This document shows positions 1 to 64,000 of a stretch of DNA of 64,000 nt, piece by piece; within the stretch, counting starts at the first letter, position 1; each line of letters opens with the position of its first letter. Below the pieces are notes generated by a model, which was not told the origin of the DNA, made no database searches, and worked only from the letters and a program-made list of their open reading frames with translations. The translations under genes and the position numbers were made by a program. The stretch comes from Psychrobacter sp. Pi2-52 (GTDB lineage: Bacteria; Pseudomonadota; Gammaproteobacteria; Pseudomonadales; Moraxellaceae): the NCBI RefSeq assembly GCF_904846705.1, contig NZ_CAJHBS010000014.1, positions 1 to 64,000 of the forward strand, in the 5' to 3' direction.

Positions 1-54
1 ATTTCTCGCATCGACTCAATAGATGCGGTATTGTAACTATTATTTAGGGCTTAT

Positions 55-75
55 CCAATTGAAGACATGCCCTAG
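55..75. repeat. Terminal inverted-repeat end of a probable IS/MITE, cut by the window edge
   Basis: These 21 bases end in ATGCCCTAG and match about 18 of 21 positions of the right terminal repeat of the complete 177-bp element at 56184-56360. The same orientation would put the body of the element to the left, outside the window. Bases 45-54 (TTTAGGGCTT) look like a partial inverted copy, so this could instead be a very short collapsed element. No transposase can be recognised in the few bases available. Confidence 0.4.
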
Positions 76-117
76 TATTACGGGCAAAGCTTATTGAAAT
101 GATTGAATGAATCGAGA

Positions 118-408
118 TTAATGAACTTCAGTCATCTCATGTAGAACGAATGATTCAACCGCGCCTTCTGTTGCGGCAGAGAAGTCTTTTAAGTGTTGGT
201 TTTCCATATGGATTTGCCATAGCTCGCGCGTAGTCCAGCTTTCATGCAACATAAAGTGAGTGGGTTTTTCATTATCTTGGAACAAATCATAACGAATACA
301 GCCTTCTTCGCTGCGAGTAGCTGGTATGAGTCTTTCGAGCTCAGCTTTTACGAGAGCGATGCTCTCGTCCTTTGCTGTTATATGGGCGATGACGGTTAAT
401 GTAGTCAT
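118..408 (-). CDS. Antibiotic biosynthesis monooxygenase (ABM) family protein, putative quinol monooxygenase
   Basis: This 96-residue protein has the size and pattern of single-domain ABM proteins such as E. coli YgiN: an N-terminal beta strand (LTVIAHITAK), a central EEGCIRYDLFQD segment, and the HFMLHESWTTRELWQIHME stretch typical of the dimeric ferredoxin-like fold. Family members oxidise quinols or related aromatics without a metal or flavin, but many are uncharacterised. It is divergent from the glutathione transferase at 696, and a TetR-type palindrome lies between them, suggesting a shared response to quinones or other electrophiles. The substrate cannot be read from the sequence. Confidence 0.85.
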   Translation of the reverse strand: MTTLTVIAHITAKDESIALVKAELERLIPATRSEEGCIRYDLFQDNEKPTHFMLHESWTTRELWQIHMENQHLKDFSAATEGAVESFVLHEMTEVH

Positions 409-530
409 TTCTAATCCTTTGAATTGGTGGGATGGTTAGACAAGTTGTGAGGATGACTGTTGGTAAAAGAGTCTATATACGAACAGAGTTATATCGATAC
501 TGTATTTATTATATCAATATATAACATTAC

Positions 531-559
531 TTGAACGACCGTTCATTTGTGGTTATAGT
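531..559 (+). promoter_or_regulatory. Promoter of the glutathione transferase gene with a TetR-type operator over its -35 box
   Basis: TTGAAC (531-536) and TATAGT (554-559) are separated by 17 bases and make a plausible sigma-70 promoter reading towards the gene at 696. The -35 box lies inside the perfect inverted repeat TGAACG-AC-CGTTCA (532-545), a typical TetR-family operator layout, so a bound repressor would block RNA polymerase. The likely repressor is the TetR protein encoded at 2835. The rest of 409-695 is AT-rich with no further recognisable element. Confidence 0.5.
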
Positions 560-695
560 GTATATCAGACAATAAAAATGTGCTTCAAATTTCGACGTCT
601 ATTGTTGTTATCTCATTACAGCTTTTATAGTCATTAATATAGTCACTAGATTTGATGGTCATCAGACGACTGTCTTCATATAATAGGATAAAGTT

Positions 696-1376
696 ATGCT
701 TAAATTTTATTTTCATCAAACGCCAAACCCAATGAAAGTAGCATTGTTTCTTGAAGAAACTGGGCTGCCTTATGAGCTTGTAGCAGTAGATACGCTAAAA
801 GGTGAGCAGCATACAGCTGAGTACCGTGCTATCAACCCAAACGGCAAAACGCCTGCGCTAGAAGATGATGGCAAACGCGTGTTTGATTCTACAGCTATCT
901 TGATGTATCTTTCTGAAAAAACAGGCAAGCTGGCAGGACAGCCAGAAGATCGTAGCGAGATGTTGTCGTGGCTAATGTTTGTAGCATCTGGATTGGGCCC
1001 TTTTTCTGGTCAGTCTGTTCACTTTAGACATAAAGCGCCAGAAAAAATCCCATATGCGATTAATCGCTACCTTCGTGAAGCTGAGCGTCATTATGAAGTG
1101 CTAGATACACATCTAGAAGGCCGTGAATATATGGTTGGTGATAGCTACTCAATCGCTGATATTTCTACTTGGGGCTGGATTGATAAGGCGACAGTTGTGC
1201 TAGGCGAAGGCGGCTTGGATAATTATCCGAATCTAAAGCGCTGGTTTGATAGCATTAATGCTCGTCCAGCGATACAAAAAGCCCGTGACATTCCTAAAGG
1301 TATTGATTTCAAAACTGAGTTTGATGACGTTGCTGCACGCGCGCTTTATCCGCAAAACTTTGATAAAAACAGTTAA
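696..1376 (+). CDS. Glutathione S-transferase, Nu-class (YfcG/YghU-like)
   Basis: The 226-residue protein has an N-terminal thioredoxin-like domain (about 1-80, with NPNGKTPALEDDG and the glutathione-contacting FDSTAILMYLSEK segment) and an all-alpha C-terminal domain (about 88-205). The segment GPFSGQSVHFRHKAPEKIPY and the following RYLREAERHYEVLD resemble E. coli YfcG, a glutathione-dependent disulfide-bond oxidoreductase, more than classical conjugating enzymes. The start has a good ribosome site (AGGATAAAG). It is divergent from the ABM gene and was probably followed by the TetR gene at 2835 before a tnpB element inserted downstream. A role in electrophile or peroxide defence is inferred. 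Confidence 0.9.
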   Translation: MLKFYFHQTPNPMKVALFLEETGLPYELVAVDTLKGEQHTAEYRAINPNGKTPALEDDGKRVFDSTAILMYLSEKTGKLAGQPEDRSEMLSWLMFVASGLGPFSGQSVHFRHKAPEKIPYAINRYLREAERHYEVLDTHLEGREYMVGDSYSIADISTWGWIDKATVVLGEGGLDNYPNLKRWFDSINARPAIQKARDIPKGIDFKTEFDDVAARALYPQNFDKNS

Positions 1377-1491
1377 TCGAAGCAAAGAGACTTAATAAGT
1401 TTTATAATATAAAAAGTGATTAAAACCAGTAACTAAGGTTGATTCTACAAACTTTGCCTTAAAATAGATTTTAATGACTATGTGCAGAATT

Positions 1492-1512
1492 CCTCTACCT
1501 TTAAAGTAGAGG
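1492..1512 (+). repeat. Left-end hairpin of the tnpB element
   Basis: CCTCTAC (1492-1498) pairs with GTAGAGG (1506-1512) around a 7-base loop. It has the position and size of the subterminal hairpin that TnpA recognises at the left end of IS200/IS605 elements, and its first nine bases recur in the right-end hairpin. Confidence 0.65.
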
Positions 1513-1547
1513 GATGAGTATATCATTATTTTTTAGTATAGCTTAGG

Positions 1548-2717
1548 ATGTTATCATACCTTATGCCCAAACAAATCTTAAAAGCTTATAAAGTGAGATT
1601 ATATCCAAATGACGAACAGCAAGTATTCTTTGCTAAATCATTTGGATGTACCCGCTTTATTTGGAATAAGATGTTGTCTGATAAGGTTAATCATTATAAA
1701 GCAAATAAAACGATTCTAAACAACACCCCTGCTCAGTATAAAAAAGAGTTTGAATGGCTCAAAGAAGTAGATAGCTTAGCGTTAGCTAACGTGCAGCAGA
1801 ACCTTCGCAGCGCCTATAAAAAGTTTTTCGAACAAGGCACAGGCTTCCCTAAATTCAAGAAAAAAGGTATCAAAGACAGCTACACCACTAATAACCAAAA
1901 AGGGACGGTTGCACTCACATATAACAGTGTCAAACTCCCCAAAATTGGTCATATCAAAGCAAAAATACATCGCCGCATTAATGGGCTTATTAAAAGTGCC
2001 ACTATCAGCGCAACCCCATCTGGTAAGTACTTTGTCAGCCTATTGGTTGAAACAGTAGTTGAGCCGCTACCAAAGACTTATTCTAATATAGGCATTGATT
2101 TAGGATTGACCAACTTTATTGTCTTATCAGACAGTACTAAAGTTGCTAATCCTAGGTTTCTATCGAAGCTGAAAGACAAGCTTGCGCGTGAGCAAAAGAT
2201 TTTAGCCAAACGTAGAGAGGTTGCTAAAGCTCAGCAGCGTAAGCTGTCAGACAGTCGTAATTATCAAAAGCAAAAAGCTAAAGTCGCGAAGATTTACGAA
2301 AAAATAACCAACCAGCGTCTTGATTTTCTACATAAACTCTCATTCAATATCATCAAAAACCACGATGTCATTGCTATAGAGGACTTGAACATTAAAGGGA
2401 TGGTTAAAAACAGAAAGCTTGCCAAAGCTATTAACGATAGTTCATGGTTAGTCTTTACAATTATGCTTGCTTATAAAGCAGAATGGTATGACAAAGCGCT
2501 TGTGAGAATAGACCAATGGTACCCGTCATCTAAAACATGCTCAGGCTGTGATTATGTCCTTGGCAAAGATGACCTTAAACTCAGCGATAGATTATGGGAC
2601 TGCCCAAGGTGTCTGCAGACCCATGATCGAGACATCAATGCCAGCATCAATATCTTAAATCAAGGATTGATATTGGTTAAACAATCAAAAACTGTCGGTG
2701 CGATAGGGTTAGCTTAG
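1548..2717 (+). CDS. tnpB: IS200/IS605-family TnpB, RNA-guided endonuclease
   Basis: TnpB is the ancestor-like relative of Cas12: it uses a right-end RNA to cut DNA next to a short TAM and helps keep the element in place. The 389-residue protein is full length. It has the N-terminal KAYKVRLYPNDEQQ helix-turn-helix start, the RuvC-like catalytic residues in IGIDLGLTNF, IAIEDLNIKGM and DRDINASINI, and a four-cysteine zinc finger (CSGC...CPRC) between the second and third. All three acidic residues are intact, so activity is plausible. An internal ATG at 1563 (MPKQILKAYK) is the more conserved start; neither start has a well-placed ribosome site. No tnpA accompanies it. Confidence 0.93.
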   Translation: MLSYLMPKQILKAYKVRLYPNDEQQVFFAKSFGCTRFIWNKMLSDKVNHYKANKTILNNTPAQYKKEFEWLKEVDSLALANVQQNLRSAYKKFFEQGTGFPKFKKKGIKDSYTTNNQKGTVALTYNSVKLPKIGHIKAKIHRRINGLIKSATISATPSGKYFVSLLVETVVEPLPKTYSNIGIDLGLTNFIVLSDSTKVANPRFLSKLKDKLAREQKILAKRREVAKAQQRKLSDSRNYQKQKAKVAKIYEKITNQRLDFLHKLSFNIIKNHDVIAIEDLNIKGMVKNRKLAKAINDSSWLVFTIMLAYKAEWYDKALVRIDQWYPSSKTCSGCDYVLGKDDLKLSDRLWDCPRCLQTHDRDINASINILNQGLILVKQSKTVGAIGLA

Positions 2718-2815
2718 TAAATTCGCTTAACCGCTGATACAGAATAGTGTATTAAGTAAGAGCGTTACCTAAGAAACCTCTACCTATAAGTAAGGTAGTG
2801 GATAGTTCATGGCAA
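2600..2815 (+). ncRNA. Predicted omega RNA (reRNA) of the TnpB element
   Basis: In this family the guide scaffold overlaps the 3' end of tnpB and ends at the right end of the element, with the guide taken from the flanking DNA. Here the non-coding tail 2718-2815 contains the hairpin 2777-2801. The guide would therefore begin just beyond the right end, in the leader of the TetR gene. Boundaries are inferred from family architecture, not from a covariance search. Confidence 0.35.
2777..2801 (+). repeat. Right-end hairpin of the tnpB element
   Basis: CTACCT (2780-2785) pairs with AGGTAG (2793-2798); CC (2777-2778) and GG (2800-2801) extend the stem across one T-T mismatch. It begins with the same nine bases as the left-end hairpin, which supports pairing the two as ends of one element. 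Confidence 0.65.
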
Positions 2816-2834
2816 AGATATTAAGGTGAAAATT

Positions 2835-3419
2835 ATGAGTGCTCCGATAAAGTTTAATCGTGAGGATGTGATCGAAAAAGCAAAAAATCTCTATTGGGAA
2901 AAAGGCTATCACGCGACATCAATGCGCAATTTGCAAGATGTGGTAAATATGCACCCAGGTAGTATTTATGCAGCTTTTGGTAGTAAAGATAAACTATTTA
3001 CAGAATCGCTGAATCGCTATGCCGCAGATGGTGCCAAGAGATTGGCCGACTGTATTGAGCAAAAAGACACAGTGTTGGATGGCTTAAAACATTTTATCCA
3101 TATGGTGATTGTCTGTAATAGCGCCACTGCGCCTAGTGGTATGTGCATGATCGTCAAAACAGTCGCTGAGCTTACTCAAAACGATAGTCCAGATTTGCTC
3201 GCACATGCAACGAATATCTTAGAAGGTATAGAGGCGTCATTTGCCGTGCTCTTTGGACAAGCCATTGATAGCGGTGAAATTAGCGCAGAAAAAGACCCAG
3301 TTGAGCTGGCGCGTTATTTCCAAATTCAAATTATAGGTCTCAGGACTTATGCGCAGGTCACTAACGACAATGATGCAGTAGAGAAATATATCGATGATAT
3401 TTTTAAAAATATCGTATAG
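2835..3419 (+). CDS. TetR/AcrR family transcriptional regulator
   Basis: The N-terminal helix-turn-helix is clear (GYHATSMRNLQDVVNMHPGS followed by IYAAFGSKDKLFTESL), and the C-terminal ligand-binding domain contains several cysteines (VCNSATAPSGMCMIVKT). The ATG at 2835 is chosen over a GTG at 2826 because AAGG at 2823-2826 is correctly spaced only for the ATG; the product is 194 residues. It follows the glutathione transferase gene in the same direction with a tnpB element between. It most likely represses the ABM/transferase pair through the palindrome at 532-545. The cysteines could sense electrophiles, but this is inference. Confidence 0.88.
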   Translation: MSAPIKFNREDVIEKAKNLYWEKGYHATSMRNLQDVVNMHPGSIYAAFGSKDKLFTESLNRYAADGAKRLADCIEQKDTVLDGLKHFIHMVIVCNSATAPSGMCMIVKTVAELTQNDSPDLLAHATNILEGIEASFAVLFGQAIDSGEISAEKDPVELARYFQIQIIGLRTYAQVTNDNDAVEKYIDDIFKNIV

Positions 3420-3554
3420 CAGGGCTGGATAAAAACCAGATTTTTTAGTGTCGATCACGCTGTTGCTTTTTATAAGATGCTACTTGATTAAATACCAATG
3501 ATTTGGTTTTAACAGCTCGCGCACTTTATCATTGACCAATCATTATAGTATTAC

Positions 3555-3596
3555 TAAAAACCCTGATGGCTAGTACATTAGCAATCAGGGTTTTTG
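3555..3596. terminator. Bidirectional rho-independent terminator between tetR and dhmA
   Basis: AAAAACCCTGAT and ATCAGGGTTTTT form the outer stem and GCTA/TAGC extends it inward. An A-run on one side and a T-run on the other let it serve both convergent genes. Confidence 0.85.
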
Positions 3597-3603
3597 TTAT
3601 CTA

Positions 3604-4521
3604 TTACTGTGCTTTTGGATTGTCATTGATGAACTTTAGTAGAAGCTCAGCCAATGTTTCGCCTTGGTCTTCTTGCAGGAAATGACCGCCATTAGTGATA
3701 GTCGTATGATTTTGGCCTTTGGTACCCGGAATCAGCTTTTGCATGATGCGATCGCCGCCACCAGTTACGGGGTCGGAATCACTAAACAATGTGATAAACG
3801 GCTTGCTCCATTTGCTCAGCACGACCCAAGCTGCACGATTGTCTTCTGAAGCAGGATCATCCGGTGTCGTGGGCACTAGGATAGGAAACTGTCTGGCGCC
3901 TTCTTTATAAGACTCATAAGGGAAGGGTGCATCGTAAGCATCCAGTACGGCTTGAGACAATGTCGTTGTGGTACCGCTTTTGATGGTGCCTGCTACATTG
4001 AACTGCGGCGTCTCCTGAGAGAACTTCTGCCACTTGCGAAAGCCTTCGCCCGGATCGTGATCCCCAGTCGGTAGCATCGTATTGCCTGCTGCGACGCGAT
4101 CGAATTTATCAGGATGCGCTGCTACTAAACGTAGACCGATTAAACCGCCCCAATCTTGACAAAACAGTGTTATATTTTTTAAATCTAATTGATCAAGCAC
4201 CGATTGCATCCAATCGACATGGCGCTGATAAGTGTAGTCAGTACGCGATGCAGGTTTGTCTGAACGTCCAAACCCAGGAAGGTCTGGCGCGATAACACGG
4301 TGTCCTGCTGCTGTTAGTATGGGAATGACTTTGCGGTACAGATAAGACCAAGAAGGCTCACCATGTAATAATAAGATAGGATCAGCGTCGCTTGGACCTT
4401 CATCAAGGTAGTGTACGCGCAGCTCGCCACCTTCTGTATCATCGACCATCAAATAGTTCGGTTCAAAATCGTAATCTTGCAAGTTAGCAAAACACGAGTC
4501 AGGTGTCCTAAGTTTTTTCAT
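3604..4521 (-). CDS. dhmA: Haloalkane dehalogenase, subfamily I (DhlA-like)
   Basis: This alpha/beta hydrolase cleaves carbon-halogen bonds of haloalkanes to alcohols and halide in the cytoplasm. The 305-residue protein shows the subfamily I signature: oxyanion segment HGEPSWSYLYRK (about 53-64), nucleophile Asp123 in CQDWGG with the adjacent halide-stabilising Trp124, a second candidate halide tryptophan in FRKWQKF (about 164), an acid in SDSDPVTGG (about 250) and His280 in NGGHFLQED. Having aspartate rather than serine as nucleophile separates it from esterases and epoxide hydrolases with other cap residues. A cold-active member of this subfamily is known from Psychrobacter cryohalolentis. 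It is a single gene, convergent with the TetR gene. The natural substrate is unknown. Confidence 0.9.
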   Translation of the reverse strand: MKKLRTPDSCFANLQDYDFEPNYLMVDDTEGGELRVHYLDEGPSDADPILLLHGEPSWSYLYRKVIPILTAAGHRVIAPDLPGFGRSDKPASRTDYTYQRHVDWMQSVLDQLDLKNITLFCQDWGGLIGLRLVAAHPDKFDRVAAGNTMLPTGDHDPGEGFRKWQKFSQETPQFNVAGTIKSGTTTTLSQAVLDAYDAPFPYESYKEGARQFPILVPTTPDDPASEDNRAAWVVLSKWSKPFITLFSDSDPVTGGGDRIMQKLIPGTKGQNHTTITNGGHFLQEDQGETLAELLLKFINDNPKAQ

Positions 4522-4715
4522 ACATCATCCTTGGGTTAGAAAAATAACAGTGCATTCTGGCACAGGTGTTAGACAGTCTATTAAAAATGAGTCTCTAAGT
4601 GCTACTCGACTATCACTGGTAATCCTAGCGATAAAGCTATCTAACTATAGTCTATGTTGATTAAACGTTCAAAATGAAAACTATACCCTACATGCATTCG
4701 TTGCTGCAAACATTA

Positions 4716-4744
4716 ATAGTGGATGCGCCAGTAGCATCCACTAT
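4716..4744 (-). terminator. Strong hairpin downstream of the siderophore-interacting protein gene
   Basis: ATAGTGGATGC (4716-4726) and GCATCCACTAT (4734-4744) form a perfect 11-bp stem with a 7-base loop. It lies 57 bases past the stop of the gene at 4801. There is no clear T-run, so it may be a weak terminator, an RNA-stabilising hairpin or a small palindromic repeat. The remaining gap to 4521 holds nothing else recognisable. Confidence 0.45.
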
Positions 4745-4800
4745 ATATAGGATAAGTTTTGATATAGGATAGGTTTTGAGTTTCATCTTATAGAGCTAAA

Positions 4801-6108
4801 CTAATCGTGACGCCAATATACCTTTACCACAACATCTGTACGACTAAGCTCAAGTCGGTCTTTCAGTAATGGACGCAATGCTTTGGCAGTATTCGCTTCT
4901 AGCGCTCCCCAAACTTTATCAATCTGTAGAGGGTTGTCAGTCAAATAATTACCCAATTTACTGTCGATTAGCGTGGCTAACTCTGCTCCTAAGTTTGGTT
5001 GATTGGTTACTATAGACAATACGGTAAAATGATCATCCTTGCGGCTTTCAGTTTCGCAATCATTATTAGTGTCACTGTCAGTATTGCTGTTGTCATTACC
5101 AATGTTATCAATGCCGCTGCGCATTTTTACCGTATCAAAATAACTTTGATCGCCTGCATCTTGCGTCACACAAATGACCAATGGTGGCGTAGGGTTTTTC
5201 CATAGCTCTAGCAATCGTGCTGCCGTTGGCATTGATGTCTCATCGACAATCAGTACCGCTTGACCGTCTCGTAAGTGCTCTACCTTTTCTGGAAACTCTC
5301 GTTTTGTAACGACGGTCTCGCCTGCTTGTAGTGCTGCTGCCCAGTTGCCGCCCGGTGTATTCCCATGCAAAAAAACATCGACCCAAGCTCGTATTCCATT
5401 ATCAGCTTGCCATGCTTTTCTCAAAGTGTAATAGCAGTGAGGACGAGCAGGGCGTACGTTTTCCTTTTCGCTATCATTAGTTTTATAGTCACTAGCTTTA
5501 TTGCCATCAGTGCTGTCAGTCATCAATGCGTCGGTCATTGCATTGTGCTCTAAATCAAACAAGTAAGCGTAACCCGCTTCGTTGGTAGGTACTAACGTCG
5601 AGTTTTTTGCGCCCTTAGCATCATTTAATGACGGCATGCTCAATTCAAGGCGCAGCATATTTTTGCTGACTCTACAACTACTTTGCACATCAAATACTTG
5701 CTTGGTCAGTTTGATTGTTTTTTTGCCTAGCTTTTTATCTGCTCTTTGTTTTAGCAAGATATATTGGGCTTGCAAATCATCAAGCTGGGAGATAGGTGCA
5801 GCAAAAGCGATAAAGAAAGACTGGTTATGAAGCGAGTTATTTTGAGCGTCAGTTGATTGATTCTCTACGCCTTTTGGACAAGTCTGTATGGCAATACCTT
5901 CAGCATAAATATCAGTTATTTGGGCATCGACCAGATCCGATTCGGCGGTAGATAATGAGGTAAATGCACTCAAAAATCCAAGCAGTTCGTCGAGGTGCTC
6001 TTCATTAATATGAGCGACCACACTTGCTATTTCAGGATCGTTTAGGGAAGTGTATTGGCTGTTCTGGTTATCGGTGTTTTCTGTAGGAGCTAAAAGAAGA
6101 TTAGTCAT
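4801..6108 (-). CDS. Siderophore-interacting (SIP) ferric reductase with N-terminal DUF2470-like domain
   Basis: SIP-family flavoproteins reduce ferric siderophores in the cytoplasm using NAD(P)H, releasing iron. The C-terminal half carries the SIP signatures: CYYTLRKAW, the phosphate-binding GNWAAALQAGE, VDETSMPTAARLLE, VWGALEANTAKALRP and the terminal VVKVYWR. The N-terminal HINEEHLDELLGFLSAF resembles the DUF2470 helix pair found fused to haem- and iron-handling proteins. A longer reading frame starts at 6186 but its first codons run through a Fur box, so the start is placed at the ATG at 6108, giving 435 residues. A low-complexity Asn/Asp/Ser stretch around 5040-5110 splits the domain. 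It is divergent from fhuCDB and probably supplies their ferric-reductase step instead of FhuF. Confidence 0.85.
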   Translation of the reverse strand: MTNLLLAPTENTDNQNSQYTSLNDPEIASVVAHINEEHLDELLGFLSAFTSLSTAESDLVDAQITDIYAEGIAIQTCPKGVENQSTDAQNNSLHNQSFFIAFAAPISQLDDLQAQYILLKQRADKKLGKKTIKLTKQVFDVQSSCRVSKNMLRLELSMPSLNDAKGAKNSTLVPTNEAGYAYLFDLEHNAMTDALMTDSTDGNKASDYKTNDSEKENVRPARPHCYYTLRKAWQADNGIRAWVDVFLHGNTPGGNWAAALQAGETVVTKREFPEKVEHLRDGQAVLIVDETSMPTAARLLELWKNPTPPLVICVTQDAGDQSYFDTVKMRSGIDNIGNDNSNTDSDTNNDCETESRKDDHFTVLSIVTNQPNLGAELATLIDSKLGNYLTDNPLQIDKVWGALEANTAKALRPLLKDRLELSRTDVVVKVYWRHD

Positions 6109-6162
6109 ATAAATACTCGCAATCAACAGAGCGTTGAAATTAAAGTGAATGAGTTTATAGTT

Positions 6163-6188
6163 AATGATAATTGTTTTTGTTATCATTT
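6163..6188. promoter_or_regulatory. Fur box between the SIP reductase and fhuC
   Basis: ATGATAA (6164-6170) and TTATCAT (6180-6186) form a perfect inverted repeat around nine bases, and the hexamers match the GATAAT-type units of the Fur consensus. It lies between two divergent iron-uptake genes and could control both. The 11-mer TTATCATTTAC here recurs before the TonB receptor at 12498. Confidence 0.75.
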
Positions 6189-6289
6189 ACGAGTAAAATC
6201 AATTTTTATTGTGGTTTGATCGTCAAAAATTGGTCTACAACCGATGGCCGATGAACCATCATTTTTATGACATATTATTTTTATCAACA

Positions 6290-7066
6290 ATGAGTGCTTA
6301 TATGCTACGTGCAAACCAGCTGACTATCAGCCGTCAAGGAAATACTCTATTAGACAACGTGACTTGTGAGATTGATACTAATCAGCTGGTGGCTTTGGTT
6401 GGGCATAATGGGTCTGGCAAGTCGACCTTGATCAAAGCGCTAGCAGGTGAGATGGCAAGTAGTAGCGGCAACGTCACATTAGATGAGCACAGTATCAATG
6501 ACTACGGCAGTAAGGAGTTAGCGCGGCAAATGGCATATCTGCCGCAGCAATTGCCAGAAGCTGCTGGATTCACGGTGCGTGAACTGGTCATGCTAGGGCG
6601 CTATCCCCATCAAAAATGGCTGCAAAAGCCAACTCAAACAGATAAAGACAAAGTCGCGCAAGCATTAAAAGTGACTCAAACCGAAGCGTTTGCTGATCGA
6701 ATTACTGCCACGCTATCTGGTGGTGAGCGCGCTCGTGCGTGGCTTGCGATGTGTCTGGCACAGGATACCCGTTACTTATTGCTCGATGAGCCACTTGCTG
6801 CACTTGATATGCACTATCAAATCGAGGTCATTCAGCTCATTCGTCGTTTGGTGGATGAACAAGGATTAAGCGTGGTAATTATTATTCATGATATTAATTT
6901 GGCTGCGCAATATGCCGATCGAGTCATCGCGCTGAAAAATGGCCAAATATGTCACAACGGCGATATCGCCAGTACCATGCAACCTACCGTGCTACACGAT
7001 ATCTTTAATGTCGATATGCAGTTGCTCAGTCATCCTATTACTGGACAGCCTGTCGCAGTCGCTTAA
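6290..7066 (+). CDS. fhuC: Iron-siderophore ABC transporter ATP-binding protein (FhuC/FepC family)
   Basis: This is the cytoplasmic ATPase that powers ferric-siderophore import through the FhuB-type permease. Motifs in order are Walker A GHNGSGKST, Q-loop with MAYLPQQLPEAAGFTVRELV and LGRYPHQKW, ABC signature LSGGERARAW, Walker B YLLLDEPLAALD and the switch histidine IIIHDINLA. The ATG at 6290 (MSAYMLRANQ) is preferred; a longer frame from 6209 begins with TTG and reads into the promoter, and ATG 6302 is also possible. It leads the fhuC-fhuD-fhuB operon next to a Fur box. MAYLPQQ and GRYPH are typical of the FecCD-coupled ATPases. Confidence 0.92.
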   Translation: MSAYMLRANQLTISRQGNTLLDNVTCEIDTNQLVALVGHNGSGKSTLIKALAGEMASSSGNVTLDEHSINDYGSKELARQMAYLPQQLPEAAGFTVRELVMLGRYPHQKWLQKPTQTDKDKVAQALKVTQTEAFADRITATLSGGERARAWLAMCLAQDTRYLLLDEPLAALDMHYQIEVIQLIRRLVDEQGLSVVIIIHDINLAAQYADRVIALKNGQICHNGDIASTMQPTVLHDIFNVDMQLLSHPITGQPVAVA

Positions 7067-7182
7067 CGTCTGGTTTCTGCTCCTTCTTTTTAATTCGCCT
7101 ACAAAGATACGCTTCTATGCCTCCCGTTTTTTATACAGATAAATTATCGAAACATCCACTAGTTACGCCAGTATCAGTAATG

Positions 7183-8091
7183 ACAATATTGAAATGGTTC
7201 GCCCTCGCATTGTGCTTGGTATTGACCGCCTGTAATAGTCAAACATCCACTACCTCAGAAGCAGAAAACAGTCATAGCGATAGGATGAATATTATCTCTC
7301 CCGATTGGGGTAATGCAGCGACTTTGACAGCGATGGGGCATGCACCAATTGCGACAGGGGATGTTAGGGTTTGGGACAGATGGGTGGGTAGCCCTAAACT
7401 GCCAACATCGATAACAGACTTAGGCATCCGCTATCAGCCCAACGCTGAGCTAATCGCTCAACTGCCTGTCGATATGGTCATAGATAATTATTTTTATGAG
7501 CATGCACGCAATTTATATGGCGATGTGCCTGCGGAATCTGTAATGTCTGCGGCAAAAGGAGAGACAGCAACGTGGGCTGACTATACCGAGCCGACGCGGG
7601 AGCTTGGCGTACTGATTGATAATCCGAAGATGGCTGAGGACTATATTGTACAAAGTCAGAAAGATATACAGCTGGCCAGTCAGCAATTTCAGCAGCGTTA
7701 TCCAAAAGCCAAGAAATTCGCAGTGGTACAGTTTGCAGATGCCAATAACATGCGTATGTATGTGGCAAATAGTTTATTTCAGCCTGCGCTAGAGCAGATG
7801 GACAGAGAGCTTGTGGTATTGGGCAAGGGCAATCAGTGGGGGTTTGTGCCGATACGAATGGGAGATTTGGCGCAATTAGATGATGAGACTTGTCTATTAA
7901 TTATCGATCCACTAAGCCCAATTACTAGAGCTGAAATTGATGACAGCTTGATTTGGCAGCGCCTGGGTTATGGTAATACCCGCTGTGTGGGCGAGCTACC
8001 ACCAGTATGGATTTATGGTGGGATGTCGTCATTGGTTAGCTTAGCAAACAACTTGTCAGAAGTTTCATTAAAAGGCGGGGACGTACTATGA
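7183..8091 (+). CDS. fhuD: Iron-siderophore ABC transporter substrate-binding lipoprotein (FhuD-like)
   Basis: FhuD-type proteins carry ferric hydroxamates across the periplasm to the permease. The chosen ATG at 7183 gives a lipoprotein signal (MTILKWFALALCLVL) ending in the lipobox LTAC, so the mature protein is probably anchored to the membrane. The rest shows the helical-backbone type III fold: IISPDWGNAATLTAMGHAPI at the start, the LGIRYQPNAELIAQLPVDMV segment that reads as the paired-domain hinge region, and a C-terminal ELPPVWIYGGM. A longer frame starts at 7117. The stop overlaps the fhuB start by four bases (ATGA), so the two are translationally coupled. Confidence 0.87.
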   Translation, partial: TILKWFALALCLVLTACNSQTSTTSEAENSHSDRMNIISPDWGNAATLTAMGHAPIATGDVRVWDRWVGSPKLPTSITDLGIRYQPNAELIAQLPVDMVIDNYFYEHARNLYGDVPAESVMSAAKGETATWADYTEPTRELGVLIDNPKMAEDYIVQSQKDIQLASQQFQQRYPKAKKFAVVQFADANNMRMYVANSLFQPALEQMDRELVVLGKGNQWGFVPIRMGDLAQLDDETCLLIIDPLSPITRAEIDDSLIWQRLGYGNTRCVGELPPVWIYGGMSSLVSLANNLSEVSLKGGDVL

Positions 8092-10286
8092 GCGCCAATG
8101 CAGATACTCACAACAACCAAAACAATCATATCAATAACCACACCGACAGTTCTCATAACGACAGTGCTCATACGATGACATTAGCCTCTCAAGTAGCAAC
8201 GGTTTCAAAACCTTCATCAACGTTATCATCGTCGCAATCATTGAAACAGTCATCATCACCACTGAATCAGCCACCGAACCAACCCAATTCTCAAACTTCC
8301 TTGTTTGCCAATTTGTCTTGGCGACTATGGGCCATGCTCATCGGATTAGCGGCTTTGTCATTATGGAGTAGCTGGGCACTGATAGAACAGCAATGGACGC
8401 GTCCACTTCGTGACTTGCTTATACCAAGCTCGCAATTAGATATTGCCAGTATGGCGATACAGCTACATATAGTGGCAACCAGCGTAGTGGCGTTGTTGGC
8501 TGGCGGGCTATTAGGCGTGGTCAGTATCTTGCTACAGCAATTGGTAAAAAACCCTTTAGCATCCGATACGACGCTAGGGGTGGGCGTTGGTGCGCAGTTG
8601 GCTATGCTCATCGTCACGTTGTTTTTGCCGAGCTTGGCCATTTATGGCGGACTTTATGTAGCCTTTGTAGGAGCTATCATTAGTATGGGTCTGGTGTTTG
8701 CCTTATCAGCACCCAGTCGATTTAATCCATTAATTTTGATATTGGCCGGTTTGGTGGTAAATATTCTGCTGGCCGCAGTGGCTAATGTACTGGTGCTGTT
8801 TTTTGCTGAACGTAGTAATGGCATGCTGTCATGGGCGGCTGGGTTTTTGACACAAAATAGCTGGCATACCAGTATCGCGCTAGTCATCACGGCTATTTTG
8901 ATGGCGGTCGTATGTCTGCCATTACTAAAACCATTAACGCTGATGAGTCTAGATGACACGCAGGCAAAACGTCTGGGTGTACCTATTAATGGGATTCGCG
9001 CACTTGTTGTGTTGATTGTGGCAATTGTGACTGCTTTAGTGATTAGTGAAGTTGGCTTGATTGGATTCATTGGTCTTGGTGCGGCAAGTTTGGTCAATGC
9101 GCTAGGTATTTCTGCTATTGGTAAGCGTTTGGCTACTGCTTTTGGGTTGGGGGCGCTGCTGTTGTTGTTGACCAGTAATGTCGCGTTACTGCTTGAGCCG
9201 TTACTTGATATGCAGATTCCAGCTGGTGCCATGACAGGTATCTTGGGTGCACCGCTGATTATTTGGCTAATTTTGCGTCAGCGTCGCGAGCGGATAGAGA
9301 CAGTGACACCGATGCTTGCAGGTAAGCATACATCCATTGCCTTTTGGCGATGGGGCGTTGGCGTGCTCGCTATTATCATGTTTGCCTGTTTATTTGTACA
9401 AGATATCAATGGTTGGGGGTTAAGTACGGACTGGGCGCTTACGCAGCAGTACCGCTTACCTCGCAGTTTGAGCGCTGCGGCCACAGGCTTGATGTTGGCG
9501 GTCGCCGGTGTGCTACTGCAAACTTTAACGCGTAACCCCATGGCCAGTCCTGAGGTGCTGGGGGTCAGTTCAGGCGCGGCACTTGGGGTTATTTTAGGGT
9601 TTTTATTACTGCCAAGTTTAGGACTATCTGCAGGAGCAGGAACGTTGCTGGTTTCAGGACTGTCAGGGGCGATGGCCGTGCTGCTATTGATTATTTGGCT
9701 AGCACGCAGGGTCAGCTCAGGTTATTTATTATTGGTAGGTATAGGCATTGCCGCCATGATGGATGGGGTGATGCATATGGTCAAGCTCTCAGGAGATCCG
9801 CGTCTAGAAGCGATGCTCAGCTTTCTTTCAGGGACGACTTATAGCGCTCAGCCTAGTACAGTATGGTATCTCATTGGCATTGCCGCTATCTTATTCGTAC
9901 TCAGTCTATTGCTGATTAAGCCTTTGCGAGTTCTTGGGCTAGGTACAGGTGTGGCGCGTAATTTGGGTGTGGCGGTTACGCCAGTGACTTTGTCGTTATT
10001 GGCATTAGTAGCAGCACTTAGTACGGCCAGCACGCTTGCCGTTGGCCCATTGAGCTTTATTGGTTTGATGGTGCCGCATTTGGCTACTTCACTGGGAGCT
10101 GTGAAGCTTGAACGACAATTGCCACTAGCTGCACTTTTAGGGGCAGGGGTAATGGTGATAGCGGATTGGATTGGCCGTTATGTTATTTTCCCTTATGAGC
10201 TGCCTGCGGGCACGATTGCTGCCATTATCGGTGGTGGATATTTCTTATGGCTCATTCGTAAGGTGCCAGCCTCAGCAAATAGATAG
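8088..10286 (+). CDS. fhuB: Fused double-domain iron-siderophore permease (FhuB-like)
   Basis: The 732-residue protein contains two FecCD-type permease halves in one chain, the arrangement of FhuB, which transports ferric hydroxamates through the inner membrane. The first half (about 85-400) has GVVSILLQQLVKNPLASDTT and GLIGFIGLGAASLV; the second (about 420-730) has GVLLQTLTRNPMASPEVLGV and GPLSFIGLMVPHLA, both the conserved gate and ATPase-coupling elements. Residues 1-75 form an unusual polar tail rich in Asn, His, Ser, Gln and Pro before the first membrane helix. It overlaps fhuD by four bases and ends the core operon. Confidence 0.92.
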   Translation: MSANADTHNNQNNHINNHTDSSHNDSAHTMTLASQVATVSKPSSTLSSSQSLKQSSSPLNQPPNQPNSQTSLFANLSWRLWAMLIGLAALSLWSSWALIEQQWTRPLRDLLIPSSQLDIASMAIQLHIVATSVVALLAGGLLGVVSILLQQLVKNPLASDTTLGVGVGAQLAMLIVTLFLPSLAIYGGLYVAFVGAIISMGLVFALSAPSRFNPLILILAGLVVNILLAAVANVLVLFFAERSNGMLSWAAGFLTQNSWHTSIALVITAILMAVVCLPLLKPLTLMSLDDTQAKRLGVPINGIRALVVLIVAIVTALVISEVGLIGFIGLGAASLVNALGISAIGKRLATAFGLGALLLLLTSNVALLLEPLLDMQIPAGAMTGILGAPLIIWLILRQRRERIETVTPMLAGKHTSIAFWRWGVGVLAIIMFACLFVQDINGWGLSTDWALTQQYRLPRSLSAAATGLMLAVAGVLLQTLTRNPMASPEVLGVSSGAALGVILGFLLLPSLGLSAGAGTLLVSGLSGAMAVLLLIIWLARRVSSGYLLLVGIGIAAMMDGVMHMVKLSGDPRLEAMLSFLSGTTYSAQPSTVWYLIGIAAILFVLSLLLIKPLRVLGLGTGVARNLGVAVTPVTLSLLALVAALSTASTLAVGPLSFIGLMVPHLATSLGAVKLERQLPLAALLGAGVMVIADWIGRYVIFPYELPAGTIAAIIGGGYFLWLIRKVPASANR

Positions 10287-10449
10287 CTCATGTCTGCAAG
10301 CATTGAATAGCCGACAATTTTGACTTCATTCAGCAGAGGCTTATCTAACCTTATTTGATCAGCATTTTGATAAGAATAATGATGCTAAATTTCAGCAAGA
10401 TTGGATGACGTGCTCGTCAGGCTAGCCAAATAATAACTAGGAGCAAGTC

Positions 10450-10488
10450 ATGCCGACCATCACCCAATTTTATGGTGCCGCTGCTTAA
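10450..10488 (+). CDS. Possible 12-residue leader peptide coupled to the MFS gene
   Basis: The frame MPTITQFYGAAA starts at an ATG with an excellent ribosome site (AGGAG at 10438-10442, seven bases away), and its stop overlaps the MFS start as TAATG. The MFS gene itself has no visible ribosome site, so its translation would depend on ribosomes finishing this frame. It could be a true leader peptide, or the start of a longer original MFS reading frame broken by a small deletion. No similarity is recognised. Confidence 0.35.
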   Translation: MPTITQFYGAAA

Positions 10489-11972
10489 TGAGCAACGCCC
10501 CTATAAATAAGGCATCTACCAATGAGTCGCCTATAAACGAAGCCTCGAATAGTAGTGGTAATGGCTTTACCGACAAACAGGTACAGCAGGTGTTACTGAC
10601 ACTACTGCTCGGCGGTACGGTGGTCAGCTTTAGTAATAGTGCGCTTAACCCAGCCATTCCTGTTTTTATGTTGGTGTTTGATGTCGACATTGTGATGGGC
10701 GGCTGGGTGCTAAATGCTTATGTCTTGGCCATGAGTGTGGGGCTGATGCTGAGTGGCTACTTAAACAAAAAGTTTCCTTTTAAGCATGTTTATTTGGCGG
10801 CAATTTTTGGATTTATGTTGGGCTCAGTTATTGGCATGCTGGCGTCTAGTATGAGCTTTGTCATTATTGCTAGGGCTATACAAGGACTGAGTGGCGGTCT
10901 GATTATCCCGCTGTCTATTGGTATGCTGTATCAGATTTATCCGCAGCAGCAGCACGGCAGAGTAATGGCGCTATGGGGCATTGTTATTATGATGTCATTA
11001 GCGTTTGGCCCTTTGGTCGGTGCTTACTTGGTTGAGCAGTTTGCGTGGTGGACACTGTTTGCCATTACGTTGCCACTTAGTGTGGCGGTCATGGCGATGG
11101 TATGGCGGCTAATACCTGACATGCGCTCACATGATCAAGAAACCCCTTTCGATATCATCGGGTTTATCAGTTTGCTTGTTTGGCTGCTTGCGATGATGGT
11201 TTGGCTGAGCACGCTGAAAATAGATTTCACTGGCGGGCTACTCAGCAGTGACGGATTATTAAAGATAGCCACGTTGGGTTTATTATCTATTGGATTTCTA
11301 CTGTCTGCGATGGTTTGGTGGGCATATGAGCGGCGTCAGCGTCATCCGTTATTGAACGTGCGCTTGTTTAACAATAAGACCTATTTGCACAGTAATATCA
11401 TTAGCATTAGCCAAACAGTCGGTTTGATGTTGTGTCTCTTGCTATTGCCCGTGTTAATCCAAGACGTGATGGGCGAGAATGCCTTATGGACAGGTGTTGT
11501 CCTGATGGTCGCGACGCTCGTGGCCAGTATCACCACGCATTACGCTGGCAAGCGGGTAGACAAACGCGGTGCCCGAGGGATTGGTATGGCGGGTATCACG
11601 ATTAGTGCGCTGTCTACTTTGATGCTCGCATGGTGCTTGTATCAGCCTACGCTTTGGCTATTAATGCTAATTATGAGTGTGCGAGGTATTGGGGTAGGTT
11701 TGGCGTATCTGCCGACCACTACCGTTGGTTTTAGCAGCTTACCCAAAGACGCGGTCACTGAGGGAGCCGCCCTTAATAACATCAGTCGCCGTATCATCTC
11801 TACTATATTTATCACGCTGTCCACCCTTTATATAGGCAGTCGAAGCGCGCAGCTACTAGCCGCAGGTAGTGATGTTGGCATAGCAAGCGCTATCCAAGAA
11901 ATACTGGTGATAATCGCGTTGATGCTATTGTTCACACTTCCTTCTGCCTGCAAATTACCACGATCCCCATAA
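10488..11972 (+). CDS. MFS transporter, DHA2 (EmrB/QacA-like) family
   Basis: This 494-residue protein has about 14 hydrophobic segments and DHA2 features: GGWVLNAYVLAMSVGLMLSG in the first helices, the motif C-like GIVIMMSLAFGPLVGAYLVE, and a C-terminal SLPKDAVTEGAALNNISRRI. Such proteins are proton-driven exporters, often of drugs or siderophores. Its position downstream of fhuB and upstream of the TonB receptor suggests siderophore recycling or export, but the locus contains no siderophore synthesis gene. Translation appears coupled to a 12-residue upstream frame. A weak hairpin (CCCC-TAT-CGGGG, about 11980-11992) follows the stop. Confidence 0.87.
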   Translation: MSNAPINKASTNESPINEASNSSGNGFTDKQVQQVLLTLLLGGTVVSFSNSALNPAIPVFMLVFDVDIVMGGWVLNAYVLAMSVGLMLSGYLNKKFPFKHVYLAAIFGFMLGSVIGMLASSMSFVIIARAIQGLSGGLIIPLSIGMLYQIYPQQQHGRVMALWGIVIMMSLAFGPLVGAYLVEQFAWWTLFAITLPLSVAVMAMVWRLIPDMRSHDQETPFDIIGFISLLVWLLAMMVWLSTLKIDFTGGLLSSDGLLKIATLGLLSIGFLLSAMVWWAYERRQRHPLLNVRLFNNKTYLHSNIISISQTVGLMLCLLLLPVLIQDVMGENALWTGVVLMVATLVASITTHYAGKRVDKRGARGIGMAGITISALSTLMLAWCLYQPTLWLLMLIMSVRGIGVGLAYLPTTTVGFSSLPKDAVTEGAALNNISRRIISTIFITLSTLYIGSRSAQLLAAGSDVGIASAIQEILVIIALMLLFTLPSACKLPRSP

Positions 11973-11992
11973 ACGAATACCCCCTATCGGGG

Positions 11993-12402
11993 TTTAATTT
12001 AACTTATCAAGACGGAAATATCATTGATTTTTGGCACTAGGCATTAATCGCCGCAGAACAGTGGGCATCATTAATGAATTGTCCTTTTCACCCACTGGAT
12101 AAAAGTAAGTTAGGTTTCCCTGTATTTATGCAGGGTATCAGCGCTGTGACTATGTGCAAGAGTAACTAAACACAAGGCACGCTAGCACCCAATATTTGCT
12201 ATCGCTTCGGTGAGCAGATAGCGATTATTCGTTCAGGCGATATTGCCATTATGGATAGTGATGGTGTATTTATATTATCTGTGATGTAGCATAGCAGCTA
12301 TTATCAGATTGTCAAAAGAAGCATAAAGAAGATGAGGTAAAGTTTCAGCGGTTTCTTGAGGTCTATCGTAATAACGAGCTAGATAAACTATTCAGTGATT
12401 AA
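11993..12402 (+). pseudogene. Degraded gene of unknown function between the MFS pump and the TonB receptor
   Basis: One frame (positions congruent with 12041) gives protein-like sequence with in-frame stops at 12038 and about 12167: segments include TYQDGNIIDFWH, ALIAAEQWASLMNCPFHP, GFPVFMQGISAVTM, YRFGEQIAIIRSGD and IAIMDSDGVFILSVM. After a further stop the frame shifts and continues as DCQKKHKEDEVKFQRF and LEVYRNNELDKLFSD, ending in TAA at 12400. Several nonsense changes plus a frameshift point to a long-dead gene rather than sequencing error. I do not recognise the family. Confidence 0.6.
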
Positions 12403-12492
12403 TGAAATTATCAGAGTTCAAATAGTCAACCATATCTGAAAACAGTACAAATAAACGCTTACTACCAAAGTGTAAATACATATATAAATAAA

Positions 12493-12511
12493 AACGATTA
12501 TCATTTACAAT
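12493..12511 (+). promoter_or_regulatory. Fur-box-like site upstream of the TonB receptor
   Basis: GATTATCATTTACAAT fits three Fur hexamer units and shares the 11-mer TTATCATTTAC with the Fur box at 6163-6188. It lies about 100 bases before the receptor start, consistent with iron repression. Confidence 0.6.
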
Positions 12512-12610
12512 ACGATTCACAAAGTTAGTACACACAGTATTATTAGCTAAATATTACTCATACCACTGTTTATTTATCCAACTAAGTGAAATAACCTAAG
12601 TGAAATAATT

Positions 12611-15007
12611 ATGAAAAGCCATCATCAAATTGCTCTATCTGTTCTTACCCTCTGTATTAGTCAGCAATTATATGCACAAAACAATATCAATGAAACGGAT
12701 GCCTTATTAGATGCGCAGACATCAGCGGAAATGGCTTCAAGTACTGTGTCTAACGAGACGCCTAATGTGACTTTAGACACTATCAATGTCACGGCCAAAG
12801 CCAGAACGGGCACGGCGCTGGCACAGAAAATTAGTGAGATGCCAGCAGTCACCCAAGTAATTACTGAAAATGAGATTCAGATGCAGGCAACGGGTGACCG
12901 TACTACTGGTGATATCTTGGCACAGTTGATACCGAGTCTGGGTGCCAGTAGTGGCTCTACCAGTAACTATGGTACGACCATGCACGGACGTCCTGTACAG
13001 TTCTTGTTGAATGGTGTGCCTTTAAGCAGCTCACGCAGTCTTTCACGCGAGCTAAATAGTATCGATCCTGCGCAGCTTGAGCGGGTAGAGGTACTCTCAG
13101 GTGCCACCAGTATTTACGGTGCTGGTGCAGCAGGTGGCCTGATTAACCTTGTGACCAAATCTTTGGTAGGTTATGGCCCTATCAGACAGACTAGAGTCGG
13201 TGTCAGTAGCAGTCGTGGTTTTGAGTCAGACTCATTGGGTTATCATGTAGGACAAACCTTAGGATATGGCGGCGAGCGAGTGTATGGTCGATTAGATGTT
13301 GATTATGATAATAAAGGCGGCAAGTTTGATAGCAAAGGCAATCGAATCAGCCCAGATGCCAACCAAACTGACCAGCAAGATACCGAATCGCTAAGTGTAA
13401 ATGGTAGCTTGGGTGTAGAGCTCACTGACAGCCAACGTCTTGATCTTGCAGTGACTTACTATAAAGATGAGCAAAACACCGACTATGGCCCGGATTATGG
13501 TGATAATTTACAGGTTTTGTTAAAACCTAAGGATGCACCACCGTCTTTAAAAGCCATTGATGGTGCCAACGTAGAAAATGAGCCATATACCGAAAAAAGC
13601 TCAGTAAATTTAAGCTATAGCGATGATGACTTTGTAGGCTCAGGGTCTAGCTTAAGCTTGACAGGCTATTATAGAGATGAGAAAGGCCGTTTTTATCCTT
13701 CTGGTAAAGATTTCCCTAAACAAGCGGGCAAAGTCTGGGTAGCTAATGGTCTTACCGATAAGAGTACGCTAGAAGAATTATTGGGCGGGGCTGTCGTCGT
13801 CACTCAGTCAGAAGCTGACATCGAAGTAATGGGCTTACGTGCCGCCATGCAAACCGAGACGGAAGTCGCAGGCAAAAAGACTCTACTTAGCTATGGTGCT
13901 GATTTCGAGCGCGAAAACAGTGAGCAAACTTACTATGGTCAAGACCTAAATACGTTCCTTGCTAGCAATGGTTTAAGCGCCCAAACCAATGGGCTGACCT
14001 ACAATGGTGGACCAGATACCACTATCGATAAATGGGGTGCTTTTGTCAATGCAGATGTAGATCTAACCGACAAGTGGCATACTAGCGCTGGTGTGCGTTA
14101 CCAAAAGCTAAAATCTGAGACTGATGCCTTTACGCCTATCTATGAGCAACTGCTTGAAGAGTATTTTAATAGCCCTGCTATCAGTGGGACAAGCGCAGCT
14201 TATGGTATTGACTATCAAGCAGGCGACGTAGAAAAAGGCAACACCGACCATGACAAAGTACTTTTCAATCTTGGTACCAGCTATCAGATAACACCGAAAG
14301 ATCAGTTGTTTGCCAATTTTTCACAAGGTCTTGACACTGCAGATATACAGCGAGCACTGCGTGATGTGCGTGCCGGTTTCGTGGTTAATTCAGACAATGT
14401 TCAACCGATTGCAACCAATAATTACGAGTTTGGCTGGCAAGGCAAACATGGCGATACCGCAGCACGCTTGAGTGGTTTTTATAACGAATCAGACAAAGTC
14501 GTGCGCTTTACTGACAGCTATACCGTAGAAGTTGTCGATACCGATGAGCGTGTTTATGGGGTAGAAGGGTCGCTTAGTCATGATATCAGTGATAAATGGC
14601 AAGTAGGCGGTAGTGTGGCGTACACTCGTGGTCAGTATGACAAAGATGGCGATTGGCTAGAGCTAGATGCAGTACGTCTAACACCGCTAAAAGGTACGGC
14701 ATTTGCTCAGTATAATTTCGATGAAGGCAGCAATATTCGTCTACAAGCATTGGCAATCGGTGGGGATGATAAAGCCTTTAAAGACCAACAACAAGACCCT
14801 GACTCTAGTGCCTTACCTGTCACTGGTTATATGACCCTTGATGTATTAGGGCAAGTAAATATGCCAGTCGGCCGAGTAGATTATGGCGTTTATAACTTGC
14901 TTAATAAAGATTATCTAACGGTCTATCATCAAACCACGTATGGTGATCTGAACCGTTTACCTGCCTCAGGTACAACTTATGGCCTAAGCTATACCGTCGA
15001 TTACTAA
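12611..15007 (+). CDS. TonB-dependent outer-membrane siderophore receptor, IutA-like
   Basis: The 798-residue protein has a Sec signal peptide (to about QLYA-Q, residue 23), a short N-terminal region, a TonB-box-like TINVTAK, the plug domain (about 70-190) and a 22-strand barrel ending in an aromatic residue (GLSYTVDY). The plug segment SNYGTTMHGRP, then LSRELNSIDPAQLERVEV and LSGATSIYGAGAAGGLINLV closely follow the pattern of the aerobactin receptor IutA, pointing to a citrate-hydroxamate siderophore. With FhuCDB and the SIP reductase it forms a complete uptake route. With no synthesis genes nearby, the siderophore may be taken from other organisms. A Fur-like box precedes it. Confidence 0.9.
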   Translation: MKSHHQIALSVLTLCISQQLYAQNNINETDALLDAQTSAEMASSTVSNETPNVTLDTINVTAKARTGTALAQKISEMPAVTQVITENEIQMQATGDRTTGDILAQLIPSLGASSGSTSNYGTTMHGRPVQFLLNGVPLSSSRSLSRELNSIDPAQLERVEVLSGATSIYGAGAAGGLINLVTKSLVGYGPIRQTRVGVSSSRGFESDSLGYHVGQTLGYGGERVYGRLDVDYDNKGGKFDSKGNRISPDANQTDQQDTESLSVNGSLGVELTDSQRLDLAVTYYKDEQNTDYGPDYGDNLQVLLKPKDAPPSLKAIDGANVENEPYTEKSSVNLSYSDDDFVGSGSSLSLTGYYRDEKGRFYPSGKDFPKQAGKVWVANGLTDKSTLEELLGGAVVVTQSEADIEVMGLRAAMQTETEVAGKKTLLSYGADFERENSEQTYYGQDLNTFLASNGLSAQTNGLTYNGGPDTTIDKWGAFVNADVDLTDKWHTSAGVRYQKLKSETDAFTPIYEQLLEEYFNSPAISGTSAAYGIDYQAGDVEKGNTDHDKVLFNLGTSYQITPKDQLFANFSQGLDTADIQRALRDVRAGFVVNSDNVQPIATNNYEFGWQGKHGDTAARLSGFYNESDKVVRFTDSYTVEVVDTDERVYGVEGSLSHDISDKWQVGGSVAYTRGQYDKDGDWLELDAVRLTPLKGTAFAQYNFDEGSNIRLQALAIGGDDKAFKDQQQDPDSSALPVTGYMTLDVLGQVNMPVGRVDYGVYNLLNKDYLTVYHQTTYGDLNRLPASGTTYGLSYTVDY

Positions 15008-15022
15008 AAAGCGCCACGCATT

Positions 15023-15066
15023 AAAAAACCCTTCAGGCTATGAAAAGTTAGCGTGAAGGGTTTTTT
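15023..15066. terminator. Bidirectional terminator after the TonB receptor
   Basis: AAAAAACCCTTCA pairs with TGAAGGGTTTTTT and GCTA/TAGC extends the stem. It serves the receptor and the convergent symporter gene. Its layout is very like the terminator at 3555-3596. Confidence 0.88.
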
Positions 15067-15077
15067 ATGTCTTTATT

Positions 15078-16373
15078 TTAAGTATCGGTAGTGACCAAGT
15101 TTGGACTGTCCGTTTGATTTATAACTTTATCACCAGAGAGGTTTTCGAAGAAACTTCTTTTCTCGGTTTGGTCTACTATTTTGGCACCCACTAAGTCACC
15201 AACGACATTGCCAAAGGTGAAGATCATATCGACCAAGATATTGATACCTGCAGTGAGTGCAACGATTTCGATGGGCAGTCCTGCTTGGGTAAAGACAATA
15301 GACATACCGATTAATCCAGCACCTGGGACGCCAGCCGTACCAATCGCGGCCATGGTGCCAATGATGACAATAGTGGCCAATTCAGGTACCGATAGCGACA
15401 TCCCCATGATTTCTGCTGCAAAGATGACAGCGACACCGAAACGTAATGCCGTCCCATTCATATTTACGGTTGCGCCAATAGGCAATGTCAGCTTGGCGAC
15501 ACGCTCACCAATACCTGCTTTTTCTGCACATTTAATGGTAATCGGTAGCGTGCTCAGACTACTGCTGGTCACAAATGAAGTAAAGGCCGCTTCTTTGATG
15601 TTTTTATAGAATTGAATGACTTTTACGCCAAACAGTTTCAACATGATTGGGAACACAACACCCACCAGTATGATGACGCCAAGGTATGATGTACCAATGA
15701 ATTTTCCTAGCGCAATAACAACATCCAATCCTTGTGTACCAAAGGTATTAGCAGTGATGCCCAATACGCCAATCGGTGCATATAATAGAATGCCGTTTAG
15801 TATTTTAGAGACGACTTCGTTGCAAGCTTCGAGCAGTCTGAATAAAAAATTGCCCATTTCTTGTTGCTTTTCGTCTGCTGAATGGCGCATGAACAAAATA
15901 GCCAATCCAGAGATAACAGCGACAAATACGACCGCGAGAATATCACCTTGAGCAAAAGCATGAAAAATATTACTGGGTACCATGTTCAGTAAGGTATCAA
16001 TGAAAGATGGGCGGGCAGGGGCGTCCATAGTGACGGCGGTGGGCAACGAAAACCCTGCACCAGGATTGGTCATTTTTGCCAAAATAATACCAACGACCAC
16101 AGCAATACTAGTCGAGACAATATAAAAGGGGAATATTTTTAGCCCTATGCGACCGAGCTCTTTAGGGTTGGAGTGATTGACGGCGACCATCAAAGAAAAA
16201 AGGACAAGAGGTATCACGACCATCTTTAATAAGTTTAAAAACAGAGTCCCAAGCGGTGATAGAAAACTACTGTGCTCGCCCAGTACCAGTGCCAAAAAGA
16301 TACCTATTAAAAAGCCGCCCGTCATTTTTACCATGAATGACATACTGGTATACCAACGCCAAATTATTCCCAT
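15078..16373 (-). CDS. Dicarboxylate/amino acid:cation symporter (DAACS/GltP-DctA family)
   Basis: This 431-residue inner-membrane protein belongs to the glutamate-transporter fold family. It has the reentrant-hairpin serine motif TSSSLSTLPITIKCAEKAGI, the cation-binding NMNGTALRFG stretch (NMNGT in most members) and the second hairpin GTAGVPGAGLIGMSIV. Members import glutamate, aspartate, C4-dicarboxylates or related anions with sodium or protons. It is divergent from the lysR gene that opens an aminoadipate degradation cluster, so import of 2-aminoadipate, 2-oxoadipate or 2-hydroxyglutarate is a reasonable guess, but the substrate is not shown by the sequence. Confidence 0.9.
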   Translation of the reverse strand: MGIIWRWYTSMSFMVKMTGGFLIGIFLALVLGEHSSFLSPLGTLFLNLLKMVVIPLVLFSLMVAVNHSNPKELGRIGLKIFPFYIVSTSIAVVVGIILAKMTNPGAGFSLPTAVTMDAPARPSFIDTLLNMVPSNIFHAFAQGDILAVVFVAVISGLAILFMRHSADEKQQEMGNFLFRLLEACNEVVSKILNGILLYAPIGVLGITANTFGTQGLDVVIALGKFIGTSYLGVIILVGVVFPIMLKLFGVKVIQFYKNIKEAAFTSFVTSSSLSTLPITIKCAEKAGIGERVAKLTLPIGATVNMNGTALRFGVAVIFAAEIMGMSLSVPELATIVIIGTMAAIGTAGVPGAGLIGMSIVFTQAGLPIEIVALTAGINILVDMIFTFGNVVGDLVGAKIVDQTEKRSFFENLSGDKVINQTDSPNLVTTDT

Positions 16374-16639
16374 TACTATCTCCTGTTATTTACAATATCT
16401 GTTACTGACCTTTAGAAGGATATGTCGAGATGGGCAAGAGAATATTTTGATTTTAGACATTCCATTGTCCAGTCCTGTATGATTCAAACGCTTTGGCTTG
16501 ATACGGATGCTGTCAGCTTTCAGACATGTGATATTAGAATTTTTCCTTAAGGTAAGGATACTAAACACCAACAATCACTGAAACAAGCGAATTAAATTAT
16601 GGCGAGCATTCCTTTTTTTCTTGCTAAGGGAGGAATGTG

Positions 16640-16667
16640 CGCCTATTTTTAGCGAATGCTTAGGCGC
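16640..16667. repeat. Inverted repeat in the symporter/lysR divergent region
   Basis: GCGCCTA and TAGGCGC flank about 14 bases. It could be an attenuator in the leader of the symporter gene or a regulator-binding site. Apart from this and the degenerate repeat at 16679-16800, the interval 16374-16819 shows no other clear element. Confidence 0.3.
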
Positions 16668-16678
16668 TTTACTTGATA

Positions 16679-16800
16679 TATAGTCGATCAATTTAAAGCG
16701 GATACAGGATGGTTGGGATAGGTTTTACAGCCTTTGGAGTGTTTTGTACACAGCAAGCGAGGCAGGATTATACCAGCAGACCCTAACCACAATTACTATT
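16679..16800 (+). repeat. Degenerate copy of the TATAGTC palindromic element
   Basis: It begins TATAGTCGATCAATTTAAAG, continues with GGATACAGGATGG and later AGCAAGCGAGGCAGG, in the same order as the landmarks of the better-preserved copies at 24833-24939 and 58723-58830, and ends near ACTATT. The middle differs in length. It lies directly before lysR and may contribute its promoter. Confidence 0.4.
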
Positions 16801-16819
16801 TTGGATTTAAAAATAAGTT

Positions 16820-17731
16820 ATGAAAACGGATACCAACAGTTCGCTAGATTTTAGAAAATATCCTTCCACCAAAGCTTTACAATGTTTTGAGACAGCGGCT
16901 AGACACTTAAGTTTTACCAATGCCGCGCAAGAGATGCACATGACTCAAAGCGCCATCAGTAAGCAAGTTGCGCAGCTAGAGGAAGTGCTAAATATTGCTC
17001 TGTTTTATCGAACACCGCAAAAAATCTCATTGACGCCTGCTGGCAAGATGTATTATCTGGATGTGCTAGATATACTAAAACATATCGAGATGGCAACGAC
17101 CAATTTAGTGTCGCACAGTGATAATACTGAGGTGTTGAGAATTGTCTCGCACCCAACGTTTTGTTCACGCTGGCTCATTCCTGCGTTGAGTGGGTTCAAT
17201 GAGGCGCATCCTTTAATAAATGTAGAAATCAAAGAACAGGTTGGACCGTTTTTCTCTGAAGACCAAAATGTCGATATCGCGTTTTTGTATGGTACGGGTA
17301 TTTGGGGTGGCATGGAAGCGATTAAGCTGTTTGATGAATACAGTGTGGCTGTCTGTCATCCTGATTATTTAAAAGACGAAAAACCCTTCACGAGCACTGT
17401 CGCTAATTGTACCTTATTGCACCTCAACTCGCGCTTAAATGCATGGCATGAGTATTTTGATCAACAGGATATCAGTGTTAACACGACGTTCATTGGCCCA
17501 CGTTTTGATACGTTTCAGGCATGTATATCAGCGGCATTATTGGGGTATGGTCTCGCGCTGGTACCGCTACGCTTGGTAGAGCGTGAGCTGCAGTCAGGGG
17601 CGCTGGTCACCGCATGGGATTATGCTGCAAAAGGCAGAGGGTCTTATTATATGACCTATCCATTATCACTTGGTGAATCACACAGAATAAAAATTATTAT
17701 AAATTGGATATCTGCTTATCTTGAAACTTAG
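16820..17731 (+). CDS. LysR-family transcriptional regulator (GcvA-like)
   Basis: The 303-residue protein has the LysR helix-turn-helix at about 15-75 (STKALQCFETAARHLSFTNA, AAQEMHMTQSAISKQVAQLE) and a periplasmic-binding-like effector domain (about 100-295). The TKALQCFETAARHLSFTNAA start is typical of the GcvA subgroup. It is divergent from the DAACS symporter and precedes the aminotransferase, hglS and 2-hydroxyacid dehydrogenase genes, so it most likely controls them in response to an intermediate such as 2-aminoadipate or 2-oxoadipate. That role is inferred from position. Confidence 0.9.
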   Translation: MKTDTNSSLDFRKYPSTKALQCFETAARHLSFTNAAQEMHMTQSAISKQVAQLEEVLNIALFYRTPQKISLTPAGKMYYLDVLDILKHIEMATTNLVSHSDNTEVLRIVSHPTFCSRWLIPALSGFNEAHPLINVEIKEQVGPFFSEDQNVDIAFLYGTGIWGGMEAIKLFDEYSVAVCHPDYLKDEKPFTSTVANCTLLHLNSRLNAWHEYFDQQDISVNTTFIGPRFDTFQACISAALLGYGLALVPLRLVERELQSGALVTAWDYAAKGRGSYYMTYPLSLGESHRIKIIINWISAYLET

Positions 17732-18010
17732 GGCATATTGAACCGTCAAAAAACGAATCGTGCTTGTTGGTCAGATAAATATTTACCGCTAATCGATAGT
17801 AATCAGTGCAAGTGCATTTAATTGGAATTTGTTGAAAGGCTTCATAAGACTTTGATTGAATATATGTTTGTGCTTAGGTCTTTCCTGTTTTAGCTTTGAT
17901 TTTTTACCACAATGACGAAAAGGAATGAAAGCACAACTATTATTCGTTTGCTGAGCGCATCAGGTTTTGCTGAAATGAGGGTCACATTTAAGGAAGATAA
18001 GAGACTCTTA

Positions 18011-19288
18011 ATGGATAAGCTATACAACGTCACTGATGCTTTTACGATGGTGCATCCCATCACCGTAACCAAAGGTAAAAATGCAAAAGTTTGGGATAAT
18101 AACGACCAATGCTATATTGATTTTGTGGGTGGTATTGGCGTCTTGAACTTCGGACATTGCCACCCTCACATCGTGACGGCCATTATCAATCAAACCCAAT
18201 CGCTCATTCATTATGCTTACAATGCAGCTGCTCACACTCCCTATCAAACCTTCATGCCACGATTGTGCGAGCTCATTCCTATCAGTGGTGAGCTCTCGGG
18301 CATGCTCACCAATTCTGGTGCGGAAGCCACAGAAAACGCCATAAAAATTGCCCGTCTCAAAACCCAGCGCGTCGGTGTCATTGCGTTTGATGGTGGGTTC
18401 CATGGACGGACACTTGCTGCTGTCAACTTGAATGGTAAAGTTGCTCCTTACAAGCGAGGATTGGGGCCGTTAGCCGGCAGTGTCTATCACATTCCTTTCC
18501 CTAGTCCAGATAATGAGGTGAGCGACCAACAGGCAATCGATGCATTAAATCGTTTGTTTGAAGTAGAAACTGACATCAATAATATTGGGGCGATTATCGC
18601 AGAGCCCATACAAGGGGAGGGCGGGTTTCAATTAATGTCGCGCTCTTTTGCTCAGTACCTGCGCGCCTTTTGTGATGAGCACGGTATCTTGCTGATTATG
18701 GATGAGATCCAATCAGGCTATGGGCGTACTGGTTCACCTTTTGCCTTTTCACATTTGGGCATTGAGCCAGATATGATACTGCTGGGCAAAAGTATCGCAG
18801 GCGGCTTGCCCTTAGGTGCGGTTGTAGGCAAGGCCAGTGTGATAAATGGCTTGCCTAAAGGCAGTTTGGGCGGTACATATTCTGGTAACCCAGTGGCGTG
18901 TGCAGCGGCAAATGCCACGATAGACATCATGCAAGAGGATGAGATATGGGCATCTGCTAAGCACTATGCGCAAGTGATTGAAACAAGTATCGCGCAATGG
19001 CAGGCAGAAGGCATTTCCCCTTGGCTGTATGGTCTCACAGGTATTGGGGCGATGCGCGGTATTGAGCTGCGTCATGCGGAGTATGGCTCTCATCCTAGTG
19101 TGATGGCTCACGTACTAACCCAAGCACGAAAGCGAGGCTTACTGCTCATGCCAAGTGGCAAGCACCGTCATATCATTCGATTGTTACCACCGCTGACCAC
19201 TGAGCCTGAAACGCTACAAACTGGCCTTGATATTTTAAGAGACGTATTACGTACGATTCCTGATCAAAACCCAGCTGACTGGTCTTAA
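18011..19288 (+). CDS. Class III PLP aminotransferase, probable 2-aminoadipate transaminase
   Basis: The fold type I signatures are present: FVGGIGVLNFGHCHPHIV, SGAEATENAIKIAR, FDGGFHGRTLAA, AEPIQGEGGF, MDEIQSGYGRTG (cofactor aspartate) and the Schiff-base lysine in LLGKSIAGGLPLG. Sequence alone resembles GabT-type omega-transaminases. The next gene, hglS, consumes 2-oxoadipate, which makes 2-aminoadipate the natural donor, as known for a GabT-like enzyme in Pseudomonas putida lysine catabolism. The ATG at 18011 (MDKLYNVTDAFTMVHP) begins where the family does; an upstream ATG at 17912 would add 33 residues with no family match. It may also accept 4-aminobutyrate or 5-aminovalerate. Confidence 0.85.
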   Translation: MDKLYNVTDAFTMVHPITVTKGKNAKVWDNNDQCYIDFVGGIGVLNFGHCHPHIVTAIINQTQSLIHYAYNAAAHTPYQTFMPRLCELIPISGELSGMLTNSGAEATENAIKIARLKTQRVGVIAFDGGFHGRTLAAVNLNGKVAPYKRGLGPLAGSVYHIPFPSPDNEVSDQQAIDALNRLFEVETDINNIGAIIAEPIQGEGGFQLMSRSFAQYLRAFCDEHGILLIMDEIQSGYGRTGSPFAFSHLGIEPDMILLGKSIAGGLPLGAVVGKASVINGLPKGSLGGTYSGNPVACAAANATIDIMQEDEIWASAKHYAQVIETSIAQWQAEGISPWLYGLTGIGAMRGIELRHAEYGSHPSVMAHVLTQARKRGLLLMPSGKHRHIIRLLPPLTTEPETLQTGLDILRDVLRTIPDQNPADWS

Positions 19289-19357
19289 GCACAAATTACT
19301 AATTAATGAGTTACCAGCAATAGGCTTTCTCAGTAACTATAAAAAGGATAAATATCT

Positions 19358-20800
19358 ATGAATAACAACAGTTTTATGAGTAGTGATTTTATGAGTAGCG
19401 ATGATATTCGCCATCGGTTTTCTATGTCCATGTCAGCGATGTATCAAGCAGAAGTGCCGTTATATGGCGATCTTATTGATTTGGTCACTGACGTGAACAC
19501 CAAGGTTTTAGCTGCTCAACCTGATCTTAAAGCGCAGCTTGAGCATACTGGCGAAATGGATAGGCTCAGTATGGAGCGCCACGGTGCCATTAGAGTGGGT
19601 ACTGCTGCTGAGCTTAGTATGATGCGTCGATTGTTTGCAGTGATGGGTATGTATCCTGTGGGCTATTATGATTTGGCCCCAGCTGGTGTGCCCGTACACT
19701 CCACCGCATTTCGAGCGACTGATGCAGCGTCATTGAGTAAAAGCCCCTTTCGAGTGTTTACGTCATTATTACGTTTAGATCTCATTGGTGATGAAACGCT
19801 CAAAGAAGAGGCCGTAGCAGCATTGGCTCGCCGCAATATTTTTACTGATACTGTCATCGAGCTTATCGAGTCTTTTGAAGCGCAAGGTGGTTTGAGCAAG
19901 CAAGCAGGCCAGCAGTTCGTCGTTGAGGCACTAGAAACGTTTCGCTGGCATGACAGTACCCCTGTGTCAAAAGCGCTGTATGAAAAACTGTTGCAACAAC
20001 ATGGTCTCATCGCTGATGTGGTCGGGTTTAAAGGCCCACATATCAACCATCTAACACCTCGAACCTTGGATATCGATTCTGTACAGCACAGTATGCAAGC
20101 AAGAGGGATACCGCCAAAAGCGATCATCGAAGGGCCACCAAAACGACATTGCCCGATTTTGTTAAGACAAACGAGCTTTAAGGCACTAGAGGAGGCGGTT
20201 CGCTTTAAGAATACGTTGGCCGATGCAGGACAAAATAGCCATGAGCAAGGCCAACATACGGCACGCTTTGGTGAAATTGAGCAGCGCGGCGTGGCATTGA
20301 CGCCAAAGGGTCGAGCACTATATGACAAACTGCTGAGTGACGCTCGTAACCAGCTAGGGGTGACCCCAAATGAAGCCAATGCCTCACAGTATTATCAGAT
20401 TTTAGAGGCGACATTTGCTGCATTCCCTGATGACTATCAAACGCTGCATAGCGAAGGCTTGGCGTATTTTTATTATCAACCCGTGGATAACAGCAATACT
20501 GACTTGCAGCTCACGAGCTTGGAGATGGCGGAGTCCAAATCTGCGATTATCGAGCTGATCGAAAAAAACGTGATACGTATTGAGCCTATTGTTTACGAAG
20601 ATTTTTTACCTGTGAGTGCGGCAGGAATTTTTCAGTCGAATCTACGTGATGATAAACAAAGTAGCTATGAGGGAAATTCAAATCAGCAGGAGTTTGAAAA
20701 AGCACTGGGTACTCACGTTCAAGATGAATTGGCTTTGTATGAGACGACCCAAGCTCAGAGTCTGCAAGATTGTTTTGTTGCCTTACAAAAGTCGGCATAA
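19358..20800 (+). CDS. hglS: 2-oxoadipate dioxygenase/decarboxylase (HglS, DUF1338)
   Basis: HglS converts 2-oxoadipate to D-2-hydroxyglutarate with Fe(II) and oxygen, a step described in P. putida lysine catabolism. The 480-residue protein carries the family landmarks: ERHGAIRVGT with a metal histidine (His75) and the carboxylate-binding arginine (Arg79), GPHINHLTPR (His228/His231) and a glutamate in ARFGEIEQRG (about 306). The ribosome site AAAAGGATAAA fixes the start. It sits between the aminotransferase and an FAD 2-hydroxyacid dehydrogenase, exactly the flanking steps expected, which is strong contextual support. Older annotations call the family YdcJ or DUF1338. Confidence 0.88.
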   Translation: MNNNSFMSSDFMSSDDIRHRFSMSMSAMYQAEVPLYGDLIDLVTDVNTKVLAAQPDLKAQLEHTGEMDRLSMERHGAIRVGTAAELSMMRRLFAVMGMYPVGYYDLAPAGVPVHSTAFRATDAASLSKSPFRVFTSLLRLDLIGDETLKEEAVAALARRNIFTDTVIELIESFEAQGGLSKQAGQQFVVEALETFRWHDSTPVSKALYEKLLQQHGLIADVVGFKGPHINHLTPRTLDIDSVQHSMQARGIPPKAIIEGPPKRHCPILLRQTSFKALEEAVRFKNTLADAGQNSHEQGQHTARFGEIEQRGVALTPKGRALYDKLLSDARNQLGVTPNEANASQYYQILEATFAAFPDDYQTLHSEGLAYFYYQPVDNSNTDLQLTSLEMAESKSAIIELIEKNVIRIEPIVYEDFLPVSAAGIFQSNLRDDKQSSYEGNSNQQEFEKALGTHVQDELALYETTQAQSLQDCFVALQKSA

Positions 20801-20911
20801 GGGTTAAACACGTATGGTCGGCTCAAAATAGCACAACCTCTGTGTCACTATTGACAAAAATAGTGGCAGCTATTAATGCGTTTTTATTTACTATCGTAGG
20901 GAATATATCCG

Positions 20912-22339
20912 GTGAATAATTTTTCAGACCTCTCACAAGGGGTGGTTGATATTATCATACAAAAGTTGCAACAAGATCATGATTTCGAACCGACCCAAAT
21001 CAAAACCGATGCTGAGAGCTTAGAGCATTGGGGCAAAGACTGGACCAAGCACTTTGCCCCTGCTGCTGCTGCCATCGTCTTTCCAAAGACCACTGAACAA
21101 GTACAGACTATCGTCCTGCTTGCCAATGAGCACAACGTCGTTCTAACCCCAAGTGGCGGTCGTACTGGTCTGTCTGCTGGTGCAGTCGCTGCTAATGGCG
21201 AGATAGTCGTTAGCATGGATAAAATGAACCAGATCGGACAGTTTTATCCTGCTGATCGAATAGTTGAAGTCGAAGCCGGTGTCATCACCCAGCAGTTGCA
21301 AGCGTTCGCTGAATCAAAAGACTTATATTACCCTGTCGACTTTGCCTCAGCAGGCTCTAGTCAGATAGGCGGCAACATTGGTACCAATGCTGGCGGTATC
21401 AAAGTCATCCGCTACGGCATGACCCGTCAATGGATTATGGGTCTGACTGTCGTCACGGGTAAAGGCGATATCTTGCAGCTGAATCGCGGCATGGTAAAGA
21501 ATGCCACCGGTTATGACCTGCGCCAATTGTTCATCGGTAGTGAAGGCACACTTGGCCTTGTTACTCATGCGCAAATCAAACTTGAACGTCAGCCACAAGA
21601 CTTAAATGTCATGGTGCTTGGCATGGACAGCTTTAACGATGTGATGAACGTACTCTCTGCCTTTCAAGCGCAAATTGATTTGACGGCATTCGAGTTCTTT
21701 GACGATGTAGCTATTGATAAGCTGATGGCACATGGTCAAGTACAAGAACCGTTTGAATCACGTACCAAGTTCTATACGCTATTAGAATTTGAAGCACCTT
21801 ATGAGCCAATTATGGACAAAGCCATGGCCATATTTGAGCACTGTATGGAGCAAGGTTGGGTCATCGATGGGGTGATGAGTCAAAACCTCACACAGGCTGA
21901 AGAGTTATGGAAGCTACGTGAGTATATCTCTGAGACCATCTCAGTATTTACCCCTTATAAAAACGATGTCTCGGTGCTAATAAGTCACGTACCGACCTTT
22001 ATCGAAGAGATTGATCATATTGTTAGCAGCAACTATCCTGACTTTGAAGTCTGTTGGTTCGGTCATATCGGCGATGGTAATTTGCATCTGAATATCTTAA
22101 AACCTGAGAATATGAATAAGGATGATTTCTTTGCAGAGTGTCAGGTCGTCAATAAATACGTGTTTGAGACGGTACAGAAATATGGCGGTTCAGTGTCTGC
22201 TGAGCATGGGGTTGGTATGACGAAGAAGCCGTACCTGCACTATAGCCGCAGTGAGACGGAGATTGATTATTTACGAGAAGTCAAAAAAGTATTCGATCCA
22301 AATAACATTATGAACCGTGGTAAGATTTTTGATATGTGA
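20912..22339 (+). CDS. FAD-linked D-2-hydroxyglutarate dehydrogenase (GlcD/DLD family)
   Basis: This 475-residue flavoprotein has the PCMH FAD-binding domain (LTPSGGRTGLSAGAVA, SAGSSQIGGNIGTNAGGIKV, GMVKNATGYDLRQLFIGSEG) and the C-terminal DLD-type domain ending in the conserved HIGDGNLHLN and SAEHGVGMTKKP motifs. The family oxidises D-2-hydroxyacids (D-lactate, glycolate, D-2-hydroxyglutarate) and passes electrons to the membrane chain. Directly after hglS, D-2-hydroxyglutarate to 2-oxoglutarate is the most economical assignment. The start codon is GTG (GTGAATAATTTT). It ends the lysine-degradation operon and is followed by a strong terminator. Confidence 0.87.
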   Translation: MNNFSDLSQGVVDIIIQKLQQDHDFEPTQIKTDAESLEHWGKDWTKHFAPAAAAIVFPKTTEQVQTIVLLANEHNVVLTPSGGRTGLSAGAVAANGEIVVSMDKMNQIGQFYPADRIVEVEAGVITQQLQAFAESKDLYYPVDFASAGSSQIGGNIGTNAGGIKVIRYGMTRQWIMGLTVVTGKGDILQLNRGMVKNATGYDLRQLFIGSEGTLGLVTHAQIKLERQPQDLNVMVLGMDSFNDVMNVLSAFQAQIDLTAFEFFDDVAIDKLMAHGQVQEPFESRTKFYTLLEFEAPYEPIMDKAMAIFEHCMEQGWVIDGVMSQNLTQAEELWKLREYISETISVFTPYKNDVSVLISHVPTFIEEIDHIVSSNYPDFEVCWFGHIGDGNLHLNILKPENMNKDDFFAECQVVNKYVFETVQKYGGSVSAEHGVGMTKKPYLHYSRSETEIDYLREVKKVFDPNNIMNRGKIFDM

Positions 22340-22365
22340 TTAGTACTCTAAACGCTTAACCCAAA

Positions 22366-22402
22366 TAAAAAGACGCTAACCCGAAAGGCTAGCGTCTTTT
22401 TT
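22366..22402 (+). terminator. Rho-independent terminator of the hglS operon
   Basis: AAAAAGACGCTA and TAGCGTCTTTTTT form the stem, with CC/GG pairing inside and a run of six T. Confidence 0.88.
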
Positions 22403-22486
22403 ATGACTTTATAATTCGCAAAAACTACGATTTATAAAAAAAGAACTTCCAATTTCTTGGAAGTCCTAAATGATATAGCTGAAATG

Positions 22487-22563
22487 TGGTGGGCCCAGTA
22501 GGACTTGAACCTACGACCAAAGGATTATGAGTCCTCTGCTCTAACCAACTGAGCTATGGGCCC
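22487..22563 (-). tRNA. ileX: tRNA-Ile2 (anticodon CAT, lysidine-modified)
   Basis: On the minus strand the gene begins GGGCCCATAGCTCAGTTGG and ends with CCA encoded. A complete cloverleaf can be drawn: acceptor GGGCCCA/TGGGCCC, anticodon loop CTCATAA, and T arm with GGTTCAAGTCC. The CAT anticodon could mean methionine or the minor isoleucine tRNA; the GACTCATAATC stem, TTGGTC variable region and GTTCAAGTCC resemble tRNA-Ile2, which TilS converts to an AUA reader. Elongator tRNA-Met usually has GGGGTC and GTTCGAATCC there. The isotype call is less certain than the tRNA call. Confidence 0.85.
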
Positions 22564-22658
22564 TAACGTTAGACGCACAATGATACCTGATTTTTTTAAT
22601 TTTTCAAGTAAAAGATAGGCAGTAATCAAGATATTTTTTATTGAGCCATATTTTTGTA

Positions 22659-23471
22659 TTACAGGTGACCGCCAGCTATGGTTAGACTACGGCCTCCATC
22701 CACAGTGATAATCTCTCCTGTGACATAATTTGCCTGAACAAGATATAGTACGCTATGAGCAACCTCATCAGGTTGGCCTATGCGCCGCATGGGGATAGCA
22801 TTGATAATACTTTGTTGCTGCTCGTTATCAATAGCTTGGTCGCTAGTAGGGTCAGGTAAAATATTGACCCCAGGTGCCACCCCATTAACCCGCACTTCTG
22901 GCGCCATCTCTAGCGCTAGCGACTGTACCATCATCCGATGTGCAGCCTTTGCCATGTTGTAGACAGTGTAGTTATTAAACGGTCTATCATGCGCGTGTAT
23001 GTCCAATAAGCTAATAATGCAGCCTTGTTGTTGCCTAAGATAAGGTAATAGGGCTTGGCTCAGTAATAAAGGGGCTTTCGCGTTGGTCAAAAGCAACTCA
23101 TCCCACTGTGCATGATTGATACTACCGAGCGGGCTAGGATAAAACCGCGAAGCATTATGCACCAATACATCAAGCTGTCCAAACGCCTCTACGATATTTT
23201 TAACAAAGCTGTCTAAAGCTGCTTTATCATTAACTATTGTCAAGTCAGCAACGATAACTTTTGCACTATTAGCACGGATGTCGTTCAGATGGTCAGCCAA
23301 GTCATTAGCGTCTTGTTCACTACGGTGACAATGAATGATGACGCGGTAACCTTGCCTATGAGCCGCTTTAACAATAGCCGCACCAATGCGCCTAGCACTA
23401 CCTGTGACAAGCATCACTGGCGCTTGGTTATTGATATTTTCTGCTTGGTAGGCATTAGTTTCTTGGTCCAT
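22659..23471 (-). CDS. folM: SDR-family pteridine reductase (FolM-like)
   Basis: Short-chain dehydrogenase with the NADPH motif TGSARRIGAAI, the strand end HNASRFYPSPLG that is distinctive of pteridine reductases, a catalytic YNMAK preceded by NNYTV, and a C-terminal VTGEIITVDGG. FolM-like enzymes reduce dihydromonapterin or dihydrofolate. The usual serine position reads LLDIHAHDRP, with aspartate, as in other pteridine reductases. The start is placed at the ATG at 23471 (MDQETNAYQAE), giving 270 residues; a longer frame from 23588 would overlap cca by 80 bases. It follows cca closely and may be cotranscribed. Confidence 0.83.
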   Translation of the reverse strand: MDQETNAYQAENINNQAPVMLVTGSARRIGAAIVKAAHRQGYRVIIHCHRSEQDANDLADHLNDIRANSAKVIVADLTIVNDKAALDSFVKNIVEAFGQLDVLVHNASRFYPSPLGSINHAQWDELLLTNAKAPLLLSQALLPYLRQQQGCIISLLDIHAHDRPFNNYTVYNMAKAAHRMMVQSLALEMAPEVRVNGVAPGVNILPDPTSDQAIDNEQQQSIINAIPMRRIGQPDEVAHSVLYLVQANYVTGEIITVDGGRSLTIAGGHL

Positions 23472-23508
23472 AGCAATACTACTTTTTTCTCTAAGGTGCT
23501 TGTCTATA

Positions 23509-24690
23509 TCATTGTTGCGCTTGCAAGTGTTCAATCCTGCTTTGTCGTAAGGCTGTACCAATAGCCGGGCCTTTAAGGTCTGGCGCAATGTCAGTCATAC
23601 CGATGGCGTGAAAGCTGTTTAGTGCTAACATCATTTGGCGATGCTGTGTTGCTAGCTGTAACACATGACTGCACACTAGCAGTTGAGAGAGCTTGTCAGG
23701 CTCCTTATGCGCACCGCAGGCTTGGATTAGATCGATTTTTTCAGCCGCATTTAGACTGTTTATTGTGCTTAGTTTGTCAGCTTGCTGAGCGAATAAAATT
23801 GCGAACTGAGTATGTGCTTTGGGGACTTTGGCTTTATTACCGATAGCGTTAATATTTTTTATAGCGGTTGATACGTTAGACGTAGACTCAGAGTTTTCGC
23901 TATTAAATAATGATGAAGACAGGCTAGTCATTAGTAGCGCCCAACGCTGTGACAAGTTTAGACGCATTTGGCCTGCAAAATATAATGCTGTCTGCGCTGT
24001 TTCTCTTATTTGGATATTGTCCCAAGCATGATGCAATGGCGCGAAATACTCTATGAGCGCACCAATTTCAAACAGTTTTTGCCAATAGACTTGCGGTGAT
24101 AACTGCATAGTTGCACGGCTCGATTCTTGCCAAATACGTTCGGCGCTTAAATGAGCCAGCTCTCCTGTATCAACCAATTGACGCATCAGCGTTAAAGTGT
24201 CATCCGCGATGGTGAACCCTAAATCGTAGTAACGACTATAGAAGCGCACTGTTCGAAGTACACGTAATGGGTCTTCATTAAAAGCATTAGACACATGACG
24301 CAATGTCTTACTTTTTAAGTCTTGTAGGCCACCATAGTAGTCGATGACTTGTCCGTCAATAGGGGTGTCGTCAGTTAAGCTGGTAACTTCGATTGCCATC
24401 GCGTTGATGGTTAAATCACGACGGCGCAAATCATCTTCTAGACTAACATCAGGGCTGGCATGTACGCTAAAGCCTTTGTAGCCTGAGCCTTGCTTGCGCT
24501 CTGTACGTGCCAACGCATACTCTTCATGACTGGTCGGATGCAAAAACACCGGAAAATCAGCACCGACTTGTTGAAACCCTGCATCAATCATCTCTGCCAC
24601 AGTAGCGCCAACGACGACGAAGTCCTTGTCCTTGATAGGACGCTTGAGCAGTCGATCGCGTACAGCACCGCCTACGAGGTAAATTTGCAT
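23509..24690 (-). CDS. cca: CCA tRNA nucleotidyltransferase
   Basis: This enzyme adds or repairs the 3' CCA of tRNAs. The 393-residue protein opens with the class II nucleotidyltransferase motif VGGAVRDRLL, then the DKDFVVVGAT metal motif, the ARTERKQGSGYKGF stretch, RRDLTINAMA and the EDPLRVLRTVRFYSRYYDLGF helix. No HD phosphohydrolase motif is evident in the C-terminal part, so it is shorter and simpler than the E. coli form. The tRNA gene 1 kb downstream encodes its own CCA, so here the enzyme is mainly for repair and turnover. Confidence 0.95.
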   Translation of the reverse strand: MQIYLVGGAVRDRLLKRPIKDKDFVVVGATVAEMIDAGFQQVGADFPVFLHPTSHEEYALARTERKQGSGYKGFSVHASPDVSLEDDLRRRDLTINAMAIEVTSLTDDTPIDGQVIDYYGGLQDLKSKTLRHVSNAFNEDPLRVLRTVRFYSRYYDLGFTIADDTLTLMRQLVDTGELAHLSAERIWQESSRATMQLSPQVYWQKLFEIGALIEYFAPLHHAWDNIQIRETAQTALYFAGQMRLNLSQRWALLMTSLSSSLFNSENSESTSNVSTAIKNINAIGNKAKVPKAHTQFAILFAQQADKLSTINSLNAAEKIDLIQACGAHKEPDKLSQLLVCSHVLQLATQHRQMMLALNSFHAIGMTDIAPDLKGPAIGTALRQSRIEHLQAQQ

Positions 24691-24794
24691 AGAAGCCTCT
24701 TGTTATTATCGAGCTTTATATCACTATCTCAATTTTTATGAATCAAAAAAACAGCCAATGCTCTATAAGTTGCATTGACTGGTTTTAGTATAGC

Positions 24795-24829
24795 AGAAGG
24801 GCTCTGTCAATGGATGACAGAGCCCTTCT
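24795..24829 (-). terminator. Terminator downstream of maeB
   Basis: AGAAGGGCTCTGTCA (24795-24809) pairs perfectly with TGACAGAGCCCTTCT (24815-24829), a 15-bp stem with a 5-base loop. On the minus strand a short A/T-rich tail follows. It abuts the palindromic element at 24833, so maeB transcripts would run through that element first. Confidence 0.7.
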
Positions 24830-24832
24830 TAA

Positions 24833-24939
24833 TATAGTCAATCCTCTATAAATTGGGTCCGGTGTTAGCCACGTTCAGTCTACTACTCGTAGTACTTTCA
24901 CTCGGCTTCCTGGTATCCAAATTGTATTGAACCGATATA
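24833..24939 (-). repeat. TATAGTC palindromic MITE-like element, copy 1
   Basis: This 107-bp stretch is the reverse complement of 58723-58830 at roughly 87% identity by eye. Its ends form imperfect inverted repeats beginning TATAGTC (one base is missing at the far end), and an inner palindrome reads CTACGAGTAGTAG. The overall layout and the TATAG ends recall the Correia elements of Neisseria, but the internal sequence is different. It occupies the gap between maeB and its terminator. Confidence 0.7.
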
Positions 24940-24967
24940 GTGCATTCATACTGGGTATGATGTATGA

Positions 24968-27298
24968 CTATTTTTCATTTTCTAGGTCTTGTGCTTCAGT
25001 GACGGTCAATGCAGTCATGTTGACAATACCACGTGCTGTCGCTGATGGTGTCAAAATGTGTACCGGCTTATTAGTACCTAATAGGATAGGACCAATAGAA
25101 GCACTGCCAGTCGCTGTTTTAAGCAGGTTGAAAGCGATGTTTGAGGCATCAAGGGTTGGCAAGATAAGCAGGTTCGCTGCACCTTTCAATGGGCTTGATG
25201 GCATATCGTTTAGACGAATATTTTCGTTAAGCGCGGCATCACCTTGCATTTCGCCTTCAAACTCAAAGTCGACATTCATATTGGTTAATAGTTCATGAAC
25301 CTTACGCATTTTGACAGCGCTGGCACGATCTGAAGCACCAAAGTTAGAATGAGACACTAGCGCCACGCGTGGCGTAATACCAAAGCGACGTAGCTGATCC
25401 GTTGCCAAGACAGTCATTTCAGCCAATTGCTCAGCTGTTGGGTCTTCATGGACATAAGTATCAGCGATAAAGATATTACGATCTTGCATGAGTACTGCAT
25501 TCATCGCATAGAAATCATTCATACCTTGTTTTTTGCCAATGACGCTTTCAACGTATTTTAGATGCAATTGGTAATGGCCAAAGGTACCGCATACCATGCC
25601 ATCTGCCGCACCATTTTCAACCAGCAAAGAACCAATCAAAGTCGTCTTACGGCGAACATCACGGCGCGCAAGCTCGATGCTTACACCGCGGCGTTTGTTT
25701 TTCTCATAGTAGCCCTGCCAGTAGTCTTTGTAGCGAGGATCGTCATCAACGTTGACGATGGTAATATTTTCGCCAGCTTTTAGACGTAGGCCTAGCTTTT
25801 TGATATTGGCTTCGATAACTGAAGGACGACCAACCAAGATAGGTTGTGCTAACTTCTCATCAACGACGACTTGCACAGCAAGTAAGATGTTGTTGTCTTC
25901 ACCTTCACAGTACACGATACGTTTTGGATCGGCTTTAGCACGAGCAAAGATTGGCTTCATTACAAACGCTGAGTTATAAACAAACTCAGACAGACGCTGA
26001 CGATAGGCTTGCATGTCATCGATCGGTAACGTGGCAACGCCTGAATCCATCGCTGCTTTGGCAACAGCAGATGCGATTTCAATGATTAGATTTGGCTCTA
26101 GAGGGCCTGGGATTAAGTAATCACGACCAAAACTCTGCATCTTTTCGATGTTTCTAGCGCTGGTAGTTGGCGTAGCTTCGACGTGTGCCATCGCAGCGAT
26201 GGCTTTTACGCAAGCGACTTTCATCTCTTCGTTGACGGTTGTCGCACCAACGTCCAATGCACCGCGGAAGATGTATGGGAAGCATAGTGCGTTGTTTACT
26301 TGGTTTGGATAATCTGAGCGACCAGTTGCCATGATGACGTCTGGACGTACCGCATGTGCCAATTCTGGCATGATTTCAGGTGTTGGGTTGGCAAGTGCAA
26401 AGACAATAGGATCTTTTGCCATACGGCGAACCATATCTTCTGATAGAGTACCTGGCATAGATAGGCCTAGGAACATATCCACATCGTCCATGACTTCTTC
26501 AATAGAAGTGGCCGTGGTATCACGAGCATAACGCTGTTTGGTTTCATCAAGGTTTTCACGACTAGTGCTGATAATGCCGCGTGAATCTGAAACAATAATG
26601 TTGTTTTTATTAACACCAAGTGCGCAAATGATATCTAAGCAAGAAATGGCTGCTGCGCCCGCGCCTGAACAAACAATTTTAATATCTTCGATTTTTTTGC
26701 CAGTAATCAACAAAGCATTTAGCATGGCTGCGGCAACGATGATTGACGTACCATGTTGATCATCATGGAACACAGGAATGTTCATGCGCTCACGTAGTAC
26801 GCGCTCAATTTTGAAACATTCTGGTGCTTTGATGTCTTCTAGGTTGATACCACCAAAGGTAGGCTCAAGCGAGGCAACCGCTTCGATGAATTTGTCTGGA
26901 TCATTTTGAGCAATTTCAATATCAAAAACGTCGATACCTGCGAACTTCTTAAATAGAACGCCTTTACCTTCCATGACTGGCTTCGATGCCAATGGACCGA
27001 TATTACCCAGACCCAATACAGCAGTACCGTTAGTGATAACACCAACTAAGTTGTTACGTGCCGTGTATTTAGACGCAAGTTTTGGATCTCTTTGGATCTC
27101 AAGACAAGGTACAGCAACACCTGGAGAGTAGGCGAGTGCTAAATCACGTTGGTTGGCTAGCTGCTTAGTAGGGGTTACCGAAATTTTACCTGGGCGTGGA
27201 AACTCATGGTAATGTAAGGCAGCTTGTTCAAACTGCTCTTTTTCTGTACTGAGGTTATCCGTATTCGAAGTGGTATCGTCATTCATAATAATTGCCAT
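24968..27298 (-). CDS. maeB: NADP-dependent malic enzyme with C-terminal phosphotransacetylase-like domain
   Basis: MaeB decarboxylates malate to pyruvate with NADP, giving NADPH for biosynthesis. The 776-residue chain matches the bacterial hybrid form: malic N-domain ([23 protein letters not shown]), NAD-binding domain ([38 protein letters not shown]) to about residue 430, then a phosphotransacetylase-like domain (about 435-776, [41 protein letters not shown]) that is regulatory in E. coli. A second start codon at 27286 (MNDDTTSN) is possible. It is transcribed alone, ending in the hairpin at 24795. Confidence 0.95.
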
Positions 27299-27652
27299 GG
27301 TTGGAATAAATTGGAATAAATTAAATGGTGATAAAAAACAACGTCTAACCCTCCAAAGATCATTGAATGATAATAATTGAAAAGTATAAAGACGTTAAAC
27401 GACTCATGACCATCAGAATCATGGTCGACGATCAAAGATCAGGTCAAAAAAGCAAACTAGCTAAAATATTCATTCTAGCATTATTGCCAATTCACTGCCT
27501 AGTCAACAACGGTGAATTGTGCGAATAATATAATAAAATGATATTCGTTATTTATCTCGTTGATAATGCCAAAAAATGCGGTTAGATATCAACCTTAATT
27601 TCATAATGTTTCAAAATATTACAGAATTGAAAGGTACTAAGACGAGCAACTA
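27299..27652. other. maeB upstream / selO downstream intergenic region
   Basis: This 354-base stretch holds an exact tandem decamer TTGGAATAAA twice at 27301-27320 just before maeB, and an inverted repeat GACCAT-7-ATGGTC at 27408-27426 that could be an operator. The remainder is AT-rich with no clear promoter, and no terminator for selO was found. Confidence 0.4.
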
Positions 27653-27666
27653 CTAAGACGAACAAC
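27635..27666. repeat. 16-bp tandem duplication of the selO 3' end
   Basis: TACTAAGACGAGCAAC (27635-27650) is followed directly by TACTAAGACGAACAAC (27651-27666), 15 of 16 identical. The second copy carries the last codons and stop of selO; the first lies just past the stop and repeats the same SCSS-stop coding sequence one base out of frame. Confidence 0.8.
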
Positions 27667-29134
27667 TAATAGGCATCTGCGGTGTATCAGGCGCAGGCGC
27701 ATTACTATCTAGATCATTAGCGATATCTTGCACGCTATAAGGATTGGCTAATAAACGAAACACTCGATCAACCTCTTCAAACTGACCTTGCTCTGCGGCA
27801 GTAATTGCACGCTGCGCCATGCTATTACGAAGGACGTAGACAGGATTAGTTGTCTGCATATCGTTAACTACCTGCTCAAGTGACAGCTGCTCGATCTGTG
27901 CCAGATAACGTGTTGACCAGTCTTGCCATACTTGTTGCGCATCGCTGCTTAATTCAGTGGTCATAGTAGCCAGTAGCTTTTGCTCATAAGGATGATCTGC
28001 TGGTGCGACCAAACCGAGTAGGGCGCGGAAGCTATTGGTATAGTCGAGCAAGTTGTCTTCTAATAGTGTCAACCATTCAAAGGCCAAGCCGAGGCTTTCT
28101 CTTTGATGCGGTAAGCCAAGCTTGCGGCACAGACCTTGCTGATAATGCTGCATAAAGGTTGCTTCGTAAGGTGCTAGGCAGTCAGATAAAGTCTCACGAG
28201 TGACGCCTTCTAGGCGCATAAAGTGTGGCAGCCAAACGTTTAGATTCCAATGCCCAATAGCAGGCTGATTCTGATAAGCGTAGCGACCCGTATGGTCTGA
28301 GTGATTATTAATCCATGCAGGATTGAAGCGCTCCATAAAGCCAAACGGCCCGAAGTCCAAAGTACTGCCTGTGATAGATAAGTTATCTGTGTTCATGACA
28401 CCGTGAGCAAAGCCAATCAATTGCCAATCAGCAATCATACGAGCCGTACGTTCAACCACTGCGGTCAAGAAAGCTAAGACAGGCGTTTCGCTATCGCGGC
28501 ACTCTGGATAGTAAGTGTCAATCATATAGTCAGTGAACTCACCCAGTACATCAGGGGCAAAGCTGGCAATCCATTCGACATGACCTAAACGAATATGACT
28601 GTCTGCCACACGCATTAGTGCTGCACCTGCTTCGATACGCTCACGGCGCACTCTCGTATCAGATACCACAAACCCCAGAGCGTTAGACGAGGGGATGCCA
28701 AGCTGGGTCAATGCATGACCGCACAGGTACTCGCGAATGGTACTACGTAAGACTGCGCGTCCATCACCCATACGTGAATAGGGTGTCAAGCCAGCACCCT
28801 TAAGATGCAAGTCTTGTGGCTGTCCATCATTATCGAGTACCTGTGCCATGAGCAAACCGCGTCCGTCGCCCAATTGCCCAGCCCACTGTCCAAACTGGTG
28901 ACCAGCATAGGCCATCGATAATGGTTTGAAATCAGCTGGCACGTATTGACCGCCCAATATCTCAACCCAATTGGTCATCAGATCCTCATCGTCGGCCCAG
29001 CTCAACTGCTGTGCAACTTGACTATTGAAGTGACCGGCACGAGGATTGTCTAGTGGTGTCGGTGGCTGCTCATGATAAAGGCGCGTGTCTAGGTTGACGT
29101 AAGTGTTTTGATAACGCATACAGGCCGTTTCCAT
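27653..29134 (-). CDS. selO: Protein adenylyltransferase SelO (YdiU/UPF0061)
   Basis: SelO is a pseudokinase that transfers AMP to Ser/Thr/Tyr of proteins during oxidative stress. The 493-residue protein shows the family landmarks: AYAGHQFGQWAGQLGDGRG, LKGAGLTPYSRMGDGRAVLR, STIREYLCGHALTQLGIPSS, TRVRRERIEAGA, GFAHGVMNTDNLS and the metal-binding LDFGPFGFMERF. It ends in SCSS, the conserved C-terminal cysteine motif that is a selenocysteine motif in animals. The start at 29134 (METACMRYQN) may be replaced by the ATG at 29119, which has GGAAAC nine bases upstream. It appears monocistronic. Confidence 0.95.
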   Translation of the reverse strand: METACMRYQNTYVNLDTRLYHEQPPTPLDNPRAGHFNSQVAQQLSWADDEDLMTNWVEILGGQYVPADFKPLSMAYAGHQFGQWAGQLGDGRGLLMAQVLDNDGQPQDLHLKGAGLTPYSRMGDGRAVLRSTIREYLCGHALTQLGIPSSNALGFVVSDTRVRRERIEAGAALMRVADSHIRLGHVEWIASFAPDVLGEFTDYMIDTYYPECRDSETPVLAFLTAVVERTARMIADWQLIGFAHGVMNTDNLSITGSTLDFGPFGFMERFNPAWINNHSDHTGRYAYQNQPAIGHWNLNVWLPHFMRLEGVTRETLSDCLAPYEATFMQHYQQGLCRKLGLPHQRESLGLAFEWLTLLEDNLLDYTNSFRALLGLVAPADHPYEQKLLATMTTELSSDAQQVWQDWSTRYLAQIEQLSLEQVVNDMQTTNPVYVLRNSMAQRAITAAEQGQFEEVDRVFRLLANPYSVQDIANDLDSNAPAPDTPQMPISCSS

Positions 29135-29454
29135 TAAAATATAAAAGTGAGAATGTCACTATAGCATAGCTCTCATATGACATCGTTGCACTCTGTCCGT
29201 CTCTTGTAATATCTAACCAAAAAATAAATTCCTCGGTCTTTAATTAACTCAATGTGATGAACAAGATTGTTATTACTTTTAGGTTGGAGCTGGCAATGTC
29301 TCAGTCAATGTATTTTATTATTTATTATGATAATAAGGTCATTAGAAGTAGCTAGAATGACATAAACGATAAAGTATAAGCAAAAAAATCCCCCTATCTA
29401 GGACGGATAGGGGGATGGAGAAGCTTCAAAATTATAAAATAAATCAGAGGTTAA
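29135..29454. other. Intergenic region with the desaturase terminator
   Basis: Apart from the terminator at 29382-29416 next to the desaturase stop, this AT-rich gap shows nothing I can assign. It should contain the selO promoter near its right end. Confidence 0.4.
29382..29416 (-). terminator. Terminator of the fatty acid desaturase gene
   Basis: ATCCCCCTATC (29388-29398) pairs with GATAGGGGGAT (29406-29416); on the minus strand the stem is followed by seven T (complement of 29382-29388). Confidence 0.9.
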
Positions 29455-30858
29455 TTAAGCCGCTTTTTCGTTCGCGCCAATAGAGCGGAAAGCAGTTTTT
29501 AGATTGCTGTTATGCTCAAGGATTTTCTGTTCAATTTTCGCATAATCATGCTTTAGCTTATCATCAACTTCACGTAAGCGATCAGCACATTCTATTTTTT
29601 TCATTTCAATAGTTTGAGCTTTCAGTGATTGCCATTCTTCGACAGTTTGTTTAAATGCATCGTATTCAAACTTAATGCGGTCTTGGAAGCTCTTCATCGC
29701 ATGAGGAAGATCAAGCCCAGTGCTTGTGGCTGTATCGATCTGCTGTTGTGCTGCTTTGAACTGCATTTGCACTTCGGCATGCTTAATAGTCGTATCATCA
29801 ACAGTACGCAAATCCGTCGTTAAACCGATTTTTGATAAACCAGCAATCAACCATTTTGTTGGATCATATTGCCACCATTTCACACCATTACGATAATCAT
29901 ACTGGAAGAAATGATGATAGTTATGATAACCCTCGCCCCACGTAAAGATAGCTAAGAAAAAGTTATCACGAGCACTATTAGTATCCGTATAAGGACGTGT
30001 ACCAAACATATGACATAGCGAATTGATGAAGAAGGTGAAGTGATGAGTTAATACCAAGCGCAGCAAACCAGCGATCAGTAAAGTACCCCAAACATCACCA
30101 ATGAGCCAACCAATAGCAGCAACCATACCAACATTCATGGCAACTACCCACAAACCATAATATTTATGCTGAATCTGTAAGACTCTGTCTTTGGTCAAAT
30201 CAGGAATGTTTTTATAATCAAATTTACCGCTAGGGTAGTTGCGTAGCATCCAACCAATATGGCTGAACCAAAAACCACGCTGTGCTGAATATGGATCGTC
30301 CAAACGATCATCTACATGACGATGGTGAGTACGATGTCCAGAAACCCAATCAAACGCTGAGCCTTGTACGGCTAAGGTTGAACCTAACAATAAAAAGTTT
30401 TTGACAATAGGGTGCGCTTTGTAAGCACGGTGCGATAGCAGACGATGGTAACCCGCCGTGATACTGATACCTGTCCATACCATAAAGGCACCAAACACAC
30501 CCCAAACAGGAGCGCTAACTTCATGAGTCCATAGATACCATGGCGTAATCACAGCAGCAGCAATTGGCGTCGCTACTAAAATAGCCGCTGGAATCCAGTT
30601 AATTGGTGCTTTGGTAAATTCAAACTCACGCATATCAATGCTTTGCTCTTGCGCAGAAAGATCCGCTTGCTCAGAAGCTTTCGCATAATTGCGTTTTGCA
30701 ACAGGCTGCTCATCAAGCGCCATTTGCGCTTTTTTCTCATCGAAACGAGTTTTAAAACGCGTTACTTGAGTGCTGGCGGTCTTTACAAGCGTATCACCAG
30801 ATTTGATAGCGAAACGTAAGCCTTTAAGCGGTAAGCCAAGTGCTTTTTTTGCAATCAT
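29455..30858 (-). CDS. Membrane fatty acid (acyl-CoA/acyl-lipid) desaturase
   Basis: This di-iron desaturase inserts a cis double bond, probably delta-9, into acyl chains and so keeps membranes fluid in the cold. The three histidine boxes are HRLLSH (138-143), HRTHH (175-179) and HNYHH (312-316), with GEGYHNYHHFFQYDYRNG typical of stearoyl-CoA desaturases. Four membrane helices surround them (about 88-135 and 235-280). At 467 residues it is longer than usual: about 80 polar residues precede the first helix, and about 110 charged residues after 355 look like a coiled coil. The ribosome site TTAGGGAT supports the start. It is followed by its own terminator. Confidence 0.92.
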   Translation of the reverse strand: MIAKKALGLPLKGLRFAIKSGDTLVKTASTQVTRFKTRFDEKKAQMALDEQPVAKRNYAKASEQADLSAQEQSIDMREFEFTKAPINWIPAAILVATPIAAAVITPWYLWTHEVSAPVWGVFGAFMVWTGISITAGYHRLLSHRAYKAHPIVKNFLLLGSTLAVQGSAFDWVSGHRTHHRHVDDRLDDPYSAQRGFWFSHIGWMLRNYPSGKFDYKNIPDLTKDRVLQIQHKYYGLWVVAMNVGMVAAIGWLIGDVWGTLLIAGLLRLVLTHHFTFFINSLCHMFGTRPYTDTNSARDNFFLAIFTWGEGYHNYHHFFQYDYRNGVKWWQYDPTKWLIAGLSKIGLTTDLRTVDDTTIKHAEVQMQFKAAQQQIDTATSTGLDLPHAMKSFQDRIKFEYDAFKQTVEEWQSLKAQTIEMKKIECADRLREVDDKLKHDYAKIEQKILEHNSNLKTAFRSIGANEKAA

Positions 30859-31104
30859 ATAATATCCCTAACGGTATTAATTTAAGCCACCATAGTACCT
30901 TAAAAAGCGTGTAAAGTGAACACTTATACACTATAAAAATATTGCTAAATAACAATAACTTGTATGGATTATAGAATGTATTGATCAAAAATACGAGTGA
31001 CTTATCAGACATGAAGGAGAAGTGTAACAAGAAGGGTAGATATGTAGGAAAGAATGCGTTTATCGAAAAAATGATTAAATATCAAAAAAGTACGGATAAC
31101 TCGG

Positions 31105-31833
31105 TCAAGGCAACAGCAAATGACTTGGAAAATCCGTAATGATGACATCAGTCTCCCATTTGATGAGCTGCTCAATGGTGGGAATATCATTAACCGTCCA
31201 AGCACTTACGGGCAATCCATAACGGTGGCTATGCTTGATGACGGCTTGGGTCAAAAGCGGATAATGAATGCCCAGTTGAATACAGCCGAGTTGCAATGCG
31301 GTATTGGTCGCGCTTGCCAACGCTTCTGGCGTACGAATAAGCAAGCCGCGAGGCATATGAGATAATAGTTTGTGACGTTGCAAACGGTTGTGTAACTCGA
31401 CATCGAAGCTCGTCAATACAACTGGTAAGCTGGCAAGAGGTGTATCAATAAATGCCTGCCGAAGCGCTGCAATCAACACCGTGTAGTTGGTACGGCTATG
31501 CGTCTTAATTTCAAGCTCAATAACGTTAAACCCGCTAAGCGCAGGTGCCATGCTCGCCAATGTCATAATAGGTTGACCAAACTGCAACTGGCATTGAATC
31601 TCTGTCAGTTTTAACTGGTCAATACGTGATTGCCGACCGCACATACGCTCTAGATCGTCATCGTGGAATACAATTAAGTGACCATCAGCGTTTAGTTGTA
31701 TATCAAACTCTACGCCTGCTAAACCTCTTGACTTAAGATTTTGAGAGTATTGAAAGCCTGAAAAGGTATTTTCTAACGCTTCACCGCGTGCGCCTCGATG
31801 ACCTAGTAATAACGTATCTCTAAAATTTATCAT
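31105..31833 (-). CDS. ugpQ: Cytoplasmic glycerophosphodiester phosphodiesterase (UgpQ-like)
   Basis: GDPD enzymes hydrolyse glycerophosphodiesters from phospholipid turnover to glycerol-3-phosphate and an alcohol. The motif order is complete: LGHRGARGEALENT (catalytic His and Glu), VEFDIQLNADGHLIVFHDDDLERMCG (metal and acid residues), LEIKTHS, and the C-terminal SAWTVND and DVIITDFP. No signal peptide is present, matching the cytoplasmic UgpQ type. The ATG at 31833 (MINFRDTLL) is chosen; the longer frame to 31842 begins with TTG. Length 242 residues is normal. Confidence 0.92.
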   Translation of the reverse strand: MINFRDTLLLGHRGARGEALENTFSGFQYSQNLKSRGLAGVEFDIQLNADGHLIVFHDDDLERMCGRQSRIDQLKLTEIQCQLQFGQPIMTLASMAPALSGFNVIELEIKTHSRTNYTVLIAALRQAFIDTPLASLPVVLTSFDVELHNRLQRHKLLSHMPRGLLIRTPEALASATNTALQLGCIQLGIHYPLLTQAVIKHSHRYGLPVSAWTVNDIPTIEQLIKWETDVIITDFPSHLLLP

Positions 31834-31945
31834 ATGCACCAATTATCGATGATTTTTATGCCCAATCATATAGCGTCATATCAACGACGTCTAACAAAAA
31901 CTGCGATGCAATCCGTACTTTTTTAAATATGACTTTTTAGAGTCC

Positions 31946-31990
31946 AAACCTGCGAATGTTTGTTATGTTTTTGCAACCAAACGCAGGTTT
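31946..31990. repeat. Inverted repeat in the ugpQ/lipoprotein divergent region
   Basis: AAACCTGCG (31946-31954) and CGCAGGTTT (31982-31990) are perfect inverted copies 27 bases apart. It could be an operator for one of the divergent genes or a transcript hairpin. The rest of 31834-32163 shows no other clear signal. Confidence 0.4.
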
Positions 31991-32163
31991 TACCCATAAT
32001 GAGGGGCGCTATTTGTATATCCATGGGCTACACTAATGACCATTTGATTTAAACACCGTATAATGATGTGGTTTTCATATCTGTAGCAGCTAGCGTTGCA
32101 TTTGAATGTTGAACACTGTCAGTCAGTGGCGGTACGAACCTGTAAATTGGGAGTAGAGTTAGT

Positions 32164-33102
32164 ATGAGCGTAGCAAATATAAGTTTGAGCAAGTGGCATA
32201 AAGTTGCTGGGATTGGATTGGTATGTGGTTTAGCGCTTGCAGGCTGTGATCGCTCAGATAAAGAAGACACTCCTGAGCAGGCAGAGCTAACGGAACAAGA
32301 GACGGTCGATGCTGAAAATAGCGTTGCGCCTGCGATCAGCTGTGATGATCCTATGGTGCAAGATCGCCTTAAGTCAGCTCTGAAAAATACGCTCAACCAA
32401 CAAGCACAGTCATTGGCTGCCAATTATGCAAATGATGCTGAAATCAGTTTAGCAAATGGTGTGGTTAGCGAAAAAACCAATGGCGTTGTCATTGATGTCC
32501 AAAACGCTGCCATCTTGCAACAAGCCAATGAAAACGGCATGACCACTTGCCAAGCAAGTGTCAGCATGACGCTACCAAGTGAAGACTTGTATCAAGCCAG
32601 TCAGGTACAAGCGGCCAATAATCAGCCAAGCTTACAATCACGTTTAGCGCAAGATAATATCCGTATCAATAACAATATGCTCGTTGATGACGCTTTCACT
32701 TACATCGTTGGTACTCAAGGCGGTCAAGTGCGTACGCGTATTGCGGGTCAGCCTGCTTTGATTACTGTGGTTGCAGATGTAATGGCAGGTTCTGTATTTA
32801 AAACTGCAATGGATGAGCAACGCGCCCAACGTGCTGCTGAGCGCCGTGCAACACAGAACAACGATACGACTCAAACAGCGCCAATTCGTCAGCCAAGAAC
32901 CGTAACGCCAGTTGAGCCAATTCGTCCAACTGAGCCTACGCCGCCACCAACCATCAACAAACCTGCTGAAAGTCAGAACAGTTCGACTGCAAACACCCAA
33001 GCAGCTGCTGCCGAGCCTAGCAAGCCTGCAACACCAAAAGCCGTACCTAAAGATGAAACCATCGATATGGTCATCATTGAAGACAACAGCGCGACTTATT
33101 AA
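32164..33102 (+). CDS. Lipoprotein of unknown function
   Basis: I do not recognise a characterised family. The N-terminus is a lipoprotein signal (to LALAGC, cysteine at about 23), so the mature protein is lipid-anchored. A globular core (about 55-215) has two cysteines (ISCDDPMVQDRL and TTCQASVSMTL) that could form a disulfide, with the tracts LKSALKNTLNQQAQSLAANY and DAFTYIVGTQGGQVRTRI. From about 222 the chain becomes low-complexity, rich in Arg/Ala then Pro, Thr, Gln and Ala, as in linkers or peptidoglycan-spanning tails. It is monocistronic with its own terminator. Ribosome site GGGAG is well placed. Confidence 0.8.
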   Translation: MSVANISLSKWHKVAGIGLVCGLALAGCDRSDKEDTPEQAELTEQETVDAENSVAPAISCDDPMVQDRLKSALKNTLNQQAQSLAANYANDAEISLANGVVSEKTNGVVIDVQNAAILQQANENGMTTCQASVSMTLPSEDLYQASQVQAANNQPSLQSRLAQDNIRINNNMLVDDAFTYIVGTQGGQVRTRIAGQPALITVVADVMAGSVFKTAMDEQRAQRAAERRATQNNDTTQTAPIRQPRTVTPVEPIRPTEPTPPPTINKPAESQNSSTANTQAAAAEPSKPATPKAVPKDETIDMVIIEDNSATY

Positions 33103-33165
33103 TTTGTCATTGTAATAAGAGGTAGTGGTTTCCAATAGAGCGAATTGTTATCGCTGAGTAATAAA

Positions 33166-33198
33166 AGCCCCGCAACAATCATGTCGCGGGGTTTTTTG
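33166..33198 (+). terminator. Terminator of the lipoprotein gene
   Basis: CCCCGC (33168-33173) pairs with GCGGGG (33186-33191), followed by six T. Upstream AAAA lets it work for the convergent adenosyltransferase gene as well. Confidence 0.85.
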
Positions 33199-33233
33199 TG
33201 TTCAAATATTTATTGTTAAATACTTAGTTTGTA

Positions 33234-33830
33234 TTACTGACTGTCAGTGAACGTATTCAAGGCTTGACTGTCCCATAATACCTCAGAGACTTTTTCTGGA
33301 TCTGTACAGAAGCGTGCAGCAACAAACAGCCAATCGGATAAGCGGTTGATAAAGCTGACGGCAGTACTGCGAATCGCTTGTGGACGCTGCTGTTGCAATA
33401 TCACGGCTTGACGTTCAGCGCGGCGACATACACTACGCGCCACGTGTAATTGACTCACCAATATAGAACCTGTTGGCAGAATAAAGTCTTTCAGCGGTGG
33501 CAATGTGGCATTCATCATATCTATTTGCTGCTCTAACCATTCAATATGAGTGGCATTAACCCCTTCATACTCTGGCATGGCAAGCTCGCCGCCTATATTG
33601 AACAACAAGTGCTGAATGATGACCAAAGCCTCAGAGAACTCTTTCTCTATAGATTGCCCTTTATTGTGTTTTAGTTGCGCACGTACCAAGCCAATATGCG
33701 AGTTGAGCTCGTCGATGTCACCCATGACGCTAAATAGATCGTCCGCTTTACTAAGGCGGCTGCCATCAGCCATACCAGTGCTGCCGTCATCTCCAGTACG
33801 TGTGTATATTTTGCTTAAGCGATTGCCCAT
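33234..33830 (-). CDS. Cob(I)alamin adenosyltransferase, PduO type
   Basis: PduO-type ATR enzymes transfer adenosyl from ATP to cob(I)alamin to make coenzyme B12. The 198-residue protein has the N-terminal ATP-binding KIYTRTGDDGSTGMADG, the GDIDELNSHIGLVRA helix, and the conserved C-terminal VCRRAERQAV and INRLSDWLFVAARF segments. No riboswitch or other B12 gene is nearby. It is divergent from cysS with a 230-base gap that shows no clear operator. Confidence 0.93.
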   Translation of the reverse strand: MGNRLSKIYTRTGDDGSTGMADGSRLSKADDLFSVMGDIDELNSHIGLVRAQLKHNKGQSIEKEFSEALVIIQHLLFNIGGELAMPEYEGVNATHIEWLEQQIDMMNATLPPLKDFILPTGSILVSQLHVARSVCRRAERQAVILQQQRPQAIRSTAVSFINRLSDWLFVAARFCTDPEKVSEVLWDSQALNTFTDSQ

Positions 33831-34061
33831 CTTTACATCCTTAACGGTTTTTATGATTGAATAGCGTTAGTTGCACGCTCATTGTAGTATTTTACGCCTG
33901 TTTTCGCTAAGATAATGGGTTACGTTTTATATCACGACGTTTTTTGGTCTGAATTTTTATTTTTTTGATTTATAGTCACAGTCATTGGTATTGCTTATTC
34001 ATACACGGCGGCTGAGATTTCCCATTTCTTTATTTTATTTACGTTACAAGGCTTTTTTACT

Positions 34062-35522
34062 ATGACCACACCACTTGCAGATGCGATGTCCCAACTTGCC
34101 ATTTACGATTCATTGACTGGCAGCAAGCGTCAGTTTGTACCACTCAAAGCAGGGCAGGTTGGTATGTATGTGTGCGGCATGACCGTTTATGACTATTGTC
34201 ATATTGGTCATGCGCGAGTGATGGTCGGTTTTGATATGGCCGTTCGTTGGTTGGCACGTTTGGGTTACGACGTGAATTACGTACGTAATATCACTGATAT
34301 CGATGATAAAATCATTGCCCGTGCCGCTGAAAACGGTGAAGAGATTGGTACATTGACGCAGCGTTTTATTGAAGCGATGCATGAAGACGCGACTGCGCTT
34401 GGTTGCGAGATGCCAAATGCTGAGCCACGTGCGACCGATCATATCGATGATATGCAGGATATGATTGAGACGTTAGTCACTGGCAACTATGCGTATGCAG
34501 GCGACAACGGTGACGTCTACTATGCTGTTGATAGCTTTGACGGTTATGGTAAATTATCTAAGCGTAATCTGGAGGATATGCAGGCAGGTTCGCGAGTCGA
34601 AGTTGAAAATGATAAACGCAATCCATTTGACTTTGTACTATGGAAAGCGGCAAAACCTGACGAGCCGCAGTGGGCATCACCATGGGGTCAAGGGCGTCCA
34701 GGCTGGCATATTGAATGTTCAGCGATGTCGACTAAGTGCTTAGGTAGTACCTTTGATATTCATGGCGGTGGTCATGACTTACAGTTCCCGCATCACGAGA
34801 ACGAAATAGCACAGTCTGAGGCAGCAACTGGTTGTGAGTATGCACGCAACTGGATGCATGTTGGTTTTATCAATGTCGATGGCGAAAAAATGTCTAAATC
34901 ATTGGGCAACTTTTTTACCATTCGCGATGTCATGGCAAAGTACTTGCCCGAAACGGTGCGTTTTTTCTTATTATCGAGCCATTATCGCAGCCAAGTTAAC
35001 TTCTCTGATAGTGCCTTAGATGAAGCGCATAATAGCCTAAGTAGACTATTTAATGCACTAAAATTGGCTGAGCAGCAAAAAGGACAGTCAATCATAATCA
35101 ACGAAGACTTAGTGGCTGAAACTTACAATAGCGCGGTTGGACAAGACTTCATAAAGGCGATGAATGACGACTTCAATAGCTCGACGGCTATTAGCATCTT
35201 ATTTGGATTGGCTCGCGATATCAATAAAGCCATTAAAGCGGAAGACGTTGATACCGCATGGCAATTAGCCCAGCAACTAAAAGCATTGGCGCAAGTATTA
35301 AATATTTTACAGCAGCCAGTGCAGCAGTTTTTGCAAGCAGTGATTGGTGATCAGGCAGAAGATGGTCTAACGGATGCGGTTATTGATAATTTAATTATCG
35401 AACGTGCAGAGTCTAAAGCCAACAAAAACTTTGCTCGTGCTGATGAGATACGTGAGCAACTAAAAGAGGCGGGTATTGAGCTCGAAGATAGCCGTGCTGG
35501 CACCACATGGCGCCGCGCTTAG
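34062..35522 (+). CDS. cysS: Cysteinyl-tRNA synthetase
   Basis: The enzyme charges tRNA-Cys. The 486-residue protein has the class I signatures HIGH ([16 protein letters not shown]) and KMSKS ([12 protein letters not shown]), the zinc-binding cysteines and histidine ([39 protein letters not shown]), and an anticodon-binding C-terminus ending in [12 protein letters not shown]. Length and order are normal. It is followed by a terminator and then the MscS-type channel gene. Confidence 0.97.
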
Positions 35523-35574
35523 AATAATTTTTGCCGTTTATAGGGTAAATAGCTACAAATCTCGTAATAAATTA

Positions 35575-35600
35575 AGTCAGCTTTAGGCTGGCTTTTTTTT
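35575..35600 (+). terminator. Terminator of cysS
   Basis: AGTCAGC (35575-35581) pairs with GCTGGCT (35587-35593, one G-T pair), followed by eight T. Confidence 0.8.
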
Positions 35601-35675
35601 GCTTACTGAATTAGGTTAAAGCAGCAACGATATATTTTGTATACTTTCCTTTTGTAGACTGATGGCTTTGAAAAC

Positions 35676-37661
35676 ATGAATACTCTTAAAGACAACCCTA
35701 TGGACAATCATTGTGCTGTTTTGCACTCAGATGATAATCATCAAGTAGATGTAGAGAAAAGCCGTTTTCAAAGTCATGTGCTGCAAGTATTGTTGGGCTT
35801 TTTGATTGTCGCTATAAATGTCATCTATTCACCCGCTTATGCAGCAAATAGTGAAAATGAACAGAGCACGAGCGAGTCAGAAAAACAAACGCCTAGTAAG
35901 CCTGATAGTTTTACTGAATATGCCGCTCAGCAAGTCAATGCGCTTAAAGATGAAAGTGTCAGTATTTCTGGTATTACTGAAGAGATATTCGACCCTACTG
36001 AGCGTAACGCAGTGGAGCAGGCAGGCAGACTACAAGGTGATACGGCACTGACCGGAGAATATAGTGAGAGCTACTATATACTCGATAAACTAAATGCAGG
36101 GTTGCCGCCGTTATCTGAGCCACCTAACTTGGAGACGCCGCTTGCAGCCTTAGAGTTTTTTCAATCAGCGTTAATGAAGCAGCAGTATGATTTGGCCGCT
36201 TACGCGCTAAACATGAATTTGATTGATGAGAAAAGCCAACGTAGCCGTGCGCTTGATCTCACAAAGCGACTGGATTTCTTATTGTCCGAAAAAGAGCTCT
36301 ATGTATTCGACGATATGCCAGATCGCCCCGATGGCTTAATTGAACCACCGCTTGGTAATAATAGCAGTGTCATGGGTATTGCCAGACGTTCTATTCAGCT
36401 TGGCTATATTGATTATCGCGAGCGCCGTGTTCCTATCTATTTGCAGCGAGTACGAGTAGGGGATGAAGCCCCTGTCTGGGTGTTTTCGGCGCAGACAGTA
36501 GGTAATATTGATAATCTCTATGAGCAGTATCATCCAGCCGAGTTTGAGCGTTATTTGCCCACTTGGTTAAAGCTAAAGTTTTTTGGAATTGCGCTATGGG
36601 AATTCTCAGCGCTGATATTGTTCTTTTTATTAACCATGGGGATGGGTTGGCTACTGAGTAAAGGTACTGCAAAAATCATCAATCATTATATCGATGAAGA
36701 AAAATACAGCGTGTATGTTGGCAGTACCAATGGCGTCGCAGATTTGGTTAGCAAGCTAACAGTACCATTAACCTTTACCATCAGTTTTTCACTGGTTTTT
36801 ACCTTGGTTTCTGGTGGTTTTCCTTATTTAGATGCAGTCGCCTCATCTACTCGTCCATTGATTTGGATTGGACTGGTATTTAGTACCATGTGGTTAGGCA
36901 TTCGTATCATTAACTTTTTTGCCAATCGCTATCAAGACATGCAGATTGAAAATTTGGCTGCAGAGCATTTCGATAAAGAACGTCGCCGCCGTACTTATGT
37001 ATCAATATTTCGCCGTGTGTTTATTTTCGCGATGATTTTGGGAAGCTTCTGGATAGGCCTTAGTGAGTTTGCCAATATGGAAGGCCTTGGCAAAACTTTA
37101 TTGACTTCAGCGGGTATTGCAGGTGTGGTTATCGGTATTGCGGCACAGCCGATATTGGGGAATATCATCGCTGGTGTGCAGGTAGCAGTGACGCAGCCAG
37201 TGCGAATCGGCGATAGTGTGATAATGGATGGTAATTTTAGTACGGTCGAAGACCTGCGTTACACGTATGCCGTGTTAAAAACATGGGATGAGCGTCGCTT
37301 GATCGTGCCAATGCGTGAGCTAATCACTGAACGAGTGGAAAACTGGTCGCATACAGAAGTTCATCAGACCTGTCCTGTGTTTTTGTATATCGATTATGGC
37401 GCAGATATCGACGCTATCCGAGAGGCATTTATATCGATGGTCAAGGACAATAAACTTTGGGATAATAAAACAGAACCTGAAATGTATGTGGTTGATGTGA
37501 CCGAAAATAACATTCAACTGCGCGGCGCTGTTTCATCGGTAGGGCCTATAGAGGCATGGACGCTGGCTTGTGAGATACGAGAGAAAATGCTTGGTTACCT
37601 GCATGCACAACAGAACCAATATCTACCTACAGAGCGTTTTACGTTAACAAAAGGCGACTAG
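35676..37661 (+). CDS. MscS-family mechanosensitive ion channel with large periplasmic N-terminal domain
   Basis: This inner-membrane channel would open under membrane tension to relieve osmotic downshock. The C-terminal third carries the MscS core: the pore helix region LLTSAGIAGVVIGIAAQPIL, GNIIAGVQVAVTQPVRIGDS and the beta domain VEDLRYTYAVLKTWDERRLI. Earlier hydrophobic segments are at about 305-330, 360-385 and 395-415. Residues 1-55 contain a signal-like hydrophobic stretch ending YSPAYA-A, followed by about 240 mainly polar residues that should be periplasmic. At 661 residues it is much longer than MscS (286) and closer to the MscM/YbdG-like group. A second start, MDNHC, lies eight codons in. 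Confidence 0.88.
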   Translation: MNTLKDNPMDNHCAVLHSDDNHQVDVEKSRFQSHVLQVLLGFLIVAINVIYSPAYAANSENEQSTSESEKQTPSKPDSFTEYAAQQVNALKDESVSISGITEEIFDPTERNAVEQAGRLQGDTALTGEYSESYYILDKLNAGLPPLSEPPNLETPLAALEFFQSALMKQQYDLAAYALNMNLIDEKSQRSRALDLTKRLDFLLSEKELYVFDDMPDRPDGLIEPPLGNNSSVMGIARRSIQLGYIDYRERRVPIYLQRVRVGDEAPVWVFSAQTVGNIDNLYEQYHPAEFERYLPTWLKLKFFGIALWEFSALILFFLLTMGMGWLLSKGTAKIINHYIDEEKYSVYVGSTNGVADLVSKLTVPLTFTISFSLVFTLVSGGFPYLDAVASSTRPLIWIGLVFSTMWLGIRIINFFANRYQDMQIENLAAEHFDKERRRRTYVSIFRRVFIFAMILGSFWIGLSEFANMEGLGKTLLTSAGIAGVVIGIAAQPILGNIIAGVQVAVTQPVRIGDSVIMDGNFSTVEDLRYTYAVLKTWDERRLIVPMRELITERVENWSHTEVHQTCPVFLYIDYGADIDAIREAFISMVKDNKLWDNKTEPEMYVVDVTENNIQLRGAVSSVGPIEAWTLACEIREKMLGYLHAQQNQYLPTERFTLTKGD

Positions 37662-37803
37662 AAATTGGGAATAGCGATGAGCCTTGCGAACTTAATTAGC
37701 TTTAAAAGCCAGTTATTAATGGTTTGAAGCACAACTACCATCGATAAAGACGCACTTGTGTAAAATAATCTGACAAATATAGTGTGTCAGCGAGGCGCTT
37801 ATT

Positions 37804-37812
37804 TGTTATAAT
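37804..37812 (+). promoter_or_regulatory. Probable extended -10 promoter of guaB
   Basis: TGTTATAAT has the TG extension one base before a perfect TATAAT, so a consensus -35 is not required. It would give a leader of about 120 bases before guaB. No purine-riboswitch-like fold was recognised in that leader. Confidence 0.5.
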
Positions 37813-37920
37813 GTGGCGTTATTTTTATAGGATAACTGAGTGGTTAGCCATGAGTCAGCACTGTATATGCAGCTGTAATGATTGATACGCTTAACCCTGA
37901 GCTCCTACCCATCAAAATAA

Positions 37921-39411
<1,491 letters not shown>

Positions 39412-39496
39412 GTCGTTCCGTAAAATGCTTCCCTTTTATAGATTTAAATCGTATTAATGTTAGCTGAGACGTAAGGCTGCAGCGAGCTTAGGATAC

Positions 39497-39537
39497 AAAC
39501 AGCCAACAATGCTCTGTTATTGTTGGCTGTTTTTTTT
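39497..39537 (+). terminator. Terminator of guaB
   Basis: AAACAGCCAACAAT (39497-39510) pairs with ATTGTTGGCTGTTT (39519-39532), followed by a long T-run. Confidence 0.92.
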
Positions 39538-39623
39538 GTAAAATACAGAAACAGATTATTACAACAATAGTATTGCCTGCGTATACGTTTGGCCTTTTAT
39601 TTTTTTGACTTGAGGAACACACA

Positions 39624-40991
39624 ATGAGCTATTTTGGCACTGATGGAATTCGCGGAAAATTTGGTGAATTACCAATTACACCGGATTTTATTTTAAAACT
39701 AGGCTATGTCACTGGGCTTGTTCTCATAGAAAAAAATGAAAATCCTACGCGTAAGCCAAGTGTAGTGATTGGTAAAGATACGCGTCTGTCAGGCTATGTG
39801 ATAGAGGGAGCATTACAAGCAGGTTTTAATGCGGCTGGTGTTGATGTTTATATGCTTGGTCCATTACCAACCCCAGCGATTGCGCATTTAACCCGTAGCT
39901 TTAATGCAGATGCTGGCGTGGTTATCTCAGCCTCGCATAACCCTTATTATGATAATGGCATCAAGTTTTTCTCAGGTGATGGCAAAAAGATAAGTGATGA
40001 GATGCAAACTGCAATCAATGATAAATTGACGGCAATTATGAACGACGTTGGTAGTGATGTTGCCATAATGCCTATTCTTGATCCTGCAAATTTAGGTAAG
40101 AACAATCGTATTGATGATGCTAAAGGTCGCTATATTGAATTTTGCAAAGGCAGCTTCCCTTATCAGTACGATCTCAGTCATCTGACAGTAGTAGTGGATT
40201 GTGCCAATGGCGCAGGCTATAGCGTAGCACCTAGAGTAATGCGCGAGTTGGGGGCCAACGTGATTGCCATCAATAATACGCCAGACGGTATCAATATCAA
40301 TGCTGAATGTGGTTCTACTCATCCTAAAAGCTTACAAAAGGCTGTGCTTGAGCATGACGCAGATGTCGGGATTGCACTAGATGGTGATGGCGACCGTATC
40401 GTAATGGTTGATGAGACGGGTAAGCTGATCGATGGTGATGGTATCTTATACGTACTTGCTACCCAAGGTAAAATTAAAGCTGAAGGTGTTGTCGGCACAC
40501 TCATGAGCAATATGGGGTTAGAGCTGGCGCTAAAAGATGCAAATATTCAATTTACTCGCGCAAAGGTTGGTGATCGCTATGTGATGCAGGATTTAGAAGC
40601 TAATGGCTGGATATTGGGCGGTGAGCCATCTGGTCATATCTTATGCTTAGATAAAAGTCGCACAGGGGACGCTATCATTGCTAGCTTGCAAGTACTGGCA
40701 GTAATGCAAGCCAGAGAGCGTGCGCTAAGTGAGCTTGTTGAAGGTTTTGAAGTGTTACCGCAAAAGCTAGTCAATGTACGCTTATCTCAAATGCAAGACC
40801 CATTCAAACATGAGGAGTTGGTTGCTGCTTTTGATAAAGCACAGGCAACGCTAGAGGGTCGTGGTCGTCTTCTGATACGTCAGTCAGGTACAGAGCCTAT
40901 GATTCGCGTGATGGTGGAATCAGATGATGAAATAGAATGTGATGTAATGGCTAATGATTTAGCTGATCTTATAAAGTCGGTACTAGGCTAA
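39624..40991 (+). CDS. glmM: Phosphoglucosamine mutase
   Basis: GlmM interconverts glucosamine-6-phosphate and glucosamine-1-phosphate for peptidoglycan and LPS precursors. The 455-residue protein has the phosphoserine loop [20 protein letters not shown], the metal loop [15 protein letters not shown], the sugar loop LGGEPSGHI and the phosphate-binding [12 protein letters not shown]. The start motif [13 protein letters not shown] is characteristic. It has its own ribosome site (GAGGAAC). Confidence 0.97.
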
Positions 40992-41006
40992 TAGCATTCT
41001 AGGCAA

Positions 41007-41063
41007 TAACTGGTATTCAAAATAGTAACTGGTATTTAAGATAATGACTGGTATTCGAGACAA
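41007..41063 (+). repeat. Three tandem imperfect 19-bp repeats between glmM and pdxH
   Basis: The units TAACTGGTATTCAAAATAG, TAACTGGTATTTAAGATAA and TGACTGGTATTCGAGACAA follow one another without gaps at 41007, 41026 and 41045. The core ACTGGTATT is invariant. They fill most of the 103-base gap, so they could be stacked binding sites at the pdxH promoter or slippage products. Confidence 0.8.
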
Positions 41064-41094
41064 CAACATTATAGTTTTCAAATAAGGAGCTGCC

Positions 41095-41769
41095 ATGAGC
41101 ATGGACTTTACCGACCAACGCCTCTCATACGAGAAAGGTGAGCTTGACCAACAGTCAGTACCAACGTCACCATTCGAGCTTTTAAAAGCTTGGATGAATG
41201 AAGCGTTAGTGCAAAAGGTGCAAGAGCCTTATGCAATGAGTTTGGCAACATGTGGCGCAGACAATAAGCCTAGCGTCCGTATTGTGTTACTACGCGAGAT
41301 TACTGAGACGGGTATTGTTTTTTATACCAATTATGAAAGCGCGAAGGGGCAGGATATTGTAGAAAACCCTAATGCCGAAGCGTTATTCTTTTGGCATGAG
41401 CTGGAGCGTCAAGTCCGTATCAGCGGTAGTATCGCTAAAATAGATGCTGATAAATCGGCTGCTTACTTTCAAAAACGTCCTCATGATAGTCAAGTAGGCG
41501 CTTGGGTCAGTCAACCGCAAAGTGGTGAAGTGGCCAATCGTGAAATCATGGAGCAAACGTTTGAACAGCTTCAAGCAGCGCACCCTGACAATACTACTGT
41601 ACCAACGCCAGAGTTTTGGGGTGGGTATGAGATTACGGTTGAAAGTATTGAGTTTTGGCAAGGTCGAGCCAATCGGATGCATGACCGAATTGTGTATACG
41701 CAGAGTAGCGACGACAATGAAGGCGATAAAGGCCATACAAGCTGGACAACCAAGCGCTTACTACCATAG
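41095..41769 (+). CDS. pdxH: Pyridoxamine 5'-phosphate oxidase
   Basis: PdxH is the FMN enzyme that makes pyridoxal 5'-phosphate from pyridoxine or pyridoxamine phosphate. The 224-residue protein has the N-terminal SPFELLKAWMNEA, the FMN segment PSVRIVLLREI and FYTNYESAKGQD, the SRPHDSQVGAWVSQ-like stretch (KRPHDSQVGAWVSQPQSG) and the signature EFWQGRANRMHDRIVY. The ribosome site AAGGAG is well placed for the ATG at 41095. Confidence 0.96.
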   Translation: MSMDFTDQRLSYEKGELDQQSVPTSPFELLKAWMNEALVQKVQEPYAMSLATCGADNKPSVRIVLLREITETGIVFYTNYESAKGQDIVENPNAEALFFWHELERQVRISGSIAKIDADKSAAYFQKRPHDSQVGAWVSQPQSGEVANREIMEQTFEQLQAAHPDNTTVPTPEFWGGYEITVESIEFWQGRANRMHDRIVYTQSSDDNEGDKGHTSWTTKRLLP

Positions 41770-41804
41770 TTGCTGTAGCCTCAAGCTATAGATTATACAA
41801 AACT

Positions 41805-41854
41805 AAAAAAGCCACTCTAAATCCAATTTCTTTGGTATCTAGGGTGGCTTTTTT
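41805..41854. terminator. Bidirectional terminator between pdxH and the EmrA-like gene
   Basis: AAAAAAGCCACTCTA pairs with TAGGGTGGCTTTTTT (one T-G pair), with A- and T-runs on both sides suiting the convergent genes. Confidence 0.85.
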
Positions 41855-41911
41855 ACGTTAGCTATTGACCTTAATTAGCATTATTTTTTAATTAACTTTT
41901 TATTTAACCTT

Positions 41912-43174
41912 TCATTTAATATTGGTATCGACATCCACTGAGACTGACATACCAGGACGTAAGCGTGCCAGTTCAGGCTGATCTTGGTCTAAGTCGATGC
42001 GTACAGGAATACGTTGAGCGATTTTTATGTAGTTACCTGTCGCAGGGTTGGCAGCAGCAGCACTAAACTCGCTACCAGTCGCTGGCGAGATATTACTAAC
42101 GTGACCCGTAAATTTGGCACCGCCAAGCGCATCGACATGAATGGTCGCAGGCTCGCCTATTGCCATATTGGCTATTTGAGTTTCCTTAAAGTTTGCAATA
42201 ATCCAGATACCTTTTGGCACGATATACATGAGCTGCGTACCAGCGCTAACGTATTGACCTTCTTTGACACTGACTTGGCTTAGCTGGCCAGATTCAGGCG
42301 CAGTGATGATAGTATTGTCTAGATTGATTTGCGCTTGCTTGACGCCTGCCTCAGCATTTTTAATATTTGCGTCCAGCGATGAGCGACTGCCACTGGTCTT
42401 TTCACGGTTTTCTTGAGCGGCTTGCAAATTAGCCTCTGCTTGCTGTACACCTGCCTGCGCTTGAGCCAATTGCGCCTTGATATGAGCAACTTCTGCTTTA
42501 GATACCGCACCAATAGCATCTAAACCTTGATAACGGTTAACATCTTCACGTGCACTCTCCACATTGATTTTGGCACTATATAAATCAGCTCTACGTGCTT
42601 CAATTTGTGCTTGGCTGGTTTGCGTATCTTGCTCATTAGTAGAGCGGTTAGTAACTGCTACCTCTGTATTTGCTTGGGCTTGTTCGAGCTGCTGCTGAAA
42701 GGTTCGATCGTCAATCTTTATGAGTAAGTCGCCAGCTTTTACATTGGCGAAGTCTTGCACTGCTACCTTGGTCACGTAGCCAGAAACTTGCGGGCTAATA
42801 ATAGTGGTTTGACCTTTGACAAAAGCATTATTGGTTTGCTGTACCGTTGGGGTGAATGGTGGGAGCTTCCATGCATACAAAATTAATATCACGCCAATGA
42901 CAATCAATAAAATTAATAAGCCTAAGTTTAGATAGGATTTTTTCTTGGGCGACCAACCAGTAGTATTGGGTATTGGCTCTTTTGGCGGCATTGGTGGTTC
43001 ATTGCTGTCTGTACTGTCTTCTACATCACCTTCTGCCGTCTTAGTTGCTGATTGCGACGAAGTTGTAGCAGACTCTTCTTTACTTATATCGGACGCTATA
43101 GGTGTGTCTGTTGCTGGAGCGCCAGTGGACGTCTGAGGTGTTTGATTAAGCTCATTTAGTTTTTCTTGGCTCAT
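41912..43174 (-). CDS. emrA: HlyD/EmrA-family membrane fusion protein
   Basis: This periplasmic adaptor links an inner-membrane MFS pump to an outer-membrane channel. After about 75 polar residues, one membrane anchor lies at about 80-103 (LNLGLLILLIVIGVILILYA). The barrel-sandwich strands TIISPQVSGYVTKVAVQD and GQLSQVSVKEGQYVSAGTQL flank a coiled-coil hairpin of about 110 residues. NFKETQIANMAIGEPATIHV and the RIPVRIDLDQDQPELARL tail are close to EmrA. Its gene starts 86 bases after the MFS gene and is surely in the same operon. Confidence 0.9.
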   Translation of the reverse strand: MSQEKLNELNQTPQTSTGAPATDTPIASDISKEESATTSSQSATKTAEGDVEDSTDSNEPPMPPKEPIPNTTGWSPKKKSYLNLGLLILLIVIGVILILYAWKLPPFTPTVQQTNNAFVKGQTTIISPQVSGYVTKVAVQDFANVKAGDLLIKIDDRTFQQQLEQAQANTEVAVTNRSTNEQDTQTSQAQIEARRADLYSAKINVESAREDVNRYQGLDAIGAVSKAEVAHIKAQLAQAQAGVQQAEANLQAAQENREKTSGSRSSLDANIKNAEAGVKQAQINLDNTIITAPESGQLSQVSVKEGQYVSAGTQLMYIVPKGIWIIANFKETQIANMAIGEPATIHVDALGGAKFTGHVSNISPATGSEFSAAAANPATGNYIKIAQRIPVRIDLDQDQPELARLRPGMSVSVDVDTNIK

Positions 43175-43259
43175 GACGTGCTCCTAAATTCTTAATAAAT
43201 ATTAAAATAGACTGGCTATAAATGAATGAGGTGAAACATTATTAATATAATAAGGTGAG

Positions 43260-44948
43260 CTATTTTGACTCACGCATTTTTGCAATAACGGCAAGCTCTT
43301 TAGCAAGTGGATTGCGCTTGTGGTAACGGTTATAAAAATAGTTGATCAATAAAATGGCTGTAACGAAAGTAGCAAAACTGGCCATCAAAAAGAACAGATC
43401 GCTATAAGCGGAGACAGTTGCTTGGCGCTGAATCCCTTGCAACACTTGGCTCATCGCGGCCACATTCGCTTGTGCTGCGTCCGTCGTTTGGTTTGACAAT
43501 ACACTACGAGTACCAGCAATTTGAGCGCTGAACGTAGGATCACCCAAGTTCAGTGAGCTGACCATATCTGCATAATGGACCTGTGTACGAATGGTCGTAA
43601 ATGCCTGAATAGCCGCTGCACCTGCCAATCCGCCAACCGTTTGGGAAATACCAAAGATAACCGAAAAACTAATGATATAAGCAGGGCCACTAGCAATAGC
43701 TCGCAAGAATCCTTCGAAAACCAAAGGTCCCATGAAATATACCGCGGCAAATGCAATCAAAAACTGGCTAATATAAAACATATAGGGAGCCGAGTTGATA
43801 GAGACCCCAACGTCCATCCAAGAACCTAAGGCAATCAATGCCACTGCTAAAATAACGGGACGGCGCAAGTCCATTGGATTGGTACTAAAAATACTAATCA
43901 CCAAAGCCAACACACTGGCAGCCATTATGACAGCATAAAAAGTAACCAGCTGATCGTTACCATAGCCCAAATTAGCGAGCAGTCCTGCAGCGCCGACATT
44001 TTGCTCAGATAGCAAAATTCGCATGACCGCGCCGGTAATCATAAAGGCAATAATATTGCGACTACGCATCCAGCGGACTTGTAGCATTGGGTTTTTGCGA
44101 TGTGTTTCAATCCATAAAGCGATGCCAATCCCAATAATGGCAATCATCAGTGGATAGACGAGCCAAGGCGTCGTCCACCATAAAATCCTACCTTGCACCA
44201 AAATAACAGCCAGTGCAGCTAGACCGCTCGCAAAAAAAGCAAAGCTTAAAAAGTCGAGTTTCTCAAACACTTTTTCGGTATTGCCTGGTGGTAGCTCCAA
44301 TATATTAATCAGTCCAAAACAAATCAGTGCCAAACCAAATTGAAATAGAAATAAATTCTCAAGCTGACCATCGATGGCGAGATAGGGTGAGATGATTCGT
44401 GATAGTGGAATACCAAACTGCACCAAGCCAAAACCCAATATTAAGCCGCTGGTGCGCTTGACGGTTGGCATGCCTTGCAAACAGTAGAATAATCCTAAGA
44501 TGGTCATGCCACTTGCCACCATACCGCTAAGTCCCCTGGCGACAATCTCTAGGTAATAAGGCTCAATTCCTATATTAGGCGTATCTAATAAATGACTACT
44601 GATTAGCCACTGTAAACTCGTGGCAGCCAACAAAAAGAACAGAGTGATTTTACTAAAAAGTGACATACCAAACTGCTGGCGAATCTTGTACAGCAGAACG
44701 GTGATACAGGCATTGGTCATATTATAGCTGACAGATATCCAACCACCTTCGGCTGGTGTTAAACCCAGTTGACCTTGAATTTGAGTAAGATTTGCGACGA
44801 GCAGACCGTTTTGAAAGCTAGCAGTGAGACCAACGAAAATTCCGATCAGTAAGTAAAATAATTTGCGGCGTGCAGGATGATCAGGATTGGCAGGAGAGCC
44901 CACCATTATCGGTTGTTCGTGGGGCTTAAACTGATATTCATTACTCAT
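43260..44948 (-). CDS. emrB: MFS transporter of the DHA2 (EmrB-like) family
   Basis: The 562-residue protein has about 14 membrane helices and works with the EmrA-like adaptor encoded next. Recognisable segments are the first-loop region TPAEGGWISVSYNMTNACIT and the motif C-like GLILGFGLVQFGIPLSRIIS. The long loop between the last two helices (about 460-520, with DMVSSLNLGDPTF) is typical of EmrB-type pumps. Classic motif A is poorly conserved. Substrates of EmrAB-type pumps are hydrophobic toxicants or fatty acids; nothing in the sequence fixes the substrate. The pump order (MFS first, adaptor second) is reversed relative to E. coli emrAB. Confidence 0.88.
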   Translation of the reverse strand: MSNEYQFKPHEQPIMVGSPANPDHPARRKLFYLLIGIFVGLTASFQNGLLVANLTQIQGQLGLTPAEGGWISVSYNMTNACITVLLYKIRQQFGMSLFSKITLFFLLAATSLQWLISSHLLDTPNIGIEPYYLEIVARGLSGMVASGMTILGLFYCLQGMPTVKRTSGLILGFGLVQFGIPLSRIISPYLAIDGQLENLFLFQFGLALICFGLINILELPPGNTEKVFEKLDFLSFAFFASGLAALAVILVQGRILWWTTPWLVYPLMIAIIGIGIALWIETHRKNPMLQVRWMRSRNIIAFMITGAVMRILLSEQNVGAAGLLANLGYGNDQLVTFYAVIMAASVLALVISIFSTNPMDLRRPVILAVALIALGSWMDVGVSINSAPYMFYISQFLIAFAAVYFMGPLVFEGFLRAIASGPAYIISFSVIFGISQTVGGLAGAAAIQAFTTIRTQVHYADMVSSLNLGDPTFSAQIAGTRSVLSNQTTDAAQANVAAMSQVLQGIQRQATVSAYSDLFFLMASFATFVTAILLINYFYNRYHKRNPLAKELAVIAKMRESK

Positions 44949-45333
44949 GGACGTACCATAATCTGTATAAGGAAATAAAATGGCATAGAACAGATTCCAG
45001 ACGCAAAATCAGGTCAGTACGATGAATGTTCATAGCTTAAAAAACAGCGGAGTTACTGATATAAATGCTGGTCAAACTGGAAAGATAACCCAAGAAATGC
45101 AGGACATATTTTATCATAACTTCTACAGCGCTTTTGTCATTAGCGCGTAACTCATTTACGCTATTGAATAAAGATATAGCAGTATTTCGTGCAATGTGAT
45201 GAGCGATGCAACAAGCAAAAAATGCTATACGCATAAAAAACAGCTCTATACAGAGCTGTTTTTGTGTATCAAAAAATTGGTCAGTCAATAATAGTATTTT
45301 GGCTAATACCGAGGTATCAATTAATACTAAGTA
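44949..45333. other. Intergenic region upstream of emrB with the GST terminator
   Basis: The gap contains the hairpin terminator at 45235-45263 and should hold the emrB promoter near 44960-45040. An open frame across 45037-45288 runs through the terminator and is not considered a gene. Confidence 0.4.
45235..45263 (-). terminator. Terminator downstream of the GST gene
   Basis: ACAGCTCT (45240-45247) pairs with AGAGCTGT (45252-45259), extended by A/T pairs, with a T-run on the minus strand. Confidence 0.8.
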
Positions 45334-45963
45334 CTAAATCGATTCATCATATTTTGCTTCTAGCTGCATCGCACGCTGATAGCTATCAAGACTGGCCAGC
45401 TTTTCAGCATACTGTTTGATATGCGGATAAGCATCAAGTTTCTGACGCTTAGCAAGAATAATCAAATCGAATGACAGCATAAAGTCGGCACCGCTCAGTT
45501 TATCACCTACAATAAACGACTTACCTTCAACTGAGGCATCCAGATACTTAAACAGTCTGGTTTTTTCTGTCTCGATGTAGCCGTTTAAAAACTCATTGTC
45601 ATCGATGCCTGCTTTGTTAGTAAATAATTCAAGCATTAATGGCAACATGAGCGAGCTTTCTGCAAAATCAATCCACTGTAGATAATACCCATAGTCCGAG
45701 CTGTCTGTCGCAGGACGTAGACGCTCGGGCGCAAATCGCTCAATCAGTAACTCAGTAATGGCCCCTGATTCAGCATAAATTTGGCCGTCCATCTCGATAA
45801 CTGGAGATTTACCGAGTGGGTGAACTGCCTTCAGGGAATCTGGTGCCAAATGAGTCTTGGCATCGCGCTGATGACTGACCACTTCATAAGGCACGCCTAG
45901 CTCTTCTAAGAGCCAAAGCGTACGCAACGAACGTGACTGATTAAGGTGATGTAAGCGAATCAT
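45334..45963 (-). CDS. Glutathione S-transferase
   Basis: The 209-residue protein has the thioredoxin-like N-terminal domain (IRLHHLNQSRSLRTLWLLEE, HPLGKSPVIEMDGQIYAESG with the glutathione-binding ESG) and the helical C-terminal domain with the N-capping box GADFMLSFDL. The SRSLRTLWLLEELGVPYE start is typical of the bacterial beta-like and GST-HR groups with serine as likely catalytic residue. It starts four bases after the DJ-1/PfpI gene, so the two form an operon. Conjugation of reactive carbonyls or epoxides fits the surrounding detoxification genes. Confidence 0.9.
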   Translation of the reverse strand: MIRLHHLNQSRSLRTLWLLEELGVPYEVVSHQRDAKTHLAPDSLKAVHPLGKSPVIEMDGQIYAESGAITELLIERFAPERLRPATDSSDYGYYLQWIDFAESSLMLPLMLELFTNKAGIDDNEFLNGYIETEKTRLFKYLDASVEGKSFIVGDKLSGADFMLSFDLIILAKRQKLDAYPHIKQYAEKLASLDSYQRAMQLEAKYDESI

Positions 45964-45967
45964 GATA

Positions 45968-46645
45968 TTAACCTTTGAGCTTGTTGATCAAACGCGTAGC
46001 CGCTTCTTCTGAAGATGCTGGGTTTTGACCAGTGATCAATAAACCATCTTCCACGACAAATGATTCCCAATCAGCCGCTTTTTCGTAGTTGCCACCATTG
46101 GCTTTCAATGCGTCTTCTACTAGGAAGGGTACTACGTCTGTTAGGCCAACTGCGTCTTCTTCAGAGTTAGTAAAACCAGTCACTGTCTTGCCTTTTACTA
46201 AGTACTCGCCATCGACTTTAACGTTTTTAAGCGCTGCAGGAGAATGACAAACAAAAGCAACAGGCTTGTCTTGCTTAACAAAAGTCTCGATCAGATTGAT
46301 AGAGTTTTTATCTACTGCCAAATCCCACAATGGGCCATGACCACCAGGGTAGAATACTGAATCGAAATCTTCAGCGTTCATATCAGCAAGTTTTTTGGTA
46401 TTAGCCAAATGTTCTTGCGCGTCTTTATCGTCTTTAAAACGAGTGGTATCTTTGGTTTGCGTGTCTTCTGTGTCACTACTAGGATCTAGTGGTGGCTGGC
46501 CGCCAGCTGGAGAAGCTAGAGTTACATTTACGCCAGCGTCAAGAAATGCGTAGTAAGGAGCAGCAAATTCTTCTAGCCAAAAGCCAGTTTTCTTACCAGT
46601 ATCGCCTAAACGGTCATGAGAAGTTAGTACCATTAAAATGTTCAT
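45968..46645 (-). CDS. DJ-1/PfpI-family protein, candidate glyoxalase III (Hsp31-like)
   Basis: The 225-residue protein has the class I glutamine-amidotransferase-like fold of DJ-1/Hsp31. The nucleophilic elbow is AFVCHSPAAL with Cys133 and the following His134; the conserved glutamate is Glu25 in GFWLEEFAAPYY, and YPGGHGPLWDLA is the family's other fingerprint. The large insert with SPAGGQPPLDP and the FWLEEFA stretch match the fungal/bacterial Hsp31-like clade that converts methylglyoxal to lactate without glutathione. It forms an operon with the glutathione transferase and lies beside CurA and YqhD, which supports a dicarbonyl role. Confidence 0.88.
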   Translation of the reverse strand: MNILMVLTSHDRLGDTGKKTGFWLEEFAAPYYAFLDAGVNVTLASPAGGQPPLDPSSDTEDTQTKDTTRFKDDKDAQEHLANTKKLADMNAEDFDSVFYPGGHGPLWDLAVDKNSINLIETFVKQDKPVAFVCHSPAALKNVKVDGEYLVKGKTVTGFTNSEEDAVGLTDVVPFLVEDALKANGGNYEKAADWESFVVEDGLLITGQNPASSEEAATRLINKLKG

Positions 46646-46884
46646 AATTATCCTTGTTTATTATTTATGTGTTAGTAACTATATAGCCGACAGTCATAAG
46701 TTTTACGTTACATCATTAGCCATTTTTACCTAATTAGCCTAAATGCAAATAATGACTGTTAGCATTATTCCTGCTTTGTAAGCAACTTTCAGTAGTGATA
46801 TTAGCAATTTATGTTGTTAAGTAGTTATTCATAACGATTGCTAACTATCAGTAGCTGCTTAACTACTCAATGTTTAACCAGTAA

Positions 46885-47934
46885 CTACTTAACGTCAGAT
46901 ACTTTGATTACGGTTTTACCAAAGTTATCACCGTTTAACATACTGACAAATGCATCTGGGGCATTATCTAGACCGTCAGTAATGTGCTCTTTGGTTTTTA
47001 CTTCGCCTGACTCTACCCATTTGCTCATGGTTTCTAAGAACTCTGGGAAGTGGTCGCCGTACTCTTCAAAGATAATGAAACCTCTGACAGTTAGGCGTTG
47101 GCTTAAGATAAGACCCATCAACATACCTAGGCGATCTTTGCCATCCGGTAAATCAGTTGCGTTATACTGCGATACCAGACCACATACTGGAATACGTGCG
47201 TGGTCGTTAAGTAATGGCATTACCGCATCAAATACTTTACCGCCAACGTTTTCATAGTAGATGTCGATACCATCTGGACATGCTGCTTTTAATTGTTCAG
47301 CGAAGTCGTCAGCTTTGTGATCGATACAGATATCAAAGCCAAGCTCATTGACTGCAAAGTCGCATTTCTCTTTGCCGCCTGCCACACCGACAGTGCGCAG
47401 ACCATATTGATTACCCACTTGACCGACAGTGGCACCGACGGGTCCAGTTGCTGCTGCCACAACTAAAGTTTCGCCTTTTTGTGGTTTACCGATATCAGTC
47501 AGACCCATGTAACCGGTGAACCCTGGCATACCTAACACACCTAAACCATAAGAAGGGTTAGACATGTTTTTGTCTAGTTTGAGTACGCCTTCGCCATCAC
47601 TGACACTGTAGTCCTGCCAGCCCGAGTTTGATACGACTAAGTCGCCTACTGCGAAGTTATCGATATTTGACTCGACCACTTGCGCTACGGTACCACCCAT
47701 GATGACGTCACCGACTTCTAACGGGTCTGCGTAGCTCTTGGCATCGCTCATACGCCCACGCATGTATGGATCTAGTGATAGATATACAGTGCGTAATAAC
47801 ATCTCGTTATCGTTTGGCGTTGGGATGTCGCTGGTTGTCATGTCAAAGTTGTCAGCGGTTGGTTCGCCGTTCGGGCGGCTGGCAAGTTTGATTTGACGGT
47901 TGGTTTGTTGATTCTGCTCTTTATCGAAGCTCAT
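46885..47934 (-). CDS. curA: NADP-dependent alkenal/curcumin reductase (CurA-like MDR protein)
   Basis: Zinc-independent medium-chain reductase that uses NADPH to saturate alpha,beta-unsaturated carbonyls. The 349-residue protein follows E. coli CurA closely: LRTVYLSLDPYMRGRMSD, NPSYGLGVLGMPGFTGYMGL, the cofactor motif VVAAATGPVGATVGQVGNQY, VGVAGGKEKCDFA and IDIYYENVGGKVFDAVMPLL. The usual zinc-binding cysteines of alcohol dehydrogenases are absent. It lies between the DJ-1/GST operon and yqhD. No NemR-type box was found in front of it, although repeated TTAACTACT words occur downstream at 46813-46890. Confidence 0.93.
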   Translation of the reverse strand: MSFDKEQNQQTNRQIKLASRPNGEPTADNFDMTTSDIPTPNDNEMLLRTVYLSLDPYMRGRMSDAKSYADPLEVGDVIMGGTVAQVVESNIDNFAVGDLVVSNSGWQDYSVSDGEGVLKLDKNMSNPSYGLGVLGMPGFTGYMGLTDIGKPQKGETLVVAAATGPVGATVGQVGNQYGLRTVGVAGGKEKCDFAVNELGFDICIDHKADDFAEQLKAACPDGIDIYYENVGGKVFDAVMPLLNDHARIPVCGLVSQYNATDLPDGKDRLGMLMGLILSQRLTVRGFIIFEEYGDHFPEFLETMSKWVESGEVKTKEHITDGLDNAPDAFVSMLNGDNFGKTVIKVSDVK

Positions 47935-48103
47935 AGTAGGACTCCTTTATATTTATTCATTGTCATTATTATAGAGATATTAGATGTAGTAACTACTCAG
48001 CATTGAACTGAATAGCTACTATAAATAGCATAACGATATGTAGTTATTGTTACTGTCGCGATTTTTCTTATAATTCTTCTGACAGTTCTTGCTATAGCGC
48101 TTA

Positions 48104-49315
48104 CTAAGACGCTTTGCTAGTCACAGCACGCTGCAAGATACGACGTGATACTTCTAGGTCGTTAGTACCATGTTCACCAAGCTTAACCATGTTATGCACT
48201 TCAAGCTGCTTGATAATTGGATCAATCGCTGATTCCGTCAAGTCAACGTCTTCTAGGCTAACTGGCAAGCCAAGCTCGCGGAAGAAGTTTTCAGTGTAGA
48301 CAATAGCCGTTTCGATGATGGCATCGTCATCTAGGTTAGTATCGGTAATGTTCCATACGTTACGTGCATACTGAAGCAGTTTTTCTTTCTTGCTTTCTTT
48401 TAGCTCACGCATGACTGATGGCAATACGATGGTTAGCGTACGTGCATGATCGATAGCGTGTAGTGACGTCAGCTCATGACCAACCATATGAGTTGTCCAG
48501 TCTTGTGGCACACCAGTACCGATCAGACCGTTCAATGCCATGGTCGCTGTCCACATAATGTTCTTACGTGTTTCTAGGTTTTCTGGATCTTGCTTAACAA
48601 CTAGACCTTCATCAATAAGGATTTTAAGCAGGCTTTCAGCGAAGGCATCTTGGACTTTAGCGTTTACTGGGTAAGTTAGGTACTGTTCCATTACGTGAAC
48701 AAATGCATCAGCCACACCATTCATAACCTGACGCTCAGGCAAGGTAAGTGTTTTGATTGGATCTAGAATTGAGAATTTAGGGAAGGCCAATGGGTTACCA
48801 AACGGTAATTTTGCTTGACGTTCGCTATAGTTAATGACGCCGCCTGAGTTCATCTCAGAACCTGTGGCTGGGATGGTCAATACAGCACCCAAGTCGACAG
48901 CAGAGTCGATATTTTTGCAATAACCAGTTAAGGCATCCCAAGCTTGGTCACGTGAGACAGTGCCGTCTTCTTCAGTCAATGAAGAAACGAGTGCGACAAA
49001 TTTGCTGCCGTCAATCACAGAACCACCGCCAACTGCTAATAAGAAGTCGATGTTGTGCTCATTAACCATATCAGCGGCTTTAAGTAATGTGGTGAACTCT
49101 GGATTGGCTTCAATGCCACCGAATTCAAATACAGTACGGTTACCGCTTGCTGACAAGGCAGTTTTTACTTCGTCTAAAGTACCAGTACGCTGTGCTGAAC
49201 CACCACCATAAGTAATGAGGACACGCGCATCAGTAGGAACTAGATCTGATAATTGCTCGATTTGACCTTCACCAAAAACGATACGGACTGGGTTGTAATA
49301 TTGGAAGTTATTCAT
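48104..49315 (-). CDS. yqhD: NADPH-dependent aldehyde reductase YqhD (iron-type alcohol dehydrogenase)
   Basis: YqhD reduces short aldehydes, including lipid-peroxidation products, to alcohols. The 403-residue protein parallels E. coli YqhD along its length: ARVLITYGGGSAQRTG, FLLAVGGGSVIDGSKF (cofactor site GGGS) and TIPATGSEMNSGGV. The metal ligands Asp203 and His207 (ADAFVHVMEQ), His276 and His290 (THMVGHELTSLHAIDH) sit nine residues later than in E. coli. In E. coli the gene is controlled by YqhC; here a NemR-like repressor gene lies directly upstream and a NemR-type box at 49466-49480 precedes the start. Confidence 0.94.
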   Translation of the reverse strand: MNNFQYYNPVRIVFGEGQIEQLSDLVPTDARVLITYGGGSAQRTGTLDEVKTALSASGNRTVFEFGGIEANPEFTTLLKAADMVNEHNIDFLLAVGGGSVIDGSKFVALVSSLTEEDGTVSRDQAWDALTGYCKNIDSAVDLGAVLTIPATGSEMNSGGVINYSERQAKLPFGNPLAFPKFSILDPIKTLTLPERQVMNGVADAFVHVMEQYLTYPVNAKVQDAFAESLLKILIDEGLVVKQDPENLETRKNIMWTATMALNGLIGTGVPQDWTTHMVGHELTSLHAIDHARTLTIVLPSVMRELKESKKEKLLQYARNVWNITDTNLDDDAIIETAIVYTENFFRELGLPVSLEDVDLTESAIDPIIKQLEVHNMVKLGEHGTNDLEVSRRILQRAVTSKAS

Positions 49316-49465
49316 AAGATTCCTAATTAGTAATAAAAAGTTTTTAATAAAAACGGTTCAATCAAATGGTTTTGACATGGGATATTGTCTGATATCAATC
49401 AATGAATGATAAGCAATGCTCGTATAGACATTCATTCTTAATATTTGTGCGCATTGTACACCAAT

Positions 49466-49480
49466 TAGACCAGTCGTCTA
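49466..49480. promoter_or_regulatory. NemR-box-like operator upstream of yqhD
   Basis: TAGACCAGTCGTCTA is a TAGAC-5-GTCTA inverted repeat and is identical to the site at 50474-50488. On the minus strand it overlaps a possible promoter TTGTAA-18-TCTAAT. It resembles the TAGACC-type box of E. coli NemR as I remember it. The remainder of 49316-49684 is AT-rich without other clear signals. Confidence 0.7.
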
Positions 49481-49684
49481 GTTATATTTACAAAACTCTC
49501 GTATAACTGTTTAAGTCATATGCAGGTGTCTTTAAGAAATTCGTTCAGAAAAGAGAAGGCAATAAAGCACACTGAATACTCAAGCATAGTACTAGCCGCT
49601 ACTATCTATAAGCGTTATGAATATTCAATGTGCCTTAATGGTTACGTTAGAAATGCAGTTGCTAGAAATCCGAACAGTTGACGA

Positions 49685-50284
49685 TTAGCGTCCCAGTTGG
49701 GTCGTGGTCATCTGCCAAATTTCTGCTAAAGGGGTATTGGTTTGGCTAATCTTTGCAATCAAGCTTGCGCCAAGCCATGCAAGATACCAACGCTTGGCCA
49801 TACTCTCAGCTGAAATATTGTCGAGACGAGGTACCGACCCGTCTGCCCAGCCTGCCTTAATCTGCTCAGCAAGCCACATGGTCGTCTGCTGATAGCCAGT
49901 ATCAAGTGCCTTACGCATGGTTTCTGACATATCGGCTACCTCTGCGCTGAGCTTCACTACCAAGCATTTTTCATGGTCACAGCCGTTCTGCTGGGTGTCA
50001 TACCAGTTTTGAAAATAATCATATAGTTTTTGCTGTGCACTGACATCTTGTGCATCGATGACATCCAACCGAGTCTTATATAAACTAAAATAATGATTAA
50101 TAATTGCTTCACCAAAGGCTTCTTTAGAAGCGAAATAATGGTAAAAAGAACCCTTTGGCACACCTGCTGTATCTAAAATTTGCTTTAGACCAACAGCGGT
50201 AAAACCTTTCTTAGCAATTAATTGGTAGCCAGTAGCAAGTAAATGAGCTTTGGTATCTGGGGTAGTTGCGTCTGTATTAGACAT
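49685..50284 (-). CDS. nemR: TetR-family repressor, NemR-like electrophile sensor
   Basis: E. coli NemR represses the nemA-gloA genes and is released when electrophiles or hypochlorous acid modify Cys106. This 199-residue protein shares the NemR pattern over its length: HLLATGYQLIAKKGFTAVGL, VPKGSFYHYFASKEAFGEAI, and KCLVVKLSAEVADMSETMRK containing Cys107 at the Cys106 position, plus AWLGASLIAKISQTNTPLAE. It lies between yqhD and a divergent aldehyde dehydrogenase gene, each preceded by an identical NemR-type box. Its own upstream region has a different palindrome (50354-50369). The target genes differ from E. coli, where NemR does not control yqhD. Confidence 0.85.
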   Translation of the reverse strand: MSNTDATTPDTKAHLLATGYQLIAKKGFTAVGLKQILDTAGVPKGSFYHYFASKEAFGEAIINHYFSLYKTRLDVIDAQDVSAQQKLYDYFQNWYDTQQNGCDHEKCLVVKLSAEVADMSETMRKALDTGYQQTTMWLAEQIKAGWADGSVPRLDNISAESMAKRWYLAWLGASLIAKISQTNTPLAEIWQMTTTQLGR

Positions 50285-50353
50285 AAACAGGATTGTCTCC
50301 CTTAGTAGTTGCTTATATTAGCGTATGTATTAGATAGTCAGTTAAAACAGTTA

Positions 50354-50369
50354 ACGTTCATTTGAACGT
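50354..50369. promoter_or_regulatory. 16-bp palindrome upstream of nemR
   Basis: ACGTTCA-TT-TGAACGT is a perfect 7+2+7 inverted repeat 70 bases before nemR. It is unlike the NemR-type boxes that flank it, so it may be the site of a second regulator. The remaining parts of 50285-50706 hold the box at 50474-50488 and AT-rich sequence. Confidence 0.5.
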
Positions 50370-50473
50370 CACGTTGATGGCGTATTGTAATAGGATATAG
50401 TTATATGTGTTACGTTTTATCAACAATATTCACTGACAAAATAGTCTTGTTTTATTAATAGCTATGGTAGCAT

Positions 50474-50488
50474 TAGACCAGTCGTCTA
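50474..50488. promoter_or_regulatory. NemR-box-like operator upstream of the aldehyde dehydrogenase
   Basis: TAGACCAGTCGTCTA is identical, with flanking ATT, to the site before yqhD. It lies 225 bases before the aldehyde dehydrogenase start, implying a long leader or a promoter close to the box. Confidence 0.7.
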
Positions 50489-50712
50489 TCAAGGTAGGTT
50501 TTGTTGTTATCCGTTACCGTTAGTATTTATTGCTAAAGATCATTTTTCATTAGAGCTCTTTTTAATTGATAACTATTGATTGATAGCTCAGTAACGATTT
50601 CAGACTTACTTCTTGCCAGATATTTTCTCATTAAGATATCGCCGACTTAATAATTTTATTTTAATAATCGAAAACCAATACTTAACATAACAAATTAAAA
50701 ATAAGGATGATT

Positions 50713-52191
50713 ATGTCAACCAATACTACGAGTACATATAGTGATTTCCATTTACAGTTCATCGCTGGTGAATGGCAAACCGGTAAAGACGATAGTACCA
50801 ACACCAATACCAACCCATATAACGGTGATACGCTTGTAGAGATCCAGCAAGCGACCAAAGAACAGTTGAACGAAGCCTATGATGCGGCGACCCAAGCTCA
50901 AGAAGCGTGGGCCAAGCAGACACCAGCAGCGCGTGCCGCAGTGTTGTATAAAGTCGTAAATATACTCGATCAGCGCCAAGAAGAAATCGTCGATTGGCTA
51001 ATCAAAGAGTCGGGCAGTACTCGTATCAAAGCCATGGTCGAGTTCGGTGCAACGCGCGCGATTACCCTTGAAGCAGCGACATTCCCTAACCGTGTCCATG
51101 GTGAGATTCGTCCATCGAATACTCCTGGTAAAGAAAACTTCATTTATCGTGAGCCAATCGGCGTTGTCGCTGTTATTAGCCCATGGAACTTCCCACTACA
51201 TTTAACGCAGCGCTCTATCGCGCCTGCCTTAGCACTTGGTAACGCCGTAGTACTCAAGCCTGCTAGTGATACGCCAGTGACAGGTGGTCTGTTACTTGCA
51301 AAAGTGTTTGAAGAAGCAGGTCTTCCAAAAGGTCTATTAAACGTCGTGGTCGGCTCAGGAAGTGAGATAGGCGATGCAATCGTTGAACACAAAGCGCCAA
51401 GTCTAGTGTCGTTCACGGGTTCGACCTCTGTGGGCAAACATATCGGTGAGTTGGCAAATGGTGGTGAATACATCAAACAAGTAGCGCTTGAATTGGGCGG
51501 TAACAGTCCATTTGTTGTACTAAAAGATGCTGATATCGAGCAAGCCGTAAAAGCGGCTGCCTTTGGTAAATTCTTGCATCAAGGTCAAATCTGTATCGCG
51601 ATTAACAGAGTCATCGTAGAAGACGAGATATATGATGATTTCGTGGAGCGTTTCTTAGCGCATGTTAAAACATTGAACGTCGGCGACCCTAATAAGCAAG
51701 ATACCGCTGTTGGCCCAATTATCAACGAAAAACAAGTTAAATCGCTCAAAGAAAAAATCGCTAAAGCGCAGGAAGAAGGCGCAAAAATGATACTCAGTGG
51801 CGAGATCGACGGCCAAGTCGTACCGCCGCACATCTTTACCGAAGTGACTCGCGAAATGGATCTATCACGCAATGAAGTGTTTGGACCATTGGTTGGTATC
51901 ATCCGTGCTAAAGACGAAGACGATGCGCTATCGATTGCCAATGATTCTATGTATGGTCTGTCTAGCGCGGTATTCACTGCTGATATGCAAAAAGGTCTAC
52001 GTTTCGCTCGGGGTATCAGAGCTGGCATGACCCATATCAATGACATCTCAGTCAATGATGAAAGCAATACGCCATTCGGTGGTGAGAAAAACTCAGGTAT
52101 TGGTCGCTTCAACGGTGAGTGGGTACTAGAAGAGTTCACTAGAACACATTGGATCTCAATGCAAAATGAGCCACGTGAATATCCGTTCTAA
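50713..52191 (+). CDS. NAD(P)-dependent aldehyde dehydrogenase (benzaldehyde/vanillin dehydrogenase-like)
   Basis: ALDH oxidises aldehydes to acids. The protein has the cofactor motif [12 protein letters not shown], the general base in [12 protein letters not shown], the nucleophilic cysteine in [11 protein letters not shown], and the late motif [21 protein letters not shown] is the form seen in benzaldehyde and vanillin dehydrogenases. The ATG at 50713 is preferred over 50707 because AAGGA at 50702 is better spaced for it; the product is 492 residues. It is divergent from nemR and preceded by a NemR-type box, so it probably completes an aldehyde-detoxification set with YqhD. Confidence 0.92.
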
Positions 52192-52221
52192 TTTTCCTAA
52201 AATAGAATGCTAATAGTTAAT

Positions 52222-52254
52222 AAAAAAGACCGCTTTGATAGCGGTCTTTTTTTT
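52222..52254. terminator. Bidirectional terminator after the aldehyde dehydrogenase
   Basis: AAAAAAGACCGCT (52222-52234) pairs with AGCGGTCTTTTTT (52240-52252). It serves this gene and the convergent small gene at 52306. Confidence 0.9.
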
Positions 52255-52305
52255 GTGTCATTTGGCAACTTGCTGATAATGACGTATTTGAAGTTGGTCA
52301 ATCTC

Positions 52306-52554
52306 TTATCTGGCATGAAAACCAAGTAACCCTTCAATCTCTTCCATAGTCATTCGTCTTACCAGTGCTTGTTCTTCTACCGACAGGCGGTTGGTGTGCT
52401 CTTTTATCATCGTATGAATACTCCGCGATATCTCAGAGGTAGTCGCGTAATACATTTGAGGCTGATCTTTTGTCAATCTCATCAAAAATCGATTGATAAG
52501 TTTACGCTTTTCATCTGATTTATTTTCTTCAGTCGTAGTATTATTTTGAGTCAT
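52306..52554 (-). CDS. Small hypothetical protein, 82 residues
   Basis: I do not recognise a family. The start has a strong ribosome site (AGGAGAACACC before ATG), which together with the convergent terminator argues for a real gene. The protein is charged and helical throughout: an acidic N-terminus (TTTEENKSDEKRK), then RFLMRLTKDQP and two predicted helices (ISRSIHTMIKEH and VEEQALVRRMTMEEIEGLLG). No membrane segment, cysteine or signal peptide is present. It may be a DNA-binding or regulatory accessory protein, but nothing demonstrates this. Confidence 0.65.
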   Translation of the reverse strand: MTQNNTTTEENKSDEKRKLINRFLMRLTKDQPQMYYATTSEISRSIHTMIKEHTNRLSVEEQALVRRMTMEEIEGLLGFHAR

Positions 52555-52767
52555 GGTGTTCTCCTAGAGGTAAGCCATTTAAGCAGTCAGACATATGAGA
52601 GTCAACGCTTATAAGTAGTTTCTGGGGCTGAGCGCATTGCCTTACAAGTATTAGGCTCGCATCATAGTTGAATGCTAAGTATGTTTTACATCGTATATGA
52701 TATTTCAAGATTAAAGACTAAATATTAAAAATAATAGATAAGCGCTAAACAGCCAGAAGGATAGGGT

Positions 52768-54150
52768 ATGTCAAATCAAGCAGCGAACAACTCAGAGAAC
52801 AGAAATGTCACGTTGGTGCTATTTCACAATGACTTGCGGGTAGCCGACAATGCCACTCTATTAAAAGCATCTGAAATATCTACTAAAGGTAACTTGTTGC
52901 TAGTTTATGCGTTATCGTTGACAGATATATTAGACGATAAAGACCATTACGATGCCTATCATTATGAGGCTATGGGGCAAGCTCGTCAGCAGTTTTTGCA
53001 TGATAGCCTAGCTGATTTAAATGCGTCACTGATACAGCGTGGTAATAGGTTGCTGTATTTACAGAAAGACGATGAAACATTGGACGTCTTTACTCAGTTG
53101 AGTGATCTAATAGCGCAGCAACAAGTGACAGATATCTGCATCAGCCAGACGGCAGATTATAATCAAAACAAAGTATATGACCTTCTACAGGCGAAATATC
53201 CAGAGATACAGTGGCACATTCAAACAACGGCTACTTTGTTTGACGAGTTACCGCTAGAAAGCTTACCCAAAAGTTTTACGCAGTTTCGTAAACAAATCGA
53301 AATTGGTTACGATTTGCTACATGCAGAAAAAGATATAGCCATTTCTCCAACGCCAGAAACACTTGCTCCATTGCTTGACAATATGTTGAGTAGGAACGAG
53401 TACTTTTTTGAATTTCAGTGGTCTAATCAGGCAGGGCGTGATAAGCCATCACAGCAGCCATCCAGTTTTAGAGGTGGTGAGTTAAATGGCCTCGAGCACT
53501 TAGATGCCTATTTCGATTCCGATGCGCCCAGCACTTATAAAACTACCCGAAACGCGCTAGATGAGTGGGCGCATTCCACAAAGTTCTCCGCATGGCTTGC
53601 AAACGGCTCACTGTCTGTAAACACGATATTAAATCGTCTACGTCGCTATGAGCGCGATATTATCGCAAATGACTCTACCTATTGGATATGGTTTGAGCTG
53701 CTGTGGCGTGAGTATTTTTATTGGTACGCCGTGACCCACCAGCAAAAGTTATTTTGGTTTAAGGGCATCGCTCAGCACGCACCTTCAACTCAATTGGACG
53801 AAAATCTGTTAGCACAATGGAAAAATGGTACAACACAATATCCTATCGTCAACGCATGCATGAACCAATTGAACGCGACAGGTTATATGTCGAATCGTGG
53901 ACGACAACTGGTTGCCAGTTGCTTTATTCATGAGCTAGGCCTTGATTGGCGTTACGGGGCAGCTTACTTTGAGCAACAACTTATCGACTACGATGTCGGC
54001 AGTAATTGGGGCAATTGGCAATATCTGGCAGGCGTGGGTGCTGACCCAAGAGGATGCAGGCAGTTTAATCTCGACAAGCAAACCCAGCAATACGATCCAA
54101 ATGGTGAGTTTATCCGTCAGTGGCAAGGCAACACTCAAAAGAGTGACTAA
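52768..54150 (+). CDS. DASH-type cryptochrome / photolyase
   Basis: DASH cryptochromes bind FAD and an antenna folate and repair cyclobutane dimers, chiefly in single-stranded DNA. The 460-residue protein has the N-terminal Rossmann-like domain (VTLVLFHNDLRVADNATLL), the DASH-specific linker LPKSFTQFRKQIE, and the FAD domain with WFELLWREYFYW, GYMSNRGRQLVASCF and SNWGNWQYLAGVGADPRG. The terminal FNLDKQTQQYDPNGEFIRQW is likewise DASH-like. It is followed by a DUF3429 gene 70 bases on. Confidence 0.9.
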   Translation: MSNQAANNSENRNVTLVLFHNDLRVADNATLLKASEISTKGNLLLVYALSLTDILDDKDHYDAYHYEAMGQARQQFLHDSLADLNASLIQRGNRLLYLQKDDETLDVFTQLSDLIAQQQVTDICISQTADYNQNKVYDLLQAKYPEIQWHIQTTATLFDELPLESLPKSFTQFRKQIEIGYDLLHAEKDIAISPTPETLAPLLDNMLSRNEYFFEFQWSNQAGRDKPSQQPSSFRGGELNGLEHLDAYFDSDAPSTYKTTRNALDEWAHSTKFSAWLANGSLSVNTILNRLRRYERDIIANDSTYWIWFELLWREYFYWYAVTHQQKLFWFKGIAQHAPSTQLDENLLAQWKNGTTQYPIVNACMNQLNATGYMSNRGRQLVASCFIHELGLDWRYGAAYFEQQLIDYDVGSNWGNWQYLAGVGADPRGCRQFNLDKQTQQYDPNGEFIRQWQGNTQKSD

Positions 54151-54219
54151 TGTATGTTGAAAACTCCCACTCAACAAGTGACAACTATTATTAGATTAAT
54201 TATAAGATAGGTTTAAACA

Positions 54220-54657
54220 ATGAAAAAGCCCAGTCCTTATTTAACTTTTGCAGGTGCTATTCCGTTTGTCGCCTGTGCATTTTTGCTGATGATAGACGTT
54301 GTTACCGTGCCTATGCTTGGTTCAGTACTCGATGTATTGAGTGCTTATGGACTAGTGATTGGCTCATTTATGGCAGGTGCGCATTGGGGTAATCATTTAG
54401 ATTTAGCTGAAGACAATAAGTGGGCAGTTAGGCTTCCATTATATAGCAATGTCATTGCGCTTGGCCTTTGGCTTGGGTTTTTAATCTTATCAGCCAGCAG
54501 TTTTATTTGGCTATTAGTGATTGGGTTTATAAGTCTGTTGGTTATTGATTATAGCCTTCATCAAGCGCAGATTATCAGTCACACATATTTTAAAATTAGG
54601 CAGTATGTCACGGCGATAGTGGTCATATCGTTAGTCATCGCGGTATTACAGTTGTAA
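54220..54657 (+). CDS. DUF3429 family membrane protein
   Basis: The 145-residue protein has about four to five membrane helices and the DUF3429 pattern: LTFAGAIPFVACA at the start, then YGLVIGSFMAGAHWG, the most conserved part of the family, in which the invariant GxHWG lies at a helix end. The function of the family is not established. The gene lies downstream of the cryptochrome gene with a modest gap, so the two may be cotranscribed. Confidence 0.85.
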   Translation: MKKPSPYLTFAGAIPFVACAFLLMIDVVTVPMLGSVLDVLSAYGLVIGSFMAGAHWGNHLDLAEDNKWAVRLPLYSNVIALGLWLGFLILSASSFIWLLVIGFISLLVIDYSLHQAQIISHTYFKIRQYVTAIVVISLVIAVLQL

Positions 54658-54810
54658 GTGGTATTGACTAAGTCATGTCTAAATAATAGCTAAAGAACAG
54701 CCAGCCTGATTTCTCTATTTTTATAATTGGGAAATTTATTTCAGAGATTTCCGCAAGCGTAGCACTTCGATGAGTAAAATATTTGATAGTTAGACTAAAA
54801 ATTAATAAAG

Positions 54811-54834
54811 TTCATTTAAAATGAATGTTATAAT
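54811..54834 (+). promoter_or_regulatory. NsrR-like operator and -10 box of the nnrS promoter
   Basis: TTCATTT-A-AAATGAA (54811-54825) is a perfect palindrome matching the core of NsrR sites, which pair two ATGCATTT-like halves around one base. TATAAT (54829-54834) follows four bases later, so NsrR would cover the promoter. The NsrR-type gene is at 56400. Confidence 0.65.
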
Positions 54835-54860
54835 TAAAGCCATCTATATTCTTTAAGAAG

Positions 54861-56114
54861 ATGGCTATGCAATCTATCAAGTTACCTAGAAAACCACCAA
54901 GCTCTCCGCATCCTATCCTTAATTTAAGCTTTCGCATATTTTTTAGTGCTGCTGCGCTATTTGCCGTAGTAACGATGCTGCTATGGGCGTTTGTGTTCAC
55001 TGGTCACACGGATATCGATGCACAGGTTTTGAACCCGTTATACTGGCACGGCCATGAAATGGTGTATGGTTATGCCCTAGCAGTGGTAGCCGGGTTCTTG
55101 CTAACCGCGGTCAAGACATGGACAGGGGTGATGATGCCGCATGGTTATAAATTGCTAGGTATCTTTATCTGTTGGTTGCTGGCACGTCTGAGCTGGTTAG
55201 GTTTTGGGCTTGGCATGACGCTCATAGGTGATAGTATCTCGTGGCTATATATAGCAGCCATTTTTGATGTAGTATTTGTCGCCTCGATGGCATATGTAGT
55301 ATGTCGAGCAGTATGGCAAGTTAAACAATATAAGCAAATGGGTATCTTGGCAAAACTGGCCCTGCTGTTCTTTGGCAACGGACTCTGCTATTGGGGCATT
55401 ATTAATGCTGATATGAATACAACTAAGATAGGTATTTATCTTGGGTTCTACTTGATTATCGGTTTGGTGCTGACTATTGGCCGCCGCGTAGTACCATTTT
55501 TTATCGAACGTGGTCTTAGTATGGGTATAGAAAATTCAGAACCCGTTAAACTACGTAATAGTAATACACAAGATATCGCAAGCTTAGTGTTTTTCTTCGC
55601 CTTTTTTATTAGTGATGTATTTTACCCAAATAAATATCTGCTGACGGTTACTGCACTTGGCGTAGCAGTGATTAATATCGTACGTCTGATAGGGTGGTAT
55701 CATCACGGTATTTGGCAAAAACCATTACTTTGGTCGTTGTATATTGCGTTTTTAGGCATGTGTTTGAGTTTCTTATTGTATGCACTACAGCCTTGGCTCG
55801 GTTATCCGCACAGCATCGCTATGCATGGACTGGCGATCGCTGGTGTTGGTATGATGACGTTAGCCATGATGACTAGAGTATCTCTGGGACATACAGGTCG
55901 CAGTATTCATCAACCGCCAAAAACGGTAAGCGTTATGTATGGCTTGATGGTCTTAGTATTTATCAGCCGCGTACTACTACCGCTAGTAGATATGAGTCAT
56001 TACCTAATGTGGATTATGATGGCGCAAAGTGCTTGGATTGTGTGTTTTGTGCTATTTTGCATCAGTTATCTGCCTATGCTGGCACGTCCTCGGCCTGATG
56101 GTTTATTTGGTTAA
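54861..56114 (+). CDS. nnrS: NnrS family haem-copper membrane protein
   Basis: NnrS proteins are multi-helix membrane proteins that protect cells under nitric-oxide stress. The 417-residue protein has about 12 hydrophobic segments. It has the family signatures NPLYWHGHEMVYGYALAVVA, GFLLTAVKTWTG, the GRRVVPFFIERG stretch and MHGLAIAGVGMMTLAMMTRV followed by SLGHTGR, with several histidines placed for metal binding. A palindromic NsrR-like site lies at its promoter and an NsrR-type regulator gene follows, so NO-controlled expression is likely. Confidence 0.92.
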   Translation: MAMQSIKLPRKPPSSPHPILNLSFRIFFSAAALFAVVTMLLWAFVFTGHTDIDAQVLNPLYWHGHEMVYGYALAVVAGFLLTAVKTWTGVMMPHGYKLLGIFICWLLARLSWLGFGLGMTLIGDSISWLYIAAIFDVVFVASMAYVVCRAVWQVKQYKQMGILAKLALLFFGNGLCYWGIINADMNTTKIGIYLGFYLIIGLVLTIGRRVVPFFIERGLSMGIENSEPVKLRNSNTQDIASLVFFFAFFISDVFYPNKYLLTVTALGVAVINIVRLIGWYHHGIWQKPLLWSLYIAFLGMCLSFLLYALQPWLGYPHSIAMHGLAIAGVGMMTLAMMTRVSLGHTGRSIHQPPKTVSVMYGLMVLVFISRVLLPLVDMSHYLMWIMMAQSAWIVCFVLFCISYLPMLARPRPDGLFG

Positions 56115-56183
56115 AGCAGGCTAACGATACTGTTTCCAAATGCTATGTCTAAATGTTATTACCAAAAATACGACTTACTTTGT

Positions 56184-56360
56184 CTAGGGCGTGTCATCAA
56201 TTAGCACATTGATGCAATTTATAGCCTTAAAATGGCTAAATTTTCGCTAAACTGTGTCAAAGTTCTTGTCAATATGTTCATATTCACTGCGAACTTTTCC
56301 TTATTTAGCATCAATTTATCTTATTTTAATGCTCATAATCTAATTGATGACACGCCCTAG
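56184..56360. mobile_element. 177-bp MITE with perfect 21-bp terminal inverted repeats
   Basis: The left end (56184-56204) begins CTAGGGCGTGTCATCAAT and the right end (56340-56360) is its exact reverse complement. If the outer CTAG is a target duplication it fits the YTAR target of IS5-family elements. The interior is AT-rich with no transposase; on the minus strand a short frame ending QFSENLAILRL-stop near the left end may be a relic of one. It lies 40 bases before the nsrR gene, so that gene's promoter must lie inside or at its edge. Confidence 0.75.
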
Positions 56361-56399
56361 CTTAATATATAAAATTTATAAAAATAGGAGCGCAAGTAC

Positions 56400-56915
56400 A
56401 TGCGACTGACCAACTATAGTGACTACGCGCTACGCTCATTGATCTATTTGGCTGTGAAACCAGATCCATCATTATTGGCTAATATTAGCGATATCGCTGA
56501 CAGCTATGGTATTTCTAAAAGTCATTTGACCAAGATTATTCATCAGCTGGGCCAACTGGGTTATATCGAAAGTGTGCGCGGCAAAAACGGTGGCATACGA
56601 TTGGCACGTGCGCCTAAAGATATCAATTTAGGCGTATTGATCAAACAGATAGAGCCTGATTTCAATTTGGTTGAGTGCTTTGCCGTACCAGCGACCCGCA
56701 ATGATAGCGAGCAGGATGTTCATCAGGCGAATTTGCCAGTGACATTTATTGAGGAAAAAAAGAATAAATCACTAGGCTGCGTGATTAGTCCAGCCTGTCA
56801 GCTAAAAAGCGTGTTTTTTGAAGCGCTCACCGCATTTATCAATGTGCTTGAGCGTTATACGTTAGCAGATATTATTAACAATGAAGATGAGTTGGCTACT
56901 TTGCTGTTTCGATAA
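56400..56915 (+). CDS. nsrR: Rrf2-family nitric-oxide-sensing repressor (NsrR)
   Basis: NsrR binds an iron-sulfur cluster and represses NO-detoxification genes until NO attacks the cluster. The 171-residue protein has the winged helix (MRLTNYSDYALRSLIYLAVK, ISKSHLTKIIHQLGQLGYIE) and cysteines Cys93 (LVECF), Cys127 and Cys133 (GCVISPACQLK). In the common form the first two cysteines are close together; here about 28 extra residues (positions 97-124) separate them. The DNA-binding segment including SVRGKNGGIRLAR matches NsrR. It is downstream of nnrS in the same direction, with a MITE between them. Confidence 0.88.
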   Translation: MRLTNYSDYALRSLIYLAVKPDPSLLANISDIADSYGISKSHLTKIIHQLGQLGYIESVRGKNGGIRLARAPKDINLGVLIKQIEPDFNLVECFAVPATRNDSEQDVHQANLPVTFIEEKKNKSLGCVISPACQLKSVFFEALTAFINVLERYTLADIINNEDELATLLFR

Positions 56916-56956
56916 TAAGTTTCGATCATCGCATGTTTTATAAAGTTACTGGCTCA

Positions 56957-57004
56957 AAAAATGGGTCGCTACATTAGTAAATACAGTAATAGCGACCCAT
57001 TTTT
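56957..57004. terminator. Bidirectional terminator between nsrR and the MBL-like gene
   Basis: AAAATGGGTCGCTA pairs with TAGCGACCCATTTT around about 18 loop bases; it serves the two convergent genes. Confidence 0.85.
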
Positions 57005-57040
57005 ATGTTTAGCAAAGATGTTTGCCTAAGGTGTGAAAAG

Positions 57041-57787
57041 TTAGGCGTTTTCTAGTTTTGGACGTGCTTTCTTAACGGCTTTCACCAGTGCTTTCTCAAA
57101 CCCACCTTCTTTGAACTGAACAAGATAAGAATGCGCAGCACAGAAATTGCGTACGTCACGCCATTCATGAGCCAAATTGGTCGCCCAGTCGCAGTATTGC
57201 GCGCCAGCGTTCGGCTCGTTTTTCAGGGCTTTTTTGGTCGTAGGATGCAGTATTAGCTCAGGTAATACAGCTTCTAATAGCTTCGTTGGTGGACTCATAA
57301 AAGTATCATCTACGTGTAAGCTTTGACTGGCAGGATGATAAGCCAATAAAGAACCTGCATGAATCATCTCATTGGGCGAGATATAATAAATGCCCTCTGA
57401 TATTGAAAACTTAAGCTCAGGATAGCGTGCAGCGACTGCGTCACTTTCAACCAAGTCATCTGCCCAATCGATTTCTGGTACTTTTTTATGATGACGGCTA
57501 CTGCCATAAAAGGTGGCTTGCGGGAAGTCTTTGGCCATTTGAGCACAGCTGACTGTATGAAAAGGATGTACGTTCAGCACCGCTTCGACATCTTGACCAT
57601 TGTTAGTGAGTGCCATGACCTCATCTCGAACATCACCCGTTAGGGCGTAACTGTCCAAAAAGATAAATTTCCCTGATGGTAGTTTGATCAGAGAGCATTG
57701 AGTGCCAATGTTTAACACACCACCGAGACGGAATGTTCCGCGTATGTTCCAAAATCCTGCGCCTAAATCATGAATGTGATCAGTCAT
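57041..57787 (-). CDS. Metallo-beta-lactamase-fold-like protein, paralogue 1
   Basis: I do not recognise a characterised family. The 248-residue protein has an MBL-like strand pattern: CSLIKLPSGKFIFLDSYALT at the start of the first sheet, then VEAVLNVHPFHTVSCAQMAK where the MBL motif would be HxHxDH but only His74 and His77 remain, and the later LHVDDTFMSPP with an aspartate pair where MBL enzymes hold a metal aspartate. A last histidine occurs in LHPTTKKALK. The metal site may therefore be reduced or mononuclear. No signal peptide. It has a tandem paralogue 130 bases upstream, about 70% identical by eye. Confidence 0.75.
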   Translation of the reverse strand: MTDHIHDLGAGFWNIRGTFRLGGVLNIGTQCSLIKLPSGKFIFLDSYALTGDVRDEVMALTNNGQDVEAVLNVHPFHTVSCAQMAKDFPQATFYGSSRHHKKVPEIDWADDLVESDAVAARYPELKFSISEGIYYISPNEMIHAGSLLAYHPASQSLHVDDTFMSPPTKLLEAVLPELILHPTTKKALKNEPNAGAQYCDWATNLAHEWRDVRNFCAAHSYLVQFKEGGFEKALVKAVKKARPKLENA

Positions 57788-57919
57788 TTATAATTTTCCT
57801 CGTCTAGTTAATTAAATAAAATATGTAAATAAAACGAAGCTACTTTTTCACCGTAAACTTTGTTTTTCGAGTTGTTTTAGTAGTATGTGTTCTAACTCTT
57901 TACACCTTTATGTTTGTTT

Positions 57920-58669
57920 TTATGCCTTCTCAAGCTCAGGGCGAGCCAGATCAATCGCTGATATAAGTGCTGACTCAAATTGACCTTCATCAAATACAAC
58001 CAATCCTGAGTGGGCACCGCAAAAATGACGACCATCACGCCATTTGTGTGCCAGCTCTACTGCCCAATCACAATAGTGCTTAGCTGCGTTTGGCTCAGCT
58101 TTGAGCGCTTTTTTGGTAGTAGGGTGTAAGCCTAGGTTAGGCTGCACGGCATTTATTAACTTGGAAGGGGGTATCTCAAAGGTATCATCGATATAGATGC
58201 TTTGGCTAGCAGGATGATAGACCAATAAGGAGCTGGCATGCACCGTCTCGTCAGGTGAGATGTAATGGATGCCTTGAGGTATAGAGAATTTGATTTCAGG
58301 GTAGCGCGCAGCAACGGCATCGCTTTCGACCAAGTCGTCTGCCCAATTAACTTCAGGTACTTGTTTCGGATGTCGGCTACTGCCATAGAATGTGGCTTGC
58401 GGAAAGTCTTTGGCCATTCGAGCACAGTGTACTGTATGAAACGGATGAACATTGAGGACAGCTTCGACATTTTGACCGTCATTGGTCAATGCCATGACTT
58501 GCTGACGCACATCGCCAGTTAATGTATAGCTATCTAAGAATATAAATCGACCTGATGGTAGTCTTATGAGCGCACACTGGACACCAATATCAAGGATACC
58601 GTTTTTGATAAATGATCCTCGAATACTCCAGAACCCTGCGCCCAAATCATACATTTCATCAGTCATCAA
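57920..58669 (-). CDS. Metallo-beta-lactamase-fold-like protein, paralogue 2
   Basis: The 249-residue protein is the tandem copy of the gene at 57041. The conserved blocks are unchanged: LPSGRFIFLDSYTLTGDVR, EAVLNVHPFHTVHCARMAKD, FPQATFYGSSRH, WADDLVESDAVAARYPE, IDDTFEIPPSKL and GLHPTTKKALK. Differences cluster at both ends and in surface helices. Here the residue after HPFHTV is His rather than Ser, giving a third nearby histidine (HPFHTVH) that paralogue 1 lacks, so the two may bind metal differently. Separate ribosome sites and a 130-base gap suggest possible independent expression. Function unknown. Confidence 0.75.
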   Translation of the reverse strand: MMTDEMYDLGAGFWSIRGSFIKNGILDIGVQCALIRLPSGRFIFLDSYTLTGDVRQQVMALTNDGQNVEAVLNVHPFHTVHCARMAKDFPQATFYGSSRHPKQVPEVNWADDLVESDAVAARYPEIKFSIPQGIHYISPDETVHASSLLVYHPASQSIYIDDTFEIPPSKLINAVQPNLGLHPTTKKALKAEPNAAKHYCDWAVELAHKWRDGRHFCGAHSGLVVFDEGQFESALISAIDLARPELEKA

Positions 58670-58722
58670 TATTGCTCCTTAATTGTGCATTTATTCAATC
58701 ATCTTACTTGTTTGTAGCACCC

Positions 58723-58830
58723 TATAGTCGGTTCAATATAATTTGGATACAAGGAAGGCGAGTGAAAGTACTACAAGTTGTAGACTAAGCGAGCCTGACA
58801 CCGTATCCAATCTATAAAGGATTGACTATA
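58723..58830 (+). repeat. TATAGTC palindromic MITE-like element, copy 2
   Basis: The 108-bp element runs from TATAGTC to GACTATA. Its outer arms pair imperfectly for about 28 bases (both inner ends read TGGATAC when brought to one strand), and an inner palindrome CTACAAGTTGTAG is perfect. Compared with the copy at 24833, the inner arm AAGGC/GCCTG is changed to AAGCC/GGCTA, so pairing is kept. Other bases of the 58670-58976 gap show nothing assignable. Confidence 0.75.
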
Positions 58831-58976
58831 TGATTATTAATTTTTATGGCAGTAAAGTCTGTACTAAAAAAGATAGAAGCAATGTAAATGTGTAAAAATA
58901 AAAAAGAGTTGTTATTCAAATGTCATCATTAACAGTGAAAGCTGTTCTTCCTTTCGTAAGTAGATTAAAAAATAGC

Positions 58977-59921
58977 TTATAAACAGTCTTCGTAATCATA
59001 GGCTGAGATACGAGTATCGTCTTTGTAGCTGTCATTGCCACATAAGAATTTATCGAAACGGGTATCACCATTAATATAACGCTGCATCCATGCGATAGCA
59101 GGCTTGCTCAATAGCTTTTCGTTAAAACGATGACTGGCACAGAAATGACTGCCGTTGTTAATCTCGACCTTCATTTTTGGACCGTCAGCTTTTTGATAAA
59201 AAGTATTGGTATATTTTTTATTCGGGGCGATACGGTCATTTTCACAAGCGATGAATAGAGCAGGCGTATTCATCGCACCATAGCTCGTATCGTGATAGGG
59301 CGTTTGTGCAATGATGGCTTGCACCGTACTGCGCTCAGTTGCCAATCGTAGCGCACCGCCGCCGCCCATTGACCAGCCAATCGCGCCCAAACGATTTTGA
59401 TCTATCATATGACCTACTGTTTCATCAGCGATGAGATGATCGAGAGCCGCGCTCAATTGCTCAGCACGGCTATCTGGGTTATCGTAAATGGAGCTAGTAT
59501 TAATAGTAATAACGACAAATCCCCAAGAGGCCAAACGCGGTCCCCACCATTTGATAGAAGATTCATAAGACACGTAACCTGGCACTACCGCGATACCACC
59601 TAGTAGACCACAGTTAGCAGTATCCGTTGGATAGTGTATGGTACCGCCACCAAAGCCATTGGCTGATTGGCGACTCACGTGCTTGGACTTTACAGAAAAC
59701 GGACCGTTATCACGTGTTTTTGTGAGCTCAGTAGCAGTGATAGCGTCATCCTTTATACAGTCTACTGACGCTAGTGATTTTGTAGAGTTAAATGTCGGTA
59801 CGACTGGATTAAGACCTTCAACCCTAGTTTCGGACGCAGTTACTTCTGCTACAGCCATCGTAGAGAAAACCAATGTACTCATCGCGATAATAAGTTTTAA
59901 AAGCACCATATTTTTCATCAT
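58977..59921 (-). CDS. Secreted PETase-like polyester hydrolase (type II, cutinase-like)
   Basis: Alpha/beta hydrolase of the cutinase/PETase family, which splits ester bonds in polyesters. The 314-residue protein begins with a Sec signal (cleavage near MAVA-E, residue 25). The triad is Ser184 in GWSMGGGG, Asp229 in ACENDRIAP and His259 in GSHFCA; Tyr116 (PGYVSYESSIKWWGPRLASW) and Met185 would form the oxyanion hole. Cys226 and Cys261 correspond to the extra disulfide found in type II PETases, and Cys294 and Cys313 to the C-terminal disulfide. Trp183 matches IsPETase Trp159; Phe260 replaces its Ser238. Two further cysteines, Cys55 and Cys104, may form a third bond. No obvious operon partner. 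Confidence 0.85.
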   Translation of the reverse strand: MMKNMVLLKLIIAMSTLVFSTMAVAEVTASETRVEGLNPVVPTFNSTKSLASVDCIKDDAITATELTKTRDNGPFSVKSKHVSRQSANGFGGGTIHYPTDTANCGLLGGIAVVPGYVSYESSIKWWGPRLASWGFVVITINTSSIYDNPDSRAEQLSAALDHLIADETVGHMIDQNRLGAIGWSMGGGGALRLATERSTVQAIIAQTPYHDTSYGAMNTPALFIACENDRIAPNKKYTNTFYQKADGPKMKVEINNGSHFCASHRFNEKLLSKPAIAWMQRYINGDTRFDKFLCGNDSYKDDTRISAYDYEDCL

Positions 59922-60406
59922 AGTAAATTGTATTCTAAAAGATTGTGTAGTCGTGCACGTCTCTAGGTTAGAAAAAATAGACGTAGGTAGTGATTGTTAA
60001 CTGTCACTGTTATCAATCGTTAAAGTAGTTAAATGATTAACAAATGCGTCAACAGCATCTGACCATACTACCCTGTATATGCAATAAACGTAACGTTGAT
60101 CATGACCTTGTGAGTCGAAAACTGTCTTTACCGTCTTAAGTCGAAATGTGATTCCTAGTCAAGTTTTTCTACGATAATCTCGAACCCAAATAAAGAATCT
60201 ATCAAGAGGCAATAACACTTTTAAACCTGAGTATATTGATGAATGTGCTACCATAATTGGCTTGTAATTATGATGAACATTTATCGTTTAATAACGGTGC
60301 TTTTGCTTATACATTTAGCATAAATCACCTTTATTCCTCTCTACCATCCACGCCAGTGACGGTTATCATTTACAGTCATGGTATAACCAATATAGTCAGA
60401 TCCCCT
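59922..60406. other. Intergenic region between the polyester hydrolase and an MFS gene
   Basis: It is AT-rich and contains divergent promoters that I cannot place exactly. A TTATCATTTAC word at 60363-60373 equals the core of both Fur-type boxes at 6180 and 12498. An open frame through 60257-60406 starts with TTG and is probably not translated. Confidence 0.4.
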
Positions 60407-61636
60407 GTGAATAATTCTAAAGATCAGATTCAAGATATAACAGCTGTGCCACCAGTCACATCCAATCATTCAACGTCGTGGATATTGAAGCTCACAATTG
60501 GCCTGATAGGTATGTTTGCTTTTTTGCAAGTGTATTCTATTCAAGCGGTGCTACCGGTCATGATGGTGGACTTTGCTGCGACCGAAGTACAGGCTGGTAT
60601 GATCGTTGGTGCCACTGTGTTAGCCATTGCGATTATGTCACCATTTCTAGGCATGCTCTCAGATGCGGTCGGGCGCAAGTCGTTTATCGTTGGCGCTTTA
60701 TTGTTTTTAGCGATACCAACAGCACTCATTGCCCAGAGCTCGAGCATTGAATGGGTCGGCATTTGGCGCTTCATGCAAGGATTGTCTGTACCAGGTATTA
60801 CGGTGGTGACGATTGCTTATATCGGTGAGGAGTTTGCGGGCCGGGCGATGACTGAGCTGATGTCCTTTTATGTGTCAGGATGCGTGCTTGGCGGCTTTAT
60901 GGGTCGGTTCTTGCTTGGGCATTTGCATGAGCTGATTGGCTGGCGTCATGGTTACTATGTGATGACGGCAATGACCTTGCTAGGCGCGATATGGGTCAGC
61001 AAGATGCTACCATCGTCTCGTCACTTTGTGGCCAATCCTAATTTTCGCTCAGCGATACAGACGCTGGGTGAGCATGTCACCAATCGCTATGTGGTAACAG
61101 CATGTCTGCTTGGCGCTTGCGTGCTGTTCTCCCTTGTAGGCTGCTTCACTTTTATCAATTTACATTTGGCAGATAAGCCTTATGAGCTTGGTACTGGTGC
61201 GCTCGCCAATATTTTTGCGGTATATTTGCTTGGTGTTATTATCACGCCATTATCTACGACATTGCTACGACGGTTCGGCTCAGCGCGTACAGTACGGGTA
61301 GCTATCGTCGTATCTATGGTTGGATTGTTATTAACTTTGGTCACGCCATTATGGGGGGTGATTATAGGACTGGCTATTATGTCGTCAGGTGTATTTATCA
61401 CGCAGTCGGCGACCATCAGCTATATCGCGGTCAATGTGAAAAAAGGCCGCTCATTAGCATCGGGTCTATATTATATGGGCTACTATACAGGCGGTACGCT
61501 AGGAGCATGGCTGGGTGGCATAGCTTATGCGCGAGGGCAGTGGTCTCTTACCGTATGGTTGTTATTATTTGTGCAGGTACTGGCGTTATTAATAGCCAGT
61601 TTTGGAATGATTAAAACCACAGTACGGGTAAAGTGA
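60407..61636 (+). CDS. MFS transporter, YnfM/AraJ-like (DHA1)
   Basis: Twelve-helix proton-coupled transporter of the DHA1 group. Recognisable elements are AVLPVMMVDFAATEVQAGMI in the first helices, motif A LGMLSDAVGRKSFIVGA, LSVPGITVVTIAYIGEEF, and FMGRFLLGHLHELIGWRHGY; these match E. coli YnfM in order. The longest frame starts at a TTG at 60257, but its first 50 residues do not look like a transporter N-terminus, so a GTG at 60407 (VNNSKDQIQ) is proposed, giving 410 residues. It is a single gene; the substrate is unknown. Confidence 0.83.
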   Translation: MNNSKDQIQDITAVPPVTSNHSTSWILKLTIGLIGMFAFLQVYSIQAVLPVMMVDFAATEVQAGMIVGATVLAIAIMSPFLGMLSDAVGRKSFIVGALLFLAIPTALIAQSSSIEWVGIWRFMQGLSVPGITVVTIAYIGEEFAGRAMTELMSFYVSGCVLGGFMGRFLLGHLHELIGWRHGYYVMTAMTLLGAIWVSKMLPSSRHFVANPNFRSAIQTLGEHVTNRYVVTACLLGACVLFSLVGCFTFINLHLADKPYELGTGALANIFAVYLLGVIITPLSTTLLRRFGSARTVRVAIVVSMVGLLLTLVTPLWGVIIGLAIMSSGVFITQSATISYIAVNVKKGRSLASGLYYMGYYTGGTLGAWLGGIAYARGQWSLTVWLLLFVQVLALLIASFGMIKTTVRVK

Positions 61637-61839
61637 TTGGCTGTATTATGTAGCATAGGTCTGGTCGGCCATCTTATGATACTTAATGTAAGACCGCTTT
61701 ACACAGCGCCGCTTTTTTCTTACTATCAATAACGATGTTATTATAAAAATTAAAATGGTTAGCGCAGTAGATTTTATGCTGCTATTAACTTGATTGTTAT
61801 TTATCCCTTATAAGTACAACAAACAAGGAAGTCAGTTCT

Positions 61840-63510
61840 ATGTCAAACATTTATCACAGTGCACCATCTGCCTACGATTATCCACTACTGGTCAAGCAAT
61901 TATTAAGCCGTGCAAAAACGGTATCGCAAGATCAAGAGATTGTGTATGCGGACAAAAAGCGCCTGACTTACAAAGAGCTGTTTGAGCGTATCAATCGCTT
62001 GGCCAATGTATTGGCAGACCTAAAGCTCGATGCAGGTGATGTGGTTGCCGTGATGGATTGGGACAGTCATCGCTATCTTGAGTCTTATTTTGCCGTGCCA
62101 ATGTCAGAGTACGTTTTACAGACTGTCAATATCCGTCTATCGCCTGAAAAAATCCTTTATACCATCAACCATGCCAAGCCTAAAGTGCTGATGCTCAACT
62201 CTGAGTTTGCGCCATTGGTTAAAGACTATCAGTTCGAGAACTCAAGTATTGAGCATATTATCTGGCTTGATGACAATGGTGTCACTGCTGAAGGTATCTT
62301 TGGTAGCAACCAAAGCCGTGTCACAGGCGAATATGAAGCGTTATTAGAAGCTGCTAATAGCGAATTTGATTTCCCAGATTTTGATGAAAATACCATTGCG
62401 ACGACCTTTTATACGTCAGGCACGACAGGTGATCCAAAAGGGGTTTTCTTTAGCCATCGTCAGCTAGTGCTACATACACTAGCAGAAGCGGCAACTTTGG
62501 GGATGCTGCCTGATAAGCAAGGCGTGAGCTATGGTGATGTCTATATGCCGATGACGCCAATGTTCCATGTGCATGCATGGGGTTTTCCGTTTACAGCAAC
62601 CATGGTGGGTCTAAAGCAAGTCTATCCAGGTCGCTATGCGCCTGATACGTTGATGGACTTAATTGTCAATGAAAAGGTCAGTATCACCCATTGTGTACCA
62701 ACGATTTTGCAAATGGTACTCAAAGAAGCACAAGATCGCGATGCCAGCTTTAATGGTCTAAAAATGATTATTGGTGGCTCACGATTGACCGAAGGACTAG
62801 CCAAAACGGCCATGGCACAAGGCATTGAGGTCTATACAGGCTATGGTATGTCGGAGACAGCGCCGCTTATTAGTTTAACGGGCTTTAGTCTCGATGAGCC
62901 TGAAATGACTGAAGAAGAAGACATTGCCCGTCGTTGTATGACAGGTAAACCCGTACTTATGGTCGATGCTCAGGTATGGGGCGAAGGCAACAAGTCAGTG
63001 GGAACTGGGCCAGAAAATACAGGTGAGCTGGTATTACGTGCGCCTTGGTTGACCCAAAGCTATCTCAAAAATGACGATGCTGGCAAAGAGCTATGGGAAA
63101 ATGGCTATATGCATACCCAAGACATCGCCTACATACGTCCTGATGGCTATATCAAAATCACCGATCGCTTAAAGGACGTGATCAAATCAGGTGGTGAGTG
63201 GATTTCATCACTAGAGATTGAGACCATTTTATCACTACACCCGTCAGTGGCCGATGTGTCAGTGATTGGGGTGCGTGATAAGCAATGGGGCGAGCGTCCA
63301 TTGGCTTTGGTGGTGCTAAAGCCTAATGCTAAGGATACTAGTGCTGATGATATCAAAGCGCTTGCAGAAAAAGCGGTAGAGCGCGGTATCATTCCTAAGT
63401 ATGGTGTGCCAAGCCAGTTTAAGTTCGTTGATGAGCTACCAAAAACCTCTGTTGGTAAACATGACAAAAAAGTCATGCGTGAGATGTATGCCAATCAAAC
63501 TGAGATATAA
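61840..63510 (+). CDS. AMP-forming acyl-CoA ligase, medium-chain (AlkK/DmdB-like)
   Basis: The enzyme activates a carboxylic acid to its CoA thioester through an acyl-adenylate. The 556-residue protein has the P-loop FYTSGTTGDPKGVFFSHRQL, the motif MPMTPMFHVHAWGFPFT, the ATP motif YTGYGMSETAPLISL and the hinge DRLKDVIKSGGEWISS, with the catalytic lysine in the terminal PKTSVGKHDKKVMR. The FHVHAWGFPFTATM stretch is typical of AlkK and the 3-methylmercaptopropionate ligase DmdB, so medium-chain fatty acids or DMSP-derived acids are candidates. It is followed by a palindromic region and prpE. Confidence 0.92.
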   Translation: MSNIYHSAPSAYDYPLLVKQLLSRAKTVSQDQEIVYADKKRLTYKELFERINRLANVLADLKLDAGDVVAVMDWDSHRYLESYFAVPMSEYVLQTVNIRLSPEKILYTINHAKPKVLMLNSEFAPLVKDYQFENSSIEHIIWLDDNGVTAEGIFGSNQSRVTGEYEALLEAANSEFDFPDFDENTIATTFYTSGTTGDPKGVFFSHRQLVLHTLAEAATLGMLPDKQGVSYGDVYMPMTPMFHVHAWGFPFTATMVGLKQVYPGRYAPDTLMDLIVNEKVSITHCVPTILQMVLKEAQDRDASFNGLKMIIGGSRLTEGLAKTAMAQGIEVYTGYGMSETAPLISLTGFSLDEPEMTEEEDIARRCMTGKPVLMVDAQVWGEGNKSVGTGPENTGELVLRAPWLTQSYLKNDDAGKELWENGYMHTQDIAYIRPDGYIKITDRLKDVIKSGGEWISSLEIETILSLHPSVADVSVIGVRDKQWGERPLALVVLKPNAKDTSADDIKALAEKAVERGIIPKYGVPSQFKFVDELPKTSVGKHDKKVMREMYANQTEI

Positions 63511-63547
63511 TTAGTATTAGTTAAATGTTCAAATATTTGTATTCGTC

Positions 63548-63608
63548 AAAATGTAGCGCGTATTACACGCTTAATAGTTGACCTTTCCGATAGGCTCTGC
63601 TACATTTT
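63548..63608 (+). repeat. 61-base region bounded by a perfect 10-bp inverted repeat
   Basis: AAAATGTAGC (63548-63557) and GCTACATTTT (63599-63608) flank 41 bases. As RNA it would form a long stem-loop just ahead of the terminator at 63610, downstream of the acyl-CoA ligase. It may be part of the 3' end of that transcript or a small RNA. The remaining gap to 63823 shows nothing else distinct. Confidence 0.4.
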
Positions 63609-63609
63609 A

Positions 63610-63636
63610 AACCGATACATATCGTATCGGTTTTTT
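63610..63636 (+). terminator. Terminator after the acyl-CoA ligase gene
   Basis: AACCGATAC (63610-63618) pairs with GTATCGGTT (63624-63632), followed by a run of T. Confidence 0.85.
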
Positions 63637-63823
63637 AATTCTGGCAAGGATGACCAGTATTTACTAAGACATGGTTTTTTATAGTTGAAGCATTTTAGAG
63701 TTGGTAACAGCCAATTGCACGCAGACAGTGCACCGTGCGAGGTGAGTACCGTGACAACTTATTGAGTGCCTTAACTACAAAATACTATTGCCTCATTTCT
63801 CGTTTATGCTAAGGACAGCTACT

Positions 63824-64000
63824 ATGAGCGACCATTCCCAATCCTCAGTTTCTACCCAAATGACAGACACGCCAAACTTCGCTGATATTTATCAAGAGTC
63901 TATTACGGATCGAGAGCAGTTTTGGGCTGAGCAGGCGAAGCGTATCTATTGGCATAAAGAGCCTGAACAAATTCTAGATGACAGCAATCTGCCTTTTGCC
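63824..64000 (+). CDS. prpE: Propionate-CoA ligase, N-terminal part (cut by the window edge)
   Basis: The open frame runs to the last base of the window (59 codons). The ATG at 63824 has AAGGAC upstream. The residues FADIYQESITDREQFWAEQA, KRIYWHKEPEQ and ILDDSNLPFA follow the N-terminal domain of the acetyl-CoA synthetase group, and the YQESI/FWAEQA/LDDSNLPFA pattern is nearest to PrpE, which turns propionate into propionyl-CoA. It probably continues for about 570 more residues outside the window. An acetyl-CoA synthetase cannot be fully excluded from this portion. Confidence 0.75.
   Translation, partial: MSDHSQSSVSTQMTDTPNFADIYQESITDREQFWAEQAKRIYWHKEPEQILDDSNLPFA

Follow-up and report, generated by a model that had tools for sequence, protein, structure and literature searches.

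The locus described here raises a plain question. Does a Psychrobacter gene with the features of a PETase encode a polyester hydrolase and, if so, is any activity on PET a response to plastic or something older? The gene lies in the window, by which we mean the whole 64,000-nucleotide stretch of DNA that was analysed (Psychrobacter sp. Pi2-52, contig NZ_CAJHBS010000014.1). It is an open reading frame of 314 codons, on the reverse strand, with no internal stops. The original prediction was of a secreted, type II PETase-like polyester hydrolase in a probable cold-adapted member of the Moraxellaceae. The host does belong to that family, and its genus is Psychrobacter. We are confident that the product is the Psychrobacter counterpart of the enzyme Mors1. 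It would be a secreted, cold-adapted carboxylester hydrolase of broad range (EC 3.1.1), with secretion, disulfide bonds, catalysis and substrates read across mostly from Mors1. Coordinates are collected in Table 1, and published work is cited, by accession, from extracts of the papers. A scan for promoters and terminators at the gene gave fewer sites than in shuffled sequences, and we claim nothing from it.

Table 1. Features of the PETase-like gene of Psychrobacter sp. Pi2-52 and its neighbours (positions in the window).
Feature	Position	Strand	Basis or remark
PETase-like polyester hydrolase/lipase CDS, type IIa by sequence	58977..59921	-	ATG start, stop included, 314 aa
Probable Sec signal peptide, residues 1-25 (cut 25/26, after ...MAVA and before E)	59847..59921	-	By eye, from sequence and alignment A1
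Nucleophile elbow G182-W-S184-M-G186	59364..59378	-	Invariant in 23 rows of A1; S184 = IsPETase S160
Catalytic Asp229 (predicted)	59235..59237	-	Alignment to IsPETase (D206)
Catalytic His259 (predicted)	59145..59147	-	Alignment to IsPETase (H237)
Cys55, putative third-disulfide partner (Mors1 Cys60)	59757..59759	-	39/39 Psychrobacter rows, Pi2-52 included
Cys104, putative third-disulfide partner (Mors1 Cys109), on a two-residue insertion	59610..59612	-	39/39 Psychrobacter rows; gap in 11/11 other type II rows
Cys226, predicted active-site disulfide with Cys261	59244..59246	-	= IsPETase C203
Cys261, predicted active-site disulfide with Cys226	59139..59141	-	= IsPETase C239
Cys294, predicted C-terminal disulfide with Cys313	59040..59042	-	= IsPETase C273
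Cys313, predicted C-terminal disulfide with Cys294	58983..58985	-	= IsPETase C289; 38/39 Psychrobacter rows
Tyr209 (IsPETase Trp185 site; Mors1 Tyr214)	59295..59297	-	Tyr in 39/39 Psychrobacter rows, 3/11 other type II rows
MFS transporter, divergent neighbour	60257..61636	+	PF07690; adjoins gene in 26/27 loci
Unclassified neighbour, copy b	57920..58669	-	No Pfam/NCBIfam family; 1-2 copies beside gene in 26/27 loci
Unclassified neighbour, copy a	57041..57787	-	DUF4336 at E 0.1, below cut-off; synteny

The Pfam PETase family, PF12740, matches residues 70-308 of the protein (profile positions 20-258 of 263) with 285.4 bits. The cut-off is 28, so membership of the family is not due to chance. The NCBIfam equivalog for BHET hydrolase (NF051441) scored 234.9 bits, below its cut-off of 520. 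The solved structure closest in sequence is 8spk ('Lipase 1', 466 bits), followed by 7z6b (248 bits). The title of 8spk is 'Crystal structure of Antarctic PET-degrading enzyme'. We take it to be Mors1 of Moraxella sp. TA144, because the Mors1 residue numbers in the extract of PMC11509169 fit the 8spk sequence. An AlphaFold2 model, made with 37 diverse homologues as input, had a mean pLDDT of 83.0 and superseded a weak earlier model from Psychrobacter sequences alone (65.9). Residues 261-270, the active-site loop, are among its less certain parts (mean pLDDT 74). Laid over the 8spk crystal, the model matched 264 residues at an rmsd of 1.2 Å (Z 46.3; TM 0.97 by target length), with the second entry at Z 41.1. 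Computation thus shows the protein to have the family and the alpha/beta-hydrolase fold of a PETase. Judged by this overlay, Ser184, Asp229 and His259 are not predicted to lie apart.

Type II PETases are defined by an additional disulfide and an extended loop, and type IIa by Phe or Tyr at the site of IsPETase Ser238 (Joo et al., 2018; PMC5785972, in extract). A script re-count found W183, S184, M185, D229, H259 and F260 in the Pi2-52 protein, and the nucleophile box is G-W-S-M-G-G-G-G. In the alignment to IsPETase, W183 falls at W159, a type II trait, and F260 at S238. The residues named in the original prediction (the GWSMGGGG box, the Asp229/His259 pair, Trp183 at the Trp159 site and the four type II cysteines) were therefore all confirmed. 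For comparison across the genus we used 39 Psychrobacter rows, being the distinct sequences among L002-L028, L046-L057, L064 and L098 together with Pi2-52 (L016, L047 and L050 excluded), a set that covers part of the 50 genomes with the gene. The Ser-His-Asp triad is present in all 39 and in the 11 other type II rows. Phe occupies the Ser238 site in 38 of the 39, with Leu in one.

Because of F260, the Pi2-52 enzyme is, on sequence, a type IIa PETase by the published criteria, which refines the type II call made at the outset. That call had likened Phe260 to ordinary cutinases. The residue is right, but it is not a cutinase trait only, being the type IIa mark in the extract of PMC5785972. The beta8-alpha6 (active-site) loop has the length of that in Mors1 and is 1 residue shorter than in IsPETase and PET6, in an alignment with no type I row. 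The Mors1 loop region is 2 residues longer than that of LCC (15 versus 13; PMC11509169, in extract). Going by those lengths, the analogy suggests that the Pi2-52 loop is extended in the type II sense. Type IIb is ruled out by F260 and by the different, shorter loop. Type III enzymes of the HaloPETase1 kind have G-H-S-Q-G and lack the active-site disulfide (extract of PMC12442448); the Pi2-52 protein has G-W-S-M-G with C226 and C261, and type III was rejected. Its C-terminal helix reads NGDTRFDKFLC, that of Mors1 NNDTRFDKFLC, and neither is a literal match to the pattern that we used for the M5-PETase motif DxDxR(Y)xxFxC. The authors of PMC12224614 nonetheless count the TA144 enzyme as an M5-PETase, and they name its sequence as the oldest in their set. 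PSL2, a studied Psychrobacter lipase, was rejected as a likeness; it is a different enzyme of the GDSAG (HSL) type (PMC11547725, in extract).

Subsite I, on which the original prediction was silent, departs from IsPETase at three places (Trp185 to Tyr209, Gln119 to Asn148 and Ser214 to Tyr237). Three of the four conserved subsite I residues, Tyr87, Met161 and Ile208, are kept, the fourth being Trp185. Relative to PET6, the alignment places a 2-residue gap after Tyr209. At the IsPETase 214 site, 36 of the 39 Psychrobacter rows have Tyr and all 11 other type II rows have His. According to the extract of PMC11509169, Mors1 has Tyr214 and Asp153 at two conserved subsite I sites, and it degrades PET nonetheless.

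The protein has six cysteines (55, 104, 226, 261, 294 and 313, by script re-count). The single Psychrobacter row without Cys313 is probably L021, the reading frame of which has a different end. Cys55 and Cys104 lie opposite gaps in IsPETase, as expected from the suggestion that they form an additional bond absent from that enzyme. The pair stands, but the bond is not a new one. The 1.6 Å structure of Mors1 has a third disulfide, Cys60-Cys109, beside the active-site pair Cys231-Cys266 (PMC11509169, in extract). Published Mors1 numbers equal Pi2-52 numbers plus a constant 5 (C226 and C261 become 231 and 266; Y209 becomes 214). Since Cys55 and Cys104 match Cys60 and Cys109 at that same offset, a Cys55-Cys104 disulfide is very likely by analogy. 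As a separate observation, the engineered PET2 of PDB entry 7ecb has a pair of cysteines introduced by design (R47C-G89C).

The review text of PMC11509169, as far as extracted, states that PET6 shares the third bond of Mors1. In the extract of PMC9679969, residues 27 and 30 form the third disulfide of PET6. Our PET6 row begins after those N-terminal cysteines, and at the Cys104 site PET6 has no cysteine (Gly in one alignment, a gap in the other). By eye, most of the 11 type II rows from outside Psychrobacter, 8 in all, have a similarly close N-terminal cysteine pair (L088, L089, L091, L092, L093, L095, L096 and L097). Both L090 rows are without it, and the L094 row begins beyond that region. 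In 8 of 11 rows, the residue aligned with Cys55 is one cysteine of this pair, and none of the 11 has a counterpart of Cys104. Judged on these sequences, the Mors1/Psychrobacter third disulfide is separate from the 27-30 bond of PET6, because the PET6 pair sits at 27 and 30 and no row among the 11 has a residue at Cys104. Some of these relatives have features of their own. In L088 (487-1305, reverse strand) and L089 (512-1306, reverse strand), the PETase homologue is followed by a reading frame that resembles, by eye, a lipase-specific foldase. L090 (1357-2295 and 2662-3591) holds tandem PETase-like genes in one Pseudomonadales genome.

Secretion, part of the original prediction, is likely from the N-terminus as read by eye. 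Following export by Sec and removal of the signal, the protein would adopt its alpha/beta-hydrolase fold with three disulfides. The 226-261 bond would lie beside the active site, 294-313 would be C-terminal, and 55-104 would link the N-terminal segment with the loop that precedes strand 107-113. With His259 and Asp229 activating it, Ser184 would attack esters across an open groove, with the backbone amides of Tyr116 and Met185 (IsPETase Tyr87 and Met161) as the oxyanion hole. Near 25 °C, the enzyme would cut short-chain triglycerides and aliphatic polyesters readily and amorphous PET at a low rate.

The closest characterised homologue is not a lipase lacking polyester activity; Mors1 degrades both PET and PCL. 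Extracts of PMC11509169 give an optimum of 25 °C for clearing of PCL nanoparticles, a Tm of 52 °C and, for amorphous PET film, a weight loss of 1.98% in 6 days at 25 °C. The Moraxella sp. polyesterase MoPE released PET monomers from PET powder at a level almost 300-fold below LCC-ICCG (PMC11187625, in extract). An ISME J paper ties MoPE to the TA144 sequence (PMC12224614, in extract), and we infer that MoPE appears to be the same enzyme as Mors1. By analogy, a modest PET activity like that of Mors1/MoPE is expected of the Pi2-52 enzyme. The same ISME J extract reports Moraxellaceae M5-PETase transcripts in seawater.

PET is probably not the natural substrate, which would instead be a biological ester, either a lipid or a cutin-like polyester. 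Searches of the Pi2-52 genome bear on this point. The tannase family PF07519 had no match there, nor in the control genomes of that search. Because no control matched, the search was run over 56 genomes of the order, where 9 matched, 8 of them over the cut-off. We take PF07519 to be the family that includes MHETase. The one PF00848 ring hydroxylase found was benzoate 1,2-dioxygenase BenA (TIGR03229, 840 bits), beside a catechol 1,2-dioxygenase. With no tannase-family match and a sole ring hydroxylase of benzoate type, we rejected a PET-assimilation pathway in Pi2-52. That PET is an unlikely natural substrate is on this evidence suggestive only, because PETase and MHETase need not share one bacterium (PMC12224614, in extract). 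Breakdown of extracellular lipid or biopolyester is the more likely role. An acyl-CoA ligase near the gene (by Pfam) would fit a lipid role; it is no evidence of a pathway, because genomes that lack the PETase retain it, at 81% identity or more in 17 of 18 PETase-lacking stretches (only 24% in L161).

The enzyme could instead be a secreted lipase or esterase, its activity on PET and polyesters absent or negligible in the Pi2-52 copy despite the likeness to Mors1. The TA144 enzyme is itself annotated as a triacylglycerol lipase (P19833; PMC12224614, in extract), and the searches above found no PET-use pathway. In addition, 63 of 261 residues differ from Mors1, among them Asn148 in place of Asp153. 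The computed pI also differs, at 6.0 for Pi2-52 residues 26-314 and 8.8 for a shorter segment of the Mors1 chain, the boundaries not being the same; surface charge may thus differ between the two. However, a table of 29 key positions shows agreement with Mors1 for the catalytic residues, the cysteines and the main subsite residues, with differences at 148 and 264. Moreover, PET is hydrolysed both by Mors1 and by the more distant PET6 (extracts of PMC11509169 and PMC9679969). We consider a lipase devoid of polyester activity improbable and retain the broad-range, Mors1-like hydrolase.

How widely the enzyme occurs was assessed at several levels. A contig scan of close relatives gave 27 loci, all Psychrobacter, and the gene was found in 50 of 105 Psychrobacter genomes (E ≤ 1e-20). 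Across the family, PF12740 matched 46 of 249 genomes (E ≤ 1e-20), 45 of them Psychrobacter and one of another genus (102 bits). At the level of the order, 18 of 293 genomes matched (E ≤ 1e-40), in 9 of 118 genera. At that of the class, the matches were 3 of 369, namely the Pi2-52 genome and a pair from a single other genus. In a maximum-likelihood tree of 53 rows, the 39 Psychrobacter rows and Mors1 lie beyond one branch with support of 100/100. Mors1 pairs with L057 (99/93; 240 of 261 residues identical). The deep joins are unsure, with long branches at IsPETase and at the Psychrobacter plus Mors1 stem, and the place of Mors1 is independent of them. Mors1 nests inside the Psychrobacter clade. 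A table footnote in the extract of PMC6835263 gives Psychrobacter sp. TA144 as formerly Moraxella TA144. Among the literature matches listed, as extracted, none describes a Psychrobacter PETase under that name, a weak result because the literature places the TA144 enzyme in Moraxella. Psychrobacter copies are as little as 59% identical to the Pi2-52 protein.

Individual genomes showed some irregularities. G019, a Psychrobacter genome, has two PETase copies, L057 and one on contig 11. In L013 (5001-5942), residues 1-120 match Pi2-52 at 114 of 120 positions and the remainder at 148 of 194, perhaps through intragenic recombination. The PETase of Psychrobacter sp. JCM 18901 (L016 5001-5735, the same as L050) is frameshifted after about 240 codons, by decay or assembly error.

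The locus itself is constant. In 26 of 27 loci, the PETase gene is flanked by the MFS gene and by one or two copies of the unclassified protein; in the exception, L014, it lies elsewhere in the genome. Copies a and b are related and in tandem; at E 0.001, neither has a match in Pfam or NCBIfam. Copy a has no PDB relative at E up to 1; the two possibly have a metallo-beta-lactamase-like fold. At the edge of the neighbourhood (54861-56114 and 56400-56915, forward strand) an Rrf2 regulator (best NCBIfam match NsrR, below cut-off) adjoins a membrane protein that by eye is NnrS-like, perhaps as a nitric-oxide response pair. The MFS gene is kept in all 29 PETase-lacking genomes examined (of 55). In 18 of those 29, no trace of a PETase was detected beside it at E 1e-5, and the unclassified protein was nearby in 12 of the 18 and absent in 6. 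On the MFS tree (54 rows; L016 and L018 excluded, L014 without match), the minimum number of changes in PETase presence is 4, two of them required by starred branches, compared with about 18 for shuffled labels, gain and loss looking alike in this count. PETase presence thus falls in clusters and has been gained or lost only a few times. The PETase also diverges more quickly than the proteins encoded beside it; in L017, for example, it has 66% identity compared with 85% for the MFS protein and 92% for the acyl-CoA ligase. Values of dN/dS were 0.13-0.30 in all nine pairs computed between Pi2-52 and nine relatives, which indicates purifying selection. Matches to plasmids (5 records) were all below 60% identity, with none covering 80% of the query, and no phage record matched; carriage of the Pi2-52 lineage by plasmid or phage was rejected on these searches. 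Taken together, the conserved locus, the few changes of state, the dN/dS values and the within-genus divergence point to an old gene under selection.

That a PET-adapted enzyme was recently acquired and spread horizontally in response to plastic pollution would suit the patchy occurrence, the faster divergence and the displaced L014 copy, but is scarcely credible given the shared locus, the depth of divergence, the few changes of presence, the poor plasmid and absent phage matches, and a TA144 homologue published in 1990 (according to a reference list in extract).

We tentatively go one step further, to a reading that we hold a little less probable than its opposite: the Psychrobacter enzymes, Mors1 included, would form a subtype of their own within type IIa, a long-established natural lineage of ester-degrading enzymes for which PET activity is a side effect that far predates plastics. 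The separate subtype is suggested by the third disulfide, unseen in the other PETase-like sequences examined, by Tyr for Trp185 and (mostly) Tyr for Ser/His214, and by the shortened adjoining loop and shorter active-site loop. The age of the lineage is suggested by purifying selection, by the single conserved locus and by divergence to about 59% within the genus; both this depth and the constancy of the locus argue for a PET activity that predates plastic. The Pi2-52 enzyme adds a member to a known kind, of which the closest member, Mors1, was already crystallised and assayed. A cold-active PET hydrolase known from one Antarctic strain would extend to roughly half of the Psychrobacter genomes sampled. 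These offer a natural panel, at 59-95% identity to the Pi2-52 protein, for studies of cold activity and of the third disulfide, and the value lies in this wider clade rather than in the single Pi2-52 gene. The results also touch on two points in the literature: Psychrobacter is the genus to which the 'Moraxella' enzyme belongs, and Mors1 and PET6 have different third disulfides.

Of the known enzymes, Mors1 (8spk) is the most similar, with 198 of 261 aligned residues identical, the same triad, three cysteine pairs, loop length and clade, Phe at the Ser238 site and Tyr at the Trp185 site. It differs in having Asp153 for Asn148, Tyr for His264 and LAPYH for QTPYH at Tyr209, and the computed pI is lower in Pi2-52. 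PET6 of Vibrio gazogenes (7z6b), grouped with type IIa in the extract of PMC11509169, shares 123 of 233 residues, the Phe at the Ser238 site and the two type II disulfides (PMC9679969, in extract). Conversely, it retains Trp185, has a loop 1 residue longer and bears its third disulfide at 27/30. PE-H of Pseudomonas (Halopseudomonas) aestusnigri (6sbn/6scd; type IIa according to the extract of PMC12442448) has the PETase fold and scored 219 bits, with 44% identity in a structural alignment with the 6scd mutant. IsPETase of Ideonella sakaiensis, a type IIb enzyme, shares the triad, Trp159, Tyr87, Met161, Ile208 and two disulfides, but only 111 of 254 residues are identical and it lacks the Cys55-Cys104 pair.
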